Source of the DNA: Bittarella massiliensis (ex Durand et al. 2017) | Lineage (GTDB): Bacteria > Bacillota > Clostridia > Oscillospirales > Ruminococcaceae | Assembly (NCBI RefSeq): GCF_001486165.1 | Contig: NZ_LN908976.1 | Coordinates: 558,071 to 622,070 of the forward strand | DNA: 64,000 nucleotides | Reading direction: 5' to 3' | Shown: positions 1 through 64,000 of the stretch, piece after piece | Layout: every line of letters begins with the position of its first letter | Position numbering within the stretch: position 1 is the stretch's first letter | The notes under the pieces: generated by a model | What the model was told of the DNA's origin: nothing | Databases searched by the model: none | What the model saw: only the letters and a program-made list of their open reading frames with translations | Program-made: the position numbers and the translations under genes

Positions 1-157
1 CCTGCAAGATCAGGTTGCCGGCCAACTCGCTGACCACCGTCACCGACGTGTCCACCACAAAGCCCAGCTCCGCCAGGTGCTGGCGGACCTCGTCGCGGCC
101 GGTGATCTTGCGGATGGTGACCGTCTCCCCCGCCTTTGCCATTGTCAAGGGCATCAT
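1..157 (-). CDS. feoA: FeoA-family ferrous iron transport protein, 3' end outside window
   Basis: About 52 N-terminal residues are present; the gene runs off the left edge. The segment starts MMPLTMAKAGETVTI and continues with a GRDEVRQHLAELGF stretch and a TSVTVVSELAGNLIL strand, the SH3-like fold pattern of FeoA, a small cytoplasmic partner of the FeoB iron(II) transporter. The start is the first of two adjacent ATGs, preceded by a GGAGGGGAGGGGAC purine tract. feoB would be expected to follow outside the window; this is not visible. A palindrome-like AT-rich site lies about 55 bp upstream. Confidence 0.7.
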   Translation of the reverse strand, partial: MMPLTMAKAGETVTIRKITGRDEVRQHLAELGFVVDTSVTVVSELAGNLILQ

Positions 158-207
158 GTCCCCTCCCCTCCTCTTTGGCGGCCCACCTGGGACCGAGGGC
201 CAATGCA

Positions 208-229
208 TTTGGTTAGCGTTAACTAACTT
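208..229. promoter_or_regulatory. Possible DtxR/IdeR-like operator upstream of feoA
   Basis: GTTAG (212-216) and CTAAC (223-227) form inverted half-sites around CGTTAA, in a locally AT-rich patch just upstream of feoA. The half-sites resemble DtxR/IdeR-type iron boxes, which fits an iron-transport gene. Only similarity to the general pattern is seen; a Fur-type or unrelated palindrome remains possible. Confidence 0.3.
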
Positions 230-1127
230 TTTTGAACAGTTCATAGTTTACCGCTGCTAACCCAATCTGTCAATCCCCTCTCCCCAAATTTTTCATCCCG
301 CCCCCCGCTTTTGCCGATTTGCCGCAAAATGGCCGCTGCCGCGCGAAATTTTGTGGGAATTTTTTCTTCTGATTTTCCCTCTCCGTGGGTACTGTGGCCC
401 CTTTGGCGGCGAGGAGGGGCGCCTTTGCGGCCGCGGTGAGGAAGGGGCACTCCCCACTTTTCCTCCGCGCACAGAGGGGGCGGGGATGGGAGGAAATCAG
501 GATGGCCGGGAGGATCTCACCAGGAGAAGGCGGCCTTTGCCCTGTGTACTGTTCGGGGGAATGTAGGGGGTGTCTATCTTCTGCCATGCAGGGAAGTGCT
601 GGCAAGGAAGGCGGCAAAAGCGCTCCCGGGGCGTTTTCTGTCAGAGGGAGGTACCCTTGCTCCCGTGTACTGTCGGAATCTTGTTATATCCATCGCACGC
701 TGGAAAAAAGGGGTGAAACAGGTGCTCTCTACCTCGCCCCATGCCGTGAAAAAAGAGGGGATGAGACGGACTGTGCTGGCGGAGAGAGGGGCGCATCTCC
801 CTCCCTGCTCCCTTTCCATCACCCACGGCGGTATGCTTTCTCCCCAATAACTCGCGAGGTGGACACCCGGCAAAAAATACGGCAATACCCTCAATCGTTG
901 GTATATTGTCTCCCCAAATCCTGTATGCTGTTGAATTGACTGCGGGGATTGTCTCAGCAGATTTCAAAAAAAGGACCGCCGCGGCCTTTCTGTCCGCAAA
1001 AAGGCCGGTCTGTCGATTCTCCGCGGGGAAAATATTTCCTATACTGAAAAAGGGCCCCGGCGGCGCGGCGCGCGGTCAGGGGCCCATGCAGTCTTATACC
1101 AAACGGGCAGAGAGGGGGTGGGACCGG
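230..1127. other. Gene-free stretch of about 900 bp
   Basis: No reading frame here has convincing composition; the open frames are Arg/Gly/Pro-rich shadows typical of non-coding GC-rich DNA. A GTGTACTGT string occurs twice (near 545 and 666). A short GC hairpin lies around 975-1010. I see no RNA gene or clear promoter. Confidence 0.5.
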
Positions 1128-1445
1128 GTGGACCGGACACAGTTCGGCAAGCTGCTCAACGAGGCGCGGCTGGCCAAAGGGGTGACGGTGGAGGCGCTGG
1201 CCGAGGCGTGCGACGTCTCCGCCGCCTACATGCAAAAGATCCTCAGCGGCAAGCGGGGGCTGGGACTGGACCTGCTGCTGAAAATCTGCAACAACCTCAC
1301 GGTTTCCCCCCAGTACCTTTTGCAGGGGGACCTCTGCCTGCCCGACGGGGGGGAGGACATCCGCCCCCTGGTCGATCGCCTCACCCCGCACGAGCGGCGG
1401 CTGCTCAAGGAAGTGCTCAAATCCATCATGAAGGCGCGGGACTGA
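1128..1445 (+). CDS. XRE-family helix-turn-helix protein
   Basis: A 105-residue protein with a Cro/CI-type HTH over roughly residues 5-60: a FGKLLNEARLAKGVTVEALA helix pair, then CDVSAAYMQKILSGKRG as recognition helix and turn. The C-terminal part (LTPHERRLLKEVLKSI) is a short helix that may dimerise. I place the start at the GTG at 1128, which follows an AGAGGGGG tract; an in-frame ATG at 1086 lacks a good ribosome site. It probably shares a transcript with the membrane protein that starts 32 bp downstream. Target genes are unknown. Confidence 0.72.
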   Translation: MDRTQFGKLLNEARLAKGVTVEALAEACDVSAAYMQKILSGKRGLGLDLLLKICNNLTVSPQYLLQGDLCLPDGGEDIRPLVDRLTPHERRLLKEVLKSIMKARD

Positions 1446-1477
1446 CCGCCCCTTCTGCCCGAAAGGGGGTGTGCCCC

Positions 1478-1912
1478 ATGTCGCAGTGGCCGGACGTCTC
1501 GCAGCTCTCCCAGGCGCAGCGGGAGGAACTGGACGCCATCTGCCGCCGGTGGGAGGAGGTCTACCCCCGGCTGCTGGCGGCCGAACAGGCCCGCGAACGG
1601 CTGGAACGGCGCACCCACTTTTGGCGTTGGACGCCTGTTTTATACGCCCTCCTGCTCTGCCTCGGCGCAGGCTTTTTCCTGTTTTTGCGCTTCCCCGGCT
1701 GGGGGTGGTACGTCTTTTGGGGGTGTAGCTGCCTCTGCGCGGCCGCCACCCTCGCCGGTTTCCTCCTGACCAAGCGCTGGAAGCGGCTGTGCGGGTGCTA
1801 CTGGTCCGCCTACCACACCTGTGTGCAGTTGAGCGACCGCCTCTACCAGATATGCCCCCTCCCCGACGGCAGATCCCCCTTGCAGCCCCTGCCGGGGGAG
1901 GAAAACTTGTAA
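1478..1912 (+). CDS. Small two-helix membrane protein of unknown function
   Basis: A 144-residue protein. A charged N-terminal half with coiled-coil character (QREELDAICRRWEEVYPRLL, EQARERLERR) is followed by two hydrophobic segments around residues 54-70 and 75-97, then a Cys-containing cytoplasmic tail. No family is recognised. The ATG follows GAAAGGGGGTG at a workable distance. It lies 32 bp after the XRE gene and ends 43 bp before a strong terminator, so the two genes look like a small operon. Confidence 0.65.
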   Translation: MSQWPDVSQLSQAQREELDAICRRWEEVYPRLLAAEQARERLERRTHFWRWTPVLYALLLCLGAGFFLFLRFPGWGWYVFWGCSCLCAAATLAGFLLTKRWKRLCGCYWSAYHTCVQLSDRLYQICPLPDGRSPLQPLPGEENL

Positions 1913-1955
1913 TTATTTTATTGTATATTACAAATCGTATAGAACAGGCAATCAA

Positions 1956-1992
1956 AGAGGGCCCACACGGCTGTGTGGGCCCTCTCTTTTTT
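1956..1992. terminator. Bidirectional intrinsic terminator between convergent genes
   Basis: A 13-bp perfect stem (1956-1968 with 1973-1985), loop GGCT, then a T-rich tract on the plus strand. It closes the plus-strand XRE/membrane-protein unit. The same hairpin is placed to stop the convergent pnp transcript. Confidence 0.85.
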
Positions 1993-2013
1993 GGCGGCGG
2001 GGATGCGGGGGCT

Positions 2014-4152
2014 TTACTCCCCCTGCTCCTGCTGCTCTTCTCTCTTCTTTTTGGCCCGCTCCATCTCCTCCAGCGCGTCCTTGCGGGAGAGGTTGATGCG
2101 GCCCTGGCGGTCGATTTCGGTGACCTTGACCACCACCACGTCGCCCACGTTGACCACGTCCTCCACCTTCTCCACCCGCTCTTTGTCCAGCTTGGAGATG
2201 TGGACCAGCCCCTCTTTGCCGGGGGCGATCTCCACAAAGGCGCCGAAGTTCATCAGCCGGGTGACGACCCCCTTGTAGAGGGCGCCCACCTCGGGGTCCT
2301 GCACGATGGTCTTGATGATGGTGATGGCGCGCTCCACCCCGGCCAGGTCGATGCCGGAGACAAAGACGCGGCCGTCGTCCTCCACGTCCACCTTGACGCC
2401 GCACTCGGCACAGATTTTTTGAATGACCTTGCCGCCCGAGCCGATGACTTCGCGGATCTTGTCGGGGTGGATCTGCATCCCCCGCATCTTGGGCGCGTAC
2501 TGGGACACCTCGGGCCGGGGGGCGGGCAGGGCCTTGAGCATGATGTCGTTGAGGATGTGCATCCGGGCCTTGTAGGTCTTTTCAAAGGCCTCGGCAATGA
2601 TGTCATAGGTCAGGCCGTCGTTTTTGATGTCCACCTGGATGGCGGTGATGCCGTTTTTGGTGCCGCCGACTTTAAAGTCCATGTCGCCGAAGAAGTCCTC
2701 GACCCCCTGGATGTCCACCATGGTCATCCAGCGCTCCCCCTCGGTCACCAGGCCGCAGGAGATGCCCGCCACCGGCTCTTTGATGGGAACGCCGGCGTCC
2801 ATCAGCGCCAGGGTAGAGGCGCAGATGGAGCCCTGGGAGGTGGAGCCGTTGGAGGAGAGCACCTCGCTCACCAGGCGGATGGCGTAGGGGAACTCCTCCT
2901 CGCTGGGGAGGACGGGCACCAGGGCCTTTTCGGCCAGGGCGCCGTGGCCGATCTCCCGGCGGCCGGGGCCGCGGCTGGGCCGGGTCTCCCCCACCGAGTA
3001 GGAGGGGAAGTTGTAGTGGTGCATGTAGCGCTTGCCGGTCTCGTGGTCGATGCCGTCGAGCCGCTGCGATTCGCTGACCGGGCCCAGGGTGGCGATCGTC
3101 AGCACCTGGGTCTGCCCGCGGGTGAAGAGGGCGCTGCCGTGCACCCGGGGGAGGACCCCCACCTCGGCCGCCAGGGGGCGGATCTCGTCGATGCCGCGGC
3201 CGTCGACCCGCTTGCCCTCGTCCAGCAGCCAGCGGCGGACCACCTGCTTTTGCAGCTTGTAGAGGCAGTCGTCGATCAGGCCGGGGTCGTCGGGGCAGCG
3301 GTCGTCAAAGTGGTCGTGCACCTCCTCGTAGAGGGGGGCCAGCCGCTCGTCGCGCACCCGCTTGTCGTCGGTGTCCATGCAGTGCTGCATCTTCTCCAGG
3401 GCGTAGTCGCGCACCGCGTCCAGCAGTTCAAAGGGCACGTCTTTCGAGGTATAGGGGATCTTTTCCCTGCCGATTTCCAGGCGGATGTTCTCGATGAAAT
3501 CGATGATGGAGCGGATCTCCTCGTGCCCGGCCTTGATGCAGTCGAGCATGGTGTCGTTGTCCACCTCGTTGGCGGCGCACTCGATCATGACGATCTTTTC
3601 CTTGGAGCCGGCCAGGGTCAGGTGCAGGTCGGAGCGGTGGCCCTCCTCCTCGCTGGGGTTGAGCACCACCTTGCCGTCCACAAGCCCCACCTGCACCCCG
3701 CCGATGGGCCCCTTCCAGGGGATGTCGGAGATGGCCAGGGCGATGGAGGTGCCGATGAGACCGGCGATTTCGGGCGCGCAGGTGGGGTCCACCGACATCA
3801 CCGTCATCACCACCGCCACGTCGTTGCGCATGTCCTTGGGGAAGAGGGGGCGGATGGGGCGGTCCACCATCCGGCAGGCCAGCACCGCCTTTTCGGAGGG
3901 GCGGGACTCCCGCTTCAAAAAGGAGCCGGGGATCCGCCCCACCGAGTAGAGCTTTTCCTCAAAGTCCACCGAGAGGGGGAAGAAGTCGATCCCCTCCCTG
4001 GGTTTTTGGGACATGGTGGCGTTGCAGAGCACGGTGGTCTCGCCGTAGCGCACCAGGCAGGAGCCGTTGGCCAGGCAGCACATCTTCCCGGTCTCCACCG
4101 ACAGCTTCTTCCCCGCGAACTGGGTCTCAAACACTCTGAATTCCTCAAACAT
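2014..4152 (-). CDS. pnp: Polyribonucleotide nucleotidyltransferase (PNPase)
   Basis: A 712-residue protein of usual length. Two RNase PH domains (about 10-230 and 320-545) flank an all-helical linker; a KH domain follows (VIGSGGKVIQKICAECG) and a C-terminal S1 domain (GALYKGVVTRLMNFGAFVEI, GLVHISKL). The enzyme is a trimeric 3'-5' phosphorolytic RNA-degrading enzyme. The phosphate-site motif GSSTSQGSICAS-like is present as SNGSTSQGSICAS. The start is the ATG followed by FEEFRVFETQFAGKKL, with AGGAGGAATGCGTG upstream; the longer open frame has no ribosome site. In many Bacillota pnp follows rpsO directly; here about 4.1 kb of plus-strand genes separates them. Confidence 0.98.
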   Translation of the reverse strand: MFEEFRVFETQFAGKKLSVETGKMCCLANGSCLVRYGETTVLCNATMSQKPREGIDFFPLSVDFEEKLYSVGRIPGSFLKRESRPSEKAVLACRMVDRPIRPLFPKDMRNDVAVVMTVMSVDPTCAPEIAGLIGTSIALAISDIPWKGPIGGVQVGLVDGKVVLNPSEEEGHRSDLHLTLAGSKEKIVMIECAANEVDNDTMLDCIKAGHEEIRSIIDFIENIRLEIGREKIPYTSKDVPFELLDAVRDYALEKMQHCMDTDDKRVRDERLAPLYEEVHDHFDDRCPDDPGLIDDCLYKLQKQVVRRWLLDEGKRVDGRGIDEIRPLAAEVGVLPRVHGSALFTRGQTQVLTIATLGPVSESQRLDGIDHETGKRYMHHYNFPSYSVGETRPSRGPGRREIGHGALAEKALVPVLPSEEEFPYAIRLVSEVLSSNGSTSQGSICASTLALMDAGVPIKEPVAGISCGLVTEGERWMTMVDIQGVEDFFGDMDFKVGGTKNGITAIQVDIKNDGLTYDIIAEAFEKTYKARMHILNDIMLKALPAPRPEVSQYAPKMRGMQIHPDKIREVIGSGGKVIQKICAECGVKVDVEDDGRVFVSGIDLAGVERAITIIKTIVQDPEVGALYKGVVTRLMNFGAFVEIAPGKEGLVHISKLDKERVEKVEDVVNVGDVVVVKVTEIDRQGRINLSRKDALEEMERAKKKREEQQEQGE

Positions 4153-4643
4153 CACGCATTCCTCCTGCGCACACAAAATTGATGGCCGGCGGGACCGCGC
4201 TTTTACAGGGTATCCCACCCCTTTTGAAGGCGCAAAGGGGGCGCGATAGTCTGCAAAAACCGATGTCCGCCCCCACCCCGGGGCCGGGCGGCCCGCCCCC
4301 CTCCCCCACGGAGGGAAAGGGGAGGCGGCCGTTCGGCTATGGCATCAGTATAGTATAAATACCAGTTCACTGTAAAGGAATGGCCGCAGTTTTGTGGGCT
4401 ATGCCCATAACGGCGGCCATTTTGTAGGCAATTCGACAAATGCCGACGGGGGGTGAGGGAAGGCAGGGCCGCCCCCCTTCGCCACCGGACGGAGAGGGGG
4501 CGGCCCTGCCTTCCAGAGATGCGGAGGGGGAAAGGCGGCAGGAGGGGACGGATGCGCTGCGGCCGAGAGGAAAAGGCGGCTCTGGCAAAGGGGGCGGGGC
4601 AGAATGGAAGGGGGGGACAGGGCGGCGGGACGGCCATCCCCCA
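4153..4643. other. Leader and intergenic region upstream of pnp
   Basis: No gene. It holds the pnp leader, with an inverted repeat built on GGCCGC/GCGGCC around 4382-4425, and a candidate pnp promoter described separately. The rest is G/C-rich spacer without recognisable RNA structure. Confidence 0.5.
4347..4376 (-). promoter_or_regulatory. Candidate pnp promoter
   Basis: On the minus strand TTTACA (4371-4376) and TATACT (4347-4352) are separated by 18 bp. The start site would give a leader of about 190 nt before the pnp ATG. This is a match to the vegetative consensus only. Confidence 0.45.
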
Positions 4644-5081
4644 TCACCGCTGGGCGAGGTACGCCTCCACCTCCTGGGGGCGCAGCCGCCGCAACTGGGT
4701 GCCGGGGAATTCGCGGTACCGGCCGGCCGAAAAGAGGGGCGCGCCCTGGGGGCAGCGCTTGCCGGGGTTTTTGCGCAGAAAGGCCGCCAGTTCCCCCCGG
4801 CCGGGGAAAATTTTGTAGAAGGTCCGGCCGCCCGGCCCCTCGATCTGGTAGATGCCGCAGGCCCTTTGGCAGGTGTGGTCGGCGGCCCGCAGGTAGAGTT
4901 TGGCCTGCTCGAGGGTCTGAAAGGGGAAGTTCCAGCGCTGCAGCCCGCGCCGCTCCTCCCTCTCGATGCAGATGCAGCGGCCGCAACTGCCGCAGATGTA
5001 CTGGGTGTGCCCCTCCAGGCAGGCCCGCGCCCCCCGCAGTGGGGTGGCCCGGCTGTCTTCGCTGTAACACTCCTCACACAT
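4644..5081 (-). CDS. Cysteine-rich protein of unknown function
   Basis: A 145-residue protein. The N-terminal third is rich in cysteine pairs (MCEECYSEDS, ICGSCGRCICI, then HTCQRACGI), which suggests a zinc ribbon or other metal site. The rest carries aromatic and basic patches (TFYKIFPGRGELAAFLRKNPG). No family is recognised. The start is well supported by AAAGGAGCGCG five bases before the ATG. It is transcribed alone, divergent from the small glycine-rich membrane gene at 5376. Confidence 0.65.
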   Translation of the reverse strand: MCEECYSEDSRATPLRGARACLEGHTQYICGSCGRCICIEREERRGLQRWNFPFQTLEQAKLYLRAADHTCQRACGIYQIEGPGGRTFYKIFPGRGELAAFLRKNPGKRCPQGAPLFSAGRYREFPGTQLRRLRPQEVEAYLAQR

Positions 5082-5313
5082 AAAAACGCGCTCCTTTCAA
5101 GATGGGGTCCGAGGGAGGCCCTAGGCGCCCCCTGGGCAGGATGCCCTCTCTCCCGCCGGGCCCGCGGCGCGGAGGGATGCCGGCCGCGGCGGGCGGGGGC
5201 GTTCTGCCGAACGGCCCTGTTCCCCCCCATTCGCCCCGGCGGGCGGCAGGGCCCTTTGGTGGGTTGGATGCCAGTTTACCCCCAATGCCAGTTGTTGTCA
5301 AACCGCAAAGTCG

Positions 5314-5343
5314 TTGACAGCGGGCCTGTACAGACAGTACACT
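5314..5343 (+). promoter_or_regulatory. Promoter for the 5376-6112 unit
   Basis: TTGACA (5314-5319), 18-bp spacer and TACACT (5338-5343), with the first coding ATG 33 bp downstream. The spacer contains TGTACA and the -10 overlaps AGTACACT, a small palindromic patch. Confidence 0.6.
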
Positions 5344-5375
5344 GGGAGAAACAGCGGCGAAAGGAAGCGATTTTT

Positions 5376-5621
5376 ATGTCCACCGGCGAAGCGCCCAAGC
5401 GCGACGACCCCACCCCTCCCCCCGAGCCGGAGGAAGAAAACTACCAGTCCCTGGGGCTGTGCCTGGGTCTCTGCCTGGGAACGGCCTTCGGTGTCGTCTT
5501 TCACAACCTGGCCATCGGCATCTCCGTCGGCCTCTGTCTGGGGCTGGCCATCGGCACCGCCATCAAGAAAAAGGACCCGCCCGGGCCCACCCCGCCCCCA
5601 GAAGGGGGGGCGGAGGGATGA
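5376..5621 (+). CDS. Small glycine-rich membrane protein
   Basis: 81 residues. A charged, proline-rich N-terminus (KRDDPTPPPEPEEE) is followed by about 40 hydrophobic residues with repeated small residues (GLCLGLCLGTAFG, GISVGLCLGLAIGTAI), a glycine-zipper-like hairpin, then a KKKDPP tail. Function unknown. AAAGGAAGCG precedes the ATG. Its stop overlaps the start of the following acetyltransferase as ATGA, so the two are translationally coupled. Confidence 0.6.
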   Translation: MSTGEAPKRDDPTPPPEPEEENYQSLGLCLGLCLGTAFGVVFHNLAIGISVGLCLGLAIGTAIKKKDPPGPTPPPEGGAEG

Positions 5622-6112
5622 TCGTCCGCCCCGCCACAGACGGCGACGACCGGCTCGCCATCGGCCAGGTGTACGTGGACAGTTGGCGGGCCGCCTACCG
5701 GGGGCTCATCCCCCAGGCCTATCTCGACGGCCTCGATGCCCGCAACTGGCTGGGGGTGCTGGACGCCCCCCAGCGAACGAGCTTCCTCCTCCTGGACGGG
5801 GACACCATCGCCGGCACCTGTTCCTGCTGCCCGGCCCGCAGTCCCGAGATGGCGGGCTGGGGGGAGGTGGTCTCCCTCTACCTAAAGCCCGCCTACTGGG
5901 GCCGGGAGCTGGGTGTCCCGCTGCTGGGCGCAGCGCTGGACGAACTGGCTGGTCAGGGCTACCCCTCTGTCTACCTGTGGGTGCTGAAGGGCAACCTGCG
6001 GGCCCATGCCTTTTACCGCCGCCAGGGCTTTGCCCCCTCCGGCGCCCGCCTCGAAGGGGAGGTCGGGGGCCAGCCGGTGGAGGAGATCCAGTACACCCGC
6101 CCCCTTGCATAG
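5618..6112 (+). CDS. GNAT-family N-acetyltransferase
   Basis: A 164-residue protein with the GNAT fold: an N-terminal strand (MIVRPATDGDD), a helix with VDSWRAAYRGLIPQAYLDGL typical of the RimI-like branch, a core strand GEVVSLYLKPAYWGRELGV where the CoA pyrophosphate loop sits, and the C-terminal ANLRAHAFYRRQGF-like segment (GNLRAHAFYRRQGF). It transfers an acetyl group from acetyl-CoA to an unknown amine. Start ATG overlaps the previous stop by 4 bp. Confidence 0.85.
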   Translation: MIVRPATDGDDRLAIGQVYVDSWRAAYRGLIPQAYLDGLDARNWLGVLDAPQRTSFLLLDGDTIAGTCSCCPARSPEMAGWGEVVSLYLKPAYWGRELGVPLLGAALDELAGQGYPSVYLWVLKGNLRAHAFYRRQGFAPSGARLEGEVGGQPVEEIQYTRPLA

Positions 6113-6175
6113 GGGCGCCCCATCCCCTGCCCCGCCGCTTTGAGGCGGCGGCGCATTCAGAAAGGAGCATCTTCT

Positions 6176-6754
6176 TTGAACTGCCGACCCCTCACCGCCA
6201 AAGAGGTGCGCGCCCTCTACGCCCGCCACCTCTCCCGCGACTTTCCCCCCGCCGAGCGCAAGCCCCTGGCGGCCATCCTCTCCCTGCTGCGGCGGGGGCG
6301 CTACCTCTGCCTGGGCGGCTTTGCGGGGGCGGAACTGCGCGCCTACGCCTTTTTCACCCGGGTGCCCGAGGGCCCCTGCTGGCTGCTGGACTACTACGCC
6401 GTCTGCCAGGGGGGCAGGGGCCGGGGGGCGGGCAGCGCCTTTTGGCGGCAGTTGCCCGGCCAGCTCGACGGCTGCCAGGGGCTGCTCATCGAGGTGGAGG
6501 ACCCCGACACCGCCCCCACCGCCCCGGAGCGGGAGACCCGCCGCCGGCGCATCCGCTTTTACCTGAAAAACGGGGCCCGGGAGACCGGCTGCCGCTGCCG
6601 CCTTTTCGGGGTGGATTACCGCATCCTCTTCTTCCCGGTGGCGCGGGACTTCCCCGACTGCGAGATCCCCGCCCTGCTGGACGCCGTCTACCGCGCCACC
6701 ATCCCCGGCCCCGTCTACCGGCGGCAGGTGGCCTTTCCCCCGGCAGGGGAATAG
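6176..6754 (+). CDS. GNAT-like acetyltransferase, TTG start
   Basis: 192 residues. The pattern RPLTAKEVRALYARHLSRDFPPAERKPL, a DYYAV strand, a glycine-rich AGSAFW turn (VCQGGRGRGAGSAFW) and the late RIRFYLKNGARETG segment resemble a divergent GNAT family found in clostridia. The start is read as TTG at 6176, 8 bp after AAAGGAG; no ATG or GTG is better placed. It follows the other acetyltransferase by 63 bp and ends 20 bp before a terminator. Substrate unknown. Confidence 0.68.
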   Translation: MNCRPLTAKEVRALYARHLSRDFPPAERKPLAAILSLLRRGRYLCLGGFAGAELRAYAFFTRVPEGPCWLLDYYAVCQGGRGRGAGSAFWRQLPGQLDGCQGLLIEVEDPDTAPTAPERETRRRRIRFYLKNGARETGCRCRLFGVDYRILFFPVARDFPDCEIPALLDAVYRATIPGPVYRRQVAFPPAGE

Positions 6755-6774
6755 CGGTCTTCTACCCACCCATT

Positions 6775-6805
6775 GAGAGGGGGCCCTGCGGCCCTCTCTT
6801 TTTTT
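6775..6805 (+). terminator. Intrinsic terminator after the acetyltransferase genes
   Basis: GAGAGGG paired with CCCTCTC around a short GC loop, followed by seven T. It lies 20 bp after the 6176-6754 stop codon and separates it from the next promoter. Confidence 0.82.
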
Positions 6806-6820
6806 GCGCCAAAGTTTTGG

Positions 6821-6872
6821 TTGACAACAAAACAATGTTATGTTACGATGAACCCATCGACAGAACATTGTT
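6821..6872 (+). promoter_or_regulatory. Promoter with nested palindrome upstream of the YhbD-like gene
   Basis: TTGACA (6821-6826), 17-bp spacer, TACGAT (6844-6849). Around the -10, AACAATGTT (6831-6839) and AACATTGTT (6864-6872) are perfect inverted arms, and CGATG/CATCG form an inner inverted pair. The layout suits a dimeric repressor, or a hairpin at the 5' end of the transcript. Confidence 0.6.
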
Positions 6873-7549
6873 ACGAAAGGGGGGCGATTTCCCTGGAACT
6901 CATCTCCAAAAAACAGCTGTTGGCCGAGACCGGCATCTCCTACGGCCAGCTCTACCGCTGGAAGCGGGAGCGGCTGATCCCGGAGGGGTGGTTTATCAAG
7001 CAGTCCTCCTACACCGGGCAGGAGACCTTTTTCCCCAAAGAACAGATGCTCGCCCGGGTGCAGGCCATTCTGGAGGCAAAAGACCGCTACTCCCTGGAAG
7101 AGCTGGCCAAGATCCTCTCCCCCGAGGCGGTGGATGTCCCCCTTGCCCCGCGGGAACTCTGGGAGTGGGGCGAGATCGGGCCCGACCTGCTGGCCGCGGC
7201 CGAAGCCGCCGCCCCGCCCGCCGGCCTCTCCTTTGACCAGGCGGTGCTGTTGGCCGCCCTGTGGGAGGGGGTGCAGCACCTCTCCCTCCCGCCCGAAAGC
7301 GCCAAGGACTTGGTCTATCAGGCCCTGGCGCTCCCCCCGCCGCTGCGCTGCGCCGAGGGGGGCTGCACCCTCTTTCGCTGCGGGGGGGAGCTGACCCTGG
7401 CGGTCACCGGGGGGGAGCAGCCGCCCCTTTTCGGCCCGGCCGTCTCGGTGCTGGACAGCCGCCCCATGAGCGAGCTGGCCGGCCGCATCAAGATGAAGTA
7501 CACCGCCCGCTTTGAGAGCGGCCCGACAGATGAGAGCAGGAGGAAATGA
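6848..7549 (+). CDS. YhbD-like MerR-type DNA-binding protein (DUF4004 family)
   Basis: The conserved core LISKKQLLAETGISYGQLYRWKRERLIPEGWFI plus TGQETFFPKEQMLARVQ matches the YhbD family, a MerR-like winged helix encoded beside bactofilin genes in Bacillus. The C-terminal half is variable. The nearest ATG in frame is 6848, but it falls inside the promoter palindrome and has no ribosome site; the AAAGGGGGG tract at 6876-6884 points instead to a non-standard start, CTG 6893 or ATT 6887, which would give the usual family N-terminus. It is followed 1 bp later by the bactofilin gene. It probably regulates its own operon. Confidence 0.8.
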   Translation: MNPSTEHCYERGAISLELISKKQLLAETGISYGQLYRWKRERLIPEGWFIKQSSYTGQETFFPKEQMLARVQAILEAKDRYSLEELAKILSPEAVDVPLAPRELWEWGEIGPDLLAAAEAAAPPAGLSFDQAVLLAALWEGVQHLSLPPESAKDLVYQALALPPPLRCAEGGCTLFRCGGELTLAVTGGEQPPLFGPAVSVLDSRPMSELAGRIKMKYTARFESGPTDESRRK

Positions 7550-7550
7550 G

Positions 7551-8162
7551 ATGCAGGATACGCGAATCGATGGGATGGGCACCATTGCCGGGGGGGAGTA
7601 CGGCAGCGTCAAGGTCTCGGGGATGGGTAAGTGCACCGGCGACCTGACGGCCCAGTCCCTCTCCGTCTCGGGCAAGTTTACCTGCCAGGGGAAGCTGAAG
7701 GTGGGCAAACTCACCTGCAGCGGCACCGCCGACTTCGAGGGCGACATCAGTGCCGCGTCCCTGTCCGCCTCGGGGCGGCTGGTCCTGGGCGAGGACTGCA
7801 ACCTCGAGGCGCAGGAGGTCCGCTGTTCCGGCTACATCCGGGTGGGGGGGCAGATCTCCGCCGACTTCCTCAAGGCCGAAGGCGCCATCAACGCCCGGGA
7901 GGTGGTGGGCGACCAGATCCAAATCATCTCCCACAGCCGCGGGCTGGGTGCCCTCCTCTTCCCCACCCTCTCCACCGTGGGGATGGTGGAGGCCACCACC
8001 ATCTCCCTCTCGGGGGTCCGGGCCGACACGGTGAGCGGGCAGAACGTGACCATCGGCCCCCGCTGCGACATCGGGCAGGTGGACTGCAGCGGCACCCTCT
8101 CGGTCCACCGCTCGGCCAAAATCGGCCGGGTTACCGGCGACTGCGTCCGGCAGGGCCTGTAA
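7551..8162 (+). CDS. Bactofilin-like polymer-forming cytoskeletal protein (YhbE/YhbF type)
   Basis: A 203-residue protein made of repeated short beta strands with alternating small and hydrophobic residues (SVKVSGMGKCTGDL, LSVSGKFTCQGKLKVG, LTCSGTADFEGDI), the right-handed beta-helix pattern of bactofilins, which polymerise into filaments. It is the longer Bacillota type with two beta-helix stretches. GCAGGAGG precedes the ATG. Gene order matches the B. subtilis yhbD-yhbE/F locus. Role in cell shape, envelope or sporulation is not established here. Confidence 0.85.
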   Translation: MQDTRIDGMGTIAGGEYGSVKVSGMGKCTGDLTAQSLSVSGKFTCQGKLKVGKLTCSGTADFEGDISAASLSASGRLVLGEDCNLEAQEVRCSGYIRVGGQISADFLKAEGAINAREVVGDQIQIISHSRGLGALLFPTLSTVGMVEATTISLSGVRADTVSGQNVTIGPRCDIGQVDCSGTLSVHRSAKIGRVTGDCVRQGL

Positions 8163-8178
8163 AAAAACACGCGTCAAA

Positions 8179-8260
8179 GGAGCGCCGCCCCAGCCGATGG
8201 CGGGGCGGCGCTCCTGCAAAAAAAGGGCCCTGGCCGATGGTGGCCAGGGCCCTCTCTATT
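8179..8260. terminator. Tandem hairpins: bidirectional terminator between bactofilin gene and rpsO
   Basis: The first hairpin (8179-8191 with 8202-8214) is a 13-bp GC stem. The second (8225-8235 with 8242-8252) is an 11-bp stem flanked by A7 on the left and T7 on the right, so it works for the plus-strand bactofilin unit and the minus-strand rpsO. Confidence 0.87.
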
Positions 8261-8274
8261 TTTTTGATCGTCGC

Positions 8275-8532
8275 CTACTTGCGGATGCCCAGCTCTTTGA
8301 TGATGGCGCGGTACCGCTCCACATCGACCTTGGTCAGGTACTTGAGCAGGTTGCGGCGCTTGCCGACCATCTTCAGCAGACCCCGGCGGGAGTGGTGGTC
8401 GTGGGGGTGCTCTTTCAGGTGCTCGCTCAGGTGGTTGATGCGGGCGGTCAGGAGGGCGATCTGCACCTCCGGCGAGCCGGTGTCTTTCTCATTGACGCGG
8501 TATTTGGCGATGAGTTCCTGTTTGTTTTCCAT
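8275..8532 (-). CDS. rpsO: 30S ribosomal protein S15
   Basis: 85 residues plus stop, usual size. Family signatures are clear: [20 protein letters not shown], then [39 protein letters not shown] and a C-terminal [13 protein letters not shown]15 is a primary binder of 16S rRNA helix 22 and often represses its own mRNA. Start ATG follows GAGGTGAAAGAC; the longer frame upstream is leader. Unlike most relatives, pnp is not directly downstream. Confidence 0.97.
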
Positions 8533-8669
8533 GTCTTTCACCTCATTGTAAAATTTGCGCCGCAAAACTTCGCAGTGGGCAGGTGAACTCCCCGTTTCGG
8601 GGCATGCCCCCAGAGCCAAGTAATGGGTCACACAGTTGTTAGGATACCACAAACCAGGGCTGTTGTAAA
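8533..8669 (-). promoter_or_regulatory. rpsO promoter and structured leader
   Basis: On the minus strand TTTACA (8664-8669), 17-bp spacer, TATCCT (8641-8646). The leader of about 100 nt contains a GCCCCGAAACGGGG hairpin followed by a purine-rich ribosome site. S15 genes are commonly autoregulated through such leaders, so this is a likely target, by position and structure only. Confidence 0.55.
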
Positions 8670-8751
8670 GCAAAAATCCAATCTTTTCCCGGCGTTCGCC
8701 GGCGGGGAACGGCCCCTCCTCCCCCTCCAAAAAAGGAAGGGCGTGAGGGCG

Positions 8752-8860
8752 TTGCCAAGGGTCTGCCCCTCTGCTATAATGGGGGCAGAAGCAGTTCCCT
8801 CCGGCCGGGCGGCCGGACCCTAGAGATAGGTATGATCGACATCATACCTGTCTTTTTTTA
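8752..8860 (+). ncRNA. Candidate small RNA or attenuated leader
   Basis: A strong promoter (TTGCCA 8752-8757, 17-bp spacer, TATAAT 8775-8780) is followed only about 75 nt later by a clear intrinsic terminator (stem 8824-8836 with 8841-8853, loop CGAC, T7). Between them CCGGCCG/CGGCCGG forms a second hairpin. No reading frame fits. It is either a free RNA of about 70-75 nt or an attenuator for the exonuclease gene that begins 120 bp later. No known family is recognised. Confidence 0.55.
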
Positions 8861-8980
8861 TCCCCCCGCCGGCGGGGGGACAGAGAAAACCGCCCCGCCC
8901 CCCTTTTGCGCTGGGGGGCGGGGGCGACCGCGGGGTCGAATGGAGGCCCACATCACCTTTTGATCGGGGAGGGCGAAAAG

Positions 8981-9820
8981 ATGGAAAAAATCGTCGTCGT
9001 GGACGGGCACAACCTGCTGTTTCGGATGTACTATGGGATCCCCGCCTCTATTTTAAACAGGGAGGGGCGGGAAATCAAGGGGCTGGTGGGCTTTTTGGGG
9101 AGCCTGAAGAAGCTGGCCGAGCAGTTTGAGCCCTGCGCCCTGGCCGTCGTCTTTGACAGCGAGACCAGTTGGGCGGGCAACCTGGCCATCGACAGCGGCT
9201 ACAAGGCCAACCGGCGGGACTACGCCGACGTGCCGGAGGGGGAGAACCCCTTTGCCCAACTGCCCCTCATCAAAAAGGCGCTGGACTACCTGGACATCCC
9301 CCACCGGGAGGCGGAGGGGGTGGAAGCCGACGACTTCATCGCCTCCCTCGTGGCGCGGGAGGGGGCGGCCGGGCGGGCCTGCACCGTCGTCTCCACCGAC
9401 TCCGACTTCATTCAGCTGGTGGACGGGCGCACCACCCTCTACGTTCCCCGGGGAAAAAACAGCGTCCTCTTCGACTGCCGGCGGGTAAGGGAGCGGTTTC
9501 AAATCGCGCCCGGGGAGTACGTCCTCTACAAGGCCCTGGTGGGGGACAAGAGCGACAACATCGAGGGGGTGCGGGGGATCGGCCCCAAGACCGCGGCGGC
9601 CATTCTGCACAGCGGGGGGATCGCCCCCTACATCGTCGCCCAGCCCGCCTCCAAAACGGCGGACATCCTGCGGGAAAACCGGGACAAGATTGCCCGGAAC
9701 GAGCGGCTGATCGCCCTTGACCGGACACTCGACACCGGGGCGCTGGTGCCGCGGCGGCCGAGTCCCGCCCTGCGCGAGCGCAAGACCTACGAAATCATTG
9801 CCGCCATCGGCGAGCGGTAG
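8981..9820 (+). CDS. 5'-3' exonuclease (Pol I N-terminal-domain type)
   Basis: A 279-residue stand-alone flap-exonuclease domain. The metal-binding acidic residues are in VVDGHNLLFRMYY, AVVFDSE, EGVEADDFIASL and STDSDFIQLV; the helix-hairpin-helix is in VGDKSDNIEGVRGIGPKTAAAIL. It removes RNA primers or flaps and works on 5' ends in replication and repair. GGGGAGGGCGAAAAG precedes the ATG. Transcription may start at the promoter at 8752 if the terminator at 8824-8859 is read through. Two further GC hairpins lie just upstream of the start. Confidence 0.94.
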   Translation: MEKIVVVDGHNLLFRMYYGIPASILNREGREIKGLVGFLGSLKKLAEQFEPCALAVVFDSETSWAGNLAIDSGYKANRRDYADVPEGENPFAQLPLIKKALDYLDIPHREAEGVEADDFIASLVAREGAAGRACTVVSTDSDFIQLVDGRTTLYVPRGKNSVLFDCRRVRERFQIAPGEYVLYKALVGDKSDNIEGVRGIGPKTAAAILHSGGIAPYIVAQPASKTADILRENRDKIARNERLIALDRTLDTGALVPRRPSPALRERKTYEIIAAIGER

Positions 9821-9918
9821 GTTCGGCGCTTTTTTGCCCCAAAAGCGCCGCCGCCCCTGTACAGGGGGGGAACTCTCTGCTATGCTGGAGAAAAGAAAAC
9901 GGAAAGGCGGCGCTTGCC

Positions 9919-10494
9919 ATGCGTTTGATCGACATCTCCCACGAACTGCTCTCGGCCCCCCTCTACCCGGGCGACCCGCCGGCCGAGACCCGCCAGACCC
10001 TCAGCCGGGCGCGGGGGGACGACTGCAACTGCACCCAAATCACCACCTCGGTGCACAAGGGCACCCACACCGACGCCCCCTGCCACTTCACCGACTCGCC
10101 GGTCTCCATCGCCGACATGCCGCTGGAGCACTACATCGGCGAATGCCTGGTGGTCAGCTATCCCGGCCAGACTGTGGGCGACGCCTGGCTGCGGGAGCTG
10201 GACACCCAGGGCTGCTCCATCCTCCTCGTCAAGGGGTTTGCCTTTTTCAGCGAGAACGCCGGTCCCATCCTCCGGGAAAAGGGGATCATCACCCTGGGCA
10301 CCGACGCCCTCTCGGTGGGCCCGGTGGGCGGGGAGAAACCGCCCCACCAGAGCATCCTCGGCGAGGGGATCGCCATCATCGAGACCCTCAAGCTGGAGGG
10401 GGTCGAGCCGGGGCGCTACTTCCTCTCGGCCGCCCCCGTCAAGATCGCCGGCAGCGACGGCGCGCCGGTGCGGGCCGTTCTGATCGCCCCCTGA
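9919..10494 (+). CDS. Cyclase/kynurenine-formamidase-family metal hydrolase
   Basis: 191 residues with the family signature HKGTHTDAPCHF (HxGTHxDxPxH), the metal site, and a later HQSILGEGIAIIETLKL segment. The family covers kynurenine formamidase, isatin hydrolase and polyketide cyclases; the substrate cannot be told from sequence. GGAAAGGCGGCGCTTGCC precedes the ATG. It lies 98 bp after the exonuclease and ends before its own terminator. It is an isolated plus-strand gene between rpsO and the ribF operon. Confidence 0.92.
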   Translation: MRLIDISHELLSAPLYPGDPPAETRQTLSRARGDDCNCTQITTSVHKGTHTDAPCHFTDSPVSIADMPLEHYIGECLVVSYPGQTVGDAWLRELDTQGCSILLVKGFAFFSENAGPILREKGIITLGTDALSVGPVGGEKPPHQSILGEGIAIIETLKLEGVEPGRYFLSAAPVKIAGSDGAPVRAVLIAP

Positions 10495-10534
10495 CCCGCC
10501 CAAGCAATCCAATTTGTTGTTTTTTATAAAAATA

Positions 10535-10578
10535 ATACAGGCAGGCGTATCATCCGCCTGCCTGTATTTCTATTTTTC
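10535..10578 (+). terminator. Intrinsic terminator after the cyclase gene
   Basis: A 13-bp perfect stem (10535-10547 with 10555-10567) with a 7-nt loop, followed by TTCTATTTTT. Confidence 0.88.
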
Positions 10579-10767
10579 AACTTTGACCCCCAGCCCCCCC
10601 GGTTTGATTGGGGAGCGCAAACGGTTTTGGCAGAAGCCCCTCCCGAACGAATGGGCGCCGAAGAGGCAAAAAAGCGATTTTAGAGGTGCAGCCGGCGCGA
10701 AACGGTGCTACCGGGGGCAATGGGGGCGAGGAGGCGATGGGCACGGTGCGCTGCCACCATCCCGGTA

Positions 10768-10804
10768 GCCCTCTCCGGGGCGAAGGCCGGGAGAGGGCCT
10801 TTTT
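10768..10804 (+). terminator. Second hairpin with T tract before ribF 3' end
   Basis: GCCCTCTCC (10768-10776) pairs with GGAGAGGGC (10790-10798), followed by CTTTTT on the plus strand. It lies in a 350-bp gene-free gap. The T tract faces the plus direction, so it may be a backup for read-through from the cyclase. Confidence 0.5.
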
Positions 10805-10848
10805 CGCCCGGCAGATACCGCCCCCTTTGCCCGGCGGGGGCCCACCCC

Positions 10849-11769
10849 TCAGCCGTTTTGGGCGAAGTAGTCCCGGGCGCTCTGCACGTCCCGGGCAATC
10901 TGTTCCCGCAGCGCCTCCACCGAGGCGAACTTCTGCTCCCCCCGCAGAAAGTGGAGCAGTTCCACCCGTATCTCGGCCCCGTACAGGTCGCCGGAAAAGC
11001 CCAGCAGGTTGGTTTCGGCCACCGGCCACTCGCTCCCCACCGTGGGCTTGACCCCCACATTGGTCACCGAGGGCCACCAGCGCCCGGCCGCCCGGGTGCG
11101 GGAAACATAGACCCCGAAGCGGGGCTGCACCATCCCCTCCTGCAGCCGCTGGTTGACGGTGGGGAACTGGAGGGTGCGCCCCAGGTGGTTGCCCTGGCCC
11201 ACGCTCCCCTCCACGGCGAAGGGGTAGCCCAGCAGTCGGCCCGCCTCCTCCACCTCGCCCTGGGCGATGAGGGCGCGGATGCGGGTGGAGGAGACCTCCC
11301 GCCCCGCCAGCCGGAACTCGGGCACCACCTCCACGGCGATGCCCAGGGGGGCGCAGAGGCGCTTGAGGGCGGCGGCGTCCCCCGCCCCGCCCCGGCCAAA
11401 GCGAAAGTCGTAGCCGCAGGTCACCGCCCGGGCCCGCAGCCGCAGGTGGATCACCTCGGCCACGAACTGCTCCGGCTCCATCTGGCGAAAGCTGGCGAAG
11501 TGGGGGGTGAGCACCAGCTCCACCCCGGCGCCCGCCAGCAGCCGCTCCTTGGCCGCCTCGGTGAGCAGCTGCCCCTGCAGGGCCCGCTCCCCCTTGCGCC
11601 CCCCCTCGGCCACAAAGGTGAAGACCGCCGGGCGCAGCCCCTTCTCCCGGGCGGTGGCCACCGCCCGGGAGATCACCTCCATGTGGCCCCGGTGCACCCC
11701 GTCAAAGTACCCCAGCGCCACCGAAGTCTGCTGCAAACTGCAAAAGTCCAGTGTTGCCGCCACTTCCAT
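10849..11769 (-). CDS. ribF: Bifunctional riboflavin kinase / FMN adenylyltransferase
   Basis: 306 residues. The N-terminal FAD synthetase half has the HIGH-type nucleotidyl-transfer motif in GYFDGVHRGHMEVI and the later CGYDFRFGRGGAGD and VSSTRIRALI segments. The C-terminal riboflavin kinase half has the GRTLQFPTVN (G-PTAN-like) motif and NVGVKPTVG. It makes FMN and FAD from riboflavin. Last gene of the rimP-ribF operon; starts 3 bp after truB ends. Confidence 0.97.
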   Translation of the reverse strand: MEVAATLDFCSLQQTSVALGYFDGVHRGHMEVISRAVATAREKGLRPAVFTFVAEGGRKGERALQGQLLTEAAKERLLAGAGVELVLTPHFASFRQMEPEQFVAEVIHLRLRARAVTCGYDFRFGRGGAGDAAALKRLCAPLGIAVEVVPEFRLAGREVSSTRIRALIAQGEVEEAGRLLGYPFAVEGSVGQGNHLGRTLQFPTVNQRLQEGMVQPRFGVYVSRTRAAGRWWPSVTNVGVKPTVGSEWPVAETNLLGFSGDLYGAEIRVELLHFLRGEQKFASVEALREQIARDVQSARDYFAQNG

Positions 11770-11772
11770 CGG

Positions 11773-12648
11773 CTATCTCCCCCCCAAAAACAGGCGTTTG
11801 ATCCGCAGTTGTCCCCCGTCTTGCAGGGCGACCCCCAAAAAGCCGTCCGGCCCAAAGACCCGGTACTCGCCGGGCTGCGGGCTGCCCACCTGCTCGGCCC
11901 GCAGCCGCACCCCGTTGGCAAAGAGGCGGGCAAAGTGGGCCGAGAGGGAGAGCGCCGGCAGGTGGGCGAAGGCCGTCTCCACCGGCAGCAAAAGGGAGGC
12001 CAGCTCCTCCCGCTTGGCCTGGGCCTCTTCCAGGGTGATGCAGTCTTTCAGGGTGTAGGGGCCGGAGCGGGTGCGCACCAAGTCGGTGAGCACCGCGCCG
12101 CAGCCCAGGGCCTCGCCCAGGTCGCTCACCAACGAGCGCACATAGGTTCCCTTGCTGCAGAGGATGCGCAGGGTGTAGCTGTCCCCCTCGCCGTCCAGCA
12201 GCTCCAGCTCCTCTACGGTGATCCGGCGGGGCTTGCGCTCCACCTCGATGCCCTGGCGGGCCAGGTCGTAGAGCCGCCGCCCCCCCACCGACACCGCCGA
12301 GTACATGGGGGGCAGCTGCTCCTGCTCCCCCGTGAAGCGGGGCAGCAGGGCCAACACCTCCGCCCGCCCCACCCGCACCGGCCGGGTCTCCAGCAGGGTG
12401 CCGGTGCGGTCCAGGGTGTCGGTGGTCCGGCCCAGCAAAAAGGTGGCCCGGTACTCTTTTTTCTGGCCGGGCACCATGTCCACCGCCCGGGTGGCCGCGC
12501 CGAAGTAGAGGGGCAGCACCCCGGTGGCCATGGGATCCAGCGTCCCCCCGTGGCCGATCTTCTTGCAGCGGGCGATCCCCCGCATCTTGGCGATCACGTC
12601 AAAGGAGGTGAACCCCTCCGGCTTGTTGACGCACAAAATCCCGTCCAT
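11773..12648 (-). CDS. truB: tRNA pseudouridine(55) synthase
   Basis: 291 residues. MDGILCVNKPEGFTSFDVIAKM and the catalytic-loop motif HGGTLDPMATGVLPL with its aspartate identify TruB; the C-terminal PUA-like part (LRAEQVGSPQPGEYRVFGPDGFLGV) is present. It makes Psi55 in the T loop of tRNAs. Its ATG follows the nrnA stop directly (TAGATG), with AAAGGAG in the nrnA coding end as ribosome site, so it is translationally coupled. Confidence 0.97.
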   Translation of the reverse strand: MDGILCVNKPEGFTSFDVIAKMRGIARCKKIGHGGTLDPMATGVLPLYFGAATRAVDMVPGQKKEYRATFLLGRTTDTLDRTGTLLETRPVRVGRAEVLALLPRFTGEQEQLPPMYSAVSVGGRRLYDLARQGIEVERKPRRITVEELELLDGEGDSYTLRILCSKGTYVRSLVSDLGEALGCGAVLTDLVRTRSGPYTLKDCITLEEAQAKREELASLLLPVETAFAHLPALSLSAHFARLFANGVRLRAEQVGSPQPGEYRVFGPDGFLGVALQDGGQLRIKRLFLGGR

Positions 12649-13600
12649 CTAGTGCAAAAACTCCTTTGCCAGTTGGTGGATGGTCTCCACCGCCTCGTCC
12701 GCCGTGCCGCGGATGGTGCAGCCCGCGGCGCGGATGTCGCCCTTCCCCTTCCCCCAGCCGGGCCGCCAGGGCCGAGGCGTCCACATAGCTGGAGGTGCGC
12801 ACGCTCACTTTAAAGAAGCCGGGCTCCCGCTCCCGCAGGGTGACCCCGATCTCCACCCCCTCCACCTGGCGGGGCAGGGCGGTCAGCCCGTCAAAGTCGG
12901 CCGGGCCGGCCCCGGTCTCGGCGATGGTCGCCAGGTCCATCACCGCCACGGCCAGCCGGCCGCCGCAGAAATAGCGGATCGAGCGGATCAGGGCGCTCTC
13001 GGCCGCCAAGCGCCCCTGGGATTTGGTGTCGAAGATCGCCCGATTGATTTCGGCCGCGTCGGCCCCCCACTCCATCAGCTCGGCGGCGATGCGGTGGGTG
13101 CGGGGGGTGGTGTTTTGGTATTTAAAGCAGCCGCTGTCGGTGGCGATGCCGGTGTAGAGGCAGTCGGCCAGGTGGGGGTCGGGCGCCAGCCCCCACTCCT
13201 TTGCCAGGGCAAAGATGACCTCGGCGGTGCCGGCGGCCTCCCGGTCCAAAAGCAGCCGGCGGGCGTACCCGGTGTTGGAGATGTGGTGGTCGATACAGAG
13301 GTCCACCGAATCGCCGTACTGCGCGCAGAGGCGGCCCATCAGCTTGGCGTCGGCGATGTCCACCGCCACCACCAGGGCGGGGTCGAACGATTCCTCCCTG
13401 TACCCCCGCAGGAGGGGTTTGAACAGCTCCGGTATCTCGTCCGGGCAGAGCACCCGGGCCCGCACCCCCAGCTTTTTCAGGCAGAAGTACAGCCCGTACC
13501 CGCTGCCCAGGGTGTCCCCGTCCGGGCTCTGGTGGCAGAGGATCAGCACGTCCTTTGCCCCCTTGAGCAGGTCTGCCGCCCCTTTTACCGTCATCTCCAT
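12649..13600 (-). CDS. nrnA: DHH/DHHA1 phosphoesterase NrnA (nanoRNase/pAp phosphatase), frameshifted near C-terminus
   Basis: The DHH domain is clear: CHQSPDGDTLGSGYGLYFCL, VAVDIADAKLMG, LCIDHHISNTGYA and GIATDSGCFKYQNTT. The DHHA1 domain follows. Near 12751 a run of C (G on the coding strand) breaks the frame: upstream the reading is ALAARLG, while the expected family ending (AAGCTIRGTADEA ... HQLAKEFLH, stop at 12649) is in the next frame. The open frame otherwise runs on to 12599 with nonsense. One extra G in the homopolymer explains it. Either a sequencing error or a real C-terminal mutation. Start at ATG 13600, nine bases after GGGGGAG. NrnA degrades short RNAs and pAp. Confidence 0.9.
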
Positions 13601-13717
13601 CTCCAACGTCTCCCCCTTTGATAGGGCCCCTTTTCGGGGCCGGTTTCGGGCGCGCCGACGAGGAAGGGCCGCCCCGCCTGCGCGGGGCGGCCCCTAGGTC
13701 TCGCCGGAACACCTCTG

Positions 13718-14104
13718 TCAATCGGACTCGGTCTGGTCCTTCTGCCGGTTCTGCCGGTCCTTTTCCCGGATGTCGTCCAGCTTTTTGAAGATCTCGCTGC
13801 TGTAAGCGATGGAGTCGTCGGCCACGAACCGAAACTCCGGGGTCCGGCGCAGCCGTAGGCGGTTGCCAATCTCCCGGCGGATATAGCCGGCCGCGCTCTC
13901 AAAGCCCTTGACGGCCTCTTTCGCGTCCTCGATCCCGTCGAGGGACGAGACGTACACCGTGGCGTAGGACAGGTCGCTGGTCACCTCTGCCTTGACGATG
14001 GAGATGACCCCGTGCTTGATGCGCGGGTCTTTGAGGACCCGGATGATGTCCACCAGTTCCTTCTTCACATCTTCTGAGATGCGGTTTACCCGAAAGGATG
14101 ACAT
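13718..14104 (-). CDS. rbfA: 30S ribosome-binding factor A
   Basis: 128 residues with the KH-like RbfA fold: RVNRISEDVKKELVDIIR, DPRIKHGVISIVKAEVTSDL, ATVYVSSL and IRREIGNRLRLRRTPEFRF. It binds the 30S subunit during late maturation of 16S rRNA. GGGGAGGGGAAACC precedes the ATG. It lies between infB and nrnA as in other Bacillota. About 110 bp separates it from nrnA, with a strong GC hairpin (about 13664-13693) that lacks a T tract. Confidence 0.97.
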   Translation of the reverse strand: MSSFRVNRISEDVKKELVDIIRVLKDPRIKHGVISIVKAEVTSDLSYATVYVSSLDGIEDAKEAVKGFESAAGYIRREIGNRLRLRRTPEFRFVADDSIAYSSEIFKKLDDIREKDRQNRQKDQTESD

Positions 14105-14177
14105 GGTTTCCCCTCCCTATCCCCGGCCGCCCGGTTGGGGGCGGCCGGGGCAGATTGCGGCGCGGGTCGCGCCCCTA

Positions 14178-16488
<2,311 letters not shown>

Positions 16489-16496
<8 letters not shown>

Positions 16497-16824
16497 ATAC
16501 ACAGTCCTCCTCGTTCGTACAGGTCAACAGGTTTTGTATGCTGGCGGCAAAGGAATCGTCGTCCACGCTGAGGACGGTGTACTCCTTGCCCATTCTCTTT
16601 GAAAGGTCCCCGCGGCCGACGGGCAGGTCTCTGCAGGAGACCCCTTCCCTGCCGCAAAAAAACCGAACTTCCTTGGCGGTTTTGGGGGAGCAGTCGGCAG
16701 CCAGCAGACAAAGCCGGCTCGCTTTGCGCACCAGCGCCTCTTTGGCGCTGTCAAAACCCATGGACAGTTTTCCCGCCTTTCGGCAGAGGGACAACATATT
16801 CAGCAGTTTCTCTCTACTCTCCAT
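16489..16824 (-). CDS. ylxQ: L7Ae/L30e-family RNA-binding protein YlxQ
   Basis: 111 residues. [33 protein letters not shown] and [16 protein letters not shown] match the L7Ae/L30e ribosomal-protein fold of the YlxQ group, which binds kink-turn RNAs. Found between ylxR and infB in Gram-positive nusA-infB operons; cellular role not well defined. It overlaps ylxR by 11 bp and infB by 8 bp. Confidence 0.92.
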
Positions 16825-17086
16825 GGGCTTCTATCTCCGAGAGCAGGGTTTCATAGACGTCCTCCGGGATGGGCGCGCTCAGCGCCCGCTCCAGCCGCTT
16901 GGCCTTTTGGGCCTTTTTCAGGCAGCCGGCGCTGGGACAGAGGTAGACCCCCCGCCCGGGCTTTTTGCCCGTGGTGTCCAGGGAGACCTCCCCCTCTTTG
17001 TTGCGCACCACCCGAATCAGTTCCCGCTTGGGCTTCTGTTCGCCGCAGCCGGCGCACATCCGCATGGGGACCCGCTTTTGAACCAT
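16814..17086 (-). CDS. ylxR: YlxR/RnpM family nucleic-acid-binding protein
   Basis: 90 residues. RMCAGCGEQKPKRELIRVVRN, then GRGVYLCPSAGCLKKAQK give the YlxR fold with its conserved GRGAY/CP region. The family binds RNA; the B. subtilis member (RnpM) modulates RNase P. The start follows an AGAGATGG purine-rich stretch. Tight packing with nusA and ylxQ indicates one transcript. Confidence 0.93.
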   Translation of the reverse strand: MVQKRVPMRMCAGCGEQKPKRELIRVVRNKEGEVSLDTTGKKPGRGVYLCPSAGCLKKAQKAKRLERALSAPIPEDVYETLLSEIEAHGE

Positions 17087-17160
17087 CTCTCTTCACCCTT
17101 CTCTGCTCAAAAAACACGCGTTTGCCCGCCTGCGCGGGCCCTTGCCGGCAAACGGGGGGA

Positions 17161-18252
17161 TCAGCCCTCTTCGCCGCTGTCCTGGGCGGGGGCCGGGGTC
17201 TCGTCCTCGCCGTAAAATCCGCTCTCGGGGCGGATGTCGATCTTCCAACCGGTCAGCTTGGCCGACAGGCGGGCGTTCTGCCCCTTGTTGCCGATGGCCA
17301 GGGAGAGCTGTCCGTCGGGCACCGAGACCCGGCAGGTCCGCTGCTCCTCGTCCAAGATCTCCACCCCGACCACCTGGGCCGGGCTCAGGGCCTCGCTGAT
17401 GAAGGCCACCGGGTCCTCGCTCCAGCGGACGATGTCGATCTTCTCGCCCCCCAGCTCGGCGACGATGGCCGCCACCCGGGAGCCCTTGGGGCCGATGCAG
17501 GCGCCCACCGGGTCCACGTCGGGGTTCTTGCTCCAGACGGCCATCTTGGTGCGGCTGCCCGCCTCGCGGGAGACCGCCTTGATCTCCACCGTGCCGTCGT
17601 AGATCTCGGGCACCTCCATCTCGAACAGCCGTTTGACCAGGCCGGGGTGGGTGCGGGAGATCATGATCTTGGGCCCGCGGTCGGTGGCCAACACGTCCAC
17701 CACATAGACCTTGACCCGCTCGCCCTCGCGGAGGACCTCTCCCTCCACCTGCTCGGAGCGGACCAACACCGCCTCGTTCTTGCCCAAATCGACGGTGACA
17801 AAGCCCTTGAGGGGGTCCACCCGCAGCACGGTGGCGGTGATGACCTCGTGCTCCTTCTCCTGCATGTCGCGGACCATCAGCCCCCGCTCCGCCTCGCGGA
17901 TGCCCTGGCGGATGACGTGCTTGGCCGTCTGGGCGGCGATGCGGCCGAACTCCTTGGTCTTGAGTTTGATCTGGATGGTGTCGCCGATCTTGGCGCTCTT
18001 TTTATAGGACTGGGCCTGCTCCAGGGTGAGTTCGGCGGTCTCGTCCTCCACCTCTTCCACCACGGTCTTGACCAGGTAAACGTCGAATTTGCACTTTTCG
18101 GCGTCGATGTCCACCAGCACGTTGTCGCCGCAGTTGTAGTCCTTCTTCACGGCGATCACCACGGCGGCCTCGATCTTCTCCAGCAGGTAGTCGGCGGGAA
18201 TGCCCCGCTCCTTCTCCAGCAGGGCCAGCGCTTCAAAAAATTCGGTGTTCAT
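17161..18252 (-). CDS. nusA: Transcription termination/antitermination protein NusA
   Basis: 363 residues, the short Gram-positive form without the acidic repeats of E. coli NusA. N-terminal RNAP-binding domain (FFEALALLEKERGIPADYLL), S1 domain (EVITATVLRVDPLKGFVTVDL), KH1 (VGACIGPKGSRVAAIVAEL) and KH2 (LSLAIGNKGQNARLSAKLTG) in order. It acts at RNA polymerase on pausing and termination. Start ATG overlaps the rimP stop as ATGA. Confidence 0.98.
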   Translation of the reverse strand: MNTEFFEALALLEKERGIPADYLLEKIEAAVVIAVKKDYNCGDNVLVDIDAEKCKFDVYLVKTVVEEVEDETAELTLEQAQSYKKSAKIGDTIQIKLKTKEFGRIAAQTAKHVIRQGIREAERGLMVRDMQEKEHEVITATVLRVDPLKGFVTVDLGKNEAVLVRSEQVEGEVLREGERVKVYVVDVLATDRGPKIMISRTHPGLVKRLFEMEVPEIYDGTVEIKAVSREAGSRTKMAVWSKNPDVDPVGACIGPKGSRVAAIVAELGGEKIDIVRWSEDPVAFISEALSPAQVVGVEILDEEQRTCRVSVPDGQLSLAIGNKGQNARLSAKLTGWKIDIRPESGFYGEDETPAPAQDSGEEG

Positions 18253-18773
18253 CTTTTCTCCATTCCTCCATCCTCGTCTTCACTGTCGGCAAACGCCTCT
18301 TCGGTGTCCACGGCGTTGACCTTGGCCGTCTGGGCCAGGTCGATCTCCACCGTGCCGCCGCCTTCCAGCGCCAGGGTCAGCAGGGCCCCCTCCTTCTTCA
18401 CCAGCTCCCCCACCAGCTCCTTGCAGCCGTCCAGCGGGCGGATCATGGTCACCCGGACGGGCTCGCCCAGGTAGCGGGCAAAGTGCTCATCCCGGGTGAG
18501 TGCGCGCTCGATGCCCGGGGAGGAGACCTCCAAAAAGTAGCTCTCGGGGATGGGGTCGGCCTCGTCCAGCAGGTCGCTGACCCGGCGGCTCACCGCCTCG
18601 CAGGTGTTGAGGTCGATCCCCTCGGGGCGGTCGATGACCACCCGCAGGAACCAGTCGGACCCCTCTTTGAGATAGAGGACGTCCCAGAGTTCCACCCCCA
18701 GCTCCTGGCAGATGGGCTGGACCAGCTCGCGCACCAGGTTGGCGGTCTTGCCGCCGGAAGTTCGTTTTGCCAC
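18249..18773 (-). CDS. rimP: Ribosome maturation factor RimP
   Basis: 174 residues from a GTG start 8 bp after GGGAGG. The N-terminal domain has VRELVQPICQELGVELWDV and LRVVIDRPEGIDLNTCEAVSR, then YFLEVSSPGIERALTRDEHF, the RimP signature. The C-terminal SH3-like domain ends in an acidic tail. Needed for 30S maturation. First gene of the nusA-infB operon. Confidence 0.96.
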   Translation of the reverse strand: MAKRTSGGKTANLVRELVQPICQELGVELWDVLYLKEGSDWFLRVVIDRPEGIDLNTCEAVSRRVSDLLDEADPIPESYFLEVSSPGIERALTRDEHFARYLGEPVRVTMIRPLDGCKELVGELVKKEGALLTLALEGGGTVEIDLAQTAKVNAVDTEEAFADSEDEDGGMEKR

Positions 18774-18827
18774 AGCAGTGCCTCCCTTATTTTCTGTGGA
18801 GGGGGGCCCGCCTGGGCCCCATAAAAA

Positions 18828-18915
18828 TGAAAGAGCGGGAAACCCCACTCTTTCAACCTCACTTATAAAACCTTACTGTGCTATTCACTATATCACATCC
18901 CCCGCCCCATTGCAA
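18828..18915 (-). promoter_or_regulatory. rimP operon promoter with attenuator-like leader hairpin
   Basis: On the minus strand TTGCAA (18910-18915), 17-bp spacer, TATAGT (18887-18892). The transcript then forms a 12-bp hairpin (18828-18854) followed by TTTTTAT, an intrinsic-terminator shape, about 55 bp before the rimP start. This suggests control of the whole operon by premature termination; the ligand or factor is not visible. Confidence 0.6.
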
Positions 18916-19000
18916 GGGGCTTTGAGGCAAAAAACGGGGCAAACATCCCTTTTGGAGGGCATTTTCTGCCCCCCGGAGGCCGCTTTTTCCCCCGCCGGGG

Positions 19001-19540
19001 TCAGCCCTCGATCTGGCGGCCCAAAAAGGCGGCGCCGGCCACCGTCAGCTTGCACTCGGCCTCGGTGGCCGAGGCGGTGCCGTCGCCCTGCAGCAGCACC
19101 GCGTAGCCCACCACGTCCCCGTTGCTGAGGATGGGGGAGGCCGTCTGGGCCTGGCGCTCCAGCCCCTCCACCGGGCGCAGCACCTCGCCGCCCTTCTCCC
19201 AGAGGTAGTTTTTGCGGCCCTCCCCCAACTGTTCCAGGGCCGGGGCCACCCGGCGGTCGAGGACCTCCTTCTTGGAGATGCCGCCGGCGGCGATCACCCC
19301 GTCGGTGTCGCAGATCAGGGCCGGCAGCCCGGTGGTCTTGGCCAACACCTCGGCGCAGACGGCGGAGAAGGTGGACATCTCCCCCATGGGGGAATACTTC
19401 TTAAAGATGACCTCCCCCCCGTTGTCGGTGTAGATCTCCAGGGGGTCGCCCTCCCGGATGCGCAGGGTCCGGCGGATCTCCTTCGGGATCACCACCCGCC
19501 CCAAATCATCGATTCTTCTCACAATTCCCGTTGCCTTCAT
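19001..19540 (-). CDS. spoVT: Stage V sporulation protein T (SpoVT)
   Basis: 179 residues. The N-terminal AbrB-type swapped-hairpin DNA-binding domain reads ATGIVRRIDDLGRVVIPKEIRR ending near residue 50; the C-terminal GAF-like domain (FSAVCAEVLAKTTGLPALICDTDGVIAAGG) follows. SpoVT is a forespore regulator of sigma-G-dependent genes, so the organism is a spore former or descends from one. Upstream is a sigma-G-like promoter. Confidence 0.95.
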   Translation of the reverse strand: MKATGIVRRIDDLGRVVIPKEIRRTLRIREGDPLEIYTDNGGEVIFKKYSPMGEMSTFSAVCAEVLAKTTGLPALICDTDGVIAAGGISKKEVLDRRVAPALEQLGEGRKNYLWEKGGEVLRPVEGLERQAQTASPILSNGDVVGYAVLLQGDGTASATEAECKLTVAGAAFLGRQIEG

Positions 19541-19615
19541 CTGGCTTTTCCTCCCATGTCAAAACTGGCGTTTATCCGCGGCGCCTCCTGGCGCCTGCGG
19601 GAAATTTCACATTGC

Positions 19616-19644
19616 TAGTATTTGCACGGCAGGTTATTTTATGC
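19616..19644 (-). promoter_or_regulatory. Sigma-G-like promoter for spoVT
   Basis: On the minus strand GCATA (19640-19644) and AATACTA (19616-19622) are separated by 17 bp. This is close to the forespore sigma-G pattern GHATR / CATWCTA with one mismatch. The leader holds a GGCGCC hairpin before the spoVT ATG. Confidence 0.5.
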
Positions 19645-19721
19645 CAAAATCCCTTCCTCGCGCAGACGAAAGCAGGCCATTTTTTCCGGCGAAAAAACGG
19701 CCTGCTCTCCCGATCGAACAG

Positions 19722-20906
19722 TTAGGCAAAAATCATGGGCGCCACCACCCCGGCCAGCACCACCGAGGCCACGCTCACGGTGGTCACCCCGGCGATGAGC
19801 ATTTTGGGCAGCACGTAGTCGGTGAGGCGCTGCACCTCCTGCTCGGTGTAGTCGCCGCCGTCGGTGACCCCCTGGACGACCTCCATGGCCACCGTGTAGG
19901 TGATGGGGTAGCCGAACATGCAGGAGAAGCCAGCCGCGATGGAGAGGGCGGGGCTCCATTTGAAGAGTTTCCCCACCACCACCGAGAAGACAGTGATGCC
20001 CAGCGCCGAAATCAGCAACATCCCGAAGACCGGCACCAGGATGCTGGCAAACTGGGAGAAGGACATGGTCAAAAAGCTGACCGAGCAGTAGGCGTAGGTG
20101 GCCAGCAGGATCACCCCGTCGCCCCCCGCTTTGGCGAGGGCGTTTTTGTCCACCACGCCGGTGGCCGAGGCCAGCGCCCCGAAGAGGAGATAGACGATGG
20201 TGGCGTTGAGGCCGGTGGCCGAGGCGGCCAGTTCGGCCAGCCCCGCCACCAAAGCCAGGCGGGCAAAGTGGGCGAAGGGGCTGTCCAGCCCTTTAGGGGT
20301 CTTGGGGAGGAAGTGGAGGTCGATGCGGCGGCCGCCCTCCTCGGCGGCCCGCTTCAGGTTGCCCTCAGAAGCGTACTTGGTGGCCGCCTTTTTCAGGCAG
20401 AAGGAAGAGATGGGCAGGCCGATGATCACCTGCAGGGCGTTGACCGCCGCCACATAGGAGGCCACGTCGGGCCGGCCGGCGGCGGTGGCCGCGTCGCTGG
20501 TGATGATGGTGGCCACCACCCCGCCGGAGACCGGGGGCAGCGCCGAGAGGGCCAGTTCCCGGCCAAAGATGAGCTGGCCCAGGGTGAAGCCCAGCACCAG
20601 AATGCCGATCACCGCCGCCAGGGCCACCAGGATGGTCCTCCACTCCTTTTTCAGCTCGTTGAGGTCCAGGGTGGAACCCAGGTTGGTGAGGATCAGCCCC
20701 ATGCCGAAGGTGGGGATGATGGCGTTGAGGCCAGAGGTGTCCATCAAGTCGGCGGGCAGCACCTTGAGCACGCCGCCGAAGAGCACGAAGAGCACGATGG
20801 CGACGATGAAGGCGGAGATGATGCCCTTGGTTTTGCGGGCCACCAGGTCGCCCAGGGCAAAGACGATGGCGACCACGGCAAAGGCCAGAATGGGGGTAAA
20901 GGTCAT
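19722..20906 (-). CDS. Multi-spanning membrane transporter, T-box controlled (candidate tryptophan transporter)
   Basis: 394 residues with about 10-11 hydrophobic segments and a central break (KYASEGNLKRAAEEGGRRIDLHF) between two halves that each carry a glycine-rich motif (FGMGLILTNLGSTLDL, LPPVSGGVVATIITSDAATAAG; YLLFGALASATGVVDKNAL). The two-half layout recalls GltS/ESS-like and related carriers, but I do not recognise the exact family. AGGAGGACTGAACACC precedes the ATG. Its leader contains a T-box whose specifier reads UGG (Trp), so expression should rise when charged tRNA-Trp is scarce. Uptake of tryptophan or a precursor is the inferred role. Confidence 0.6.
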   Translation of the reverse strand: MTFTPILAFAVVAIVFALGDLVARKTKGIISAFIVAIVLFVLFGGVLKVLPADLMDTSGLNAIIPTFGMGLILTNLGSTLDLNELKKEWRTILVALAAVIGILVLGFTLGQLIFGRELALSALPPVSGGVVATIITSDAATAAGRPDVASYVAAVNALQVIIGLPISSFCLKKAATKYASEGNLKRAAEEGGRRIDLHFLPKTPKGLDSPFAHFARLALVAGLAELAASATGLNATIVYLLFGALASATGVVDKNALAKAGGDGVILLATYAYCSVSFLTMSFSQFASILVPVFGMLLISALGITVFSVVVGKLFKWSPALSIAAGFSCMFGYPITYTVAMEVVQGVTDGGDYTEQEVQRLTDYVLPKMLIAGVTTVSVASVVLAGVVAPMIFA

Positions 20907-21138
20907 GGTGTTCAGTCCTCCTCAAAAATTGGTTTCGGGTGTTTGCGGTCGGGCGTTTCTCCCCGCCATCGAAACACCGGCAAGACCCCGGCGGCGCGGA
21001 CGTTCATCCCTCTCTCCCCCTTCTCTTCCGAGCCCTGGAGGCCCGACTCGACAGATGCGGTGGCGGCGGTCCTTCGCCGGGCAAGAGCGCGTTTGCGGCC
21101 CCCTTTTGCGGCCGCCCCCTCGACATTTCCCCGGCAAT

Positions 21139-21458
21139 AAAAAATCCCCTGTCCCAGCAATTTCTGCTGGGACAGGGGAAACATTCTCCTGCGGTACCAC
21201 CCAAATTGGCGTTTAGACGCCCACTCGCTCCGCACACCACCATGTGCGCTCCCTTGGTAACGGGTGGAGTTCCCGTCGGGCACTACTCGGCCATCCGCCT
21301 TTCGTCCCGCCCTCATGAGTCCATTCAGTCCGGCGCCTTGCCCGCTACGCTCTCACCGCCCGCAGCTCTCTGGAAGGGAGCACTCCGCACCTACTCTTCT
21401 CAATCAACGGTTTTCTGGAATATGGTGTCATTCTACTCCGCCCCCGCCGTCTTGTCAA
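21139..21458 (-). promoter_or_regulatory. T-box leader, specifier UGG (Trp), with promoter
   Basis: Promoter TTGACA (21453-21458), 17-bp spacer, TAGAAT (21430-21435) on the minus strand. Stem I has the 5' AGTA, the AGAGAGC bulge and the 3' GAA motif. The GAA is followed by UGG (plus-strand 21321-21323) and then A, the usual specifier position. The T-box sequence TGGTACCGC is at 21191-21199. The terminator (21145-21159 with 21165-21179, then T6) competes with the antiterminator. It controls the membrane protein at 19722-20906. Confidence 0.92.
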
Positions 21459-21966
21459 GGGGAAAAATCGTCCTCTTTGGCCCTCAACGCCCGGCGGGGC
21501 GGAACGGGCGGGCCCTGCCTCCAAGAGCGCCGGGCCGCACCACAAGGGCCTGGGGAGCGCAAGCGGCTTGGACGCCGGTCAGACCCTGCGCCAAGGCCGC
21601 CCCGTAAGGGTGGGGAGGCCGACCTACGGGTCTCTTCCCCTTCCCTTTCCCCTACCGCCCCAATAGCGCCGGACAGGGCACGCCGCGGCAAAGAGGGAAA
21701 AAACAGCCACCCGCCCCTCACTGCGCCGGCTCCGGGGAGAAGCTGCCCCGAACGCCCCCAAAGGCCCCACCAGAGCAGGCCTGCAACTGGGTGGGGGGGG
21801 GGAAGGTGTTTTCCCCCAAGCACCTTTCGGAGGCGAGACGGCGAAACAGAGCGGGCAAAGAGGAGACGCTCTTTTAGTTGCCCCAGCACATCGGCAGCGC
21901 ACTGCCTCTTCTGCGCCGGTCTCCCCCACACCCCGCCCCAATGCGGTTGGGGGACCACCTGCAAAA
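21459..21966. other. Gene-free spacer upstream of the T-box promoter
   Basis: About 500 bp of GC-rich DNA. Open frames are low-complexity R/P/G shadows. Nothing recognisable except the terminator that follows at 21962-21997. Confidence 0.5.
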
Positions 21967-21997
21967 AGCGCGCCGGGAGGATTTCTCCCGGCGCGCT
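21962..21997 (-). terminator. Intrinsic terminator of the 22011-23135 gene
   Basis: A 13-bp perfect stem (21967-21979 with 21985-21997) followed on the minus strand by TTTTT. It starts 14 bp after the stop codon. Confidence 0.9.
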
Positions 21998-22010
21998 GTT
22001 GGATTTGAAT

Positions 22011-23135
22011 TTACGAGAGGGGCGGGACCGTCTCCTCCTGCCCGGAAGCGCTCACCCCGTCGGGTGTGCAGTAGAGGGGGGACGTGGTCGTCTTTCCCTC
22101 CAGGGCCGCCCGCACCGCGTCGGCCACCTCCTGCCGGGAGGTGCCGGCCGCCACGGTGAGTTCCCCCACCTTGGTGCCGCTGGGCACGCCGGTCTCCCCC
22201 ACGTCCACGTAGAGCCGATCGGCCTTCAGGGCCCGGTAATCCACCCCGTTTACCTGTTCGGCCAACATCCAGGGGCTGGCCGGGTAGTAGAGGCTCAACT
22301 CGGCCCCCGATCCCTTGGCGCTCTGGGCGATCCCATCGATGGAGGCCTGCAGCGCCTGCTGGGCGGTGGTGCCGCCGGAAAGGCCGTAGCCCGCGTCCTT
22401 CAGGAAGGTGGCCACCGGGTAGGTGGCGTCGGCGAGGATGATCTCTTTGACCCCCTTCTGCCCCAGTTCGGCACACAGGGCCTTCAGGTAGGTCTGGGCG
22501 CTCTGCGCGTTGGGGTTGAGCCAGGGCTTGCCCCCGGCCTGGGCGGTGTTGTCCAGCCAGAGGACCCCCGCCTGGTTTTTGTAGAGGACCGCCGCGGTCT
22601 TGTCGTAGCGGGAGACCAGGGGGTCTTTAAAGGCCGACAGCTGAGCCGCCACCTCGATCCCCTTTTCGGAAAAGGCGCTGACCACCCGGTCCAGGTCGAT
22701 GCCGCCGGCCGCCACGGCCCCGGCTGCCTGGGCGGTGGCCACCCCGGTGTTGTAGTGCACCATCCCCTCGCTGTCCTTGAGGGGGAGCACCGCCCGGGTG
22801 ACTCCGGCGGCTTCCAGCCGCTGGGCGGTCTCGGCGATCTTGGCCTCATCGGCGAGGTCGCTCAGGGAGACCCTGGCGTAGACGGGCGCCTTCTCCTCCT
22901 GGGGCGGCGTCTCCTCCTCGCCGGTCTGGCCGGGGTCCTGCGCCGGTTGGGAGGTGGGCGGCTTCTCCCCGGTGTAGACGCCGTTTAAGAAGTTGACCAG
23001 GGGGCGGTAGGCGGCAAAGCCCACAAAGGCGAGCACCACCAACACCGCACCCCAGATGGCGATATTTCGGATCAGGTTTCGGTTGCTGCTGCGGTAGATC
23101 TTATCGTAGCGCTTGATTTTGTATCGCTTCGCCAT
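22011..23135 (-). CDS. Membrane-anchored glycoside-hydrolase-like protein (possible DUF4015 family)
   Basis: 374 residues. A basic N-terminus (MAKRYKIKRYDKIYRSS) and one transmembrane helix at about 25-45 (IWGAVLVVLAFVGFAAYRPL) are followed by a proline-rich linker (EKPPTSQPAQDPGQ) and an extracellular alpha/beta domain. Segments such as AETAQRLEAAGVTRAVLPLKDSEGMVHYNTG and GIEVAAQLSAFKDPLVSRYD, then GVKEIILADATYPV, follow the TIM-barrel pattern of putative glycoside hydrolases of the DUF4015 type, though divergent. Start at ATG 23135 after GGAGGGAG. Substrate, if any, unknown; peptidoglycan or spore-wall sugars are possible. Confidence 0.6.
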   Translation of the reverse strand: MAKRYKIKRYDKIYRSSNRNLIRNIAIWGAVLVVLAFVGFAAYRPLVNFLNGVYTGEKPPTSQPAQDPGQTGEEETPPQEEKAPVYARVSLSDLADEAKIAETAQRLEAAGVTRAVLPLKDSEGMVHYNTGVATAQAAGAVAAGGIDLDRVVSAFSEKGIEVAAQLSAFKDPLVSRYDKTAAVLYKNQAGVLWLDNTAQAGGKPWLNPNAQSAQTYLKALCAELGQKGVKEIILADATYPVATFLKDAGYGLSGGTTAQQALQASIDGIAQSAKGSGAELSLYYPASPWMLAEQVNGVDYRALKADRLYVDVGETGVPSGTKVGELTVAAGTSRQEVADAVRAALEGKTTTSPLYCTPDGVSASGQEETVPPLS

Positions 23136-23288
23136 CCGCCTGACTCCCTCCTTTTTGCCCGCTGTTCGGGCGCTGTGATCAGCCGTGATAAGTATACACC
23201 ATTTTTTTGACGAGGTGTGCAAAATGCAAAAGGGTTTAAAAAAATTTCATAAATTGGCCGTATGCCGGCCCCATTTCGCCCTTTTTCC

Positions 23289-23897
23289 CTAAAAACTCAA
23301 CTGGTAGCCGGTGAACCCGTAGATGCAGAGGCTGAGGATGCCGATGTAGAGCAGCGTCACCGGCAGCCCCTGAAAGGAGGCGGGGACACTGCGGTTTTTC
23401 AGCTTTCTCTGCCCCTCGGCCACAATGAGGGTGGCCAGGGTGTAGCCCGCGCCGCTGCCCAGGCAGAAGCCGACGGTCTGGGGCAGGGAGAACACCTGCC
23501 CGGAACAGAGCATCAATGTGCCCAGCACGGCGCTGTTGAAGGTGGCCAGGTGAAAGTGGGGGCGCACCTTGGCCTGCCATTTGACAAAGCGGGGAAAGCG
23601 GATGCGGCGGGCGATCCCCGACAGGGCAAAATAGACCGCCACCATGCATAGGATGAACAGGAGCGGCTTGTAGATGTAGGCGTTGACGTCCTGTTGCAGG
23701 GGGAAACTCACCAGATAGGTGAGCAGCGAGGTGAGGGTGACCGAGAGGGTGGTCAGGCAGCCAAAGGTGACCATGGCCCCCATGTCGTCCACCAGCAGCA
23801 GCGTCCGCTCCACCCCCAGGCTGCGGGAGAAGAGGGCATTCTCTGCAAAGATGGCCAGAATGACCGAAACCAGCATGTTTGCTGCGACCTGTGCCAT
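23289..23897 (-). CDS. rnfA: RnfA-like membrane subunit lacking the conserved cysteines
   Basis: 202 residues, six hydrophobic segments, clear RnfA/NqrE family over its length (MGAMVTFGCLTTLSVTLTSLL, TFNSAVLGTLML, SFQGLPVTLLYIGILSL). In RnfA/NqrE two cysteines, in FLGLCPFxGV and TTNCAVLG, bind an iron-sulfur centre shared with RnfE. Here they read FSRSLGV and TFNSAVLG: both are serine. So this subunit should not carry that cluster. It starts 3 bp after rnfE ends and is last in the cluster. No rnfB follows. Confidence 0.85.
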   Translation of the reverse strand: MAQVAANMLVSVILAIFAENALFSRSLGVERTLLLVDDMGAMVTFGCLTTLSVTLTSLLTYLVSFPLQQDVNAYIYKPLLFILCMVAVYFALSGIARRIRFPRFVKWQAKVRPHFHLATFNSAVLGTLMLCSGQVFSLPQTVGFCLGSGAGYTLATLIVAEGQRKLKNRSVPASFQGLPVTLLYIGILSLCIYGFTGYQLSF

Positions 23898-23900
23898 GGC

Positions 23901-24581
23901 TTACTTCCCCTCCTTTTTGTTGATCCAGTGGCGGAAGCTGTTGTTGAGAAAGCGGAAGCCCGCCGCCAGCACGGCGATGAGGAAGAACCCGAAAAAGGGC
24001 AGGGCGATGGAGCGGGAGACCGGCACCACCCCTTTGAGGGTGATCCCCCAGAGCCGCCCGTAGGCCAGCACCTCCCGCAGGGCGCCCACCACGCAGACCA
24101 CCAGGGTGAAGCCCAGCCAGGTGCAAAAGAGGTCCAAAAAGGTGTAGCGGTCCACCCCGAAATGGGTGTAGGAGCTGCACTTGGTCACCACGATCGAGTC
24201 CACGATCAGGATGGGCAGATAGATGCCCACACTGGTGGAGACAAAGGGAAACATCTGCGACAGCCCGTAGGCCACCGGCACAAAGAGCAGGGCCCCCAAC
24301 AGCGCCGTGAGGATGGTGCGGTAGACCGCGTCCACCTTTTTAAAGAGCAGGCTGCCCAGGAGGATGGTGGGCACCACCACCCCCAAAAAGCCCAGGGAGA
24401 GGATGACCCCCGCCTTGAGCGACTGGGTGGCCACGATGGCTGGCGCCAGGGCCAGCCCCTGCATCAAAATCGGGTTTTGGGAGAAGACCCCGTCCACCCG
24501 GCCCAGGTCCTCCTGGTGGCGGCCGAAAAAGAGGCGGCCCCGCTCCTTCCAGGCGCGAAAGCGCCGCTTGAATTTGCTCAC
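23901..24581 (-). CDS. rnfE: RnfE-like membrane subunit lacking the conserved cysteines
   Basis: 226 residues from a GTG start after AAAGGAG. An N-terminal basic extension of about 30 residues precedes the RnfE/NqrD domain (SQNPILMQGLALAPAIVATQ, GIYLPILIVDSIVVTK, VVGALREVLAYG). The family cysteines in LGLCPxLAVT and xTNCIxxGRA are Ala (LALAPAIVAT) and Ser (IVDSIVV). Together with the RnfA changes, all four ligands of the predicted iron-sulfur site are missing. It lies 25 bp after rnfD. Confidence 0.85.
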   Translation of the reverse strand: MSKFKRRFRAWKERGRLFFGRHQEDLGRVDGVFSQNPILMQGLALAPAIVATQSLKAGVILSLGFLGVVVPTILLGSLLFKKVDAVYRTILTALLGALLFVPVAYGLSQMFPFVSTSVGIYLPILIVDSIVVTKCSSYTHFGVDRYTFLDLFCTWLGFTLVVCVVGALREVLAYGRLWGITLKGVVPVSRSIALPFFGFFLIAVLAAGFRFLNNSFRHWINKKEGK

Positions 24582-24606
24582 AGTTGCTTCACTCCTTTCC
24601 GCGCCG

Positions 24607-25563
24607 TCACTGGGAGATCATCCGCAGGCCGCTGTTTCGGTTTTGGAACCAGGCTACCTTGCGGTCGATGAAGGCGGCCATGGCATTGGAGGCGATGGCG
24701 GCAAAGCAGACCCCCATCTCAAAGGCACCGTAGTAGCGAAAGAGCATGGTGATCACCCCGAAGAGGGCCCCGTAGATCAGCCGGGACAGGGGCTGCTTGG
24801 GGGCGGTGATGGGGTCGGTGACCACGAAGAAGGCCGCAAAGACCAGGGTGCCCGAGAGCAGTTCCAGACAGGCCGCGTCCAGCCGGGTGGTGTGCAGCCG
24901 GGGGAAGAGGTAGGAAAAGAGGGCGCAGGCGCCCAAGAAGGAGACCGGCAGCCGCCAGTCGACCGCCTTTTTTACAAAGAGGTAGACCGCCCCCGAGAGG
25001 ACCACCAGCGTCCCCACCGCGCCCAGGGGGCCGGGGTAGTTGCCGATGAGGAATTCCATCTTCTCCACAAAGGGCACCCCGCCGATCTTCATGGTCTTGA
25101 GGGGGGAGTCCACCAGCACCGAGGTCTTTTGCAGGATCAGCGGCACGTTGGTGAAGGGCAGGGGGTAGGAGAACATCAGCTCCGGCCAGAAGAGGGCCAG
25201 GAAGGCCCCGCCCACCGCCGCGGGGTTGAAGATGTTGTTGCCGTAGCCGCCAAAGGCGTTTTTGGCCAGCACAATGGCCACAAAGACACCCACCACCGCC
25301 AGCCAATAGGGGGCGCTGGCGGGGAGGAACATCACCAAAATGGCGCCGGTGACCATCCCCGAGATGTCGTGGCGGTCAAAGCGCTCCTGCCGCATCCGGG
25401 CGGTGAGGGCGTCAAAGAGATAGGAAAACGCCATTGACACCGCCAGCAGGAGGAGGGGGCGAAGGCCGTAGGTGATCACATTCATGAGGAAGATGGGCAG
25501 CATTGCGATGAGCACGTCTTTGGACAGCGCATACCGCCGGTAGAGGGGGGAGGACCGATCCAT
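24607..25563 (-). CDS. rnfD: RnfD-like membrane subunit without the flavin-attachment motif
   Basis: 318 residues, usual RnfD/NqrB size for clostridia. Many hydrophobic segments and the FGGYGNNIFNPAAVGGAFLALFWP motif identify the family. RnfD/NqrB normally carry FMN bound to Thr in an S/T-GAT-P motif after the LPF-TNV-type loop; here that region reads LVDSPLKTMKIGG and no GAT is found anywhere. Start at ATG 25563 after AAAGGAG. First gene of the D-E-A cluster, divergent from the 25608 ORF, so no rnfC is directly upstream. Confidence 0.85.
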   Translation of the reverse strand: MDRSSPLYRRYALSKDVLIAMLPIFLMNVITYGLRPLLLLAVSMAFSYLFDALTARMRQERFDRHDISGMVTGAILVMFLPASAPYWLAVVGVFVAIVLAKNAFGGYGNNIFNPAAVGGAFLALFWPELMFSYPLPFTNVPLILQKTSVLVDSPLKTMKIGGVPFVEKMEFLIGNYPGPLGAVGTLVVLSGAVYLFVKKAVDWRLPVSFLGACALFSYLFPRLHTTRLDAACLELLSGTLVFAAFFVVTDPITAPKQPLSRLIYGALFGVITMLFRYYGAFEMGVCFAAIASNAMAAFIDRKVAWFQNRNSGLRMISQ

Positions 25564-25607
25564 GGGGGACTCCTTTCCGGTTGTGAGAAATGGGGGATGG
25601 GACAGCC

Positions 25608-25745
25608 ATGACCATTGAGAGGATAGACGCCGACCGCTGGAAGATCGCCCTGGAGGCCGCCGAGTTGCGGGCCCTGCAGATCGGCGAGGGCTGGCGGCCC
25701 GAGGGGGAACCGGCACGACAGGCCATTGCCCGGCTGCTGGCGCGC
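25608..25745 (+). CDS. N-terminal fragment, possibly MecA-like; cut by assembly artefact
   Basis: About 46 residues beginning MTIERIDADRWKIALEAAEL, then WRPEGEPARQAIARLLAR, before the reading runs into adapter-derived sequence. The opening MTIE-RI and the late helix recall the N-terminal domain of MecA adaptor proteins, but the match is short. The ribosome site (GGGGGATGGGACAGCC) is modest. The 3' part is missing because of the mosaic-end artefact at 25746. Confidence 0.4.
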
Positions 25746-25783
25746 CTGTCTCTTATACACATCTAAATTTGTATAAGAGACAG
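25746..25783. other. Tn5 mosaic-end (Nextera adapter) inverted repeat: library/assembly chimera
   Basis: 25746-25764 is the full 19-bp Tn5 mosaic end CTGTCTCTTATACACATCT. 25770-25783 is the inverted 14 bp TGTATAAGAGACAG, with 10 bp between the arms. The conceptual translations contain the strings MCIRDR and VYKRQ known from adapter-contaminated assemblies. Two unrelated ORFs are cut at its two edges. Not a natural element; the flanks may not be contiguous in the genome. Confidence 0.96.
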
Positions 25784-26416
25784 CCACACATCGGGTGCGC
25801 GGGGGTCGGGTTTGCCGAAGATGGCCGAACCGGCCACCAGCACGTTGGCGCCGGCCGCCGTCACCAGCGGCGCGGTGCCCGCATCGATGCCGCCGTCCAC
25901 CTCAATGTCCAGGGAAAGCCCCAGCTCCTCGGCCTTTTTGCGGATGGCCTCGATTTTGGGGATCATGTCGCCCATGAACTTCTGCCCGCCGAAGCCGGGT
26001 TCCACCGTCATCACCAGCACCATGTCCAGCAGGTCCAGGTAGGGGAAGACCGCCTCGGCCGGGGTGCCGGGCTTGACCGACAGGGCCGCCTTGATGCCGT
26101 GGGACTTGATCTTGGCGATGGTCTCGCCCACGTCGCTCTCGCTCTCCACGTGGAAGGTGATCAGGTCGCTGCCGGCGGCGGCAAAGTCGTCGATGTAGCG
26201 CAGCGGCTCGGAAATCATCAGGTGCACGTCAAAAAAGAGGTCGTTTTTCGGCCGCAGGCACTTGACGATGGGCGCCCCCAGGGTCAGGTTGGGGACAAAG
26301 TGGCCGTCCATCACGTCGATGTGCAGCATCTCGGCCCCGGCCTCTTTCATCTGGGCGCACTCGCTCTCCAGATTGGCAAAATCGCAGGACAGAATCGAAG
26401 GTGAAATTTTCAGCAA
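25784..26416 (-). CDS. rpe: Ribulose-phosphate 3-epimerase, C-terminus lost at artefact
   Basis: Nearly complete TIM-barrel epimerase: KISPSILSCDFANL, LHIDVMDGHFVPNLTLGAPIV, DVHLMISEPLRYID, VLVMTVEPGFGGQKF and DIEVDGGIDAGTAPLVTAAGANVLVAGSAIFG with the metal and catalytic residues. It interconverts ribulose-5-P and xylulose-5-P. The protein ends at APDVW and then reads adapter, so the last helix (about 15-20 residues) is missing. Start read as TTG 26416 after AAAGGGG; an upstream ATG at 26449 has no ribosome site. Confidence 0.95.
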
Positions 26417-26457
26417 GGTGGGTAACCCCTTTCTGCAAGTCGCATTCATACAGATAT

Positions 26458-26486
26458 ATTGTATAACAAAACCGCCCGGCCGTCAA
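26458..26486 (-). promoter_or_regulatory. rpe promoter
   Basis: TTGACG (26481-26486), 17-bp spacer, TACAAT (26458-26463) on the minus strand, about 42 bp before the rpe start. Confidence 0.65.
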
Positions 26487-26512
26487 TTTCGCCGCCCCTG
26501 CAGCCATTTCCT

Positions 26513-26541
26513 TTGCAATGGCTCGGGCGATGGTGTATGAT
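26513..26541 (+). promoter_or_regulatory. Aldo/keto reductase promoter
   Basis: TTGCAA (26513-26518), 17-bp spacer, TATGAT (26536-26541), about 50 bp before the GTG start of the reductase; divergent from the rpe promoter. Confidence 0.62.
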
Positions 26542-26590
26542 AAAGTCGAAATCTGTGGGGATTTCCCACGCCATTAGGGAGGAATGACAC

Positions 26591-27721
26591 GTGCAAAGGA
26601 GACAACTGGGCAACCTCGAACTCTCCACCCCGCTGCTGGGCTTCGGCACCATGCGCCTGCCCCTGCAGGAGGACAAGAAGACCGTTGACTTTGAGCGGGT
26701 GCAGCAGATGGTGGACTGCGCCATGGAAAACGGGGTCAACTACTTCGACACCGCCTACCCCTACCACGACGGCACCTCTGAGGAAAATGTGGGCCGCGCC
26801 CTGGCCAAATACCCCCGGGACAGCTACATCCTGGTGGACAAACTGCCCATCTGGGCCTGCAAAGAGAAAGAGGACATGCAGAAGGTCTTTGACACCCAGC
26901 TAGAGCGCTGCGGGGTCGACTACTTCGACATCTACCTGCTGCACGCCGTCAGCCACGAGAACTACGACGACGCCGAGCGGCTGGGCGCCTACGACTTCAT
27001 GCGCCGGATGCAGGCCGAGGGGAAGGTCCGCCACGTGGGCTTCTCCTTCCACGACTCCCCCGCCTTTTTGCAGCGGGTCCTCGCCTCCCACCGGTGGGAC
27101 GTGGCCCAGATGCAGCTCAACTACGTGGACTGGTCGCTGCAGCACGCCGACGAGCAGTACCGCTTCTTCACCGAGGCCGGCGTCCCCCTCATCGTCATGG
27201 AGCCGGTGCGGGGCGGCTTTTTGGCCAAGCTGCCCGAGTCGGCGCAGGCCCCCCTGCGCGCCTGCCGGCCCGACTGGAGCGACGCTGCCTGGGCCCTGCG
27301 CTGGGTGGCGGGCCACCCCAATGTGCGGGTCATCCTCAGCGGGATGTCCGATCTGGCGATGATGGAGGAGAACATCGACACCCTCAAAGACGCCGCCCCC
27401 CTCACCGATGAGGAGGAGCGCGCCCTGGCCGAGTCCCTGGAGGAGCTGAGCAAGGTCACCGCCGTCCCCTGCACCGGCTGCCGCTACTGCATGCCCTGCC
27501 CCTTTGGGGTGGACATCCCCCGCATCTTCGCCCTCTACAACGACTACAAGCGGCACCAGAACCAGTTCTTGGTCAAATCCATGTACCAGCGCTTCACCCC
27601 TGCCGAAAATCGGGTCGACCAGTGCCGGCGCTGCGGGGCCTGCATGAAGCACTGCCCCCAGCACATCGAGATCCCCGACCGGCTGGCCGAGATCCACGCC
27701 GAGATCCAGGGGCTGGAATAG
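26591..27721 (+). CDS. Aldo/keto reductase with C-terminal 4Fe-4S ferredoxin domain
   Basis: 376 residues from GTG after AGGGAGG. The AKR barrel has the catalytic Asp/Tyr in NYFDTAYPYHDG, Lys in LVDKLP and His in YLLHAV, and the AKR closing motif GVPLIVMEPVRGG. The C-terminal 100 residues add two cysteine clusters (CTGCRYCMPCPFGVDIP and CRRCGACMKHCPQHIEIP), as in the clostridial AKR-ferredoxin fusions. Likely reduces a carbonyl using NAD(P)H or ferredoxin electrons; substrate unknown. Confidence 0.93.
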   Translation: MQRRQLGNLELSTPLLGFGTMRLPLQEDKKTVDFERVQQMVDCAMENGVNYFDTAYPYHDGTSEENVGRALAKYPRDSYILVDKLPIWACKEKEDMQKVFDTQLERCGVDYFDIYLLHAVSHENYDDAERLGAYDFMRRMQAEGKVRHVGFSFHDSPAFLQRVLASHRWDVAQMQLNYVDWSLQHADEQYRFFTEAGVPLIVMEPVRGGFLAKLPESAQAPLRACRPDWSDAAWALRWVAGHPNVRVILSGMSDLAMMEENIDTLKDAAPLTDEEERALAESLEELSKVTAVPCTGCRYCMPCPFGVDIPRIFALYNDYKRHQNQFLVKSMYQRFTPAENRVDQCRRCGACMKHCPQHIEIPDRLAEIHAEIQGLE

Positions 27722-27951
27722 AGGATTTTGCCCAAAAGAGCGGGGGCCGGCGAACATTCGCTGGCCCCCGCCATCTATCTCAACGAGGCCCCGCATGCCG
27801 GACCTCGACAGTCCCATCCTATGCCCCTTGTGGGGGGGCCGTTCGGCAAAAGAGGGGGGCGCGCAGGCTCTGCGCGCCCCCCTCCCCCTTTCCCCGGGCA
27901 AAAAGCCCCCTCGCAGGGCCCTTTGCGGGAAAAGGGCGGTCAAAAAATCAT

Positions 27952-29415
27952 TCAGCTCGCCTTGGAGCGGGTGGACTGGTTGGTGGTCGCGGGGGCGGGC
28001 ACGTCCTCTTTGAGGGTCACCACCACCTCGAAGGTCTTGTCGGTGCCCGACTGCTGAGACCGGTAGATGGTCAGCTTCACCTCGTCGCCCGGCTTGCAGT
28101 TTTTCAGCTGGGCCTGCAGCGCCTCGTAGCTCTCGGTGCTCTCGCCGTTGAACTTGCGGATGATGTCCCCCGGCTGCACGCCGGTGCCCTCCAGGCTGCT
28201 GCCCTGATCGATGCTCTTGATGTAGAGGCCCTTGGGCAGCCCGTTGAGGCGGGAGGTGGTGTCGTTGATCTCGATGACCGTGACCCCCAGTTTCACCCGG
28301 TCCTTCACGTAGCCGTTTTGGATCAGCCCGTCGATGATGGGCTTGGCCTCGTTGATGGCGATGGCAAAGCCGATGCCCTCGTACTCGGTCTTGGCGATCT
28401 TGGAGGAGTTGATCCCCACCACCTGGCCGTACATGTTCACCAGCGCCCCGCCGGAATTGCCGGGGTTGATGGCCGCGTCGGTCTGGATGCAGTGCAGCGA
28501 ATAGCCGGTAGAGCCGCCCACCGTCCGGTTGACCGCCGAGACGATCCCCTTGGTGACGCTCCCGGCCAGGCTGGGCCCGCCCGGGTTGCCGATGGCCAGC
28601 ACGTCCTCGCCCACCTTCATCTGGTCGGAGTTGCCAAACTCGGCATAGGTCAGGTTCTGGGCCTCTATTTTTACCACCGCCAGATCGGTCTTGGTGTCTG
28701 TCCCCACCACCTTGCCGGTGTACTCCTCGTCATTTTCCAGGGTGATGGTCAGGCCGACCGCCCCCTCCACCACGTGGGCGTTGGTGATGATGTAGCCGTC
28801 GGCGCTCATGATGATGCCCGAGCCGTAGGAGCTGGCCTCCACCGTGCTCTGCTGGCTGTAGACGGCGATCCCCACCACCGCCGGTTTCACCTTGGTGGCC
28901 ACCTGCTCGGTGGTCATCTTCTCGCCGCTCTTGGTCTCGGCGCCGTCGTCCCCGTCCTCAGGGCGGTTTTGGATGGTCACCCCCGCCTGGGAGCTGCCCC
29001 CCTGCCCGCCGGAACCCTTTTGGGAGTTTTTGTAGAGGATGTTGGCCCCCACCAAAATGCCGGAGAGGGCCAGCACGCAGCAGAGGATGACGGCAAAGGC
29101 CACCGCCCCCCTGCCCTTTTTGGGCTTTTTGTCCGGTCGCTTCCCCCCCGGGCCGCCGGGCGAGGCGTACCGGTCGGGGTCAAAGACAAAGGGCTGCGCC
29201 CCGCCCGGGCCCGCCGGCCGGTAGGGGGAATAGGGGGACTGGCCGTCCCCCTGCGCGCCGCCGCCCGGGGGCGGGGTCTGGGGGCGGTAGCCGCCCGGTT
29301 GCTGCTGCCCATAGGGCCCGGGGCCGGGAATGCTGGAGCCGCCCGGCCCGCCCGCGGAGGAAGCGCCGCCGGTCTCGTCCCGGGGCGTTTCGGGATTTTG
29401 TTGGTTATCAAACAT
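27952..29415 (-). CDS. htrA: HtrA/DegP-type serine protease with PDZ domain
   Basis: 487 residues. A long Gly/Pro-rich cytoplasmic N-terminus (about 100 residues), one transmembrane helix (AVAFAVILCCVLALSGILVG), a linker, then a trypsin-like domain with His in YIITNAHVVEGA, Asp in KTDLAVVKI and Ser in INPGNSGGALVN, and a C-terminal PDZ (GLYIKSIDQGSSLEGTGVQPGDII). It degrades misfolded envelope proteins. AGGAGGCC precedes the ATG. It is next to a two-component system, as in CssRS- or WalRK-linked htrA loci. Confidence 0.97.
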   Translation of the reverse strand: MFDNQQNPETPRDETGGASSAGGPGGSSIPGPGPYGQQQPGGYRPQTPPPGGGAQGDGQSPYSPYRPAGPGGAQPFVFDPDRYASPGGPGGKRPDKKPKKGRGAVAFAVILCCVLALSGILVGANILYKNSQKGSGGQGGSSQAGVTIQNRPEDGDDGAETKSGEKMTTEQVATKVKPAVVGIAVYSQQSTVEASSYGSGIIMSADGYIITNAHVVEGAVGLTITLENDEEYTGKVVGTDTKTDLAVVKIEAQNLTYAEFGNSDQMKVGEDVLAIGNPGGPSLAGSVTKGIVSAVNRTVGGSTGYSLHCIQTDAAINPGNSGGALVNMYGQVVGINSSKIAKTEYEGIGFAIAINEAKPIIDGLIQNGYVKDRVKLGVTVIEINDTTSRLNGLPKGLYIKSIDQGSSLEGTGVQPGDIIRKFNGESTESYEALQAQLKNCKPGDEVKLTIYRSQQSGTDKTFEVVVTLKEDVPAPATTNQSTRSKAS

Positions 29416-29488
29416 GGAGAGGCCTCCTAATTTTGAATATTACGCCTTTGATTGTACCAATAGGATGTGACAGAACGGTGAAATCCCT

Positions 29489-31051
29489 TTAAATTTTTCT
29501 GTCCCCGTCCCCCGGGTCGGGAGCCTGCTGTCCCTCCGCCTCGGCAGGGGCGTCCGCCGGCTGGCCCTCCCGCCGGCCCTCGCCCTTGGCGGCCCGTTTG
29601 GCCCGCAGCGGTTTGGCCGCCGGCAGGGAGAAACGGAATTCGGTGTACTCCCCCTCTTTGCTGCTGACCACGATGTCGCCGCCGTGGCGGTTGACGATGG
29701 TCTTTGCGATGTAGAGGCCCAGCCCGACCCCCTTCTTGTCCAGTCCGCGGGAGCGATCGGTCTTGTAGAAGCGGTCAAACACCTGCTGCAACTGCTCTTT
29801 GGGGATCCCCTCGCCGCTGTTTCGCACCGCGGTGAAGGTATAGCCCCCCACCGTCTCAAAGCCGAAGGAGATGACGCCCCCCTCGTTGACAAACTTCACC
29901 GCGTTGTCCACCAGGTTGTAGATGACCTGGTGCACCAGGTCCCGGTCGCCCTCCACCATCACCTTGTCCACGTCCAGCCCCTCGATCTCGATGGACTTCT
30001 GCTCGATCTGCTGTTCAAAGGAGAGCAGGGCGGTGAAGATCACCTCGCAGATGTTGAAGGGGACGGTGTTGAGGGTCATCTCCCCGGCCTCGATCTTGGA
30101 CACATTTAGCATGCCACTGACCAGCCGGGATAACCGCTTCACCTCGTTTGAGACCAGGCCCAGGTAGTGGTTTTGCCGCTCCGGGGGGATGGTCCCGTCC
30201 AAAATCCCGTCCACAAAGCCGCCGATGGTGGTCATGGGGGTCTTGAGCTCGTGGGAGACGTTGGCCACAAAGTTGCGCCGGGTCTGCTCCACCACCGCCA
30301 GGGAGGAGGACATGTTGTTGAGGGCCATGGCCAGTTGGCCCACCTCGTCGTCGGAGGTCACCGGCACCGTCTGCGAGAAGTCGCCCTGCCCGAAGCGGGC
30401 GGCGTAGCCGGCCATCTCCTTGAGGGGGGAGACCAGCCGCTTGGTGGTGTAGTAGATCACCGCGAAGGAGATGGCCAGCACCACCACCGCGGCGATGGCG
30501 AACATCCGCAGCACGTCCACCAAAAATTGCGAGAGCTCGTCCGCCGGCGAGGCGGCGAAGACATAGCCGATGATGTAGCCGTCGTCCCCGGTGATGGGCA
30601 CGCTGACGATGTAGTGGGGGCGCTTGTAGATCTCCCCCAGCGTCCCCATCCCCCGGTAGCCCTTGGCCACGCTCGCCTGGGAGGATTTCTCCAGCACATC
30701 GGCGGGCACCCGGTAGGTGGTGTGGGCGCAGCGGGTCCCCTCGGTGCAGAGGACGGCGGCGCCGTTCACGTCGGTCATGAAGAGGTCGGCGTCCTCCTGG
30801 GTGGAGATCAGCAGCCGGTAGCCCTGGCGCAGGGTGTCGAAGTCCAGCAGATAGGAGTTGCCGTCGCTGGTGGTCAGCCCCGAGCTGGTGCGCTCGGCCG
30901 CCCGCTGGGCGATGATCAGCAGTTGGTCCTGGCGCTCGTCCTTAAAGTACTGGGCCGACAGCCCCAAAAACACCGCCCCCAGCACCACGATGCTGACCAG
31001 CACCACCGACACACAGGTAAAAAAATACCGCTTGACTATCCCGTTTCGCAC
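29489..31051 (-). CDS. Membrane sensor histidine kinase (HAMP, HisKA, HATPase)
   Basis: 520 residues from a GTG after GAAAGGGG. TM1 near the N-terminus, an extracellular sensor of about 150 residues, TM2 (VLRMFAIAAVVVLAISFAVIYY), HAMP, HisKA with the phospho-accepting His in NVSHELKTPMTTIGG, and HATPase_c with NLVDNAVKFV and KGVGLGLYIA. A basic, low-complexity tail (AKRAAKGEGRREGQ) follows the kinase. No PAS domain is seen. Partner of the response regulator 75 bp upstream in the transcript. Confidence 0.96.
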   Translation of the reverse strand: MRNGIVKRYFFTCVSVVLVSIVVLGAVFLGLSAQYFKDERQDQLLIIAQRAAERTSSGLTTSDGNSYLLDFDTLRQGYRLLISTQEDADLFMTDVNGAAVLCTEGTRCAHTTYRVPADVLEKSSQASVAKGYRGMGTLGEIYKRPHYIVSVPITGDDGYIIGYVFAASPADELSQFLVDVLRMFAIAAVVVLAISFAVIYYTTKRLVSPLKEMAGYAARFGQGDFSQTVPVTSDDEVGQLAMALNNMSSSLAVVEQTRRNFVANVSHELKTPMTTIGGFVDGILDGTIPPERQNHYLGLVSNEVKRLSRLVSGMLNVSKIEAGEMTLNTVPFNICEVIFTALLSFEQQIEQKSIEIEGLDVDKVMVEGDRDLVHQVIYNLVDNAVKFVNEGGVISFGFETVGGYTFTAVRNSGEGIPKEQLQQVFDRFYKTDRSRGLDKKGVGLGLYIAKTIVNRHGGDIVVSSKEGEYTEFRFSLPAAKPLRAKRAAKGEGRREGQPADAPAEAEGQQAPDPGDGDRKI

Positions 31052-31125
31052 CTCGGCGCCCCTTTCCCGTCCAGTCGCAAAACGGGGGCCTTCCGCCCCC
31101 GTCCGCACCGCTTTTTTTTTGCGCG

Positions 31126-31812
31126 CTAGTCTTTCACTTCAAACTTGTAGCCGACGCCCCACACCGTCTTGACCGACCACTGGGCGGAGACGCCCTCCAG
31201 CTTTTCCCGCAGCCGCTTGATGTGCACGTCCACCGTGCGGGAGTCGCCGTAGTACTCAAACCCCCACACCTCGTCGAGCAGCTGGTCGCGGGTGTACACC
31301 CGGTTGGGGTTGGAGGCCAGGTGATAGAGCAGCTCCAGCTCTTTGGGCGGGGTGTCCACGATCTTGCCGTCCACCTTCAGCTCGTACCGGGTCAGGTTGA
31401 CCACCAGCTTGTCGTAGCGCACCTCTTTCACGTCGGAGGCCTGGGCGCGGGTGCCGGTGCGCCGCAGCACCGCCTTGATGCGGGCCACGATCTCCTTGGA
31501 CTCAAAGGGCTTGACCACATAGTCGTCGGCCCCCAGTTCCAGCCCCAGCACCTTGTCAAAGGTCTCGCCCTTGGCGGTGAGCATGATGATGGGCACGTCG
31601 GAGGACTTGCGGATCTCCCGGCAGACCTGCCAGCCGTCGAGCTCGGGCATCATCACGTCCAGCACGATCAGGCAGGGGGCCTCCTCCTCAAAGAGTTTCA
31701 GGGCCTGTTTGCCGTCGTAGGCCACAACGGTCTGATAGCCCTCTTTGTCGATATACAGTCGCAGCAGTTCACAGATGTTTTTGTCGTCGTCTACGACGAG
31801 AATCTTTTCCAC
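31126..31812 (-). CDS. OmpR/PhoB-family response regulator
   Basis: 228 residues from a GTG after GGAGGGG. Receiver domain with VVDDDKNICELL, phospho-acceptor Asp in LIVLDVMMPELDG and Lys in DYVVKPFE; C-terminal winged helix with LLYHLASNPNRVYTRDQLLDEVWG and DSRTVDVHIKRLREKLE. Forms a two-component system with the following kinase; the adjacent htrA is a probable target. The exact stimulus is not deducible. Confidence 0.96.
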   Translation of the reverse strand: MEKILVVDDDKNICELLRLYIDKEGYQTVVAYDGKQALKLFEEEAPCLIVLDVMMPELDGWQVCREIRKSSDVPIIMLTAKGETFDKVLGLELGADDYVVKPFESKEIVARIKAVLRRTGTRAQASDVKEVRYDKLVVNLTRYELKVDGKIVDTPPKELELLYHLASNPNRVYTRDQLLDEVWGFEYYGDSRTVDVHIKRLREKLEGVSAQWSVKTVWGVGYKFEVKD

Positions 31813-32057
31813 GCGTAAATCCCCTCCGGTTTCTTTGCCGCCAGGCAGCCGGGCCGCCCGACGCCTCACCTTCTATTTTTACATTATAGCGACTGCTCGG
31901 CGCGAAAGGTGAACAGTTTCTAAATGTTTGCCGCACGGCGCGGTGAGGGCGCCTATTTACCATTTATTATAGTACGGATCGGCGAAAGAAACCATATCAT
32001 TTCCCCTGTTTTTTCCCCGCCGCAGCACTTTTTTGCGCCCCCTCCCCCCACGGCGGG

Positions 32058-32092
32058 AAAAAAGGGCGGTCCGCCGCCCGGCAGACCGCCCT
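32058..32092 (-). terminator. Intrinsic terminator after the 32109 methyltransferase
   Basis: GGGCGGTC and GACCGCCC form the stem (32064-32092), followed on the minus strand by TTTTTT. It lies 16 bp after the stop codon. Confidence 0.82.
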
Positions 32093-32108
32093 TTTGAGGC
32101 CAAAGGCC

Positions 32109-32846
32109 CTATTTTTTCTCCCTCTCGGCGCGCACCAGCAGCATCATCGGCCGACGCAGCTCGTCGGCCATCCCCGGCACCTCCATCAGGCGGGGGTCGG
32201 GGCGGGGCTCCACCACCTCTTTGATGGCAAAGCCCGCCTGCAACAGGGTGTTCAAATAGCTGGTGAGGGTGCGGTGGTACTTGGTGACCTCGCACCCCAG
32301 GAAGTGGGCGGTGCGCCGCCCCTCGTCAAAGTAGCGGTCCACCGGCCAGTGGCGGGGGTTGCCCTCCCCGTCGCAGCACCACTCCTGGCTGCCCTCGGCG
32401 GTGAAGACCGGGTGCTCGCAGGAGAAGACAAAGCTCCCCCCCTCCGCCAGGCAGTCGTAGACGGCGCGGCAGACCGGGGCAAAGTCCTCCACATAGTGCA
32501 GGGCCAGCGAGCTGAGCACCAGGTCAAAGGAGCCGGGGGCGAAGTCCATCTCCTCCATGGCCATCCGCCGGTACTGGATGCGGGGGTCGGCGTTTCGCTC
32601 CCTCGCCCCGGCCAACATCTTTTCCGACAGGTCGGTGCCCAGCACCGACGCAGCCCCTTGGTCGGCCGCGTACTTGCAGTGCCAGCCAAAGCCGCAACCC
32701 AGATCCAGCACCCGCTTGCCCGCCAGCGCGGGCAGCATCCGCCGCAGCTCATGCCATTCGCCGGCCGCCGACAGCCCCTCCACCGAGCGGGGGAAGTGGC
32801 TGTACTGTTCAAAAAAAGTCTGGTCGTCGTAGTGGTTCTCTTTCAT
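32109..32846 (-). CDS. Class I SAM-dependent methyltransferase
   Basis: 245 residues. SAM-binding motif I is VLDLGCGFGWHCKYAA, motif II SVLGTDLSEKML, and the post-I region FDLVLSSLALHYVEDF fits the UbiE/type-11 group. AAGGAGATTTGCAAG precedes the ATG. Stand-alone gene, substrate unknown. Confidence 0.9.
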   Translation of the reverse strand: MKENHYDDQTFFEQYSHFPRSVEGLSAAGEWHELRRMLPALAGKRVLDLGCGFGWHCKYAADQGAASVLGTDLSEKMLAGARERNADPRIQYRRMAMEEMDFAPGSFDLVLSSLALHYVEDFAPVCRAVYDCLAEGGSFVFSCEHPVFTAEGSQEWCCDGEGNPRHWPVDRYFDEGRRTAHFLGCEVTKYHRTLTSYLNTLLQAGFAIKEVVEPRPDPRLMEVPGMADELRRPMMLLVRAEREKK

Positions 32847-33319
32847 CTTGCAAATCTCCTTGTCTCTCTTCGCGCCCCCGTCCGGCCTGCCTGCGGCGGG
32901 GCGCAAAAAAGCCGCCGGCAGGGCGCTGTCGGCGGCAACCATCCCCCCGTCGGCGGGCAACACCAACAGACGGGTGCGCCTTCGCACCCGCCGGGCTGCC
33001 TGATCGCCGACGAGAGGGGGAGGGCGCTTTTCAGCCCTCCGTCAAAGCTCCGAACAGCGTCTCATCGCTTTCCATCTGCGCGGAGCGGCTTTTCCTTCTC
33101 ATTTCCAGGGTCCAAATGGCGCACATTCGCCGTCCCTCCCTTTCCCCTTTACCATACCTCGGCGTCCCCCCTTCTGTCAACTGCAAAAAGGGGCGGCAAA
33201 TTCGCGCGGGGGCATTTCCACCGGGCGGCCATTTGTGCTATACTGTTAAAAGCGCCGGGCGGCGGGGGCCCTGCCCCCCCAAAAGCCGCCCAAATGGAAT
33301 AATAGTGAGGGATCTGCAC
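32847..33319. other. Intergenic region between methyltransferase and ychF
   Basis: About 470 bp without a convincing gene. A TATACT at 33239-33244 with TTTCCA 18 bp upstream (33215-33220) is a possible ychF promoter. A GC hairpin lies near 32911-32936. Nothing else recognised. Confidence 0.45.
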
Positions 33320-34414
33320 GTGAAACTGGGAATCGTGGGTCTGCCCAACGTGGGCAAAAGCACCCTTTTCAACGCCATTACAAACGCCGGGGCCGAGTCG
33401 GCCAACTACCCCTTCTGCACCATCGAGCCCAACGTGGGGATGGTGGCCGTCCCCGACAAGCGGCTGGACAAGCTCGCCGAGATGTACCAGCCCGACAAGT
33501 TCACCCCCGCCACCATCGAGTTTGTCGACATCGCCGGGCTGGTGAAGGGCGCCTCCAAGGGCGAGGGGCTGGGCAACAAGTTCCTCTCCCACATCCGCGA
33601 GGTGGACGCCATCGTCCACGTGGTGCGCTGCTTTGAGAGCGGCGACATCGTCCACGTCGACGGCAGTGTCGACCCCCTGCGGGACGTGGAGACCATCAAC
33701 CTGGAGCTGATCTTCTCCGACCTCGACATCGTCGAGCGCCGCATCCAAAAGGCCCAGAAGCTGGCCAAGGGCGACAAGGCCTACGCCGCCGAGGCCCAGC
33801 TGCTGGAGCGGCTGAAGGCCCACCTGGAAGAGGGCAAGCGGGCCTCGGTCTTCCCCTGCGAACCGGAGGAGAAGGCCCTCATCGACGCCATGGGCCTGCT
33901 CTCGGACAAGCCGGTCATCTACGTGGGCAACATGAGCGAGGACGACTTCATCGGCGACATCTCGAACAACGAGAACTACCAGAAGCTCTGCGCCCTGGCC
34001 CAGGGGGAGGGGGCCCTCTCCCTGCCCATCTGCGCCAAGATCGAGGAGGACATCGCCGACATGTCCGCCGAGGACAAGGCCCTCTTTTTGGGGGAGCTGG
34101 GGCTGGAGGAGTCGGGCCTCGACCGGCTCATCAAGGTCTGCTACGAGCTGCTGGGCCTCATCTCCTACCTGACCGCCGGCAAGCCCGAGGTCCGCGCCTG
34201 GACCATCAAAAAGGGCACCAAGGCCCCCCAGGCCGCCGGCAAGATCCACACCGACTTTGAGCGGGGGTTCATCCGCGCCGAGGTGGTGGCCTTCGACGAC
34301 CTCATCGCCCAGGGCAGCATGGCCGCCTGCAAGGAAAAGGGGCTGGTCCGCTCCGAGGGGAAGGAGTACGTGATGCAGGACGGGGACGTGGTCCTCTTCC
34401 GCTTCAACGTCTGA
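33320..34414 (+). CDS. ychF: Redox-regulated ATPase/GTPase YchF (OLA1 family)
   Basis: 364 residues, usual length. G1 in [19 protein letters not shown]3 in [19 protein letters not shown], the family NMSE motif (YVGNMSEDD) in place of NKxD, and the C-terminal TGS domain ([38 protein letters not shown]). Binds ribosomes and prefers ATP. GTG start at 33320 after GTGAGGGATC. Confidence 0.98.
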
Positions 34415-34427
34415 GTCCGGGCCCCAT

Positions 34428-34785
34428 TTGACAAACCGGCAGGGCGCCGCTATAATAAATCCATTCCGCCGGCAGTTCGTGTGCCGGCGACCAAACCAGA
34501 CCGCTGGTGTCAAATCGCCGACGGGGAAAAAGCCCATCCAAGCGCCTTCAGAGAGCCGTGGCAGGTGTGAACACGGCGGCGAGCGGGGTGGGGTCAGTCG
34601 CCCCCGAGAGGGCGGGTGAACGGGGCGCGCCCCCCAGTAGTCCGCCACGGCAGGCCCCGTTATCGGCCGGGGATGTGTTTGCATCCCGCAGAGTTGGGCG
34701 CTCTTTGCGCCAAGTTGGGTGGTACCGCAGGAACCTTTTGTCCTGTCCCTTCACGTCGCCGTGAAGGGGCGGGACTTTTTTGCGT
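34428..34785 (+). promoter_or_regulatory. T-box leader of the sodium symporter gene, with promoter
   Basis: Consensus promoter TTGACA (34428-34433), 17-bp spacer, TATAAT (34451-34456). Stem I distal features AGAGAGCCGTGG and GGTGTGAACACGG are present. The T-box sequence TGGTACCGC is at 34720-34728, then a terminator (about 34740-34774) ends in T6. The specifier loop lacks the usual GAA before the codon; candidates in TCAGTCG are not decisive, so amino-acid specificity is left open. Confidence 0.9.
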
Positions 34786-34828
34786 TCTCCGCAGGGGGGA
34801 CCGAATCAACAAAGGAGTGTGAAACAAC

Positions 34829-36175
34829 ATGGACAAGAAAAAAACGGGCCGCGGCCACTTCACCGGCTCCCTGGGCTTTGTCATGGCCGCCGCGGGGTCG
34901 GCCATCGGCCTGGGGAACCTCTGGAAGTTCCCCTATGTGGCGGGTATCTCGGGGGGCGGGCTCTTCATCGTCTTCTACCTGATCTTCGCCCTGGTGCTGG
35001 GCATCCCCATCATGCTCTCCGAGATGGCGGTGGGCCGCAAGACCCAGCTCAACGCCATCGGCGCCTTCCGCAGCATCGACAAGAAGTGGTCCTTCGTCGG
35101 GGTGCTGGAGATCGCCTGCGCCTTCATCATCCTCTCCTATTACAGCGTGGTGGGGGGCTGGGTGATGAAGTACATCGGCAGCTACCTCACCGGCGCCAAC
35201 GTCTCCGACGGGGCGGCGTTCGACACCTTTGTCTCCTCCCCGGTGCAGCCGGTCATCTGGCACCTGCTGTTCATGGCAGTGACCGTGGTCGTGGTCATCG
35301 GCGGGGTGCAAAAGGGGATCGAGACCTGCAGCAAATGGCTGCTCCCCCTCCTCTTTGTCCTCCTCATCGGGGTGGTGGTGCGCTCGGTGACCCTGCCCGG
35401 TTCGATGGAGGGGCTCAAGTTCCTCTTTGTCCCCGACACCGCCCTCCTCTCCGACCCCAAAGCCCTGATCGACTCCATCGTGCTGGCCATGGGGCAGGTC
35501 TTTTTCAGCCTCAGTCTGGGGCTGGGCATCGCCATCACCTACGGCAGCTACCTGAAAAAGGACACCAACATCACCAAGGACACCTGCACCGTGGTGGGGC
35601 TAGACACCCTGATGGCCCTGCTGGCGGGGATGGCCATCATGCCCGCCGTCTTCAGCTTTGGGATGGAGCCCACCGGCGGCCCCGGCCTCATCTTCAAAAC
35701 CCTGCCGGCGGTCTTTGACTCCATGCCCCTGGGGCGGTTCTTCGGGCTGGCCTTCTTCTTTTTGGTCTTTATCGCCGCCCTCACCAGCGCCATTGCCCTG
35801 CTGGAGGTGGTCACTTCCTTCTTCATTGACACCTTCCACTGGCGCCGCCGCACCGCCACCCTGGTGATGGGCGGGCTGATGGCCCTCATCGGGGTCTTTG
35901 CCAGCCTCTCCATGGGCCCCCTCTCCGGCTTCACCATCGGGGGGATGAACCTGTTTGACGCCATGGGCTTTCTCACCGACAAGATCCTCATGCCCCTGGC
36001 CGCCCTGGCCACCTGCCTCTTTGTGGGCCACGTCTGGGGGGTGGGCAAGGTGACCGAGGAGGTGGAGCGCTGCGGCAAGCGGTTTGCCATCCGCCGCGTC
36101 TACGGCTTCCTCATCCGCTGGGTGGCGCCCACCCTCATCGCCGTCATCTTTGTCATGGGGCTCATCGGGGGGTGA
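34829..36175 (+). CDS. Sodium:neurotransmitter-symporter (NSS) family amino acid transporter
   Basis: 448 residues, 11-12 transmembrane helices. The TM1 motif AAAGSAIGLGNLWKFPYVAGISGGG binds sodium and substrate; GMEPTGGPGLIFKTLP and SFFIDTF regions are typical. NSS members of bacteria take up amino acids (for example TnaT, tryptophan; LeuT, leucine). The T-box leader shows that expression answers to an uncharged tRNA, so it imports an amino acid. AACAAAGGAGTGTGAAACAAC precedes the ATG. Confidence 0.95.
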   Translation: MDKKKTGRGHFTGSLGFVMAAAGSAIGLGNLWKFPYVAGISGGGLFIVFYLIFALVLGIPIMLSEMAVGRKTQLNAIGAFRSIDKKWSFVGVLEIACAFIILSYYSVVGGWVMKYIGSYLTGANVSDGAAFDTFVSSPVQPVIWHLLFMAVTVVVVIGGVQKGIETCSKWLLPLLFVLLIGVVVRSVTLPGSMEGLKFLFVPDTALLSDPKALIDSIVLAMGQVFFSLSLGLGIAITYGSYLKKDTNITKDTCTVVGLDTLMALLAGMAIMPAVFSFGMEPTGGPGLIFKTLPAVFDSMPLGRFFGLAFFFLVFIAALTSAIALLEVVTSFFIDTFHWRRRTATLVMGGLMALIGVFASLSMGPLSGFTIGGMNLFDAMGFLTDKILMPLAALATCLFVGHVWGVGKVTEEVERCGKRFAIRRVYGFLIRWVAPTLIAVIFVMGLIGG

Positions 36176-36189
36176 TCTCCCCCTTCCCC

Positions 36190-36226
36190 AAAAGCCCCTG
36201 CGCCCTCTTCGGCGCAGGGGCTTTTT
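36190..36226 (+). terminator. Intrinsic terminator after the NSS transporter
   Basis: A 14-bp stem (AAAGCCCCTGCGCC with GGCGCAGGGGCTTT), loop CTCTTC, ending in TTTTT; 15 bp after the stop. Confidence 0.9.
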
Positions 36227-37143
36227 CCCTCATCTTCCCTTCGTCCACTCCCCCGTGGGGCGGACAAAAAGGCCCTGGTGGGGGAGGTCCGCCACCCTTG
36301 CGGCAGGAGGCAGACAGCCTCTCCCTCGCCCGCACTGGTTTCGGTCGGCAGCGCCACCCCCTCGCCTCGAGTCGGCTCCCCCCGCCGGCAGTTGGGAGAT
36401 GGCGTTCATGGCTGCGACGCCCGTCCGGGCACTGCCCCTATCACCGGCAGGCCCTAAATGGGGGGATCGCTTCCCAGTTTACAGGCCTCGGGCGGGTCGC
36501 CCTCCCCCGCCCGCATCGCCGTGGCCGACCACTCGTCTTTAGAGTGGGGCGATATGGCCGGTGCTCTGGTATATCCCGGCGGAAAAGAGGCGGCGCTGCA
36601 AGGCAAACGCCCGCAACACCCCCTGCCCAACCGCTGTTCTCCCCAGTTCGCCACAGCCATTCAGCGCGCCCGTGGCGATGAAAAGGCCCCTGGGCGCGAG
36701 ATGGGTGGGTGCAGGCCCAACCGCACCCCACCCAGACAGATGACAGGGCTGGAGAAATAGAGTAGTATAGGGAGGAAAGAGACCGCCGGGAAAACAGGCG
36801 GGGCCGTTTCGCCCGGCGGGCGCGCGCTCCCCTGGTTTTTCTGGCGGGAGAAGTGCCCTGCCGCTGGCCAACCCAGCCCCCCTCCTCCGGGCGCGCCCAT
36901 CCCCGCCGCTCCCCCCCTGCCGGGGTAGAGAAATTGGCGCTGTGCGAAGCGCCCGGTCGGCCGGCCGAAAGGAGAAGGGGACGCGGGGAGCCAGTCCGGC
37001 CAACCCCTCCGGCCAAACCGACAGCCCCCCCTCGCCGGCTGGGCGGAAAGCGCGGGATCTTGCCCGGCGGGGGCACCCCCTTCGCCGGGGAGATAGGGGG
37101 GACAGAGGCTGCGCACCGGCGCAGAGAAAGGGAGAAAGCGACC
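36227..37143. other. Gene-free stretch of about 900 bp
   Basis: Open frames on both strands are low-complexity and mutually overlapping. No terminator, RNA motif or convincing promoter was recognised. Similar long gaps occur at 230-1127 and 21459-21966 and may be a feature of this genome. Confidence 0.5.
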
Positions 37144-37983
37144 GTGAACCATCGACAACTGCTCCACTTTGCGGGGGACCCGCCCCCGCTCTACCAGCCC
37201 AGCACCGCCCCTTTTTGGGACGACGAGCACATCTCCAAAGGAATGCTGGAGGCCCATCTCGCCCCCGATCGGGACGGGGCCTCTCGAAAACACAGCTTTA
37301 TTCGGTCCTCCGCCGAGTGGATCGCCGCCCTCTGCCGGAGCAGGGGCGCTGTGGACCTGCTCGACCTGGGCTGCGGGCCCGGCCTCTATGCCGAGCGGTT
37401 TTGCCTGGCCGGCCTGCGGGTGACCGGGGTCGATCTCTCCAAGCGCTCTGTCGCCTATGCCGCCGAGAGCGCCGCCCGACAGGGCCTCGCCATCGACTAC
37501 CGCTGTCAAAACTACCTCCGGCTGCCCTTTGAGGCCGCCTTCGACGCCGCAGTGCTCATCTACTGCGACTTCGGCGTCCTCTCCCCAAAAGACCGGCAGG
37601 TCCTTCTGGCAAATGTCCGCCGCGCCCTGCGGCCGGGCGGGCTGCTGGTCCTCGACGTCTTCAGCCACAGGCAGCTGCGCCATTTCACCGAAGGCCGCTC
37701 CGTCTCCTTTTTACAGGAGGGGTACTGGTCCCCCCTGCCCCACCTCTGCCTTCAAAACAACGTCTATTACGCCGAGACGGACAACACCCTCGAACAGTCG
37801 GTCATCGTCACCGAGGGGGACTGCCGCTGCTACAACCTCTGGAACCAGCTCTACACCGCCCAGTCCCTGCAAGACGAGTTGGCGGCAGGCGGGTTTGGCG
37901 AAATACAGCTCTTCGACCGGGTGGACGGCAGCCCCTTCACCGACCGCGCCGACACCCTTTGTGCCGTGGCCCTCTCCCGGTGA
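37144..37983 (+). CDS. Class I SAM-dependent methyltransferase
   Basis: 279 residues from a GTG after AGAAAGGGAGAAAGCGACC. An N-terminal extension (LLHFAGDPPPLYQPSTAPFWDD) precedes motif I DLLDLGCGPGLYAERF, motif II VTGVDLSKRSVAYA, and AVLIYCDFGVLSPKDR. The C-terminal half is beta-rich. This extended form occurs in clostridia; substrate unknown. Confidence 0.9.
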   Translation: MNHRQLLHFAGDPPPLYQPSTAPFWDDEHISKGMLEAHLAPDRDGASRKHSFIRSSAEWIAALCRSRGAVDLLDLGCGPGLYAERFCLAGLRVTGVDLSKRSVAYAAESAARQGLAIDYRCQNYLRLPFEAAFDAAVLIYCDFGVLSPKDRQVLLANVRRALRPGGLLVLDVFSHRQLRHFTEGRSVSFLQEGYWSPLPHLCLQNNVYYAETDNTLEQSVIVTEGDCRCYNLWNQLYTAQSLQDELAAGGFGEIQLFDRVDGSPFTDRADTLCAVALSR

Positions 37984-38003
37984 GGGCCGTTTTGCAGAGA
38001 AAT

Positions 38004-38042
38004 AGGGGGCGGCAACCGCGCGTTGCCGCCCCCTGTTTTTTT
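38004..38042 (+). terminator. Intrinsic terminator after the 37144 methyltransferase
   Basis: AGGGGGCGGCAAC pairs with GTTGCCGCCCCCT around CGCGC, followed by GTTTTTTT; 20 bp after the stop. Confidence 0.9.
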
Positions 38043-38047
38043 GCGCC

Positions 38048-38635
38048 CTAACACCGCCTGCCGAAATACCGCCGGCAAAGCACCCCCACCGGCGCAAAGT
38101 AGAGGCACCAACCCTCCAGCAGGACGGTGCCGATCCAGGCCCCGCCCTCCATCCCCGGCCCGAACACCCCGAGGATGGGAAGGGCAAAGCAGCCCAGGGC
38201 AAAAACGCCGTGGCCCAGCAGCAGCCCCTTGAGCCACCGCTCCTCCCGGCACCGGGGGACGACGGTGAGCCCGGCAAAGAAGGTGGCCAGGGCCATCAGC
38301 CCGTAGCCGAACAGGTCCAAATCAAAAAAGAGGCCGAAGCGCTGAAAGTCCAGCAGGGCCGCGGCCCCCTCGCTCAGCCCCCGGCGGACCGCCCCCAGTT
38401 GGGCAAAGTAGACCACCCCGTTGCAGAGGGCGTACATTCCGCCAAAACCCAGGGCGCAGGACCCGGCCACGCCCCCCTTTTGGGCAAAGACAGCCATCAT
38501 CGGCAGAAAGCTCAGGGCAATGAAAAGGCTGCTCAAATAGCTGATAAACAGGCAGCCCACCAGCATCGAGAGGGCGAAGGCGGCCACCGACAGCAGATTG
38601 ATCGCCGCGGCCGCCCGGCCGATCACCCGGTTCAC
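38048..38635 (-). CDS. Six-helix membrane protein of unknown function, coupled to a TetR gene
   Basis: 195 residues with about six hydrophobic segments (LLSVAAFALSMLVGCLFISY, LFIALSFLPMMAVFAQ, FDLDLFGYGLMALATFFAGL). No family recognised. The GTG start overlaps the TetR stop (GTGA), so it is translated with the regulator and is probably its main target. It could be an exporter or a sensor of an envelope compound. Confidence 0.65.
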   Translation of the reverse strand: MNRVIGRAAAAINLLSVAAFALSMLVGCLFISYLSSLFIALSFLPMMAVFAQKGGVAGSCALGFGGMYALCNGVVYFAQLGAVRRGLSEGAAALLDFQRFGLFFDLDLFGYGLMALATFFAGLTVVPRCREERWLKGLLLGHGVFALGCFALPILGVFGPGMEGGAWIGTVLLEGWCLYFAPVGVLCRRYFGRRC

Positions 38636-39249
38636 TTTCCCTGCCCCCCTTCCCGCAGGCCGCCCGTCAGCAGGGCCACTAAGTCCCCCACAAAGCGGGC
38701 CCGCCCGTCGAACGTGTCGAGGGGGTAGCCCAGCATCCCCTCCAACTCCTCCCCGGCCAGAAAGGCCGCCTGCAGAGAGGCGGTGAGGGCAAAGGCCAGC
38801 AGGTTTTTCTGACCCTCGTCCCCTCCGGCCCCCAGGATGCCGGCAAATCCCCGGCGGGTGTTGTCGCTGTTGTCGCCCGCGGCGGGGCGCTGCATCTCCC
38901 CCAGAATCGAGATGCGGGAGACCTGGGGGTGGGCGGCCAGGAATTCAAATACCTGCACGGCCGAAGCGGACAGCCGCTCCCCCGCCGAGCCGCCCTGCGC
39001 CGGTTGAAAGCTGCCCACCACCCGGCTGATGACCCGCTGCACGCAGAGCTCGATGAGCCGGTCTTTGGACTGAAAGTGGTAGTTGATCAGCCCCACCCCC
39101 ACCCCGGCCCGGGCGGCAATGGCCCGGGTGGTGACGGCCCGCACCTCGCCCCCGCTTTCCTCGATGAGGGCGCAGGTGGCCTCCACGATCCGCTCGCGCA
39201 CCGGACAGGCCCGCCCGGCCGACACATTCTTCCCTTCCATCTGCTCCAT
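38632..39249 (-). CDS. TetR/AcrR-family transcriptional regulator
   Basis: 205 residues from ATG 39249, seven bases after AAGGAGCGGG. HTH: RERIVEATCALIEESGGEVRAVTTRAIAARAGVGVGLINYHFQSKDRLI. The C-terminal ligand domain is variable. Two palindromic operators overlap its promoter, so it is autoregulated and also controls the coupled membrane protein. Confidence 0.92.
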   Translation of the reverse strand: MEQMEGKNVSAGRACPVRERIVEATCALIEESGGEVRAVTTRAIAARAGVGVGLINYHFQSKDRLIELCVQRVISRVVGSFQPAQGGSAGERLSASAVQVFEFLAAHPQVSRISILGEMQRPAAGDNSDNTRRGFAGILGAGGDEGQKNLLAFALTASLQAAFLAGEELEGMLGYPLDTFDGRARFVGDLVALLTGGLREGGQGK

Positions 39250-39275
39250 CCCGCTCCTCCTTGCCCACGCCTCTG

Positions 39276-39330
39276 TTTGAACGCCGTTCAGTTTTGCTTT
39301 CATTGTACTGAACGGCGTTCAAATTGTCAA
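39276..39330 (-). promoter_or_regulatory. TetR promoter with two palindromic operators
   Basis: Promoter TTGACA (39325-39330), 17-bp spacer, TACAAT (39302-39307) on the minus strand. Two sites, 39276-39292 and 39307-39323, are exact inverted copies of each other (17 bp), and each contains the palindrome TGAACGsCGTTCA. One covers the spacer and the other the start region, so a bound TetR dimer pair would block transcription. Confidence 0.8.
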
Positions 39331-39506
39331 GGACCTTTTTCTGACGTCCCTCTACAGCGACCGCATCCTTTCCGCCGTTTTCCCCGTCCATTCCCATGTT
39401 TGCCCGATGGGACGGCCCTTCCGCCCTCTTTTGACAACATTTTTTGGCCATCTCGCCGTGTATAATCGTCCAATATTAGTCAAATCGCCAATCTTTTCTT
39501 ACTTCC

Positions 39507-39759
39507 TTGACTTTCCCGTCCAGGGCTGTCTATACTGAGACTGGACATCGGCACAACTGCCGAGGACCGGTGGTAGGAGGTTTGACGCGCAAGCTGTCTC
39601 TTCTGCCTATTTTTTTGCCCTTTTCGTCACCGCAAGATCAGCAGCAACGCGTTGCAGCCGCTTCGCCTTGCTGTTTTTTTGCTTTTTTCGGGGTTTGCTC
39701 CCCGCCCCGCCCGGGGCGATCGCGGCACAGGATACACATTTACAGAAAGGATGATCGAT
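39507..39759 (+). promoter_or_regulatory. MATE gene promoter and leader with internal terminator-like hairpin
   Basis: TTGACT (39507-39512), 18-bp spacer, TATACT (39531-39536). The leader contains TCGGCA/TGCCGA, a strong GTAGGAGG before a TTG (leader peptide TRKLSLLPIFLPFSS possible), and a CAGCAA...TTGCTG hairpin with inner GCG/CGC followed by T7 near 39676. This layout suits attenuation or a riboswitch. No known riboswitch class is recognised. Confidence 0.5.
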
Positions 39760-41154
39760 ATGACAAAAGACATGACCCGCGGCAATCCGGGAAAGATCCT
39801 CTTTCTCTTTGCCCTTCCCATCTTGTTTGGGAACATCTTTCAACAGCTGTACAGCATGGTGGACTCCATCGTGGTGGGCAACTTCGTCGGCTCCGACGCC
39901 CTGGCGGCGGTGGGCGGCTCCTACGCCATCACCTTCGCCATCACCGGCATCGCCTTCGGCCTCTCCAACGGCGCCTCCATCCTCATCGGCCAGTACTTCG
40001 GCGCCGGCCGCAAGCGGGAGGTGCGCCACTCCATCGTCACCTGCGTGGCCTTTTCCATCGCCCTCTCCCTGGTGCTGGCGGCGGTGAGCATCCTCGCCAC
40101 CCCCGCTCTGCTGCGCCTGCTCAACACCCCCGAATCCCTGATGAGCATGTCCAAGCAGTACATCTACATCTACTTTTTGGGGCTGGTGTTCACCTTTACC
40201 TACAACATCCTCTCCTCGGTCTTTCGGGCGCTGGGGGACTCCAAGACCCCGCTGCTCTTCCTCATCATCTCCTCCATCACCAACATCGTGCTGGATCTGT
40301 GGTTTGTCATCAGCTTTGGCTGGGGGGTGGCCGGGGTGGCCATCGCCACCGTCATCTCCCAGGCGCTCTCCTCGGTGCTGGCCCTCTTTGCCCTGCAAAA
40401 GCGGCTGGCCGCCATCGCCGCGGCCGATGAGGAAAAGCTGGACGCCGAGCCCCTGCGCCAGCAGTTCTCCCCCACTCTGCTCAAACAGATGATCAAGCTG
40501 GCCATCCCCACCACCGCACAGGAGATCGCCATCTCCGCCGGGATGATGATCATGCAGGCCCTGGTCAACGGCTTCGGCCCCGTCATCATGGCCGCCTACA
40601 CCGCCGCCATGAAGATCGAGAGCCTGGCCATGATGCCCATGGTCAACATCAGCACCGCCGTCACCGGCTACACCGCCCAGAACATCGGCGCCGGGAAGGT
40701 GGGCCGGGTCAAGACCGGCTACCGCTACTCCCTGCTCATCTCCCTGGGCTTTGCCGTGCTGATGGCTGGGGTGGTGATTCTCTTCGGCGGGCCGCTCTGC
40801 TCCATCTTCGTCAGCGGCGAGGGGGCCGAGGCGGTGATTTCCGCCGGGGCCAACTACCTGCTCTACTCGGCCGCCTCCTACTTCCTGATGGCCCTGCTCT
40901 TCCCCGCCGAAGGGGTGATGAAGGGCGCGGGGGACGTCAACCTCTTCATGGTTTTCGCCCTCTCGGGCATCGCCTCCAAGACCATCGCCGCCCTGGCCCT
41001 CTCCCCCATTCTGGGGTATACCGGGATCTGGATCGCAGTGGTCATCGGCTGGCTGGCCGAGTGCATCGGCACCACCGTCCGCTACCTGACCGGCCGCTGG
41101 AAGGACAAGGCCATTGTCCGCCCCGCCCCCTCCGAGGAGGTCGCCGCCCAGTAG
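39760..41154 (+). CDS. MATE-family multidrug/cation exporter
   Basis: 464 residues, 12 transmembrane segments. FALPILFGNIFQQLYSMVDSIVVGNFVG, LSNGASILIGQYFGAGR and the second-half equivalent STAVTGYTAQNIGAGK are the MATE (DinF/NorM-type) signatures. Exports cationic drugs or metabolites in exchange for Na+ or H+. Start at ATG 39760, nine bases after AGAAAGG. Confidence 0.95.
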   Translation: MTKDMTRGNPGKILFLFALPILFGNIFQQLYSMVDSIVVGNFVGSDALAAVGGSYAITFAITGIAFGLSNGASILIGQYFGAGRKREVRHSIVTCVAFSIALSLVLAAVSILATPALLRLLNTPESLMSMSKQYIYIYFLGLVFTFTYNILSSVFRALGDSKTPLLFLIISSITNIVLDLWFVISFGWGVAGVAIATVISQALSSVLALFALQKRLAAIAAADEEKLDAEPLRQQFSPTLLKQMIKLAIPTTAQEIAISAGMMIMQALVNGFGPVIMAAYTAAMKIESLAMMPMVNISTAVTGYTAQNIGAGKVGRVKTGYRYSLLISLGFAVLMAGVVILFGGPLCSIFVSGEGAEAVISAGANYLLYSAASYFLMALLFPAEGVMKGAGDVNLFMVFALSGIASKTIAALALSPILGYTGIWIAVVIGWLAECIGTTVRYLTGRWKDKAIVRPAPSEEVAAQ

Positions 41155-41490
41155 CCCCGCGCCACCCAAACCACCGCCGAAACGGGCGGCACGCGCGGGC
41201 CCGAACGGGACATCGCTCAGACCTCTCCCCAAAAGGGGACCGCCATTTTGTGCGCGCATGACACCCGCTGGTCGCCCGCAACGGTCCCCTTCCCCTGCGC
41301 GCGGCTGACATTTCGTGCGCATCGGCCACCCGCTGTCACCGGTAAAACGGCAGGCCGGGGGCCATCGCACGCCATTCTACCCAACGGCCGCCTCTCTCTG
41401 TGCCTTCGGCACCCCTCCTTTCGGGGAATACTGTGCCAAGGCAACTGGATTTCCCGGCAGACGCCGGAGGCGGGCGCGCTGACACGACAA
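41155..41490. other. Spacer between MATE gene and the truncated ORF
   Basis: About 330 bp of GC-rich DNA with no gene or recognisable signal. Confidence 0.45.
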
Positions 41491-41525
41491 AAAACGGCTG
41501 AGAGCAGATTGCTCTCAGCCGTTTT
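41491..41525 (-). terminator. Intrinsic terminator overlapping the 3' end of the truncated ORF
   Basis: AAAACGGCTGAGAGC pairs with GCTCTCAGCCGTTTT (41491-41525). On the minus strand it is followed by TTTTTTG. The stop codon of the 41515 ORF lies inside it. Confidence 0.82.
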
Positions 41526-41862
41526 CCATCTCTGCAGGCAGTTGGTAGAGGTAGGCCCGCCCCGCCTTGCCCGCGCGCTCCACCAGCCCCAGGGAGGCCA
41601 GCACGTTCAGCGCTCGGCGGGCCATCTCCAGGCGCTGGCGGGCGGCTTTCGCGTACTCCTTGGCGGTGAACGGCTGCGGCAGGCCAGGGGGGATCAGCTC
41701 CCCCCACTCCCGCCAGCCGGAGACCCACACCTGTCCGAACAGCCGGGTGGGCACCCGGTCGCTGCGGGTGGCCCGCCGCTTCTTGGTGCGGTCCCAGCCG
41801 TCGAGAAGGCGGTAGTCCTCCACCTCCAACAGGGGGATGCAGAACCGCAGCCCCTCCGTTTG
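41515..41862 (-). pseudogene. 5'-truncated gene with winged-helix-like C-terminus, cut by the integrated element
   Basis: The frame is open from the element junction: residues LQTEGLRFCIPLLEVEDYRLLDGW precede the first internal ATG (41829). No start codon with ribosome site is present before the junction, so the 5' end is lost or displaced. The C-terminal PFTAKEYAKAARQRLEMARRA and LASLGLVERAGKAGRAYLYQL look like a winged helix. Function unknown. Before integration it would have been just downstream of ybaK on the same strand. Confidence 0.55.
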
Positions 41863-41870
41863 TAAAAATT
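41863..41870 (+). repeat. Left end direct repeat / attachment site
   Basis: TAAAAATT, identical to 49574-49581. It marks the GC shift and the point where the truncated ORF loses its 5' part. Confidence 0.6.
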
Positions 41871-41974
41871 CTTTTATTTTCTATAAATTATATATATCTT
41901 TTTAACTATCTTTTTATATCTTCTTAAATGTCCGCAAAGCCTTATTTTATCGGCTCTACGGGCATTTTGCTTTT

Positions 41975-42046
41975 GTGGTAAACCTCACATATCTAGGTCT
42001 ATCTTCTTATATTTTCGCTATCAAGCGTGGTTAAAATCGTGGTAAA
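41975..42046 (+). repeat. Left arm-type integrase repeats
   Basis: Three GTGGTAAA-like copies (41975-41982, about 42027-42035, 42039-42046) between the int stop codon and the element end. Tn916 integrase binds such direct repeats (DR2 class) with its N-terminal domain. Confidence 0.5.
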
Positions 42047-42051
42047 TACTT

Positions 42052-43245
42052 CTATGCGATTAAACGCTGAACCTCTGATTTTGCAGTATCTATGGACGCA
42101 TGAGCATACCAGTTCATTGTGATACTGATATTTGAATGTCCCATGATATACTGTAAATCTTTCGGGTTCATGTTCTTGCTTGCCAATCTTGTGCAGAATG
42201 TATGGCGTAGCGTATGCGGTGTGATATGTGGCAAAGGGTTATCCTTATGGTGCTTGTTGTATTTCTTTACCATACGGACAAAAAGCATATTGTAATCAAT
42301 CGCAACTTTGGGCTTGCCTTTCTGATTGACAAATAGGAAGTTGCCCCGTCCATCTATCACAAATGGTTCTGCCTTTGGGCGTTTCTTCATAACCCGTTGA
42401 AATGCTTGTATCGTTTCCTTGCTTAATGGCACTTGCCTTGTTCCGCTTTTTGTCTTAGGCGTTTCAATATAATAACCTTGTTCCTTGCTCTTTAGTAACT
42501 GGTGGTCGATAACTACAACCTCATGGATAAAATCAACGTCCATGATTGTCAGTCCGCACAGTTCCGAGATACGAAGTCCTGTCTTTAACAGTATCAGCAC
42601 ATCATCATAATACTTGTGATACACATTGTCCGTCTTGATGAATGAGAGTAGGGCTAGTTCCTGTTCCTCTGTCAATGCGACTTTCTCTTTGGTATCATTT
42701 TCTAGGACTTCACTCAACTTGAAATCAAAAGGGTTTTTCCTTACACAATCGTCTTGTATGGCGATATAGAATGACGCTTTTAACGAGCGTTTATGGTTGT
42801 TAATGGTGTTATAGGAAAAGCCTTTGTCTTTCATGCGTAACGCCCATTCCTTAGCGTCAGAGGGTTTTATCGTATCAATGCTCCTAGCACCTAACTTGTC
42901 CTCTTTCAATAACCGCATGAGCTGTTCCCGTTGTTTCTGTGTGCTTTTCTTCACGTTTGCCCTCTGTGCGTTCTGTTTGGCGTAGAGTTGGCAAAGCGTC
43001 ATTTTCTTGCCTGTGCTGTCGATACCGTCCTCAATATCCCGTCTTATCTGCTGTTCCAGTTCACGAAGTGAGGGTTTTTCCCGTTTTCCCTTTGGTGTCG
43101 GGTCTGTGGGTGTCAATCTCCAAGCATACACATATTTTGTGTTTCCAAATGCGTCCACATATTTATATAAGTATTTTCCGTCTGTTCGTTGGCTCTCTCC
43201 AGTATGCAAGATACGTCCTTTGCTATCCCGTCTTTTTTCTTTCAT
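42052..43245 (-). CDS. int: Tn916-family tyrosine integrase
   Basis: 397 residues. The N-terminal MKEKRRDSKGRILHTGESQR and GKYLYKYVDAFGNTKYVYAW form the three-strand arm-binding domain typical of Tn916 Int. The catalytic domain has Arg in LLKTGLRISELCGL, the HTLRHTFCTRL box and HSNISITMNWYAH with the nucleophilic Tyr. It excises and inserts the element at AT-rich sites. Confidence 0.97.
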   Translation of the reverse strand: MKEKRRDSKGRILHTGESQRTDGKYLYKYVDAFGNTKYVYAWRLTPTDPTPKGKREKPSLRELEQQIRRDIEDGIDSTGKKMTLCQLYAKQNAQRANVKKSTQKQREQLMRLLKEDKLGARSIDTIKPSDAKEWALRMKDKGFSYNTINNHKRSLKASFYIAIQDDCVRKNPFDFKLSEVLENDTKEKVALTEEQELALLSFIKTDNVYHKYYDDVLILLKTGLRISELCGLTIMDVDFIHEVVVIDHQLLKSKEQGYYIETPKTKSGTRQVPLSKETIQAFQRVMKKRPKAEPFVIDGRGNFLFVNQKGKPKVAIDYNMLFVRMVKKYNKHHKDNPLPHITPHTLRHTFCTRLASKNMNPKDLQYIMGHSNISITMNWYAHASIDTAKSEVQRLIA

Positions 43246-43323
43246 GGTGTCTGCTCCTTTCCTTATTGGAAAGAGCCTTGATATGACTTGTGTTTATCAT
43301 AACACATACAAGGCTCATTTGCA

Positions 43324-43527
43324 TTAGATTGCGTCCAATTTGTCAATGACCTTTTCAAACTGTCGGCGTTTAATCTGTATGCGGTTGCCATTCATAATGA
43401 GCCAGCCAGCGTCCTTGTTTTCCTCTGCCAAGCGTCTTAACTTGTTTTCTCCGATACGGAAATACTTTGACGCTTCTTCAATGGTAAGGGTGTATTTTTC
43501 CCATACAGGAATATCGTTGTTATTCAT
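43324..43527 (-). CDS. xis: Excisionase (Xis)
   Basis: 67 residues, same size as Tn916 Xis. Winged-helix pattern [25 protein letters not shown] and [18 protein letters not shown]. Directs Int toward excision. It is directly upstream of int and its start overlaps the mobT stop. Confidence 0.95.
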
Positions 43528-44687
43528 CAGATACCCCCTTTCCCATGTTTCGTGTCATACTGGATATAGGGGATAAGGTCGGTGCGGTCTATCCTCTGTA
43601 AGTGGGCGGTTAGTTTGCTGGAAAGGGAATTGCTGTATCTTGCCTTATCAAGCATAGTTCCCACTTTTTCCAGTCCACCTAATGCGTCATGTTCTTCCAA
43701 GAAGTAAAAACTTTTCACAGCGGAAATCACGCCACCCTCTGTGAGCCATTGCTGTGTTTCCTCAAGAGAATTATGTAGTTTCGGTACTTGCAGTTTTAAG
43801 ACTTCCACAGCCCCTAAAAAGCGTTCCCAAAACCGACACGTTTTCCATCTGCTCTTATTACTTTCATTTCTGTTTGGCACGACAAAGCGTAGGTTGTTTG
43901 CCAATAGACCGAAAGCCAGTTCCCCAAGTTCCAGCGGTCTGTCTTTGAATGTCATGGCAAAAGCATGAGCCTTATCATCACGCAGTTGCATTTCTGTCCG
44001 TTTCCAACTGCCGACTTCATCAAGTGTCTTATTATGCTTTGAACAGACTTCCTTATCTTTATCATAAAAACGGTAGGACAATCCCGATTTACCAGCACCG
44101 ATATAAACAGTCTTTGCGGTGTCGAAATCATCAAACTTGCTTTCGTCAAAGTGGTAGCCCTCACTATTCGAGATAAATTCCTCTTTTTCGCATTTCTTCT
44201 TTATCTGCTCTATGGTAAAGAATGGTTTTTCGTTTTTATCATCAATGGCAATATCAAGTCTTGTGAAATGGAAGTTATCCAGTCCGTATCTTCGCTCACA
44301 GCGTCGGAACATATCCCCAAAGGTATAATTCCTATTGTTGAGAATACGGAAAATATCATCACAACCTCTGCCAGTCATAACAAGATAACAGCCTAGCCCC
44401 TGTGGGTTATCCTCTGTCTTTCTTGCGTCTCCCGATACATAAATATCTCCAACCTGCCAGCGTGCTTGATAAGTCTTGAATTTTATCGTTGCTGGATAAA
44501 CATTGAAAATGTCAGTCGGTAAACCTAAAATGTGCATGATTACATCTTCAGCGGTTGCCGTTTCAAATACAATGCTGATGTAATCAATCTTAACGGATAA
44601 ATTTTTGTGTGTAGTTATAGTGCATTTCTCCTTTCGTATGCCCCGTTTTTTGCGGGGTAAAAATCGTGTTTTTCCTTTATTTATCAC
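43527..44687 (-). CDS. Rep/MobT-type rolling-circle replication initiator or relaxase
   Basis: 386 residues. [46 protein letters not shown] and [22 protein letters not shown] match the replication-initiation-factor family to which Tn916 Orf20 (MobT) and ICEBs1 NicK belong. It would nick the element at its oriT. The open frame starts at a GTG without clear ribosome site; a good AAAGGAG lies further in, so the true N-terminus may be about 20 residues shorter. It sits immediately upstream of xis. Confidence 0.88.
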
Positions 44688-45003
44688 AGTTTCTAGGTAC
44701 TATGACATGTATACGCAGGGCGGTGTTACATATACGCCCTTTACGAGCGCCTAAAGGCGTTCCCTTTCTTCCTGTGTCTGTTCCGTTCTTAACGCTCACG
44801 AGCCTTGAGAGGCTCGTGGCTAAACGAAACAGCCCCAGTCAGAAACCCTATTTTTAGTCTGATAGTCCATGCTCATTCATGCTATCAAAGTGAAAACATC
44901 TCTTATATATGCTTACTCAAGTGTGTGATTGACCCTAGCGTGCTTAATCACTCTGTCTGATAAGATAATAACGCCACTAGAATTACTTGTCAAGAAGTTT
45001 CGA
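44688..45003. other. Divergent intergenic region, candidate oriT of the pan element
   Basis: No gene. Inverted repeats include GGGCG/CGCCC near 44728-44752 and ACGAGCC/GGCTCGT at about 44799-44818. In Tn916 and ICEBs1 relatives the oriT lies just upstream of this relaxase-type gene, so the region is the best oriT candidate. Confidence 0.4.
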
Positions 45004-45032
45004 TTGACTTTTCGATATATATTAAGTATGAT
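45004..45032 (+). promoter_or_regulatory. Promoter of the XRE regulator
   Basis: TTGACT (45004-45009), 17-bp spacer, TATGAT (45027-45032). Repeated TTTCGAT-like strings around the -35 may be the regulator's own operator. Confidence 0.6.
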
Positions 45033-45082
45033 ATGCTTATAAATGACAATAAAAGCAACGAAAGGAGCGGTTATACTAAGTT

Positions 45083-45754
45083 ATGGAGTATTATGAAAAG
45101 AAAATCAGTTTCTTAGGAGAAAACATACAAATCATAAGAAAACACAGGGGAATGAAACAACAGGAACTTGCCAATAAAATCGGTATCAATATGCAGAGCC
45201 TTTCCAAGATTGAACGAGGTGTGAATTATCCTACCTTTGATACATTGGAAAAGATAATGGACGTGCTGGGAGTAACACCGAATGAATTATTGTCGGGGGA
45301 ATGGAAATATATTGACCACACCGAGCCATATATCATGGACGTTATCAAACGAGAACAGGATTTTAATGTTTCCTTAGATTATTTGTCTGAAAATGAATTT
45401 TTCAATGACGAAAAAGAATGTAGATTTTACATGGAAACTACATTGATTAGATACATTAGCAATTATCTTTCTAGTGAGGTAGTAGAGTTGGAAGAACTTA
45501 TGGAAATCAAGCAGTTGATACAGCGTCAGAAATTGGAACGCATGATGAAAGTACATAAGGAAATGCGAGGGTTAGACCGATACAGAGAACAGCCCAAAGA
45601 GTATAAATATCACGACCCTTATGATGATTGGATATTCCGTCAGCTTGCAGATATAGACAACAGAAACAACATTCCCAACACTTCGCCACAATTAGATTTT
45701 AATGAAACGGACTATGAAGATTATCTAAAAGAGAAATGGAATAGAGGACTTTAA
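45083..45754 (+). CDS. XRE-family regulator of the pan element
   Basis: 223 residues. HTH over residues 10-65: FLGENIQIIRKHRGMKQQELANKIGINMQSLSKIERGVNYP. The C-terminal part is charged and helical, with no peptidase motif. Divergent from the mobT-xis-int operon, so it likely controls excision and transfer. Codon use is AT-rich like the rest of the element. Confidence 0.88.
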   Translation: MEYYEKKISFLGENIQIIRKHRGMKQQELANKIGINMQSLSKIERGVNYPTFDTLEKIMDVLGVTPNELLSGEWKYIDHTEPYIMDVIKREQDFNVSLDYLSENEFFNDEKECRFYMETTLIRYISNYLSSEVVELEELMEIKQLIQRQKLERMMKVHKEMRGLDRYREQPKEYKYHDPYDDWIFRQLADIDNRNNIPNTSPQLDFNETDYEDYLKEKWNRGL

Positions 45755-45762
45755 TTTTCCTC

Positions 45763-45966
45763 TTGCATGAAAGATACAGCAAACAAAAAGCCCAATCAAG
45801 AGTGCAAAGCACCACCAATGGTGGTAAGGCTCTTTACAGGGTTCTTTCTTTTCTGTGGTGGGTAATCAAGCGAAAAATGAAGAAGTGTTTTGTCATGCTT
45901 TATATTTTTATCCCGACTTTGATAATTCAGATTGTGAAAATGATTAAATACAGAAAAGCTAAATAA
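45763..45966 (+). CDS. Small hydrophobic ORF, doubtful
   Basis: 67 codons directly after the XRE gene. The second half MKKCFVMLYIFIPTLIIQIVK is one hydrophobic helix with a basic tail. No ribosome site is convincing, and no family is recognised. It may be a short membrane peptide or chance reading. Confidence 0.3.
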   Translation: MHERYSKQKAQSRVQSTTNGGKALYRVLSFLWWVIKRKMKKCFVMLYIFIPTLIIQIVKMIKYRKAK

Positions 45967-45980
45967 CACGATTTATATTA

Positions 45981-46027
45981 GCATCACTTTAATGATAAAT
46001 TAGTTAGAGTGGTGCCTTATTTTTTTC
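45981..46027 (+). terminator. Terminator between regulator and pan operon
   Basis: GCATCACTTTAAT pairs with ATTAGAGTGGTGC-type sequence (with GU pairs), followed by CTTATTTTTTT. It insulates the pan genes from the regulator transcript. Confidence 0.72.
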
Positions 46028-46194
46028 TCTGTACAATCACTTAAATAGGTGCTATAGTAATGGGTAGATAGTATTCGAACAGAAACTATACCACATATTT
46101 TTTATTTTTAAACCATGAGGATTATATCAGTTTGAACGAGACCTCATCCATGCAGATTTTCATGATTGTCACTTCCCAGAAAGGAGTGATCGAT

Positions 46195-47088
46195 ATGAGA
46201 GCAGGATTTATCGGAGCGGGGAAAGTAGGATTTTCCCTTGGAAAATACCTGAAGGAAAACGGCGTAGAGATTACGGGTTACTTCAGCAAATCACCGGAAT
46301 CAGCTAAATCAGCAGCAGATTTTACTAACACAAAACTATATAAGAGTATAGAGAATATCTTAAGTGACAGTGATACCCTGTTTATTACTGTGCCTGATGG
46401 ACAGATAAGCAAAGTATGGGATTATATGAAGAATCTGGATATTAAAAATAAAAATATTTGTCATTGCAGCGGTTCGATTTCATCAACCGTTTTTTTTGAT
46501 GGTGAAAACCTCGGTGCAAATATCTATTCGGTACATCCCCTATATGCAATAAGTGATAAGTGCGAATCATGGAAACACTTGAATAAGGCTTATTTTACTG
46601 TGGAGGGTTCGGCAGAGAATCTAGATGAGATTAAGAGTATCTTTGAGCGAGCAGGAAATAAGGTAATCGCAATGGGAGCGGAAAATAAATCTCTTTACCA
46701 CTGCGGTGCAGTAGTTGTAAGCAATCTCGTAAACGGACTTTTTCAAGTGGGGGCTGAAATGCTTGTAAAATGCGGCTTTGATAAAAAAGATGCAAAGAAA
46801 GCCTTAGTGCCTTTGTTTACTGGAAATGCCGACACATTGGCAGAAAAAGGGGTTGCGGCTGCCCTCACAGGTCCTGTTGAGCGAAATGATTTGTCGACTA
46901 TCACAAAACACATTGAAGCTATTAAGGCAGCATGGATAAACGAGTCTGAGGAAAAGGTGGGATATGAGATGATATATCTTTTGCTTTCAGAAAAGCTTCT
47001 CAGTATTGCACAGGAAAAACATTTAGACAGTGACTATTTGAAGATGACGGAGGTAATTAAAAATGAAAAACACAGTATCCACTTTTAA
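46195..47088 (+). CDS. panG: PanG-type ketopantoate reductase (Rossmann/DUF2520)
   Basis: 297 residues. N-terminal NADP-binding [16 protein letters not shown], then [14 protein letters not shown] and [13 protein letters not shown]-terminal DUF2520 part with [16 protein letters not shown] and [25 protein letters not shown]. This is the PanG branch, a ketopantoate reductase unrelated in detail to PanE, described in Francisella and found in some Firmicutes. It reduces 2-dehydropantoate to pantoate. Start ATG 46195 after AGAAAGGAGTGATCGAT. Its 3' end overlaps panB. Confidence 0.88.
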
Positions 47089-47890
47089 AGAACAGAAGGT
47101 TAAGGGCGATAAGATTACAATGCTGACAGCCTATGACTATTCGACAGCTAAATTGATGGATCAGTCAGGTATTAACGGTATTCTCGTTGGAGATTCTCTT
47201 GGCATGGTTATGCTCGGATACGAAAATACTTTGCCGGTAACAATGGAAGATATGATTCACCATACAAGAGCAGTTACAAGAGGTGCCAAAGATGCCTTAG
47301 TAGTTGGAGATATGCCGTTTATGTCATATCAAGTTTCAGTTGAAGAGGCCATGTATAACGCAGGAAGACTTATGAAAGAAGGAAGATGTCAAGCAGTAAA
47401 GCTAGAAGGTGGAGCCTCTGTTTGTCCACAGATTAAAGCTATTACAGCTGCTTCAATTCCTGTTATGGCACATATTGGACTTACACCTCAGTCAGTGAAC
47501 GTTTTTGGAGGCTTTAAAGTTCAGGGAAAAAGTGAAGAGGGAGCAAAGAAACTCATTGAAGAGGCAAAAGCTGTTGAAGAAGCAGGAGCATTTGCGATTG
47601 TTTTGGAATGCGTACCTGCAAAATTAGCGGAAATTATTTCTGAAAGCATTAATATTCCTACAATAGGAATAGGTGCAGGATCTGGCTGCGATGGACAGAT
47701 TCTCGTTTATCAGGACATGCTTGGAATGGTCTCTGACTTTACACCTAAATTCGTAAAACAATTCGCAAAGGTAGGAGATGTAATGAAAGAAGCCTTTGCT
47801 GCATATATAGAAGAAACTAAACAGGGAAGCTTTCCAGCACCTGAACACACATTTAAAATTTCAGAAGATGTAATTAACAAGTTATATTAG
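47063..47890 (+). CDS. panB: 3-methyl-2-oxobutanoate hydroxymethyltransferase
   Basis: 275 residues. [81 protein letters not shown] and [13 protein letters not shown] are PanB signatures with Mg-binding Asp and Glu. Makes ketopantoate from alpha-ketoisovalerate and methylene-THF. GGAGGTAATTAAAA precedes the ATG; overlaps panG by 26 bp. Confidence 0.98.
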
Positions 47891-47901
47891 GAGATAGAAC
47901 G

Positions 47902-48747
47902 ATGAAAATAGTAAAAACCGTAGATGAAGTGAGAGTTATAGTCAAAGAATGGAAGAAAGAAGGTCTTACAGTAGGTCTTGTTCCTACTATGGGATTTTTG
48001 CACGAAGGACATAAGAGTTTAATTACAAGGGCTGTTTCAGAAAACGATAGAGTTGTTGTCAGTGATTTTGTAAATCCGACTCAATTTGGAGTAGGGGAAG
48101 ATTTGGAAAGCTATCCGAGGGATTTGGAAAGGGATACTATGCTATGTGAGGAGGCAGGTGCTAATTTAATATTTAATCCTGAGCCGGAAAATATGTATTT
48201 TGACGATTTTTCAACATATGTAAACATAGAAAGTCTTTCAGAGGAACTTTGTGGAAAATCACGACCAATACATTTCAGGGGTGTAGGCACAGTAGTATCT
48301 AAACTTTTTAATATTGTAAATCCCGACAGAGCTTACTTTGGTCAAAAGGATGCACAGCAGCTTGCGATTATAAAAAGAATGGTTAGAGATTTGAACTTTG
48401 ATATCGAAATTGTGGGCTGCCCTATAGTTAGAGAAGAGGATGGTCTTGCAAAGAGTTCAAGAAATACATATCTAAGCAAAGATGAGAGAAAGGCGGCACT
48501 AATTTTAAGCAAAGCAGTTAAGCTCGGAGAAGATATGGCAAAAGCAGGAGAAAAAGATACAGATAAAATTGTATCAGAAATGATTAAGCTTATTGAAACT
48601 GAGCCTATGGCGAAAATAGATTATGTTCAGGCTGTAGACGCTGTTTCAGTTAAACCGGTCAAGGAGATGACAGCACCAGTACTAGTTGCCATGGCAGTTT
48701 ATATCGGCAAAACCAGATTGATTGACAACTTTATTTACGAAGGTTAA
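47902..48747 (+). CDS. panC: Pantothenate synthetase (pantoate--beta-alanine ligase)
   Basis: 281 residues. [19 protein letters not shown] (HxGH), [30 protein letters not shown] and [15 protein letters not shown] (KSSR, equivalent to KMSKS). Joins pantoate and beta-alanine using ATP. Starts 11 bp after panB; the intergenic carries GGAG. Confidence 0.98.
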
Positions 48748-48760
48748 ACGGGGGTTAAAT

Positions 48761-49141
48761 ATGACATTTGAAATGTTAAAGGGGAAGATACACAGAGCTA
48801 CAGTAGTTCAAGCAGAACTTGATTATGTAGGAAGCATCACTGTAGACGAAGACTTACTTGACAGTGCCGGAATTTTGGAGTATGAAAAGGTAAGTATCGT
48901 AGATATAAATAATGGGAACAGATTTGAGACATACACAATTGCAGGAGAAAGAGGCAGCGGAATGATATGTCTCAATGGAGCTGCTGCAAGATGTGTTCAG
49001 ACAGGTGATAAGATAATCATAATGTGCTATGCACAGATGACTCCAGAAGAGGTAAAGAAAAATCCACCTAAAGTAGTATTTGTAGATGAGGATAACAAAA
49101 TATCAAGAGTCGCAAGATACGAAAAACATGGTAAGCTATAA
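48761..49141 (+). CDS. panD: Aspartate 1-decarboxylase, self-processing pyruvoyl enzyme
   Basis: 126 residues, usual size. [21 protein letters not shown] holds the cleavage site Gly24-Ser25, from which the pyruvoyl group forms, and Lys9; [13 protein letters not shown] and [17 protein letters not shown] complete the fold. Makes beta-alanine. Activation may need PanM/PanZ in some bacteria but not in Firmicutes. ATG 48761 after GGGGG. Confidence 0.97.
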
Positions 49142-49179
49142 GACATGTAATTTGCAAATAAAAAAGGGCATTTCGGTAA

Positions 49180-49341
49180 TTAAAAAATGTAAAAGGTGAA
49201 GAATATGTCATCTGCCCTCGTTGTGAGCAAGAAGTTTATAAAGAAGTAATAATTTATCCATTTTGTAACTTTGGCATAATGGCATGGCTTGAAGGAGAAA
49301 ATGATGAAAATAGCAAACCAGTGAAAGATAAATCTAAGTAA
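49180..49341 (+). pseudogene. Remnant of a small cysteine-containing protein
   Basis: 53 open codons with no start codon: KGEEYVICPRCEQEVYKEV, then YPFCNFGIMAWLEG and a charged tail. The CxxC plus later Cys suggest half of a zinc ribbon. Probably a leftover of an earlier gene in the element. Low confidence. Confidence 0.3.
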
Positions 49342-49407
49342 AATCTCAGCTTAACAATTTAATATCTATATTTACAAAGCAGTTGGTCTTATGATTGACT
49401 GCTTTTA

Positions 49408-49440
49408 AAAAAGACACCGTTTAGGTGTGAGGTCTTTTTA
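49408..49440 (+). terminator. Terminator downstream of the pan operon
   Basis: AAAGACACC and GGTGTGAGGTCTTT form an imperfect stem (about 49410-49438), then a T tract. Confidence 0.6.
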
Positions 49441-49474
49441 GTGTTATTTATAGTCATATCAAGGCTCGTTTAAT

Positions 49475-49494
49475 TATGGTAAATTCGTGGTAAA
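49475..49494 (+). repeat. Right arm-type integrase repeats
   Basis: ATGGTAAA (about 49476-49483) and GTGGTAAA (49487-49494), 11 bp apart, matching the copies beside int at the left end in sequence and spacing. Confidence 0.5.
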
Positions 49495-49573
49495 ATGAGT
49501 GCTTTTCTATACTTCAAAATATTTGAAAGTATAGTGTTTATACGGATAATCAAAAATTAGATATAAAATTTAA

Positions 49574-49581
49574 TAAAAATT
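49574..49581 (+). repeat. Right end direct repeat / attachment site
   Basis: TAAAAATT, identical to 41863-41870. It overlaps the ybaK stop codon. Confidence 0.6.
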
Positions 49582-50071
49582 ACAAAATAGCGATTTCCGC
49601 GGTGGTGCCGCCCACCAGCTTCAGCAGGTCGCTGGGGGCGCACTCCACCTGAAAGCCGATTTTCCCGGCGCTGAAGAGGATGGTGTCAAAGAGGAGGCAG
49701 CTCTCGTCCACCACCGTCTTGTAGGGCTTTTTCATCCCCACGGGGGAACAGCCGCCCCGCACGTAGCCGGTGACCTGGTTGATTTCCCGGACGTGGATCA
49801 TCTCCACGCTCTTCTCCTCCGCCGCCCGGGCCGCCGCCTTCAAATCCAGTTCGGCGGCCACCGGGATGCAGAAGACCAGATAGCTGCCGCTGTGGCCCCG
49901 GCAGACCAGGGTCTTGAAGACCTGCGCCGGGTCCTGCCCCAGTTTGGCCGCCACCCCCTGGCCGTCGATGACCCCGTCTCGGTGGTCGTAGGCGTGGGTC
50001 TGGTGGGGGATCCCCTCCCGCTCCAGAATGCGCATCACGTTGGTCTTTTCCGCCTTTTTCTCCCTGCCCAT
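49580..50071 (-). CDS. ybaK: YbaK/EbsC-type Cys-tRNA(Pro)/Cys-tRNA(Cys) deacylase
   Basis: 163 residues. VMRILEREGIPHQTHAYDH, QVFKTLVCRG with the catalytic Lys, YVRGGCSPVGMKKPYKTVVDE and the closing FQVECAPSDLLKLVGG fit YbaK. It hydrolyses Cys from mischarged tRNA-Pro. The last codons (EIAIL, stop) lie in the AT-rich junction, so the natural C-terminus may differ by a few residues. GGAGGGCGCGCCC precedes the ATG. Confidence 0.93.
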   Translation of the reverse strand: MGREKKAEKTNVMRILEREGIPHQTHAYDHRDGVIDGQGVAAKLGQDPAQVFKTLVCRGHSGSYLVFCIPVAAELDLKAAARAAEEKSVEMIHVREINQVTGYVRGGCSPVGMKKPYKTVVDESCLLFDTILFSAGKIGFQVECAPSDLLKLVGGTTAEIAIL

Positions 50072-50144
50072 GGGCGCGCCCTCCTTTTCTCTATTGCGGG
50101 TTTTAGTATACCACGTTCCCCGGCGGGCGGCCAGTGGGCAAAAA

Positions 50145-50172
50145 AAGAGGGGGCCCGACAGGCCCCCTCTCC
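50145..50172 (-). terminator. Intrinsic terminator after rubrerythrin gene
   Basis: AGAGGGGGCC pairs with GGGCCCCCTCT around TGTC, followed by TTTTTTT on the minus strand; 17 bp after the stop. Confidence 0.85.
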
Positions 50173-50188
50173 CATGGACAGTCGTCTG

Positions 50189-50728
50189 TTACAGCTTGCC
50201 GCCCTCCAGCTCAAAATAGCTCTGGGGGTAGTGGCAGACCGGGCACTTCTCCGGCGCCTTCATCCCGGTGCAGATATAGCCGCAGTTTTTGCAGATCCAG
50301 GTCTCGGCCTGGGGCTTTTGAAACACCTCGCCGCCGTCCAGGTTCTGCTTCATCTGGTTGTAGCGCTCCTCATGGCTCTTTTCGATCTCCCCCACCAGGC
50401 GAAAGCGCTCGGCAATGGCGACAAACCCCTCTTCCCGGGCGGTCTTCTCAAACTCCTTGTACATCTCGCTCCACTCAAAGTGCTCCTTCTCGGCGGCGTC
50501 CACCAGGCTGTCGGCGACGCCGGGGACCTCGCCCCCCTTGAGGTATTCAAACCACATCTCGCCGTGGGCGCGCTCGTTGGCGGCGGTGAGTTTGAAGAGG
50601 TCGGCAAACTGCTCGTACCCCTGCTCCTTTGCCTTTTTGCCGTAGAGCAGGTATTTGAGATGGGCCTGTGCCTCCCCGGCGAAGGCGGCCAACAGGTTGT
50701 CGTGGGTCTGGCTGTTTTGCAGTTCCAT
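50189..50728 (-). CDS. rbr: Rubrerythrin
   Basis: 179 residues. Ferritin-like diiron domain with ExxH motifs in [31 protein letters not shown] and [17 protein letters not shown]-terminal rubredoxin iron site [10 protein letters not shown] and [11 protein letters not shown]. Reduces hydrogen peroxide in anaerobes. GGGAGGAATCTTCT precedes ATG 50728. Confidence 0.97.
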
Positions 50729-50889
50729 AGAAGATTCCTCCCATTTTGGGGGCGCAGAGACAGGCCCTGCCGCCCGGTGTTTTTCACCCTTCAATATGGG
50801 CGATCCGGGGTACCAATATGCAGCCGGATGTGGTACAATTTCCAAACGAGACAGACGCCCACCGGGCGCAAAACAGGAGGAGACGAGAG

Positions 50890-51573
50890 ATGCAGACCAT
50901 CGGGATCATCGGCGCAATGGAAAAGGAGATCGCCCTCATTCGGGCCAACTTGAAAAACCTGCAGGAGGAGGTGGTGGCCGGCGGCACCTACCTCTCGGGC
51001 CAGCTGGGGAAACAGCAGGTGGTGCTGACTTGCAGCGGCATCGGCAAGGTCAACGCCGCCATCAGCGCCCAGATCCTCTGCGGGCGCTATCGGGTGGACG
51101 CCCTTCTCAACACCGGCATTGCCGGCAACCTGGCCGACGACCTGGGGCTGGGGGATGTGGTGGTGGCCGAGCAGGTGCTCTACCACGATTTTGACCCCTC
51201 CACCTTCGCCCAGTGCCACCCCTACACCCCGGTGCTCAAGGCTGACGGGGCGCTGGTGGAGCAGATCTGCCGCTGCCTCGACCAGATCGGCGGGGTGCGC
51301 TACAAGCGGGGCGTCGTCGCCACGGGGGACCAGTTTGTCAGCGACAGCGCCGTCAAGGCCGACATCATCGCCCGCACCGGCGCCGACTGCGCCGAGATGG
51401 AGGGGGCTGCCGTGGGCCACACCGCCGTCAAAAACGGGGTGCCCTTCGGGGTGATCCGGCTGCTGTCGGATACGGCCGACGACGAGGCCGAGAGCATTTA
51501 CGAGGACTTTGCCGACCGCGCCGCCGAGTTGAGCGCCGAACTGCTGGTGCGGGTCATTCAGGAAATGGCGTAA
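50890..51573 (+). CDS. mtnN: 5'-methylthioadenosine/S-adenosylhomocysteine nucleosidase
   Basis: 227 residues. [13 protein letters not shown] at the N-terminus, [44 protein letters not shown], then [11 protein letters not shown] and LSDTADDEA with the catalytic Asp. Recycles MTA and SAH, linked to AI-2 and methionine salvage. AGGAGGAGACGAG precedes the ATG. Confidence 0.97.
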
Positions 51574-51602
51574 AGGGAGGGGGCATTCCCCCCTCCCTTT
51601 TT
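51573..51602 (+). terminator. Intrinsic terminator after mtnN
   Basis: AAGGGAGGGGG pairs with CCCCCTCCCTT, loop CATT, followed by T5; directly at the stop codon. Confidence 0.85.
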
Positions 51603-51726
51603 CACTGGGGAAGCGGCGGCTTCTGACGATCATTTCCGCCTTGCCAAAATGCCGGTCTTGTTCTTTTGCCCACAACCTGTTAAAATTGAGGAAATAAGGG
51701 AAAAAGAGGCGAAAGGAGGGTCCCGC

Positions 51727-53967
51727 ATGCCGCTGCAGGAAAAGCCAAAGGGATACCGCCGCTGGACGGGCACAGCCATCCTCCTCTGCCTCTGTTTTGT
51801 CGCGGGCAGCATCCTGTTCTTGGCGCAGATGGGACACCAGTACAACGACGAGAGCTTGCTCTACCTGGAAAATGCCGTCCGCCAGCACGAGACCGCCCTG
51901 GTCAAACAGGTGGACGGCGACTTTCAGACCCTGCACGGGGTCAGCGTCTTTGTGGCCGAACAGGACATCACCGACTTGGAGCAGCTGGCGCGGCTGGTGG
52001 GCGAGGTCAACGAGGGCAACGCCTTCACCTGCATGGGCTTTGCCACCGCCGAGGGGCGGCTGGAACTGATGGAGCTGGGCGGCCGCCGCTACCGAAATCT
52101 GGATGTTTCAAGGGAGGATTTCTTTGTCCGCGCCCTGGCGGGGGAGGACGTCATCTCCGCCGCCATCGACGACCCCTTCCGCGAGGGGGAATCGGTCCAC
52201 TACTACGCCGTGCCGGTGCAGCGGGCCGACGGCCAGACGCTGGGCGTCCTCTGCGCGGTCAACAGCGTGGCGGTCATCCAGGAGATCCTCGACGCCCCCC
52301 TCCTGGACGGCAGCGGGTACACCGACCTGTACAGCAACACCGGCGCGGTGATCCTCGCCTCGTCGCGGGATGCCTCCGCGGCCCCGGCGGCGCTGGAGGA
52401 GCTGGATGGGGCGGCGTGGGGCGACCTGCAGACGGCGCTGGAGCAGCGGGAGAGCACCCACTTTCGCTATCTCGCCGGCGGGGTGGCCATGCTGGCGGTG
52501 TTGGAACCCGCGGGGATCGAGGACTGGTTCGTGCTGGCCTCCGTCCCCCTGCAGGCCCTGCGCCAGCGCTACCTGGCCACCTCGGTGGGGGCCGTCGCCA
52601 TCATCGTCGCGGCCTGCGCCCTGTTTTTGCTGCTGCTGTTCCAGCAGCGGCGGATGATGAGCCGCAACCAGGCGGAGATCGAACGGCTGGCCTATGTGGA
52701 CCCGCTGACCGGCGGGCGCAACTACAACAAGTTCCTCCTGGACGCCGAGGCCGCCCGCAGGGGGGACGGCCCCTTTGCCATGTGGTACTGCGACCTCAAA
52801 AAATTCAAATACTACAACGACGCCCTGGGCTACCAGATGGGCGACCAACTGCTGCGGCAGATGGACCGCCTCTTTCAGGAGGACGAGCGTCCGGGCGAGG
52901 TGTTCTGCCGGATGTAGGCGGACAACTTTGTGGGGCTGCGCCGCTACCGGGAGCGGCGGGAGCTGACCGACTGGTTCGACCGGCTGCTGCACGCCCTCCA
53001 CCAGTCGGAGGACACCGCCGCCAACCTGACCTACATCGGGCTGTGCATGGGCTTTTGCTGTCTGGCGCCAGAGGACGGCGCCCTGACGGTCAACGAGCTG
53101 GTCAACCGGGCCAACATGGCCCAAAAGTCGATCAAGGGGGAGGCAGGCAGCGGCTGCGCCTTCTTCACCGAGTCGCTGCGCCGGCAAAACCTGCAGGAGG
53201 CGGCGCTGGAGGCAGAGGGCAAACAGGCCCTGCGCCTGGGGCAGTTCCAGCCCTATTTCCAGCCGAAGTTTGACATTCAGGGCGGGGAGCGCCTCTCCGG
53301 CGCAGAGGTGCTCTGCCGCTGGATCCACCCCGAGCGGGGAGTGATCCCCCCCTGTGAATTCATCCCCGCCTTTGAAAAGAGCGGGCTGATCGTCCAGCTG
53401 GACCGCTATATGTTCCGCCAGGCCTGCCAGTGGTACCGCCGCCACCTGGACGGGGGCGGGCGGCCGCTGAACCTGGCGGTCAACGTCTCCCGGGCGGGGC
53501 TCCTGCGGGAGGACTTTGTCGACTACTACGCAAAGACCAAGGAGGAATTTTCCCTGCCCGACGGCCAGCTGGAGCTGGAGGTCACCGAGAGCCTGGCCCT
53601 GGGGGGCGAGACCCTCTTTCTCCAACTGGTGCAGCAGTTGCACCAGCGGGGGTTCGTCTGCTCGCTGGACGATTTTGGGTCGGGCTACTCCTCCCTCAAC
53701 CTGCTGAAAAACCTGCCCATCGACGTCCTCAAACTGGACATCCTCTTTTTCCACAAGAGCGTGGACAAAAACCGGGAGCGCATCGTGGTGCGCAACATCA
53801 TTCAGATGGCCAGGGAGCTGCACATCCGCGTCATTGCCGAAGGGGTCGAGAGCATGGACAGCGTGGCCTTCCTGCGGGAGGCCGGCTGTGACACGGTGCA
53901 GGGCTTTGTCTTTGCCAAACCCATGCCCCTGGCGGATTTCGAGCGCCGGCTGGAGGGCGAGGGCTAG
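51727..53967 (+). pseudogene. Membrane GGDEF-EAL protein interrupted by an in-frame TAG
   Basis: A 747-codon frame broken only by TAG at 52915-52917. TM1 (AILLCLCFVAGSILFLAQMG), an extracellular dCache-like sensor, TM2 (GAVAIIVAACALFLLLLFQQ), a GGDEF domain (YVDPLTGGRNYNKF, YCDLKKFKYYND), and an EAL domain. The stop replaces one residue in the signature loop: RM-stop-ADNF, already degenerate (not GGDEF). The EAL domain keeps [25 protein letters not shown] and EGVES, so it looks catalytic. The protein would hydrolyse c-di-GMP. Stop may be a mutation, a sequencing error or recoding. Confidence 0.85.
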
Positions 53968-54049
53968 TCTGCCCCCCTTCTCTGCGCCGCAAAAAAAGAG
54001 GACTGGCAAAAGGTGCCTCCCGATAAGAAAACATCGTGGGGCAAGAGAG

Positions 54050-54080
54050 AAACGGTATAGCTTCGGCTATGCCGTTTTTC

Positions 54081-54081
<1 letters not shown>
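54050..54081. terminator. Hairpin at the left end of the second element
   Basis: AAACGGTATAGC (54050-54061), loop TTCG, GCTATGCCGTTT (54066-54077), then TTC. A T tract on the plus strand makes it a terminator facing the element; it lies just after the recombinase stop codon. Confidence 0.72.
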
Positions 54082-55772
<1,691 letters not shown>

Positions 55773-55854
55773 CTATCCGGCAGTCAAACACGATATTGAA
55801 GTCCAACTTCATTATACCGCGCTTTCTTTTCCCTGTCTGCCTGTTAGGAGGTTT

Positions 55855-56028
55855 TCAAGTCACAGTTTGTTTCTGAATATCGGCTTTTATCAGGTTCTCC
55901 AGTTTGGAGGCTATCGTCTGATTTCCCGTTTGAGGGAAAAAGGAATTGACGATAAAGGTCGTGTTGCCGATCTTCTTTTTGCTCCGCATAGGCGGGGCAT
56001 ATTTATTTTCAGATTGATTTTTCTGCAT
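55855..56028 (-). CDS. tnpW: TnpW-like transposon-encoded small protein
   Basis: 57 residues: MQKNQSENKYAPPMRSKKKIG then NTTFIVNSFFPQTGNQTIASK and KLENLIKADI. This matches the small TnpW-type proteins found beside large serine recombinases of Clostridia elements. Start at ATG 56028 after GAAAGGGG. Role unknown, possibly recombination accessory. Confidence 0.72.
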   Translation of the reverse strand: MQKNQSENKYAPPMRSKKKIGNTTFIVNSFFPQTGNQTIASKLENLIKADIQKQTVT

Positions 56029-56060
56029 GATAAAGCCCCTTTCATGCCATTTCATTAAAG

Positions 56061-56291
56061 CTATAAAAGAGGCAGAAAACGGATGGCTGCTGGCCGCAGC
56101 TCCACGGGAATCTCACCCCGGCCCATGCTGATGGGTGTGCCGCGCAATGCTTTGAGGGCGTTCAACGCGGGAGTCTCATTATCCTGCCTGCGCGTCCTCG
56201 CCCACAGGCTGCCACACCTGTTTTGCGGCCTGATGTTTGTCGCTCTCCTGTTTGGTAGGGGTCCCGTCCTGCGGACTTGCAACAGGGTCAT
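56061..56291 (-). CDS. Doubtful small basic ORF
   Basis: 76 codons, Arg/Pro/Leu-rich, with no ribosome site and an overlapping open frame on the other strand. No family recognised. Listed because it fills the gap between tnpW and the regulators; it may be non-coding. Confidence 0.25.
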   Translation of the reverse strand: MTLLQVRRTGPLPNRRATNIRPQNRCGSLWARTRRQDNETPALNALKALRGTPISMGRGEIPVELRPAAIRFLPLL

Positions 56292-56504
56292 GGCGCACCG
56301 GCCGACCGGCTCAACGCAGACAGATCGTATCCGTCTGCCTTATACTGCGCCGGAGGCCTCCCGCCGGGCTTTCTTTGTCAAAGAACAATAAAGGCTTTGT
56401 CGGCCTGTAAAAACACATCGTTTCCGATATGCTTTTACGGAACGACAAATAGCCCATAACGGGAAGCATGGAAAGGGGACATGCTCCCCGCATGGGCTAA
56501 AAGA

Positions 56505-56747
56505 TTATCCTACATGAAAAGCAAGGGTGCGGGTAATAAGGCGCACTTGCAGCCTGTTACGCATTTCCTCGTCCACATAGGAATAGGTATTGCCCGCGTC
56601 GTCTTTCAGCGTGCGGGTACAAAGTTTCGCTATGTAACCCTCGTAATGCTTCAAGATCGCGCACATGGCGGTTGTGTCGCCGTTTGCCGCTGCGGAAATG
56701 ACAGGGAACGGCAACAGATTTTCAGATTTCCTAACGGTATTCATCAT
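56505..56747 (-). CDS. Helix-turn-helix protein of conjugative-transposon type
   Basis: 80 residues from the first of two ATGs after GGAGGG. Pattern VISAAANGDTTAMCAILKHYEGYIAKLCTR then YVDEEMRNRLQVRLI is the helix-turn-helix (Tn916 Orf8-like) family found with a small sigma-like gene. It overlaps that gene by 17 bp. Confidence 0.82.
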   Translation of the reverse strand: MMNTVRKSENLLPFPVISAAANGDTTAMCAILKHYEGYIAKLCTRTLKDDAGNTYSYVDEEMRNRLQVRLITRTLAFHVG

Positions 56748-57168
56748 CTGCTTTTCCCTCCAAATACTGTTTGATTTTCGCAAGCGCGGATTTCCTGTGC
56801 CGGAAAACCGTCGTGCGTACAACATTCAGCAGTTCAGCAATTTCCGCGTCGCTCATGTCCAAGAAGTAGGACAAAAGGATAATGTCGCGTTTCCTTTCGG
56901 GCAAAGCGTTAAGGGCTTCGGCAAGCAGTTCATTTTTGACGAGTACATCAAAGCCGGACACTTGAAAACGGAAATAATCGCTTTTGTATTCGTCCGTTGT
57001 GAAAAGCTGCGCGAGTTCGCTTTCGCTCAAATCCGAAAAAGGTACTTCGCGTGCTGCGCGTTTCGCAAGAGTGCGGCGGTGGCTTTTCGCTTCGCCAACC
57101 AAAGTTTTCTTTGCTAATGCGTCGTACTGATGTTGTATTCTTTCCTTGTCGGAAGAAGATAGCTCCAT
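56731..57168 (-). CDS. Sigma-70 region-4-like regulator
   Basis: 145 residues. C-terminal part ALPERKRDIILLSYFLDMSDAEIAELLNVVRTTVFRHRKSAL is a sigma region 4 HTH; the N-terminal half is charged. Resembles the Tn916 Orf7 type. AAGGAGGTGAACTCT precedes ATG 57168. Probably switches element transfer genes. Confidence 0.87.
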   Translation of the reverse strand: MELSSSDKERIQHQYDALAKKTLVGEAKSHRRTLAKRAAREVPFSDLSESELAQLFTTDEYKSDYFRFQVSGFDVLVKNELLAEALNALPERKRDIILLSYFLDMSDAEIAELLNVVRTTVFRHRKSALAKIKQYLEGKADDEYR

Positions 57169-57562
57169 AGAGTTCACCTCCTTCCCGCGTGGAGTAGAGG
57201 ACGGGAGTTAAGGGCTTGTCCTCTCTGCCCCTTTCGCTCCGTACCCGTTCGGGAGATGGCTCTTGAGTGCGTTTTTCAGAAAAAAGTTGAAAAAAGCAAA
57301 ATGCGCCCGTCCGCAAGACGCGGACGAGCGCAAAGGAAATGTAAGAAGTATTTAGATGTATTGACAGTTCATACTCATAGCCGGAATATCCCGCTTGCGG
57401 AGCATAGCTTTTTTTGACCGCAAAGCATTAGGCGGGTTACAGTAAATAAAAATGGACACGGCGATACCTCCCCGATACCGCCGTATCCTTAAAAAAGGGC
57501 GACTTTAATACACTACCCGCAATCCATTCTATAATAGGGAACAGCGGCTTTTGCGCAATATT

Positions 57563-57613
57563 AAATAAAAAAGCCGATAACACATAGGTTTTTTGACCTA
57601 ATGCGTTATCGGC
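57563..57613 (-). terminator. Intrinsic terminator after the RlmN/Cfr-like gene
   Basis: GCCGATAAC (57573-57581) and GTTATCGGC (57605-57613) with inner CAT/ATG pairing, followed on the minus strand by TTTTTTATTT. The rest of 57169-57641 holds no gene. Confidence 0.82.
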
Positions 57614-57641
57614 TCTGCGTCTATGCGTCTGGCACTTTTAA

Positions 57642-58625
57642 TCATTTTTTTTTGAATTTATTATATGTGTTAGCTAACTGTCCACAAGCCGCGTTAATCT
57701 CTCTGCCATGAGAAACTCTCATAGTAACTTCAAGTCCTGCTTGCTCTAATTGATGTTTGAATGCAACTATTTCCCGTTTCTGTGGTGCTTTAATTCTTGA
57801 ATTGCTTGTTGGGTTGTATTGTAACACGTTAATCATAACTTTTTTGCCCCGAAACCATTTTGCAAGTTGTCTTACATCTGAGGGCCGGTCATTTATACCC
57901 GGTAAAAGCAAATACGCAAAGACAATTTTGCGATTATGCCTTTCAGAATAGGATAAGGCTTGCTTAACAACATCTTCAATAGCATATATGCGCATGTGAG
58001 GAATAATACGATTTCTTGCAGATTGTGTTGCTGCGTGTAAAGATATTGTCAACTGAATTTTAAGATGTTCCTCGCGCAATTTTTTTAATTGATCGACCGG
58101 ACCAACTGTTGATATGGTAATGCCGTCGGTTGGAAAGTTGAGCCCATATCTATCTCGGAGAATATGGATTGCTTTTATCAAGTTGTCATAATTGAATAAA
58201 GGCTCTCCCATACCCATAAAAACGATACGGTTTACTTTTCGACGCAACAATATAATCTGTTGTACGATTTCTGACGATGTTAGATTACGAACAAAGCCAT
58301 TTCGCCCGGACTCACAAAAAATACAACCAACAGGACAACCGACTTGTGTGCTCACGCAAACAGTTCCACCATCTCGCCGCTTGATAAAAACCGTTTCAAT
58401 GTATTTGTTGTCTTTCAGTTCGTAAACATACTTTTCAGTATCACTGCTTTTGCAAATATTTTTTACCAACATTGATAGATTTTTTTTGCGTGGTAATTGC
58501 TTATATAATTCTTCATATAAGGCTTTTGCTTCATTCTCGCCAATAACTTCCGACATTTCTTTGTAAGTAAATCCGTATGGATCATTCCGTACTTCCGCAG
58601 GCGTATATTTAGGTAAACGTTTCAT
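57642..58625 (-). CDS. RlmN/Cfr-family radical SAM 23S rRNA methyltransferase
   Basis: 327 residues. Motif TVCVSTQVGCPVGCIFCESG contains the radical-SAM CxxxCxxC and the preceding conserved Cys; the catalytic Cys near the C-terminus is in INAACGQL. FMGMGEPLFNYDN and TISLHAATQSARNR are RlmN-like; the short N-terminal domain and LQYNPTSNSRIKAP differ from housekeeping RlmN. The family methylates A2503 of 23S rRNA at C2 (RlmN) or C8 (Cfr, antibiotic resistance). Which position cannot be told. Start after AAGAAAGGATATAAAA. Confidence 0.88.
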   Translation of the reverse strand: MKRLPKYTPAEVRNDPYGFTYKEMSEVIGENEAKALYEELYKQLPRKKNLSMLVKNICKSSDTEKYVYELKDNKYIETVFIKRRDGGTVCVSTQVGCPVGCIFCESGRNGFVRNLTSSEIVQQIILLRRKVNRIVFMGMGEPLFNYDNLIKAIHILRDRYGLNFPTDGITISTVGPVDQLKKLREEHLKIQLTISLHAATQSARNRIIPHMRIYAIEDVVKQALSYSERHNRKIVFAYLLLPGINDRPSDVRQLAKWFRGKKVMINVLQYNPTSNSRIKAPQKREIVAFKHQLEQAGLEVTMRVSHGREINAACGQLANTYNKFKKK

Positions 58626-58641
58626 TTTTATATCCTTTCTT

Positions 58642-58764
58642 CTAAATAATAAAAGTTTGTTTTTCTGTATTTTTGATTACAATCTCTAATTTTTCTACAT
58701 CAATGATATGCGTCAATTTGCATTTAGGGCAGAAAAGAGGAAAATCCTTTTTTTCAATGCTTAT
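58642..58764 (-). pseudogene. Remnant of a cysteine-rich KTR-family small protein
   Basis: 40 open codons without a start: KKDFPLFCPKCKLTHIID matches the second half of the cysteine-rich KTR family often found next to resistance genes of Tn916-like elements. The first CxxC half is missing. Lies between the Mef-like and RlmN/Cfr-like genes. Confidence 0.5.
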
Positions 58765-58779
58765 CTAAGGTGCAGTTGA

Positions 58780-60000
58780 TTATTGCGTATTGTCAATCTC
58801 TCTCAAACCGGGTAGTAAAAATACGGCAAGCGCAACGATGATAATGCCAATTCCGCAAATGACAAACCATTTCTCAACTCCCAGCCGCTCCGCCAGAGGC
58901 CCGGAAATGACAAGGCCAAACGGCATGGCGAGGGAAGCGGCGCTTGTCAGTAGAGAAAAAACTCTCCCCAGATATTCTGGTTTGACCGTTTCTTGAAAAA
59001 TCGCATCTTGCACACCGTAAAATGGAGCGGAAATTCCCATAACAGTACAGCACACAACAAAGACAAGAAATGCGTCTGGCGGCAAAAGCCCGGAGAGCAT
59101 ATTGCTAACGCCCATCAGGAGAACGGAAAGACCGATGGTGTACCGCCGTTTCTTAAAACCGCCCCAAATGCTCAGAATGACTCCGCCAAGCAGCATACCA
59201 ACCGCAAAAGCAATTTCAGCGGCAGAGGCATGGGCCGGTGTTCCTTTGAAGTATGACATACAGATGAGAGGAAAAAGCGTACTGATTGGCATATAAAAGA
59301 ACATATAAATTACACCAATCCAGAGCAGAGCAAAGAGGCCCCTGTTTTGCTTTAATACCACATACCCCTCTTTCATATCCTGTAAAAACTGTTGTCTTTT
59401 CGTTTCTGGACATAGTTCAGGCGTTGGTATGGACGAAATCGCAACAGTCACACAGGCAAGGATTGCACCCACAATATCTAACAATATAATTGCATTAAGA
59501 GGCCAAACAGCATATAAAAACGCTGCGGCAGCTGGACTGATAATCGCACTTACTGCTTGCATGGTCTGCGTGTAACCAGCGCATTTTGTAAGTTCCTCTT
59601 TTGGCACAATCATAGGTGTTGCTGCGCTGAATGCTGGAGAATGAAAAGCAGTTCCCGCACTTCGGATTAACAGGACAACCATAATAGACCATACGGGCAA
59701 TTCCATGTAAAACGCCACCAGCGCCAGAATACCGCCAGCGGCGGCAATTATCAAATCCGCACCAATCATTACGCTTTTACGGCTGTGCCGGTCAACAAAA
59801 GCACCTGCAAACGGGCCTAAACAGGCTTGCGGCAAAAATCCAATCAGTGTTGCCGCCGTCAATATGATTGCAGAATTAGTTTTCGCAACCAAATAAAAGA
59901 TAATGGCCATTTGCAAAATACCGCTGCTAATAAAGGATATTGCTTGTCCGGCAAGAAGTGTAAAATAAGTTTTTCTCCATGAATTGTTGTTTTGGGTCAT
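58780..60000 (-). CDS. Mef-type MFS efflux pump
   Basis: 406 residues, 12 transmembrane segments. AIIFYLVAKTNSAIILTAATLIGFLP, FAGAFVDRHSRKSVMIGADLIIAAAGGILALVAF and PKEELTKCAGYTQTMQAVS follow Mef(A)-family macrolide pumps closely. PEYLGRVFSLLTS is near the end. Start at ATG 60000, eight bases after GGAGG; the longer open frame includes the leader. Substrate (macrolides or other) is inferred from the family. Confidence 0.9.
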   Translation of the reverse strand: MTQNNNSWRKTYFTLLAGQAISFISSGILQMAIIFYLVAKTNSAIILTAATLIGFLPQACLGPFAGAFVDRHSRKSVMIGADLIIAAAGGILALVAFYMELPVWSIMVVLLIRSAGTAFHSPAFSAATPMIVPKEELTKCAGYTQTMQAVSAIISPAAAAFLYAVWPLNAIILLDIVGAILACVTVAISSIPTPELCPETKRQQFLQDMKEGYVVLKQNRGLFALLWIGVIYMFFYMPISTLFPLICMSYFKGTPAHASAAEIAFAVGMLLGGVILSIWGGFKKRRYTIGLSVLLMGVSNMLSGLLPPDAFLVFVVCCTVMGISAPFYGVQDAIFQETVKPEYLGRVFSLLTSAASLAMPFGLVISGPLAERLGVEKWFVICGIGIIIVALAVFLLPGLREIDNTQ

Positions 60001-60043
60001 AATGCGAACCTCCTTTTTTATTGCATTGTTCCTTTGTTTCTGC

Positions 60044-60305
60044 AATAAAAAGCAGGCGTTGTCCCACAGAGAGGGCAGACGCCTGCATAACAACAAAGCA
60101 CGAAAAAACACCACGATACAGTTCAAAGACTGCTCGTGTCAAACCTACGTGTTCCTTTGCATACGCACGCAAAAAAAGCCCACCATCATGTGGAAAGGTA
60201 CTTCTACTTTTTATTGCTTATTAGCGTACACAAATTAACACACGTAAGCCTCCTTCCAATCTCAAACTGTCGCACAGTATAACACACATCCGATAGACTT
60301 GTCAA
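60044..60305 (-). promoter_or_regulatory. Promoter and attenuator-like leader of the Mef-type gene
   Basis: Promoter TTGACA (60300-60305), 18-bp spacer, TATACT (60276-60281) on the minus strand. A leader of about 270 nt contains a strong GGAAGGAGG with a very short ORF, a weak hairpin ending in T7 near 60173-60196, and a GCAGGCGT/ACGCCTGC hairpin (60052-60086) followed by TTTTTATT, about 45 nt before the start codon. This is a transcription-attenuation layout as in mef, erm and tet(M) leaders. Confidence 0.75.
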
Positions 60306-61223
60306 CCATTTTTAACCTTGTTTTCCATCTTGTTTTTCCATCTCTTACGGGCAGTAGCAAAGCCAGGCGAGCCAGTCAACGGTCAAGATGAACGGCGCTT
60401 TCAGCGCCGCCGTTGACAGTCTCGCCCGTCTTTGCTAATGGGTAATCAAGGCGGGAAAGCCATTTTAGGGCTTTCCCGCCCATTTCAATTTTGGGAGAAG
60501 AAAGGCCCCAAAATGAACGAGTGCGGCCAAACACTTTTAGGGATTGGCCACCTTGTCCACCCATCCAGCGGGGCGGCGGGGAACGGTCAAGGCCGGGCGT
60601 CAGCCCATTCATTTCAGCCTTGACGGTTTCCTGCCGTCCTGCTACTTTTCCCGGAGTGTGGCCACACATCTGGTCACGGTGTCCAGAGCTTTGGGACTTT
60701 TTGTCCCATAGGCCGGGGGCGGAGGACGAGGGACGGGGGCTTTCATAATACGCCCTGTCTGCTGCTGAAATCAGCCCTTTGTTTCCGGCTTACCAGCCCC
60801 AAACAAAGCCCTGCTTTCCTGCCGCGTCAAATGCCCTTGCCCTCCCCGGCGGCAACGGTATTTTCAGGGCAACGCCGACAGAGCGTATAACACACTACAC
60901 TTTGCTCCGCAAAGTCGTGTGCCAAATGGGGCGCTGCCCCCTTTGGAAACCCCCGCAACAAACAGGTGCTATGCACCCAGCCGGGAGCATAGCGCCGTTT
61001 GTTGTCAGCAGCCCGTTTCACGGTCTGCGTGTAGTTCCTTGTAAACTGACCTAATACGCATGCTATGCAACATAAACGCCGCCTCCTTTTACATAAATTT
61101 TATTTTATCAGAAAATCAGTCTACTGTCAATACACAACAGGAAGTATTTAACCTAATGATATGAATTGTGTGGACATATCCAAAAAGAAAGGTGAACTGT
61201 AAAATGTAACAGGGTGAATGAAA
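60306..61223. other. Gene-free 0.9-kb region with several inverted repeats
   Basis: Nested inverted repeat GTCAACGG/CCGTTGAC (60375-60417) with inner GGCGCT/AGCGCC; a 12-bp perfect pair at 60450-60461 and 60469-60480. No convincing ORF. It may hold regulatory or replication signals of the element. Confidence 0.5.
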
Positions 61224-61580
61224 ATGGCAAAAAGACCCGTACCATTGTACGACTTTAAGGCTTTCGGGGCAGCTATAAAAGCCGCGAGAAATGAATACGG
61301 CGAGAGCCGCAAAAAGGTAAGCGACGAGTTATATATTTCCCCGCGCTACCTTGCGAATATCGAGAACAAGGGACAACAGCCGAGTTTACAGGTATTCTAT
61401 GACCTTGTAACCCGGTATCATATTTCGGTAGATCAATTTTTCTTCCCGAACAGCAATGCGGAGAAATCCACCGGGCGGCGGCAGCTTGACGCGCTGCTGG
61501 ACGGTATGAGCGATAAAGGCATACGGATTGTAACCGCAACAGCAAGGGAGATAACGGAAGTCGAAAAAGCAGAGGATTAA
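61224..61580 (+). CDS. XRE-family regulator
   Basis: 118 residues from ATG 61224, seven bases after AGGGTGA. HTH: FKAFGAAIKAARNEYGESRKKVSDELYISPRYLANIENKGQQPS. Typical regulator next to mobilization genes in Clostridia elements; may control mobC-mobA or the recombinase. Confidence 0.87.
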   Translation: MAKRPVPLYDFKAFGAAIKAARNEYGESRKKVSDELYISPRYLANIENKGQQPSLQVFYDLVTRYHISVDQFFFPNSNAEKSTGRRQLDALLDGMSDKGIRIVTATAREITEVEKAED

Positions 61581-61602
61581 CCTCACAATATGAGAAATCG
61601 GG

Positions 61603-61636
61603 AGATTGCAGCGCATGGCGGCTGCAATCTTTTTTT
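61603..61636 (+). terminator. Terminator after the XRE gene
   Basis: AGATTGCAGC (61603-61612) pairs with GCTGCAATCT (61621-61630), then TTTTTT. Confidence 0.92.
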
Positions 61637-61707
61637 GCGTCCAAAATCAAAGGAACGCGCAACAAATACCGCCTTTCGGTGGGGGTATGGAGTAGATAGC
61701 AAGCACA

Positions 61708-61789
61708 GCAAGCGAGTACCCGCTTGCGATTTTTGGCTTTAGGGAACCCTCCCCCTAAACCCGAAAAATGCTTGTTGGGAACATCCCAA
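61708..61789 (+). other. Candidate oriT upstream of mobC
   Basis: Three inverted repeats in 80 bp: GCAAGCG/CGCTTGC (61708-61727), TTTAGGG/CCCTAAA (61738-61759) and TTGGG/CCCAA (61775-61789). Position just before the relaxosome genes is typical of oriT. The nick site is not identified. Confidence 0.45.
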
Positions 61790-61820
61790 ACCCTGATACG
61801 AAAAGAGGCGAGATACCACG

Positions 61821-62150
61821 ATGGCAAACCGAAAACGAAATATCCAGGTGAAGTTCTATGTGACCGCCGAGGAAAAGGAACTGATGGAACAAAAGATGGC
61901 CCAGCTCCAGACAAAGCGCATCGGCGCCTATCTGCGGAAGATGGCGATTGACGGATATATCATCTATGTGGACACCAGGGACATTAAGGAGATGAACAAG
62001 CTCCTGTCCGCCATTGGCCGGAACATTAACCAAATCGCCAAGCGGGTCAACGCCGGTGGCCCCACCTATCAGGCCGACATGGAGGAAATCCGGGAAAGGC
62101 TGGATCAGATATGGCAGTTACAAAGACGCATCCTATTAAGTCAACGCTGA
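61821..62150 (+). CDS. mobC: MobC-type relaxosome accessory protein
   Basis: 109 residues. KFYVTAEEKELMEQKMAQLQTKRIGAYLRKMAIDGYI and NKLLSAIGRNINQIAKRVN are the MobC signatures. A ribbon-helix-helix-type protein that helps the relaxase at oriT. GAGGCGAGATACCACG precedes the ATG. The 3' end overlaps mobA by 40 bp. Confidence 0.95.
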   Translation: MANRKRNIQVKFYVTAEEKELMEQKMAQLQTKRIGAYLRKMAIDGYIIYVDTRDIKEMNKLLSAIGRNINQIAKRVNAGGPTYQADMEEIRERLDQIWQLQRRILLSQR

Positions 62151-63460
62151 AAGCGGCCATTGATTATATCTGCAATCCCGACAAGACGGACGGAAAGCTG
62201 CTGGTGTCCGCTTTTGGCTGCGCCGCCGAGACCGCCGACATTGAGTTTGGCTGGACACGCCGCCATGCTATCGACAAGGGCACTCACCTGGGGCGCCACC
62301 TGATCCAAGCCTTTGAGCCTGGAGAGGTGTCGCCAGAGGAAGCCCACCGGATCGGCATGGAACTGGCGCGGGAGGTCCTGGGCGGCAAATATGAATTTGT
62401 CCTCACCACCCACATTGACAAGGATCACGTCCATAATCACCTGATTTTCAATGCGGTCAGCTTCACCGACCACAAGCACTACCATTCCAACAAGCGCAGC
62501 TATCACGAGATACGCCGGGCCAGTGACCGGCTGTGCAAAGAACACGGCTTGTCCGTCATCGTCCCTGGCCGGGATAAGGGTAAGAGCTACATTGAGCATC
62601 AGGCCGCACAGAACGGCACCAGCTACAAGGCAAAGCTGAAAGCCGCCATCGACCGGCTGATCCCCGTATCCTCCAGCCTGGAAGATTTGCTTGCCCGGTT
62701 GCAGCGGGAAGGATACGAAATCAAGTGGGGAAAGTATATCTCCGCCAGGGCGCCGGACCAGGAGAGGTTTACCCGGCTCAAAACCCTGGGCGCCGATTAC
62801 ACGGAAGAAGCCGTTGTCTCCCGCATTGCCGGAGGCCTCCGCCCCTCCAGACAGCCCCAGCAGCGCAGCAGGAAGGTCAGCCTGCTCATTGACATTCAGA
62901 ACAATATCAAGGCCCAGCAGAGCGCCGGATACCAGCGGTGGGCGACCATCGAGAATCTGAAACGTGCGGCCGCCACCATGAACTTTCTCACCGAACACGG
63001 CATCGGCAGCTATGAGGAATTGGTGGAACGGTGCGACGCCGTTGCCGCCGCCTCCATCCGTACCAGGGAGAGCCTGCGGGATACGGAACAGCGGATCGCC
63101 GACCTTGCCCTCCTGGGAAAGCAGCTTGACACTTATCGCAAGCTGAAACCTGTCTATGACCGATACAAGGCATCAAAGGACAAGGAAAAATTCCTGCGCG
63201 GCTTTGAGAGCGAGATTATCTTATTCGAGGCGGCAGCCAGGGAAATCAAAAAGGCCGGGCTCACCAAACTTCCTTCCTCCGAAAAGCTGAAAGCAGAATT
63301 GGACGGACTCTCCGCCCGCAAGACCGCCCTGCAAACGGAACTTCGGAAGATACGGCGGGAGGAAAAGGAGTATGACACCCTCCGCCAGAATGTGGACGCC
63401 CTACTGGAAAGGCCGAAGGAACAGGAACAGCAGCGGCAGCGGAGCAACGACTTGGAGTAA
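62111..63460 (+). CDS. mobA: MobA/VirD2-type relaxase
   Basis: 449 residues. The N-terminal relaxase domain has AIDYICNPDKTDGKLL, HLIQAFEPGEVSPEEAH, and the metal triad motif THIDKDHVHNHLIFN; the C-terminal half is a charged coiled coil (ESLRDTEQRIADLALLG). It nicks and covalently leads single-stranded DNA into a recipient. Start overlaps mobC. Confidence 0.96.
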   Translation: MAVTKTHPIKSTLKAAIDYICNPDKTDGKLLVSAFGCAAETADIEFGWTRRHAIDKGTHLGRHLIQAFEPGEVSPEEAHRIGMELAREVLGGKYEFVLTTHIDKDHVHNHLIFNAVSFTDHKHYHSNKRSYHEIRRASDRLCKEHGLSVIVPGRDKGKSYIEHQAAQNGTSYKAKLKAAIDRLIPVSSSLEDLLARLQREGYEIKWGKYISARAPDQERFTRLKTLGADYTEEAVVSRIAGGLRPSRQPQQRSRKVSLLIDIQNNIKAQQSAGYQRWATIENLKRAAATMNFLTEHGIGSYEELVERCDAVAAASIRTRESLRDTEQRIADLALLGKQLDTYRKLKPVYDRYKASKDKEKFLRGFESEIILFEAAAREIKKAGLTKLPSSEKLKAELDGLSARKTALQTELRKIRREEKEYDTLRQNVDALLERPKEQEQQRQRSNDLE

Positions 63461-63552
63461 CGGGGATTGGGCGCTTTTTACAGTCTTTGCAAAACCCCTG
63501 GGCGCATGGTTATCCGGCTGATATAATGGAACCAGGAATGGAGGTGCTGACT

Positions 63553-63906
63553 GTGACGAAATCCGAAGTAATCAAAGAGTTTTTCAAAAAGAGCGTGCTG
63601 CCCGTGGCGGTGGCGGCTTTGCTGTACTGCATTTTCAAATCCGCCTGCACAAAAGATGGAGTCACCGACTATGTATGGCTGTTCATCCTTTGCGGCCTGC
63701 CTTTTGGTATCCCACGGATGTTTGCCTGGATCGTGCCCGGCGGCTCTTTGGGAACCGCCCTTCCGTTGTTTCTGCTGAACTTTATTATTGGCGGAGTGAT
63801 CGGCGGTTTCGTCCTGGTCTGGCGACTGCTGGTGGCTGCCTGGTATATTCCCTTGACCATCTATCGACTGTTCATAACAAGAGGGACTTCCTATATTCCA
63901 GAATAG
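63553..63906 (+). CDS. Small membrane protein downstream of the relaxase
   Basis: 117 residues from a GTG after GGAGGTGCTGACT. A cytoplasmic start (TKSEVIKEFFKKS) is followed by three to four hydrophobic segments (VLPVAVAALLYCIF, YVWLFILCGLPFGIPRMF, FLLNFIIGGVIGGFVLVW). Resembles small proteins of unknown function encoded after relaxases in Clostridia elements. After it, 63907-64000 shows no further gene start. Confidence 0.7.
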   Translation: MTKSEVIKEFFKKSVLPVAVAALLYCIFKSACTKDGVTDYVWLFILCGLPFGIPRMFAWIVPGGSLGTALPLFLLNFIIGGVIGGFVLVWRLLVAAWYIPLTIYRLFITRGTSYIPE

Positions 63907-64000
63907 CACTATGGAAATGTGGAAAACGGCCGCTTCACCGATGGAAAACAAATATTCACGGCTCGATGGAAAAGCTGTCAGCTTTCCCACAGCCCGCAAA

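Follow-up and report, generated by a model that had tools for sequence, protein, structure and literature searches.

A divergent Rnf-type operon lacking most or all of the conserved cofactor ligands of its membrane core in Bittarella massiliensis and related, mostly gut-dwelling anaerobes

The Rnf complex (RnfABCDGE, a ferredoxin:NAD+ oxidoreductase) and Na+-NQR (NqrABCDEF) are the closest described systems to a three-gene operon of Bittarella massiliensis that encodes homologs of RnfD, RnfE, and RnfA (here D', E', and A'). In both systems, four Cys residues ligate an iron-sulfur center, and a Thr of RnfD carries FMN. The operon lies in a 64,000-nucleotide stretch of contig NZ_LN908976.1 (the window) and resembles Rnf in its homologous subunits, in the modeled folds of D' and E', and in its chromosomal place, which is that of the intact operons of related families. 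It differs from Rnf in that B and G are missing, C is either reduced (C') or absent, and the [2Fe-2S] ligands and the RnfD flavin motif have been lost. The membrane fold of NqrB, NqrD, and NqrE is likewise shared with Na+-NQR; however, the D' and A' sequences match Rnf better than Nqr, and the cofactor ligands are lost.

The available portions of two papers on Nqr/Rnf-like flavinylated systems (PMC8238504, PMC10979944) describe a pared-down assembly whose core is an NqrB/RnfD-like subunit without conservation of the flavinylated Thr. In those systems, a PF00175 NAD-binding domain is fused to the D-like subunit, and an RnfG-like FMN protein accompanies it. The present operon is likewise a reduced set on a D-like subunit without the conserved Thr, but it retains A and E, its D' in the window matches PF03116 only and carries no PF00175 fusion, the fetched stretches of 58 related loci contain no rnfG-profile match, and two operon-bearing genomes (G001 and G023) contain no FMN_bind protein. 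Literature searches retrieved no description of such an operon, some of the titles being on human RNF ubiquitin ligases and others microbiome surveys.

The operon and its neighbors in Bittarella massiliensis

The features of the locus are compiled in Table 1. A' and E' are separated by 3 bases and E' and D' by 25 bases, and open reading frames, gaps, and Pfam matches all agree with the sequence-only reading that homologs of rnfD, rnfE, and rnfA lie side by side on one strand; as that reading also stated, no rnfB, rnfC, or rnfG stands beside them. An Rfam search, confined to the window, gave no match at the operon. At another site, the same genome holds a complete canonical rnf operon.

Table 1. 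Features at the D-E-A locus (positions within the window)
Feature	Position	Strand	Remarks
X, DUF4015 (PF13200) putative glycosidase-like protein	22011..23135	minus	membrane-anchored by its sequence; 3' of A
A' (RnfA homolog)	23289..23897	minus	202 aa; PF02508, 55.7 bits
E' (RnfE homolog)	23901..24581	minus	226 aa; PF02508, 76.1 bits
D' (RnfD homolog)	24607..25563	minus	318 aa; PF03116, 249.3 bits
mecA-like gene, divergent, 5' part	25608..25745	plus	cut by adapter; PF05389 in the intact copy of L027
Inverted repeat, assembly artefact	25746..25783	.	adapter scar
rpe (ribulose-phosphate 3-epimerase)	25804..26449	minus	3' end cut by artefact

The inverted repeat, which we take to be a Tn5/Nextera mosaic end, leaves a scar about 0.2 kb upstream of D that interrupts both the mecA-like gene and the 3' end of rpe. 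Such a scar could in principle conceal the B, C, and G genes of an ordinary Rnf, or betray an assembly error, yet the probability of this is practically nil. Strain GGCC_0305 (L027), which belongs to the same species, spans the scar position intact, and the 513 bases that the window assembly lost there (4139-4651 of L027) comprise the end of the rpe frame, a large part of the mecA-like gene, and the spacer between them but no rnf gene. The window layout without B and G is also repeated in other genomes, and the D-E-A reading of the locus stands.

Distribution, gene order, and chromosomal origin

Divergent loci of this type number 58 (53 without duplicates; counts over 58 loci include the five duplicates) and occur in Bittarella, Gemmiger, Anaerotruncus, Anaerofilum, and other anaerobes, mostly of the gut. 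Their common layout, with exceptions, is rpe-(mecA-like)-(C')-D-E-A-(DUF4015): D, E, and A occur together in 56 of the 58 (contig ends cut the remaining two), rpe lies upstream in 54, X follows A in 52, and the reduced RnfC-like gene C' precedes D in 29, the window locus being among those without it. A separate rnfB was found in none of the fetched stretches of the 58, all 22 weak rnfB-profile matches falling on C' frames. The D genes of L045 and L048 and most C' genes are intact as full open reading frames, and a further D-E-A-X locus is present in G274, a member of the same family as the window genome.

A clade sharing the substitutions of the window was also found. In a quick tree, one branch (SH-aLRT 99) separates 51 divergent rows from 16 canonical rows, and the divergent side carries residues of its own, namely Tyr185 of A' (50/51 versus 0/16 canonical) and a Pro after TD in D' (45/51 versus 0/16). 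The 51 rows leave out duplicate genomes (L053, L065, L033, L059, and L056, equal to L013, L014, L015, L018, and L020, respectively) and two loci cut by contig ends (L016 and L039); L001, L003, L005, L006, L008, L009, and L105 were left out on the canonical side as incomplete or duplicate rows, and the 16 that were kept represent 15 distinct loci, L004 and L088 being the same one. Across the class, an A' profile search matched 211 of 291 genomes with scores that do not separate A' from canonical RnfA, and at well-scoring places outside the family (G091, G058, G221, G166, and G246, which are not the five best) B, G, all four Cys, and the flavin Thr are present.

At the corresponding chromosomal site, related families carry an intact operon, which makes the D-E-A locus look like a cut-down C-D-G-E-A-B. 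An intact CDGEAB followed by X is found in G019, G020, G027, and G028 (where X is partial at a contig end), B-X lies on a short contig of G018, and a mecA-like gene precedes the intact operon in G091, G058, and G246. In addition, G003, G005, and G025 keep rpe-mecA-X without D-E-A, so the operon is dispensable. X itself, whose N-terminal anchor topology is that of RnfG, was considered as an RnfG replacement and rejected: it also follows intact operons that still hold G, G003, G005, and G025 have it without any D-E-A, and G014 and G017 have D-E-A without it. It is present in 14/16 genomes with D-E-A and in 10/14 without, and it is a conserved neighbor and a candidate partner at most, offering no clean functional clue.

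Cofactor sites, ion-path residues, and selection

The window proteins were aligned to solved structures, and substitutions are given in Acetobacterium woodii numbering. The RnfA motifs SRFLGICPF and TTNCAVLG read SRSLGVERT and TFNSAVLG in A' (Cys25 to Glu and Cys113 to Ser), while the RnfE motifs LGMCPTLAVT and VVNCII read LALAPAIVAT and IVDSIVV in E' (Cys25 to Ala and Cys108 to Ser), leaving none of the four Cys of the [2Fe-2S] site, two from each subunit. The TTATP loop of RnfD has no counterpart motif in D' (SVLVDSPLK, without GAT or ATP), and the column of the FMN-bearing Thr holds Val in an earlier alignment or Ser in the 51-row alignment, but never Thr. The absence of all four Cys and of the RnfD flavin motif, both claimed from the sequence alone, was thus borne out, the latter under either alignment. 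A mere shift of the cysteines is ruled out by the structure-based and clade alignments, and the Cys of VTKC in E' falls downstream of the ligand column.

Throughout the clade, both RnfE ligands are gone (Cys25 0/51 and Cys108 0/51), RnfA Cys25 is kept in 1/51 rows and Cys113 in 26/51, and the Thr156 column of RnfD contains no Thr (0/51; Ser 29, Gly 11, Asn 9, Ala 2), whereas all 16 canonical rows retain the four Cys and the Thr. The RnfD loop aligns ambiguously, and under the earlier alignment 7 of 56 rows have Thr at this position. Among these 56 D' rows, a GAT- or GAS-like triplet is found in the loop only in L021 (SGAT), L040 (GGAT), and L042 (GAS), and the few relatives with SGAT or GGAT loops may carry covalent FMN on D'. 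Matches to the GAT pattern in D' otherwise lie nearly all in a later GPMGAT helix outside the loop. The Ser that one alignment puts at the Thr position of the window D' might likewise be flavinylated, as the genome encodes ApbE, together with a canonical Rnf that needs it; against this, no GAT motif surrounds the Ser, and G023 has the same operon without ApbE. Both riboflavin-site residues examined, an Asn and an Asp, are present in the window D', which may therefore still bind a flavin.

C' retains all eight Cys of two [4Fe-4S] ferredoxin motifs in 29/29 cases, duplicate genomes included. Its FMN/NADH motifs are mostly replaced (the glycine-rich GxGGAxFP by D-ExDG and ECEP by DDEP), with an intermediate form in L025 that passes TIGR01945. 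The claim that the redox cofactors were lost accordingly holds for the [2Fe-2S] site and flavin motif of the window but not for its riboflavin-site residues, nor for the roughly half of the clade that keeps C'. Rows with and without C' differ further, in a contrast that reflects one or two C' changes on the tree (least changes 2, with L047 at an unresolved fork) and not many independent events. The riboflavin-site Asn (A. woodii N123) occurs in 26/26 D' with C' versus 12/25 without, with only 4 least changes among the C'-less rows, and D/E249 occurs in 26/26 versus 23/25. In the opposite direction, the RnfE R67/E115 ion pair of the Na+ gate (R/K plus E/D) is present in 22/25 rows without C' and 8/26 with it, and RnfA N112 in 25/25 and 22/26, respectively.

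D' yields an AlphaFold2 single-chain model (pLDDT 93.6) with a predicted RnfD fold, whose best three matches are RnfD at TM 0.81-0.82 (query length), and the corresponding model of E' (pLDDT 91.4) has the RnfE/NqrD fold at TM 0.69-0.75 (query length); A' was assigned to Rnf by sequence alone, D' and E' by sequence and model. The earlier suggestion that the ion-path fold is kept agrees with these models and with the presence of RnfE R67, RnfA T110, and RnfA N112 in the window, but not with RnfE E115, which is replaced by Ser. After Rnf and Nqr, the next-best structural matches of D' are urea, Rh, and ammonium channels (UT-B, AmtB, and Rh among these transporters), with a TM of only 0.38-0.50 (query length) and E-values from 9e-4 upward. 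This likeness is not special to D', as RnfD/NqrB are already described as related to the urea/ammonium transporter fold in the available part of PMC12174285.

D, E, and A are under purifying selection, with dN/dS of 0.046-0.334 across 13 closely related pairs chosen by hand, in which a single value each for D and E is saturated. C' is the most constrained subunit (0.029-0.091 in 7 pairs). Preservation of these membrane proteins by selection despite the loss of cofactors suggests a job other than electron transfer, such as the movement of ions or small molecules.

Possible roles of the divergent core

The reading preferred here, at a probability of about 0.4, is that the locus is a cut-down Rnf derivative whose redox-silenced core has been kept as a membrane carrier or channel with a job other than transmembrane electron transfer. 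From tree and position, an ordinary C-D-G-E-A-B operon would have come first; B, G, and the cofactor ligands would then have been lost, and C would have been reduced to a [4Fe-4S] protein that later disappeared in the window's group. Redox silencing is argued from the loss of both RnfE [2Fe-2S] ligands in every row and from the absence of B and G from the fetched stretches. More speculatively, in the window's group the A/E pair might still alternate between inward-open and outward-open states, D might keep a channel-like fold related to urea/ammonium transporters, and the complex might let through a cation or small solute, either passively or by coupling to some other gradient, without being driven by electrons. 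Points against the carrier or channel reading are the Ser that replaces RnfE E115 in the window species, the genomes that do without the operon, the small number of C' changes behind the contrast between rows, and the chance that the window D' binds flavin or that a few relatives carry covalent FMN. It is somewhat unlikely, though conceivable, that the clade is a natural dissection of Rnf, in which one part keeps the electron-handling half, made up of C' with its pair of [4Fe-4S] clusters and the riboflavin site of D', and has a relaxed ion gate, and the other, including the window, keeps the ion gate and drops the cofactors, so that D-E-A would be a stand-alone, redox-free channel or carrier for Na+/H+ or a small solute.

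The invariant ferredoxin Cys of C', its strong constraint, and the retention of N123 and D/E249 wherever C' is present would also fit a residual redox device, a sensor or short wire confined to the cytoplasmic side, in which C' exchanges electrons with riboflavin bound to D', the window's group being a later simplification. This is unlikely, since the window locus has no C', the FMN/NADH motifs of C' are mostly replaced, an outward exit is not apparent (G and the AE cluster are missing, and nearly all rows lack a flavin motif in D), and the few changes of N123 in C'-less rows weaken the association. A canonical A/E pair accompanies the divergent one in 14 of 16 genomes, which could point either to a regulatory or assembly partner of canonical Rnf, joined with it in mixed complexes through borrowed B, C, and G subunits, or to a relic that has been decaying since a second rnf copy replaced it. 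The partnership is improbable: G001 (84% complete), which has no canonical D, does keep an orphan RnfB-like protein, its gene lying between what are presumably a zapA-like gene and serS, but this genome lacks an FMN_bind protein, and G023 (98% complete) has the operon with no canonical A/E pair, second D, FMN_bind, ApbE, or RnfB over the cut-off. Decay is more improbable still. The graded series CDGEAB-X, C'DEA-X, DEA-X, and X alone across genomes is what a relic would leave, but frames and gene order are maintained across many genera, dN/dS is well below 1, and the clade has conserved residues that canonical rows lack.

The locus carries a warning for annotation. The window D' exceeds the NCBI rnfD cut-off (209.3 versus 207.05 bits), and metabolic reconstructions may for this reason ascribe energy-conserving pumping to an operon that is probably unable to perform it. 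Whether A/E or D (NqrB) carries the ion in Rnf and Nqr is contested, as the available portions of PMC11889175 and PMC12174285 indicate. A cofactor-poor A-E-D set that is selected for in gut bacteria makes the question of the ion separable from that of the electron, and if the clade is a natural dissection of Rnf, D-E-A would reveal which Rnf/Nqr subunit conducts the ion.

Cofactor columns and Rnf genes of the window genome

The frames designated D', E' and A' match the Pfam and NCBIfam families of RnfD, RnfE and RnfA relatives; D' narrowly passes the NCBI rnfD cut-off, and A' and E' fall far under theirs. Inspection of the open reading frames confirmed three adjacent genes on one strand with gaps of 3 and 25 bases. 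Alignment to solved Rnf structures upheld the sequence-only reading that all four [2Fe-2S] cysteines and the RnfD flavin motif are missing, as the cysteine columns are occupied by Glu, Ser, Ala and Ser and the sequence of the flavin-threonine loop is SVLVDSPLK. In Acetobacterium woodii numbering, transferred by alignment from PMC11889175, the window retains N123, D249, R67, T110 and N112, with Ser in the E115 column.

A second, complete operon, suggested as an object of search, is present in the same genome as a canonical C-D-G-E-A-B array with all ligands. It had also been considered that rnfB, rnfC or rnfG might be hidden by an assembly artefact upstream of D', an inverted repeat that we take to be the Tn5 (Nextera) adapter mosaic end. 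In Bittarella massiliensis GGCC_0305, whose A' is 99% identical, making it very probably the species of the window too, this region is colinear at about 95% save for 513 bases absent from the window, namely the end of the rpe frame, a spacer and much of a mecA-like gene (PF05389), which lies between rpe and D in divergent orientation; no rnf gene was lost.

Features of the window, its genome and related loci
Feature	Sequence	Position	Strand	Remark
A'	window	23289-23897	minus	
E'	window	23901-24581	minus	
D'	window	24607-25563	minus	
Inverted repeat, assembly artefact	window	25746-25783		replaces ~0.5 kb: part of mecA-like gene and rpe end
T-box leader	window	21165-21416	minus	RF00230, 99.8 bits; upstream of permease-like frame
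Permease-like frame	window	19722-20906		presumably DUF819
pemK cis-regulatory RNA family match	window	56102-56182	minus	RF02913, 41.4 bits
Window	G000:C8	558071-622070		
Canonical rnf operon (row L026)	G000:C8	about 431.7-436.8 kb		
Orphan RnfB-like polyferredoxin	L109 (genome G001)	6088-6882		PF04060 and Fer4 matches
C' with C-terminal extension	L052	1713-4778		Anaerotruncus type
E' with N-terminal extension	L025 (genome G023)	6836-8371		extension of just under 300 residues, Ala/Glu/Pro/Lys-rich

A clade of divergent operons and its chromosomal site

Comparison covered 58 loci: the window, stretches of 15 relatives and 42 named loci found with the A' alignment. D, E and A occur together in 56, the other two (L016, L039) being cut by contig ends. 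Neighbours include rpe (54 loci), the DUF4015 (PF13200) gene X (52), the reduced RnfC-like gene C' (29) and the mecA-like gene (26); one of the six loci lacking X, L040, stops 0.8 kb past A. Profile searches of the fetched stretches gave no rnfG match and 22 weak rnfB matches, every one on a C' frame. Genera include Bittarella, Neobittarella, Gemmiger, Anaerofilum, Ruthenibacterium, Pygmaiobacter, Merdimmobilis, Massilioclostridium, Yanshouia and Anaerotruncus (filed under Oscillospiraceae by NCBI), the last represented by the complete chromosome of A. colihominis DSM 17241 (L052).

The proposed clade sharing these substitutions emerged from an alignment of 51 divergent and 16 canonical rows, RnfA Cys113 being the main exception. 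RnfE Cys25 and Cys108 are found in 0/51 divergent rows, RnfA Cys25 in 1/51 (L061) and Cys113 in 26/51, each against 16/16 canonical rows. RnfD Thr156, present in 16/16 canonical rows, occurs in 0/51 divergent ones (Ser in 29, Gly in 11, Asn in 9 and Ala in 2), in a loop of ambiguous alignment: another alignment places Thr in the flavin column in 7/56 rows, and GAT-like triplets stand in L021 (SGAT), L040 (GGAT) and L042 (GAS). In a quick, unrooted tree with one long row (L011), a single branch (SH-aLRT 99) separates the two sets. The divergent row closest to the canonical ones, L025, may be an early or independent case, because of this position and because its C' retains the RnfC_N and Complex1_51K domains. 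The extension of its E' sits where rnfG would be and has no FMN_bind match.

Divergent and canonical A/E pairs, distinguished by PF02508 score and confirmed on fetched loci, were sought in 30 relatives. The divergent pair occurs in 16: 14/18 in the family and 2/12 in the rest of the order, which we take as GTDB's Oscillospirales. Fourteen of these 16 also carry a canonical pair. In the exceptions, genome searches found no FMN_bind protein, ApbE or above-cut-off RnfB in G023 (98% complete), and no FMN_bind protein or second RnfD in G001 (84% complete), which encodes an ApbE as well as a 264-aa orphan RnfB-like protein, the latter flanked by what are presumably a zapA-like gene and serS. Another relative, G008, has 17 FMN_bind matches in 3.4 Mb, mostly in large frames, suggesting an expanded flavoprotein set.

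X directly follows an intact C-D-G-E-A-B operon in G019, G020, G027 and G028 (partial at a contig end in the last), rpe lies upstream of that of G020, and farther away, in G091, G058 and G246, a mecA-like gene precedes the intact operon; the divergent operon therefore sits at the site of the ordinary operon in related groups. G018 has an L026-type operon and, in addition, a short contig bearing B-X, and rpe-mecA-X without any rnf part is seen in G003, G005 and G025. The series CDGEAB-X, C'DEA-X, DEA-X and X reads as stepwise reduction, its order of events being inferred, and a second operon may have become available beforehand. X, found in 14/16 genomes with the divergent operon and 10/14 without, is an old neighbour rather than a specific partner. 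In other families of the order (L088, L089, L090, L098), the gene immediately downstream of intact rnfB encodes a putative glycosidase of the DUF4015 family.

Constraint, C' and possible function

A dying relic is opposed by low dN/dS (Nei-Gojobori, 13 hand-picked close pairs: D 0.046-0.334, E 0.087-0.272, A 0.046-0.279, with a single saturated value each for D and E) and by 12 columns conserved in at least 44/51 divergent and at most 3/16 canonical rows. Numbered in the aligned stretch, A' Tyr185 occurs in 50/51 and Tyr194 in 47/51 divergent rows, both 0/16 in canonical ones; in D', the Pro after TD occurs in 45/51 vs 0/16 and the Arg of FPR in 48/51 vs 3/16.

C' (dN/dS 0.029-0.091, 7 pairs) keeps all eight cysteines of two ferredoxin motifs in 29/29 loci. 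The glycine-rich GxGGAxFP, present in 10/11 canonical RnfC frames from genomes other than that of the window, reads D-ExDG in most C', and ECEP (11/11 canonical) likewise reads DDEP in most. In C' of the Anaerotruncus type (L052, L050, L045, L048), the C-terminus is extended by several hundred residues of Ala-rich, repetitive sequence. The riboflavin-site Asn123 of D' is found in 26/26 rows with C' and 12/25 without (others 12 His, 1 Ser), and Asp/Glu249 in 26/26 and 23/25. The RnfE R67/E115 pair shows the opposite trend (8/26 vs 22/25); RnfA Asn112 is kept in 22/26 vs 25/25 and T110 (T/S) in 5/26 vs 18/25. Mean pairwise identity is 0.396 in both sets. Because C' presence needs as few as two changes on the tree, where the fork that bears L047 is unresolved, this difference amounts essentially to a single contrast of one group with another rather than to independent trials. 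The window falls in the group without C'.

Single-chain AF2 models from 42-row alignments were obtained for D' (pLDDT 93.6, pTM 0.91) and E' (91.4, 0.82). By TM score relative to query length, D' is closest to three RnfD chains (0.81-0.82), and a further RnfD state scores 0.73; NqrB chains are interspersed with the RnfD matches and follow them, and urea, Rh and ammonium channels come next (0.38-0.50). E' matches RnfE/NqrD (0.69-0.75).

The window operon lacks B (the donor subunit), C, G (the periplasmic flavoprotein), the ligands of the AE cluster and the flavin motif of RnfD, so that a complete Rnf electron route cannot be built from it. D' may bind non-covalent riboflavin. The operon differs from two-subunit Nqr/Rnf-like flavinylated systems described in PMC8238504 and PMC10979944, and no description of such a D-E-A operon was found in the open-licence literature searched. 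In relatives with C', a [4Fe-4S]-riboflavin device on the cytoplasmic side is just as likely as a carrier or channel. For the window we infer the latter: the retained gate residues and the D fold hint at A'/E' and D', which would together form a membrane carrier or channel. The operon is homologous to Rnf, yet the cofactors and subunits that define the Rnf complex family place it outside that family.
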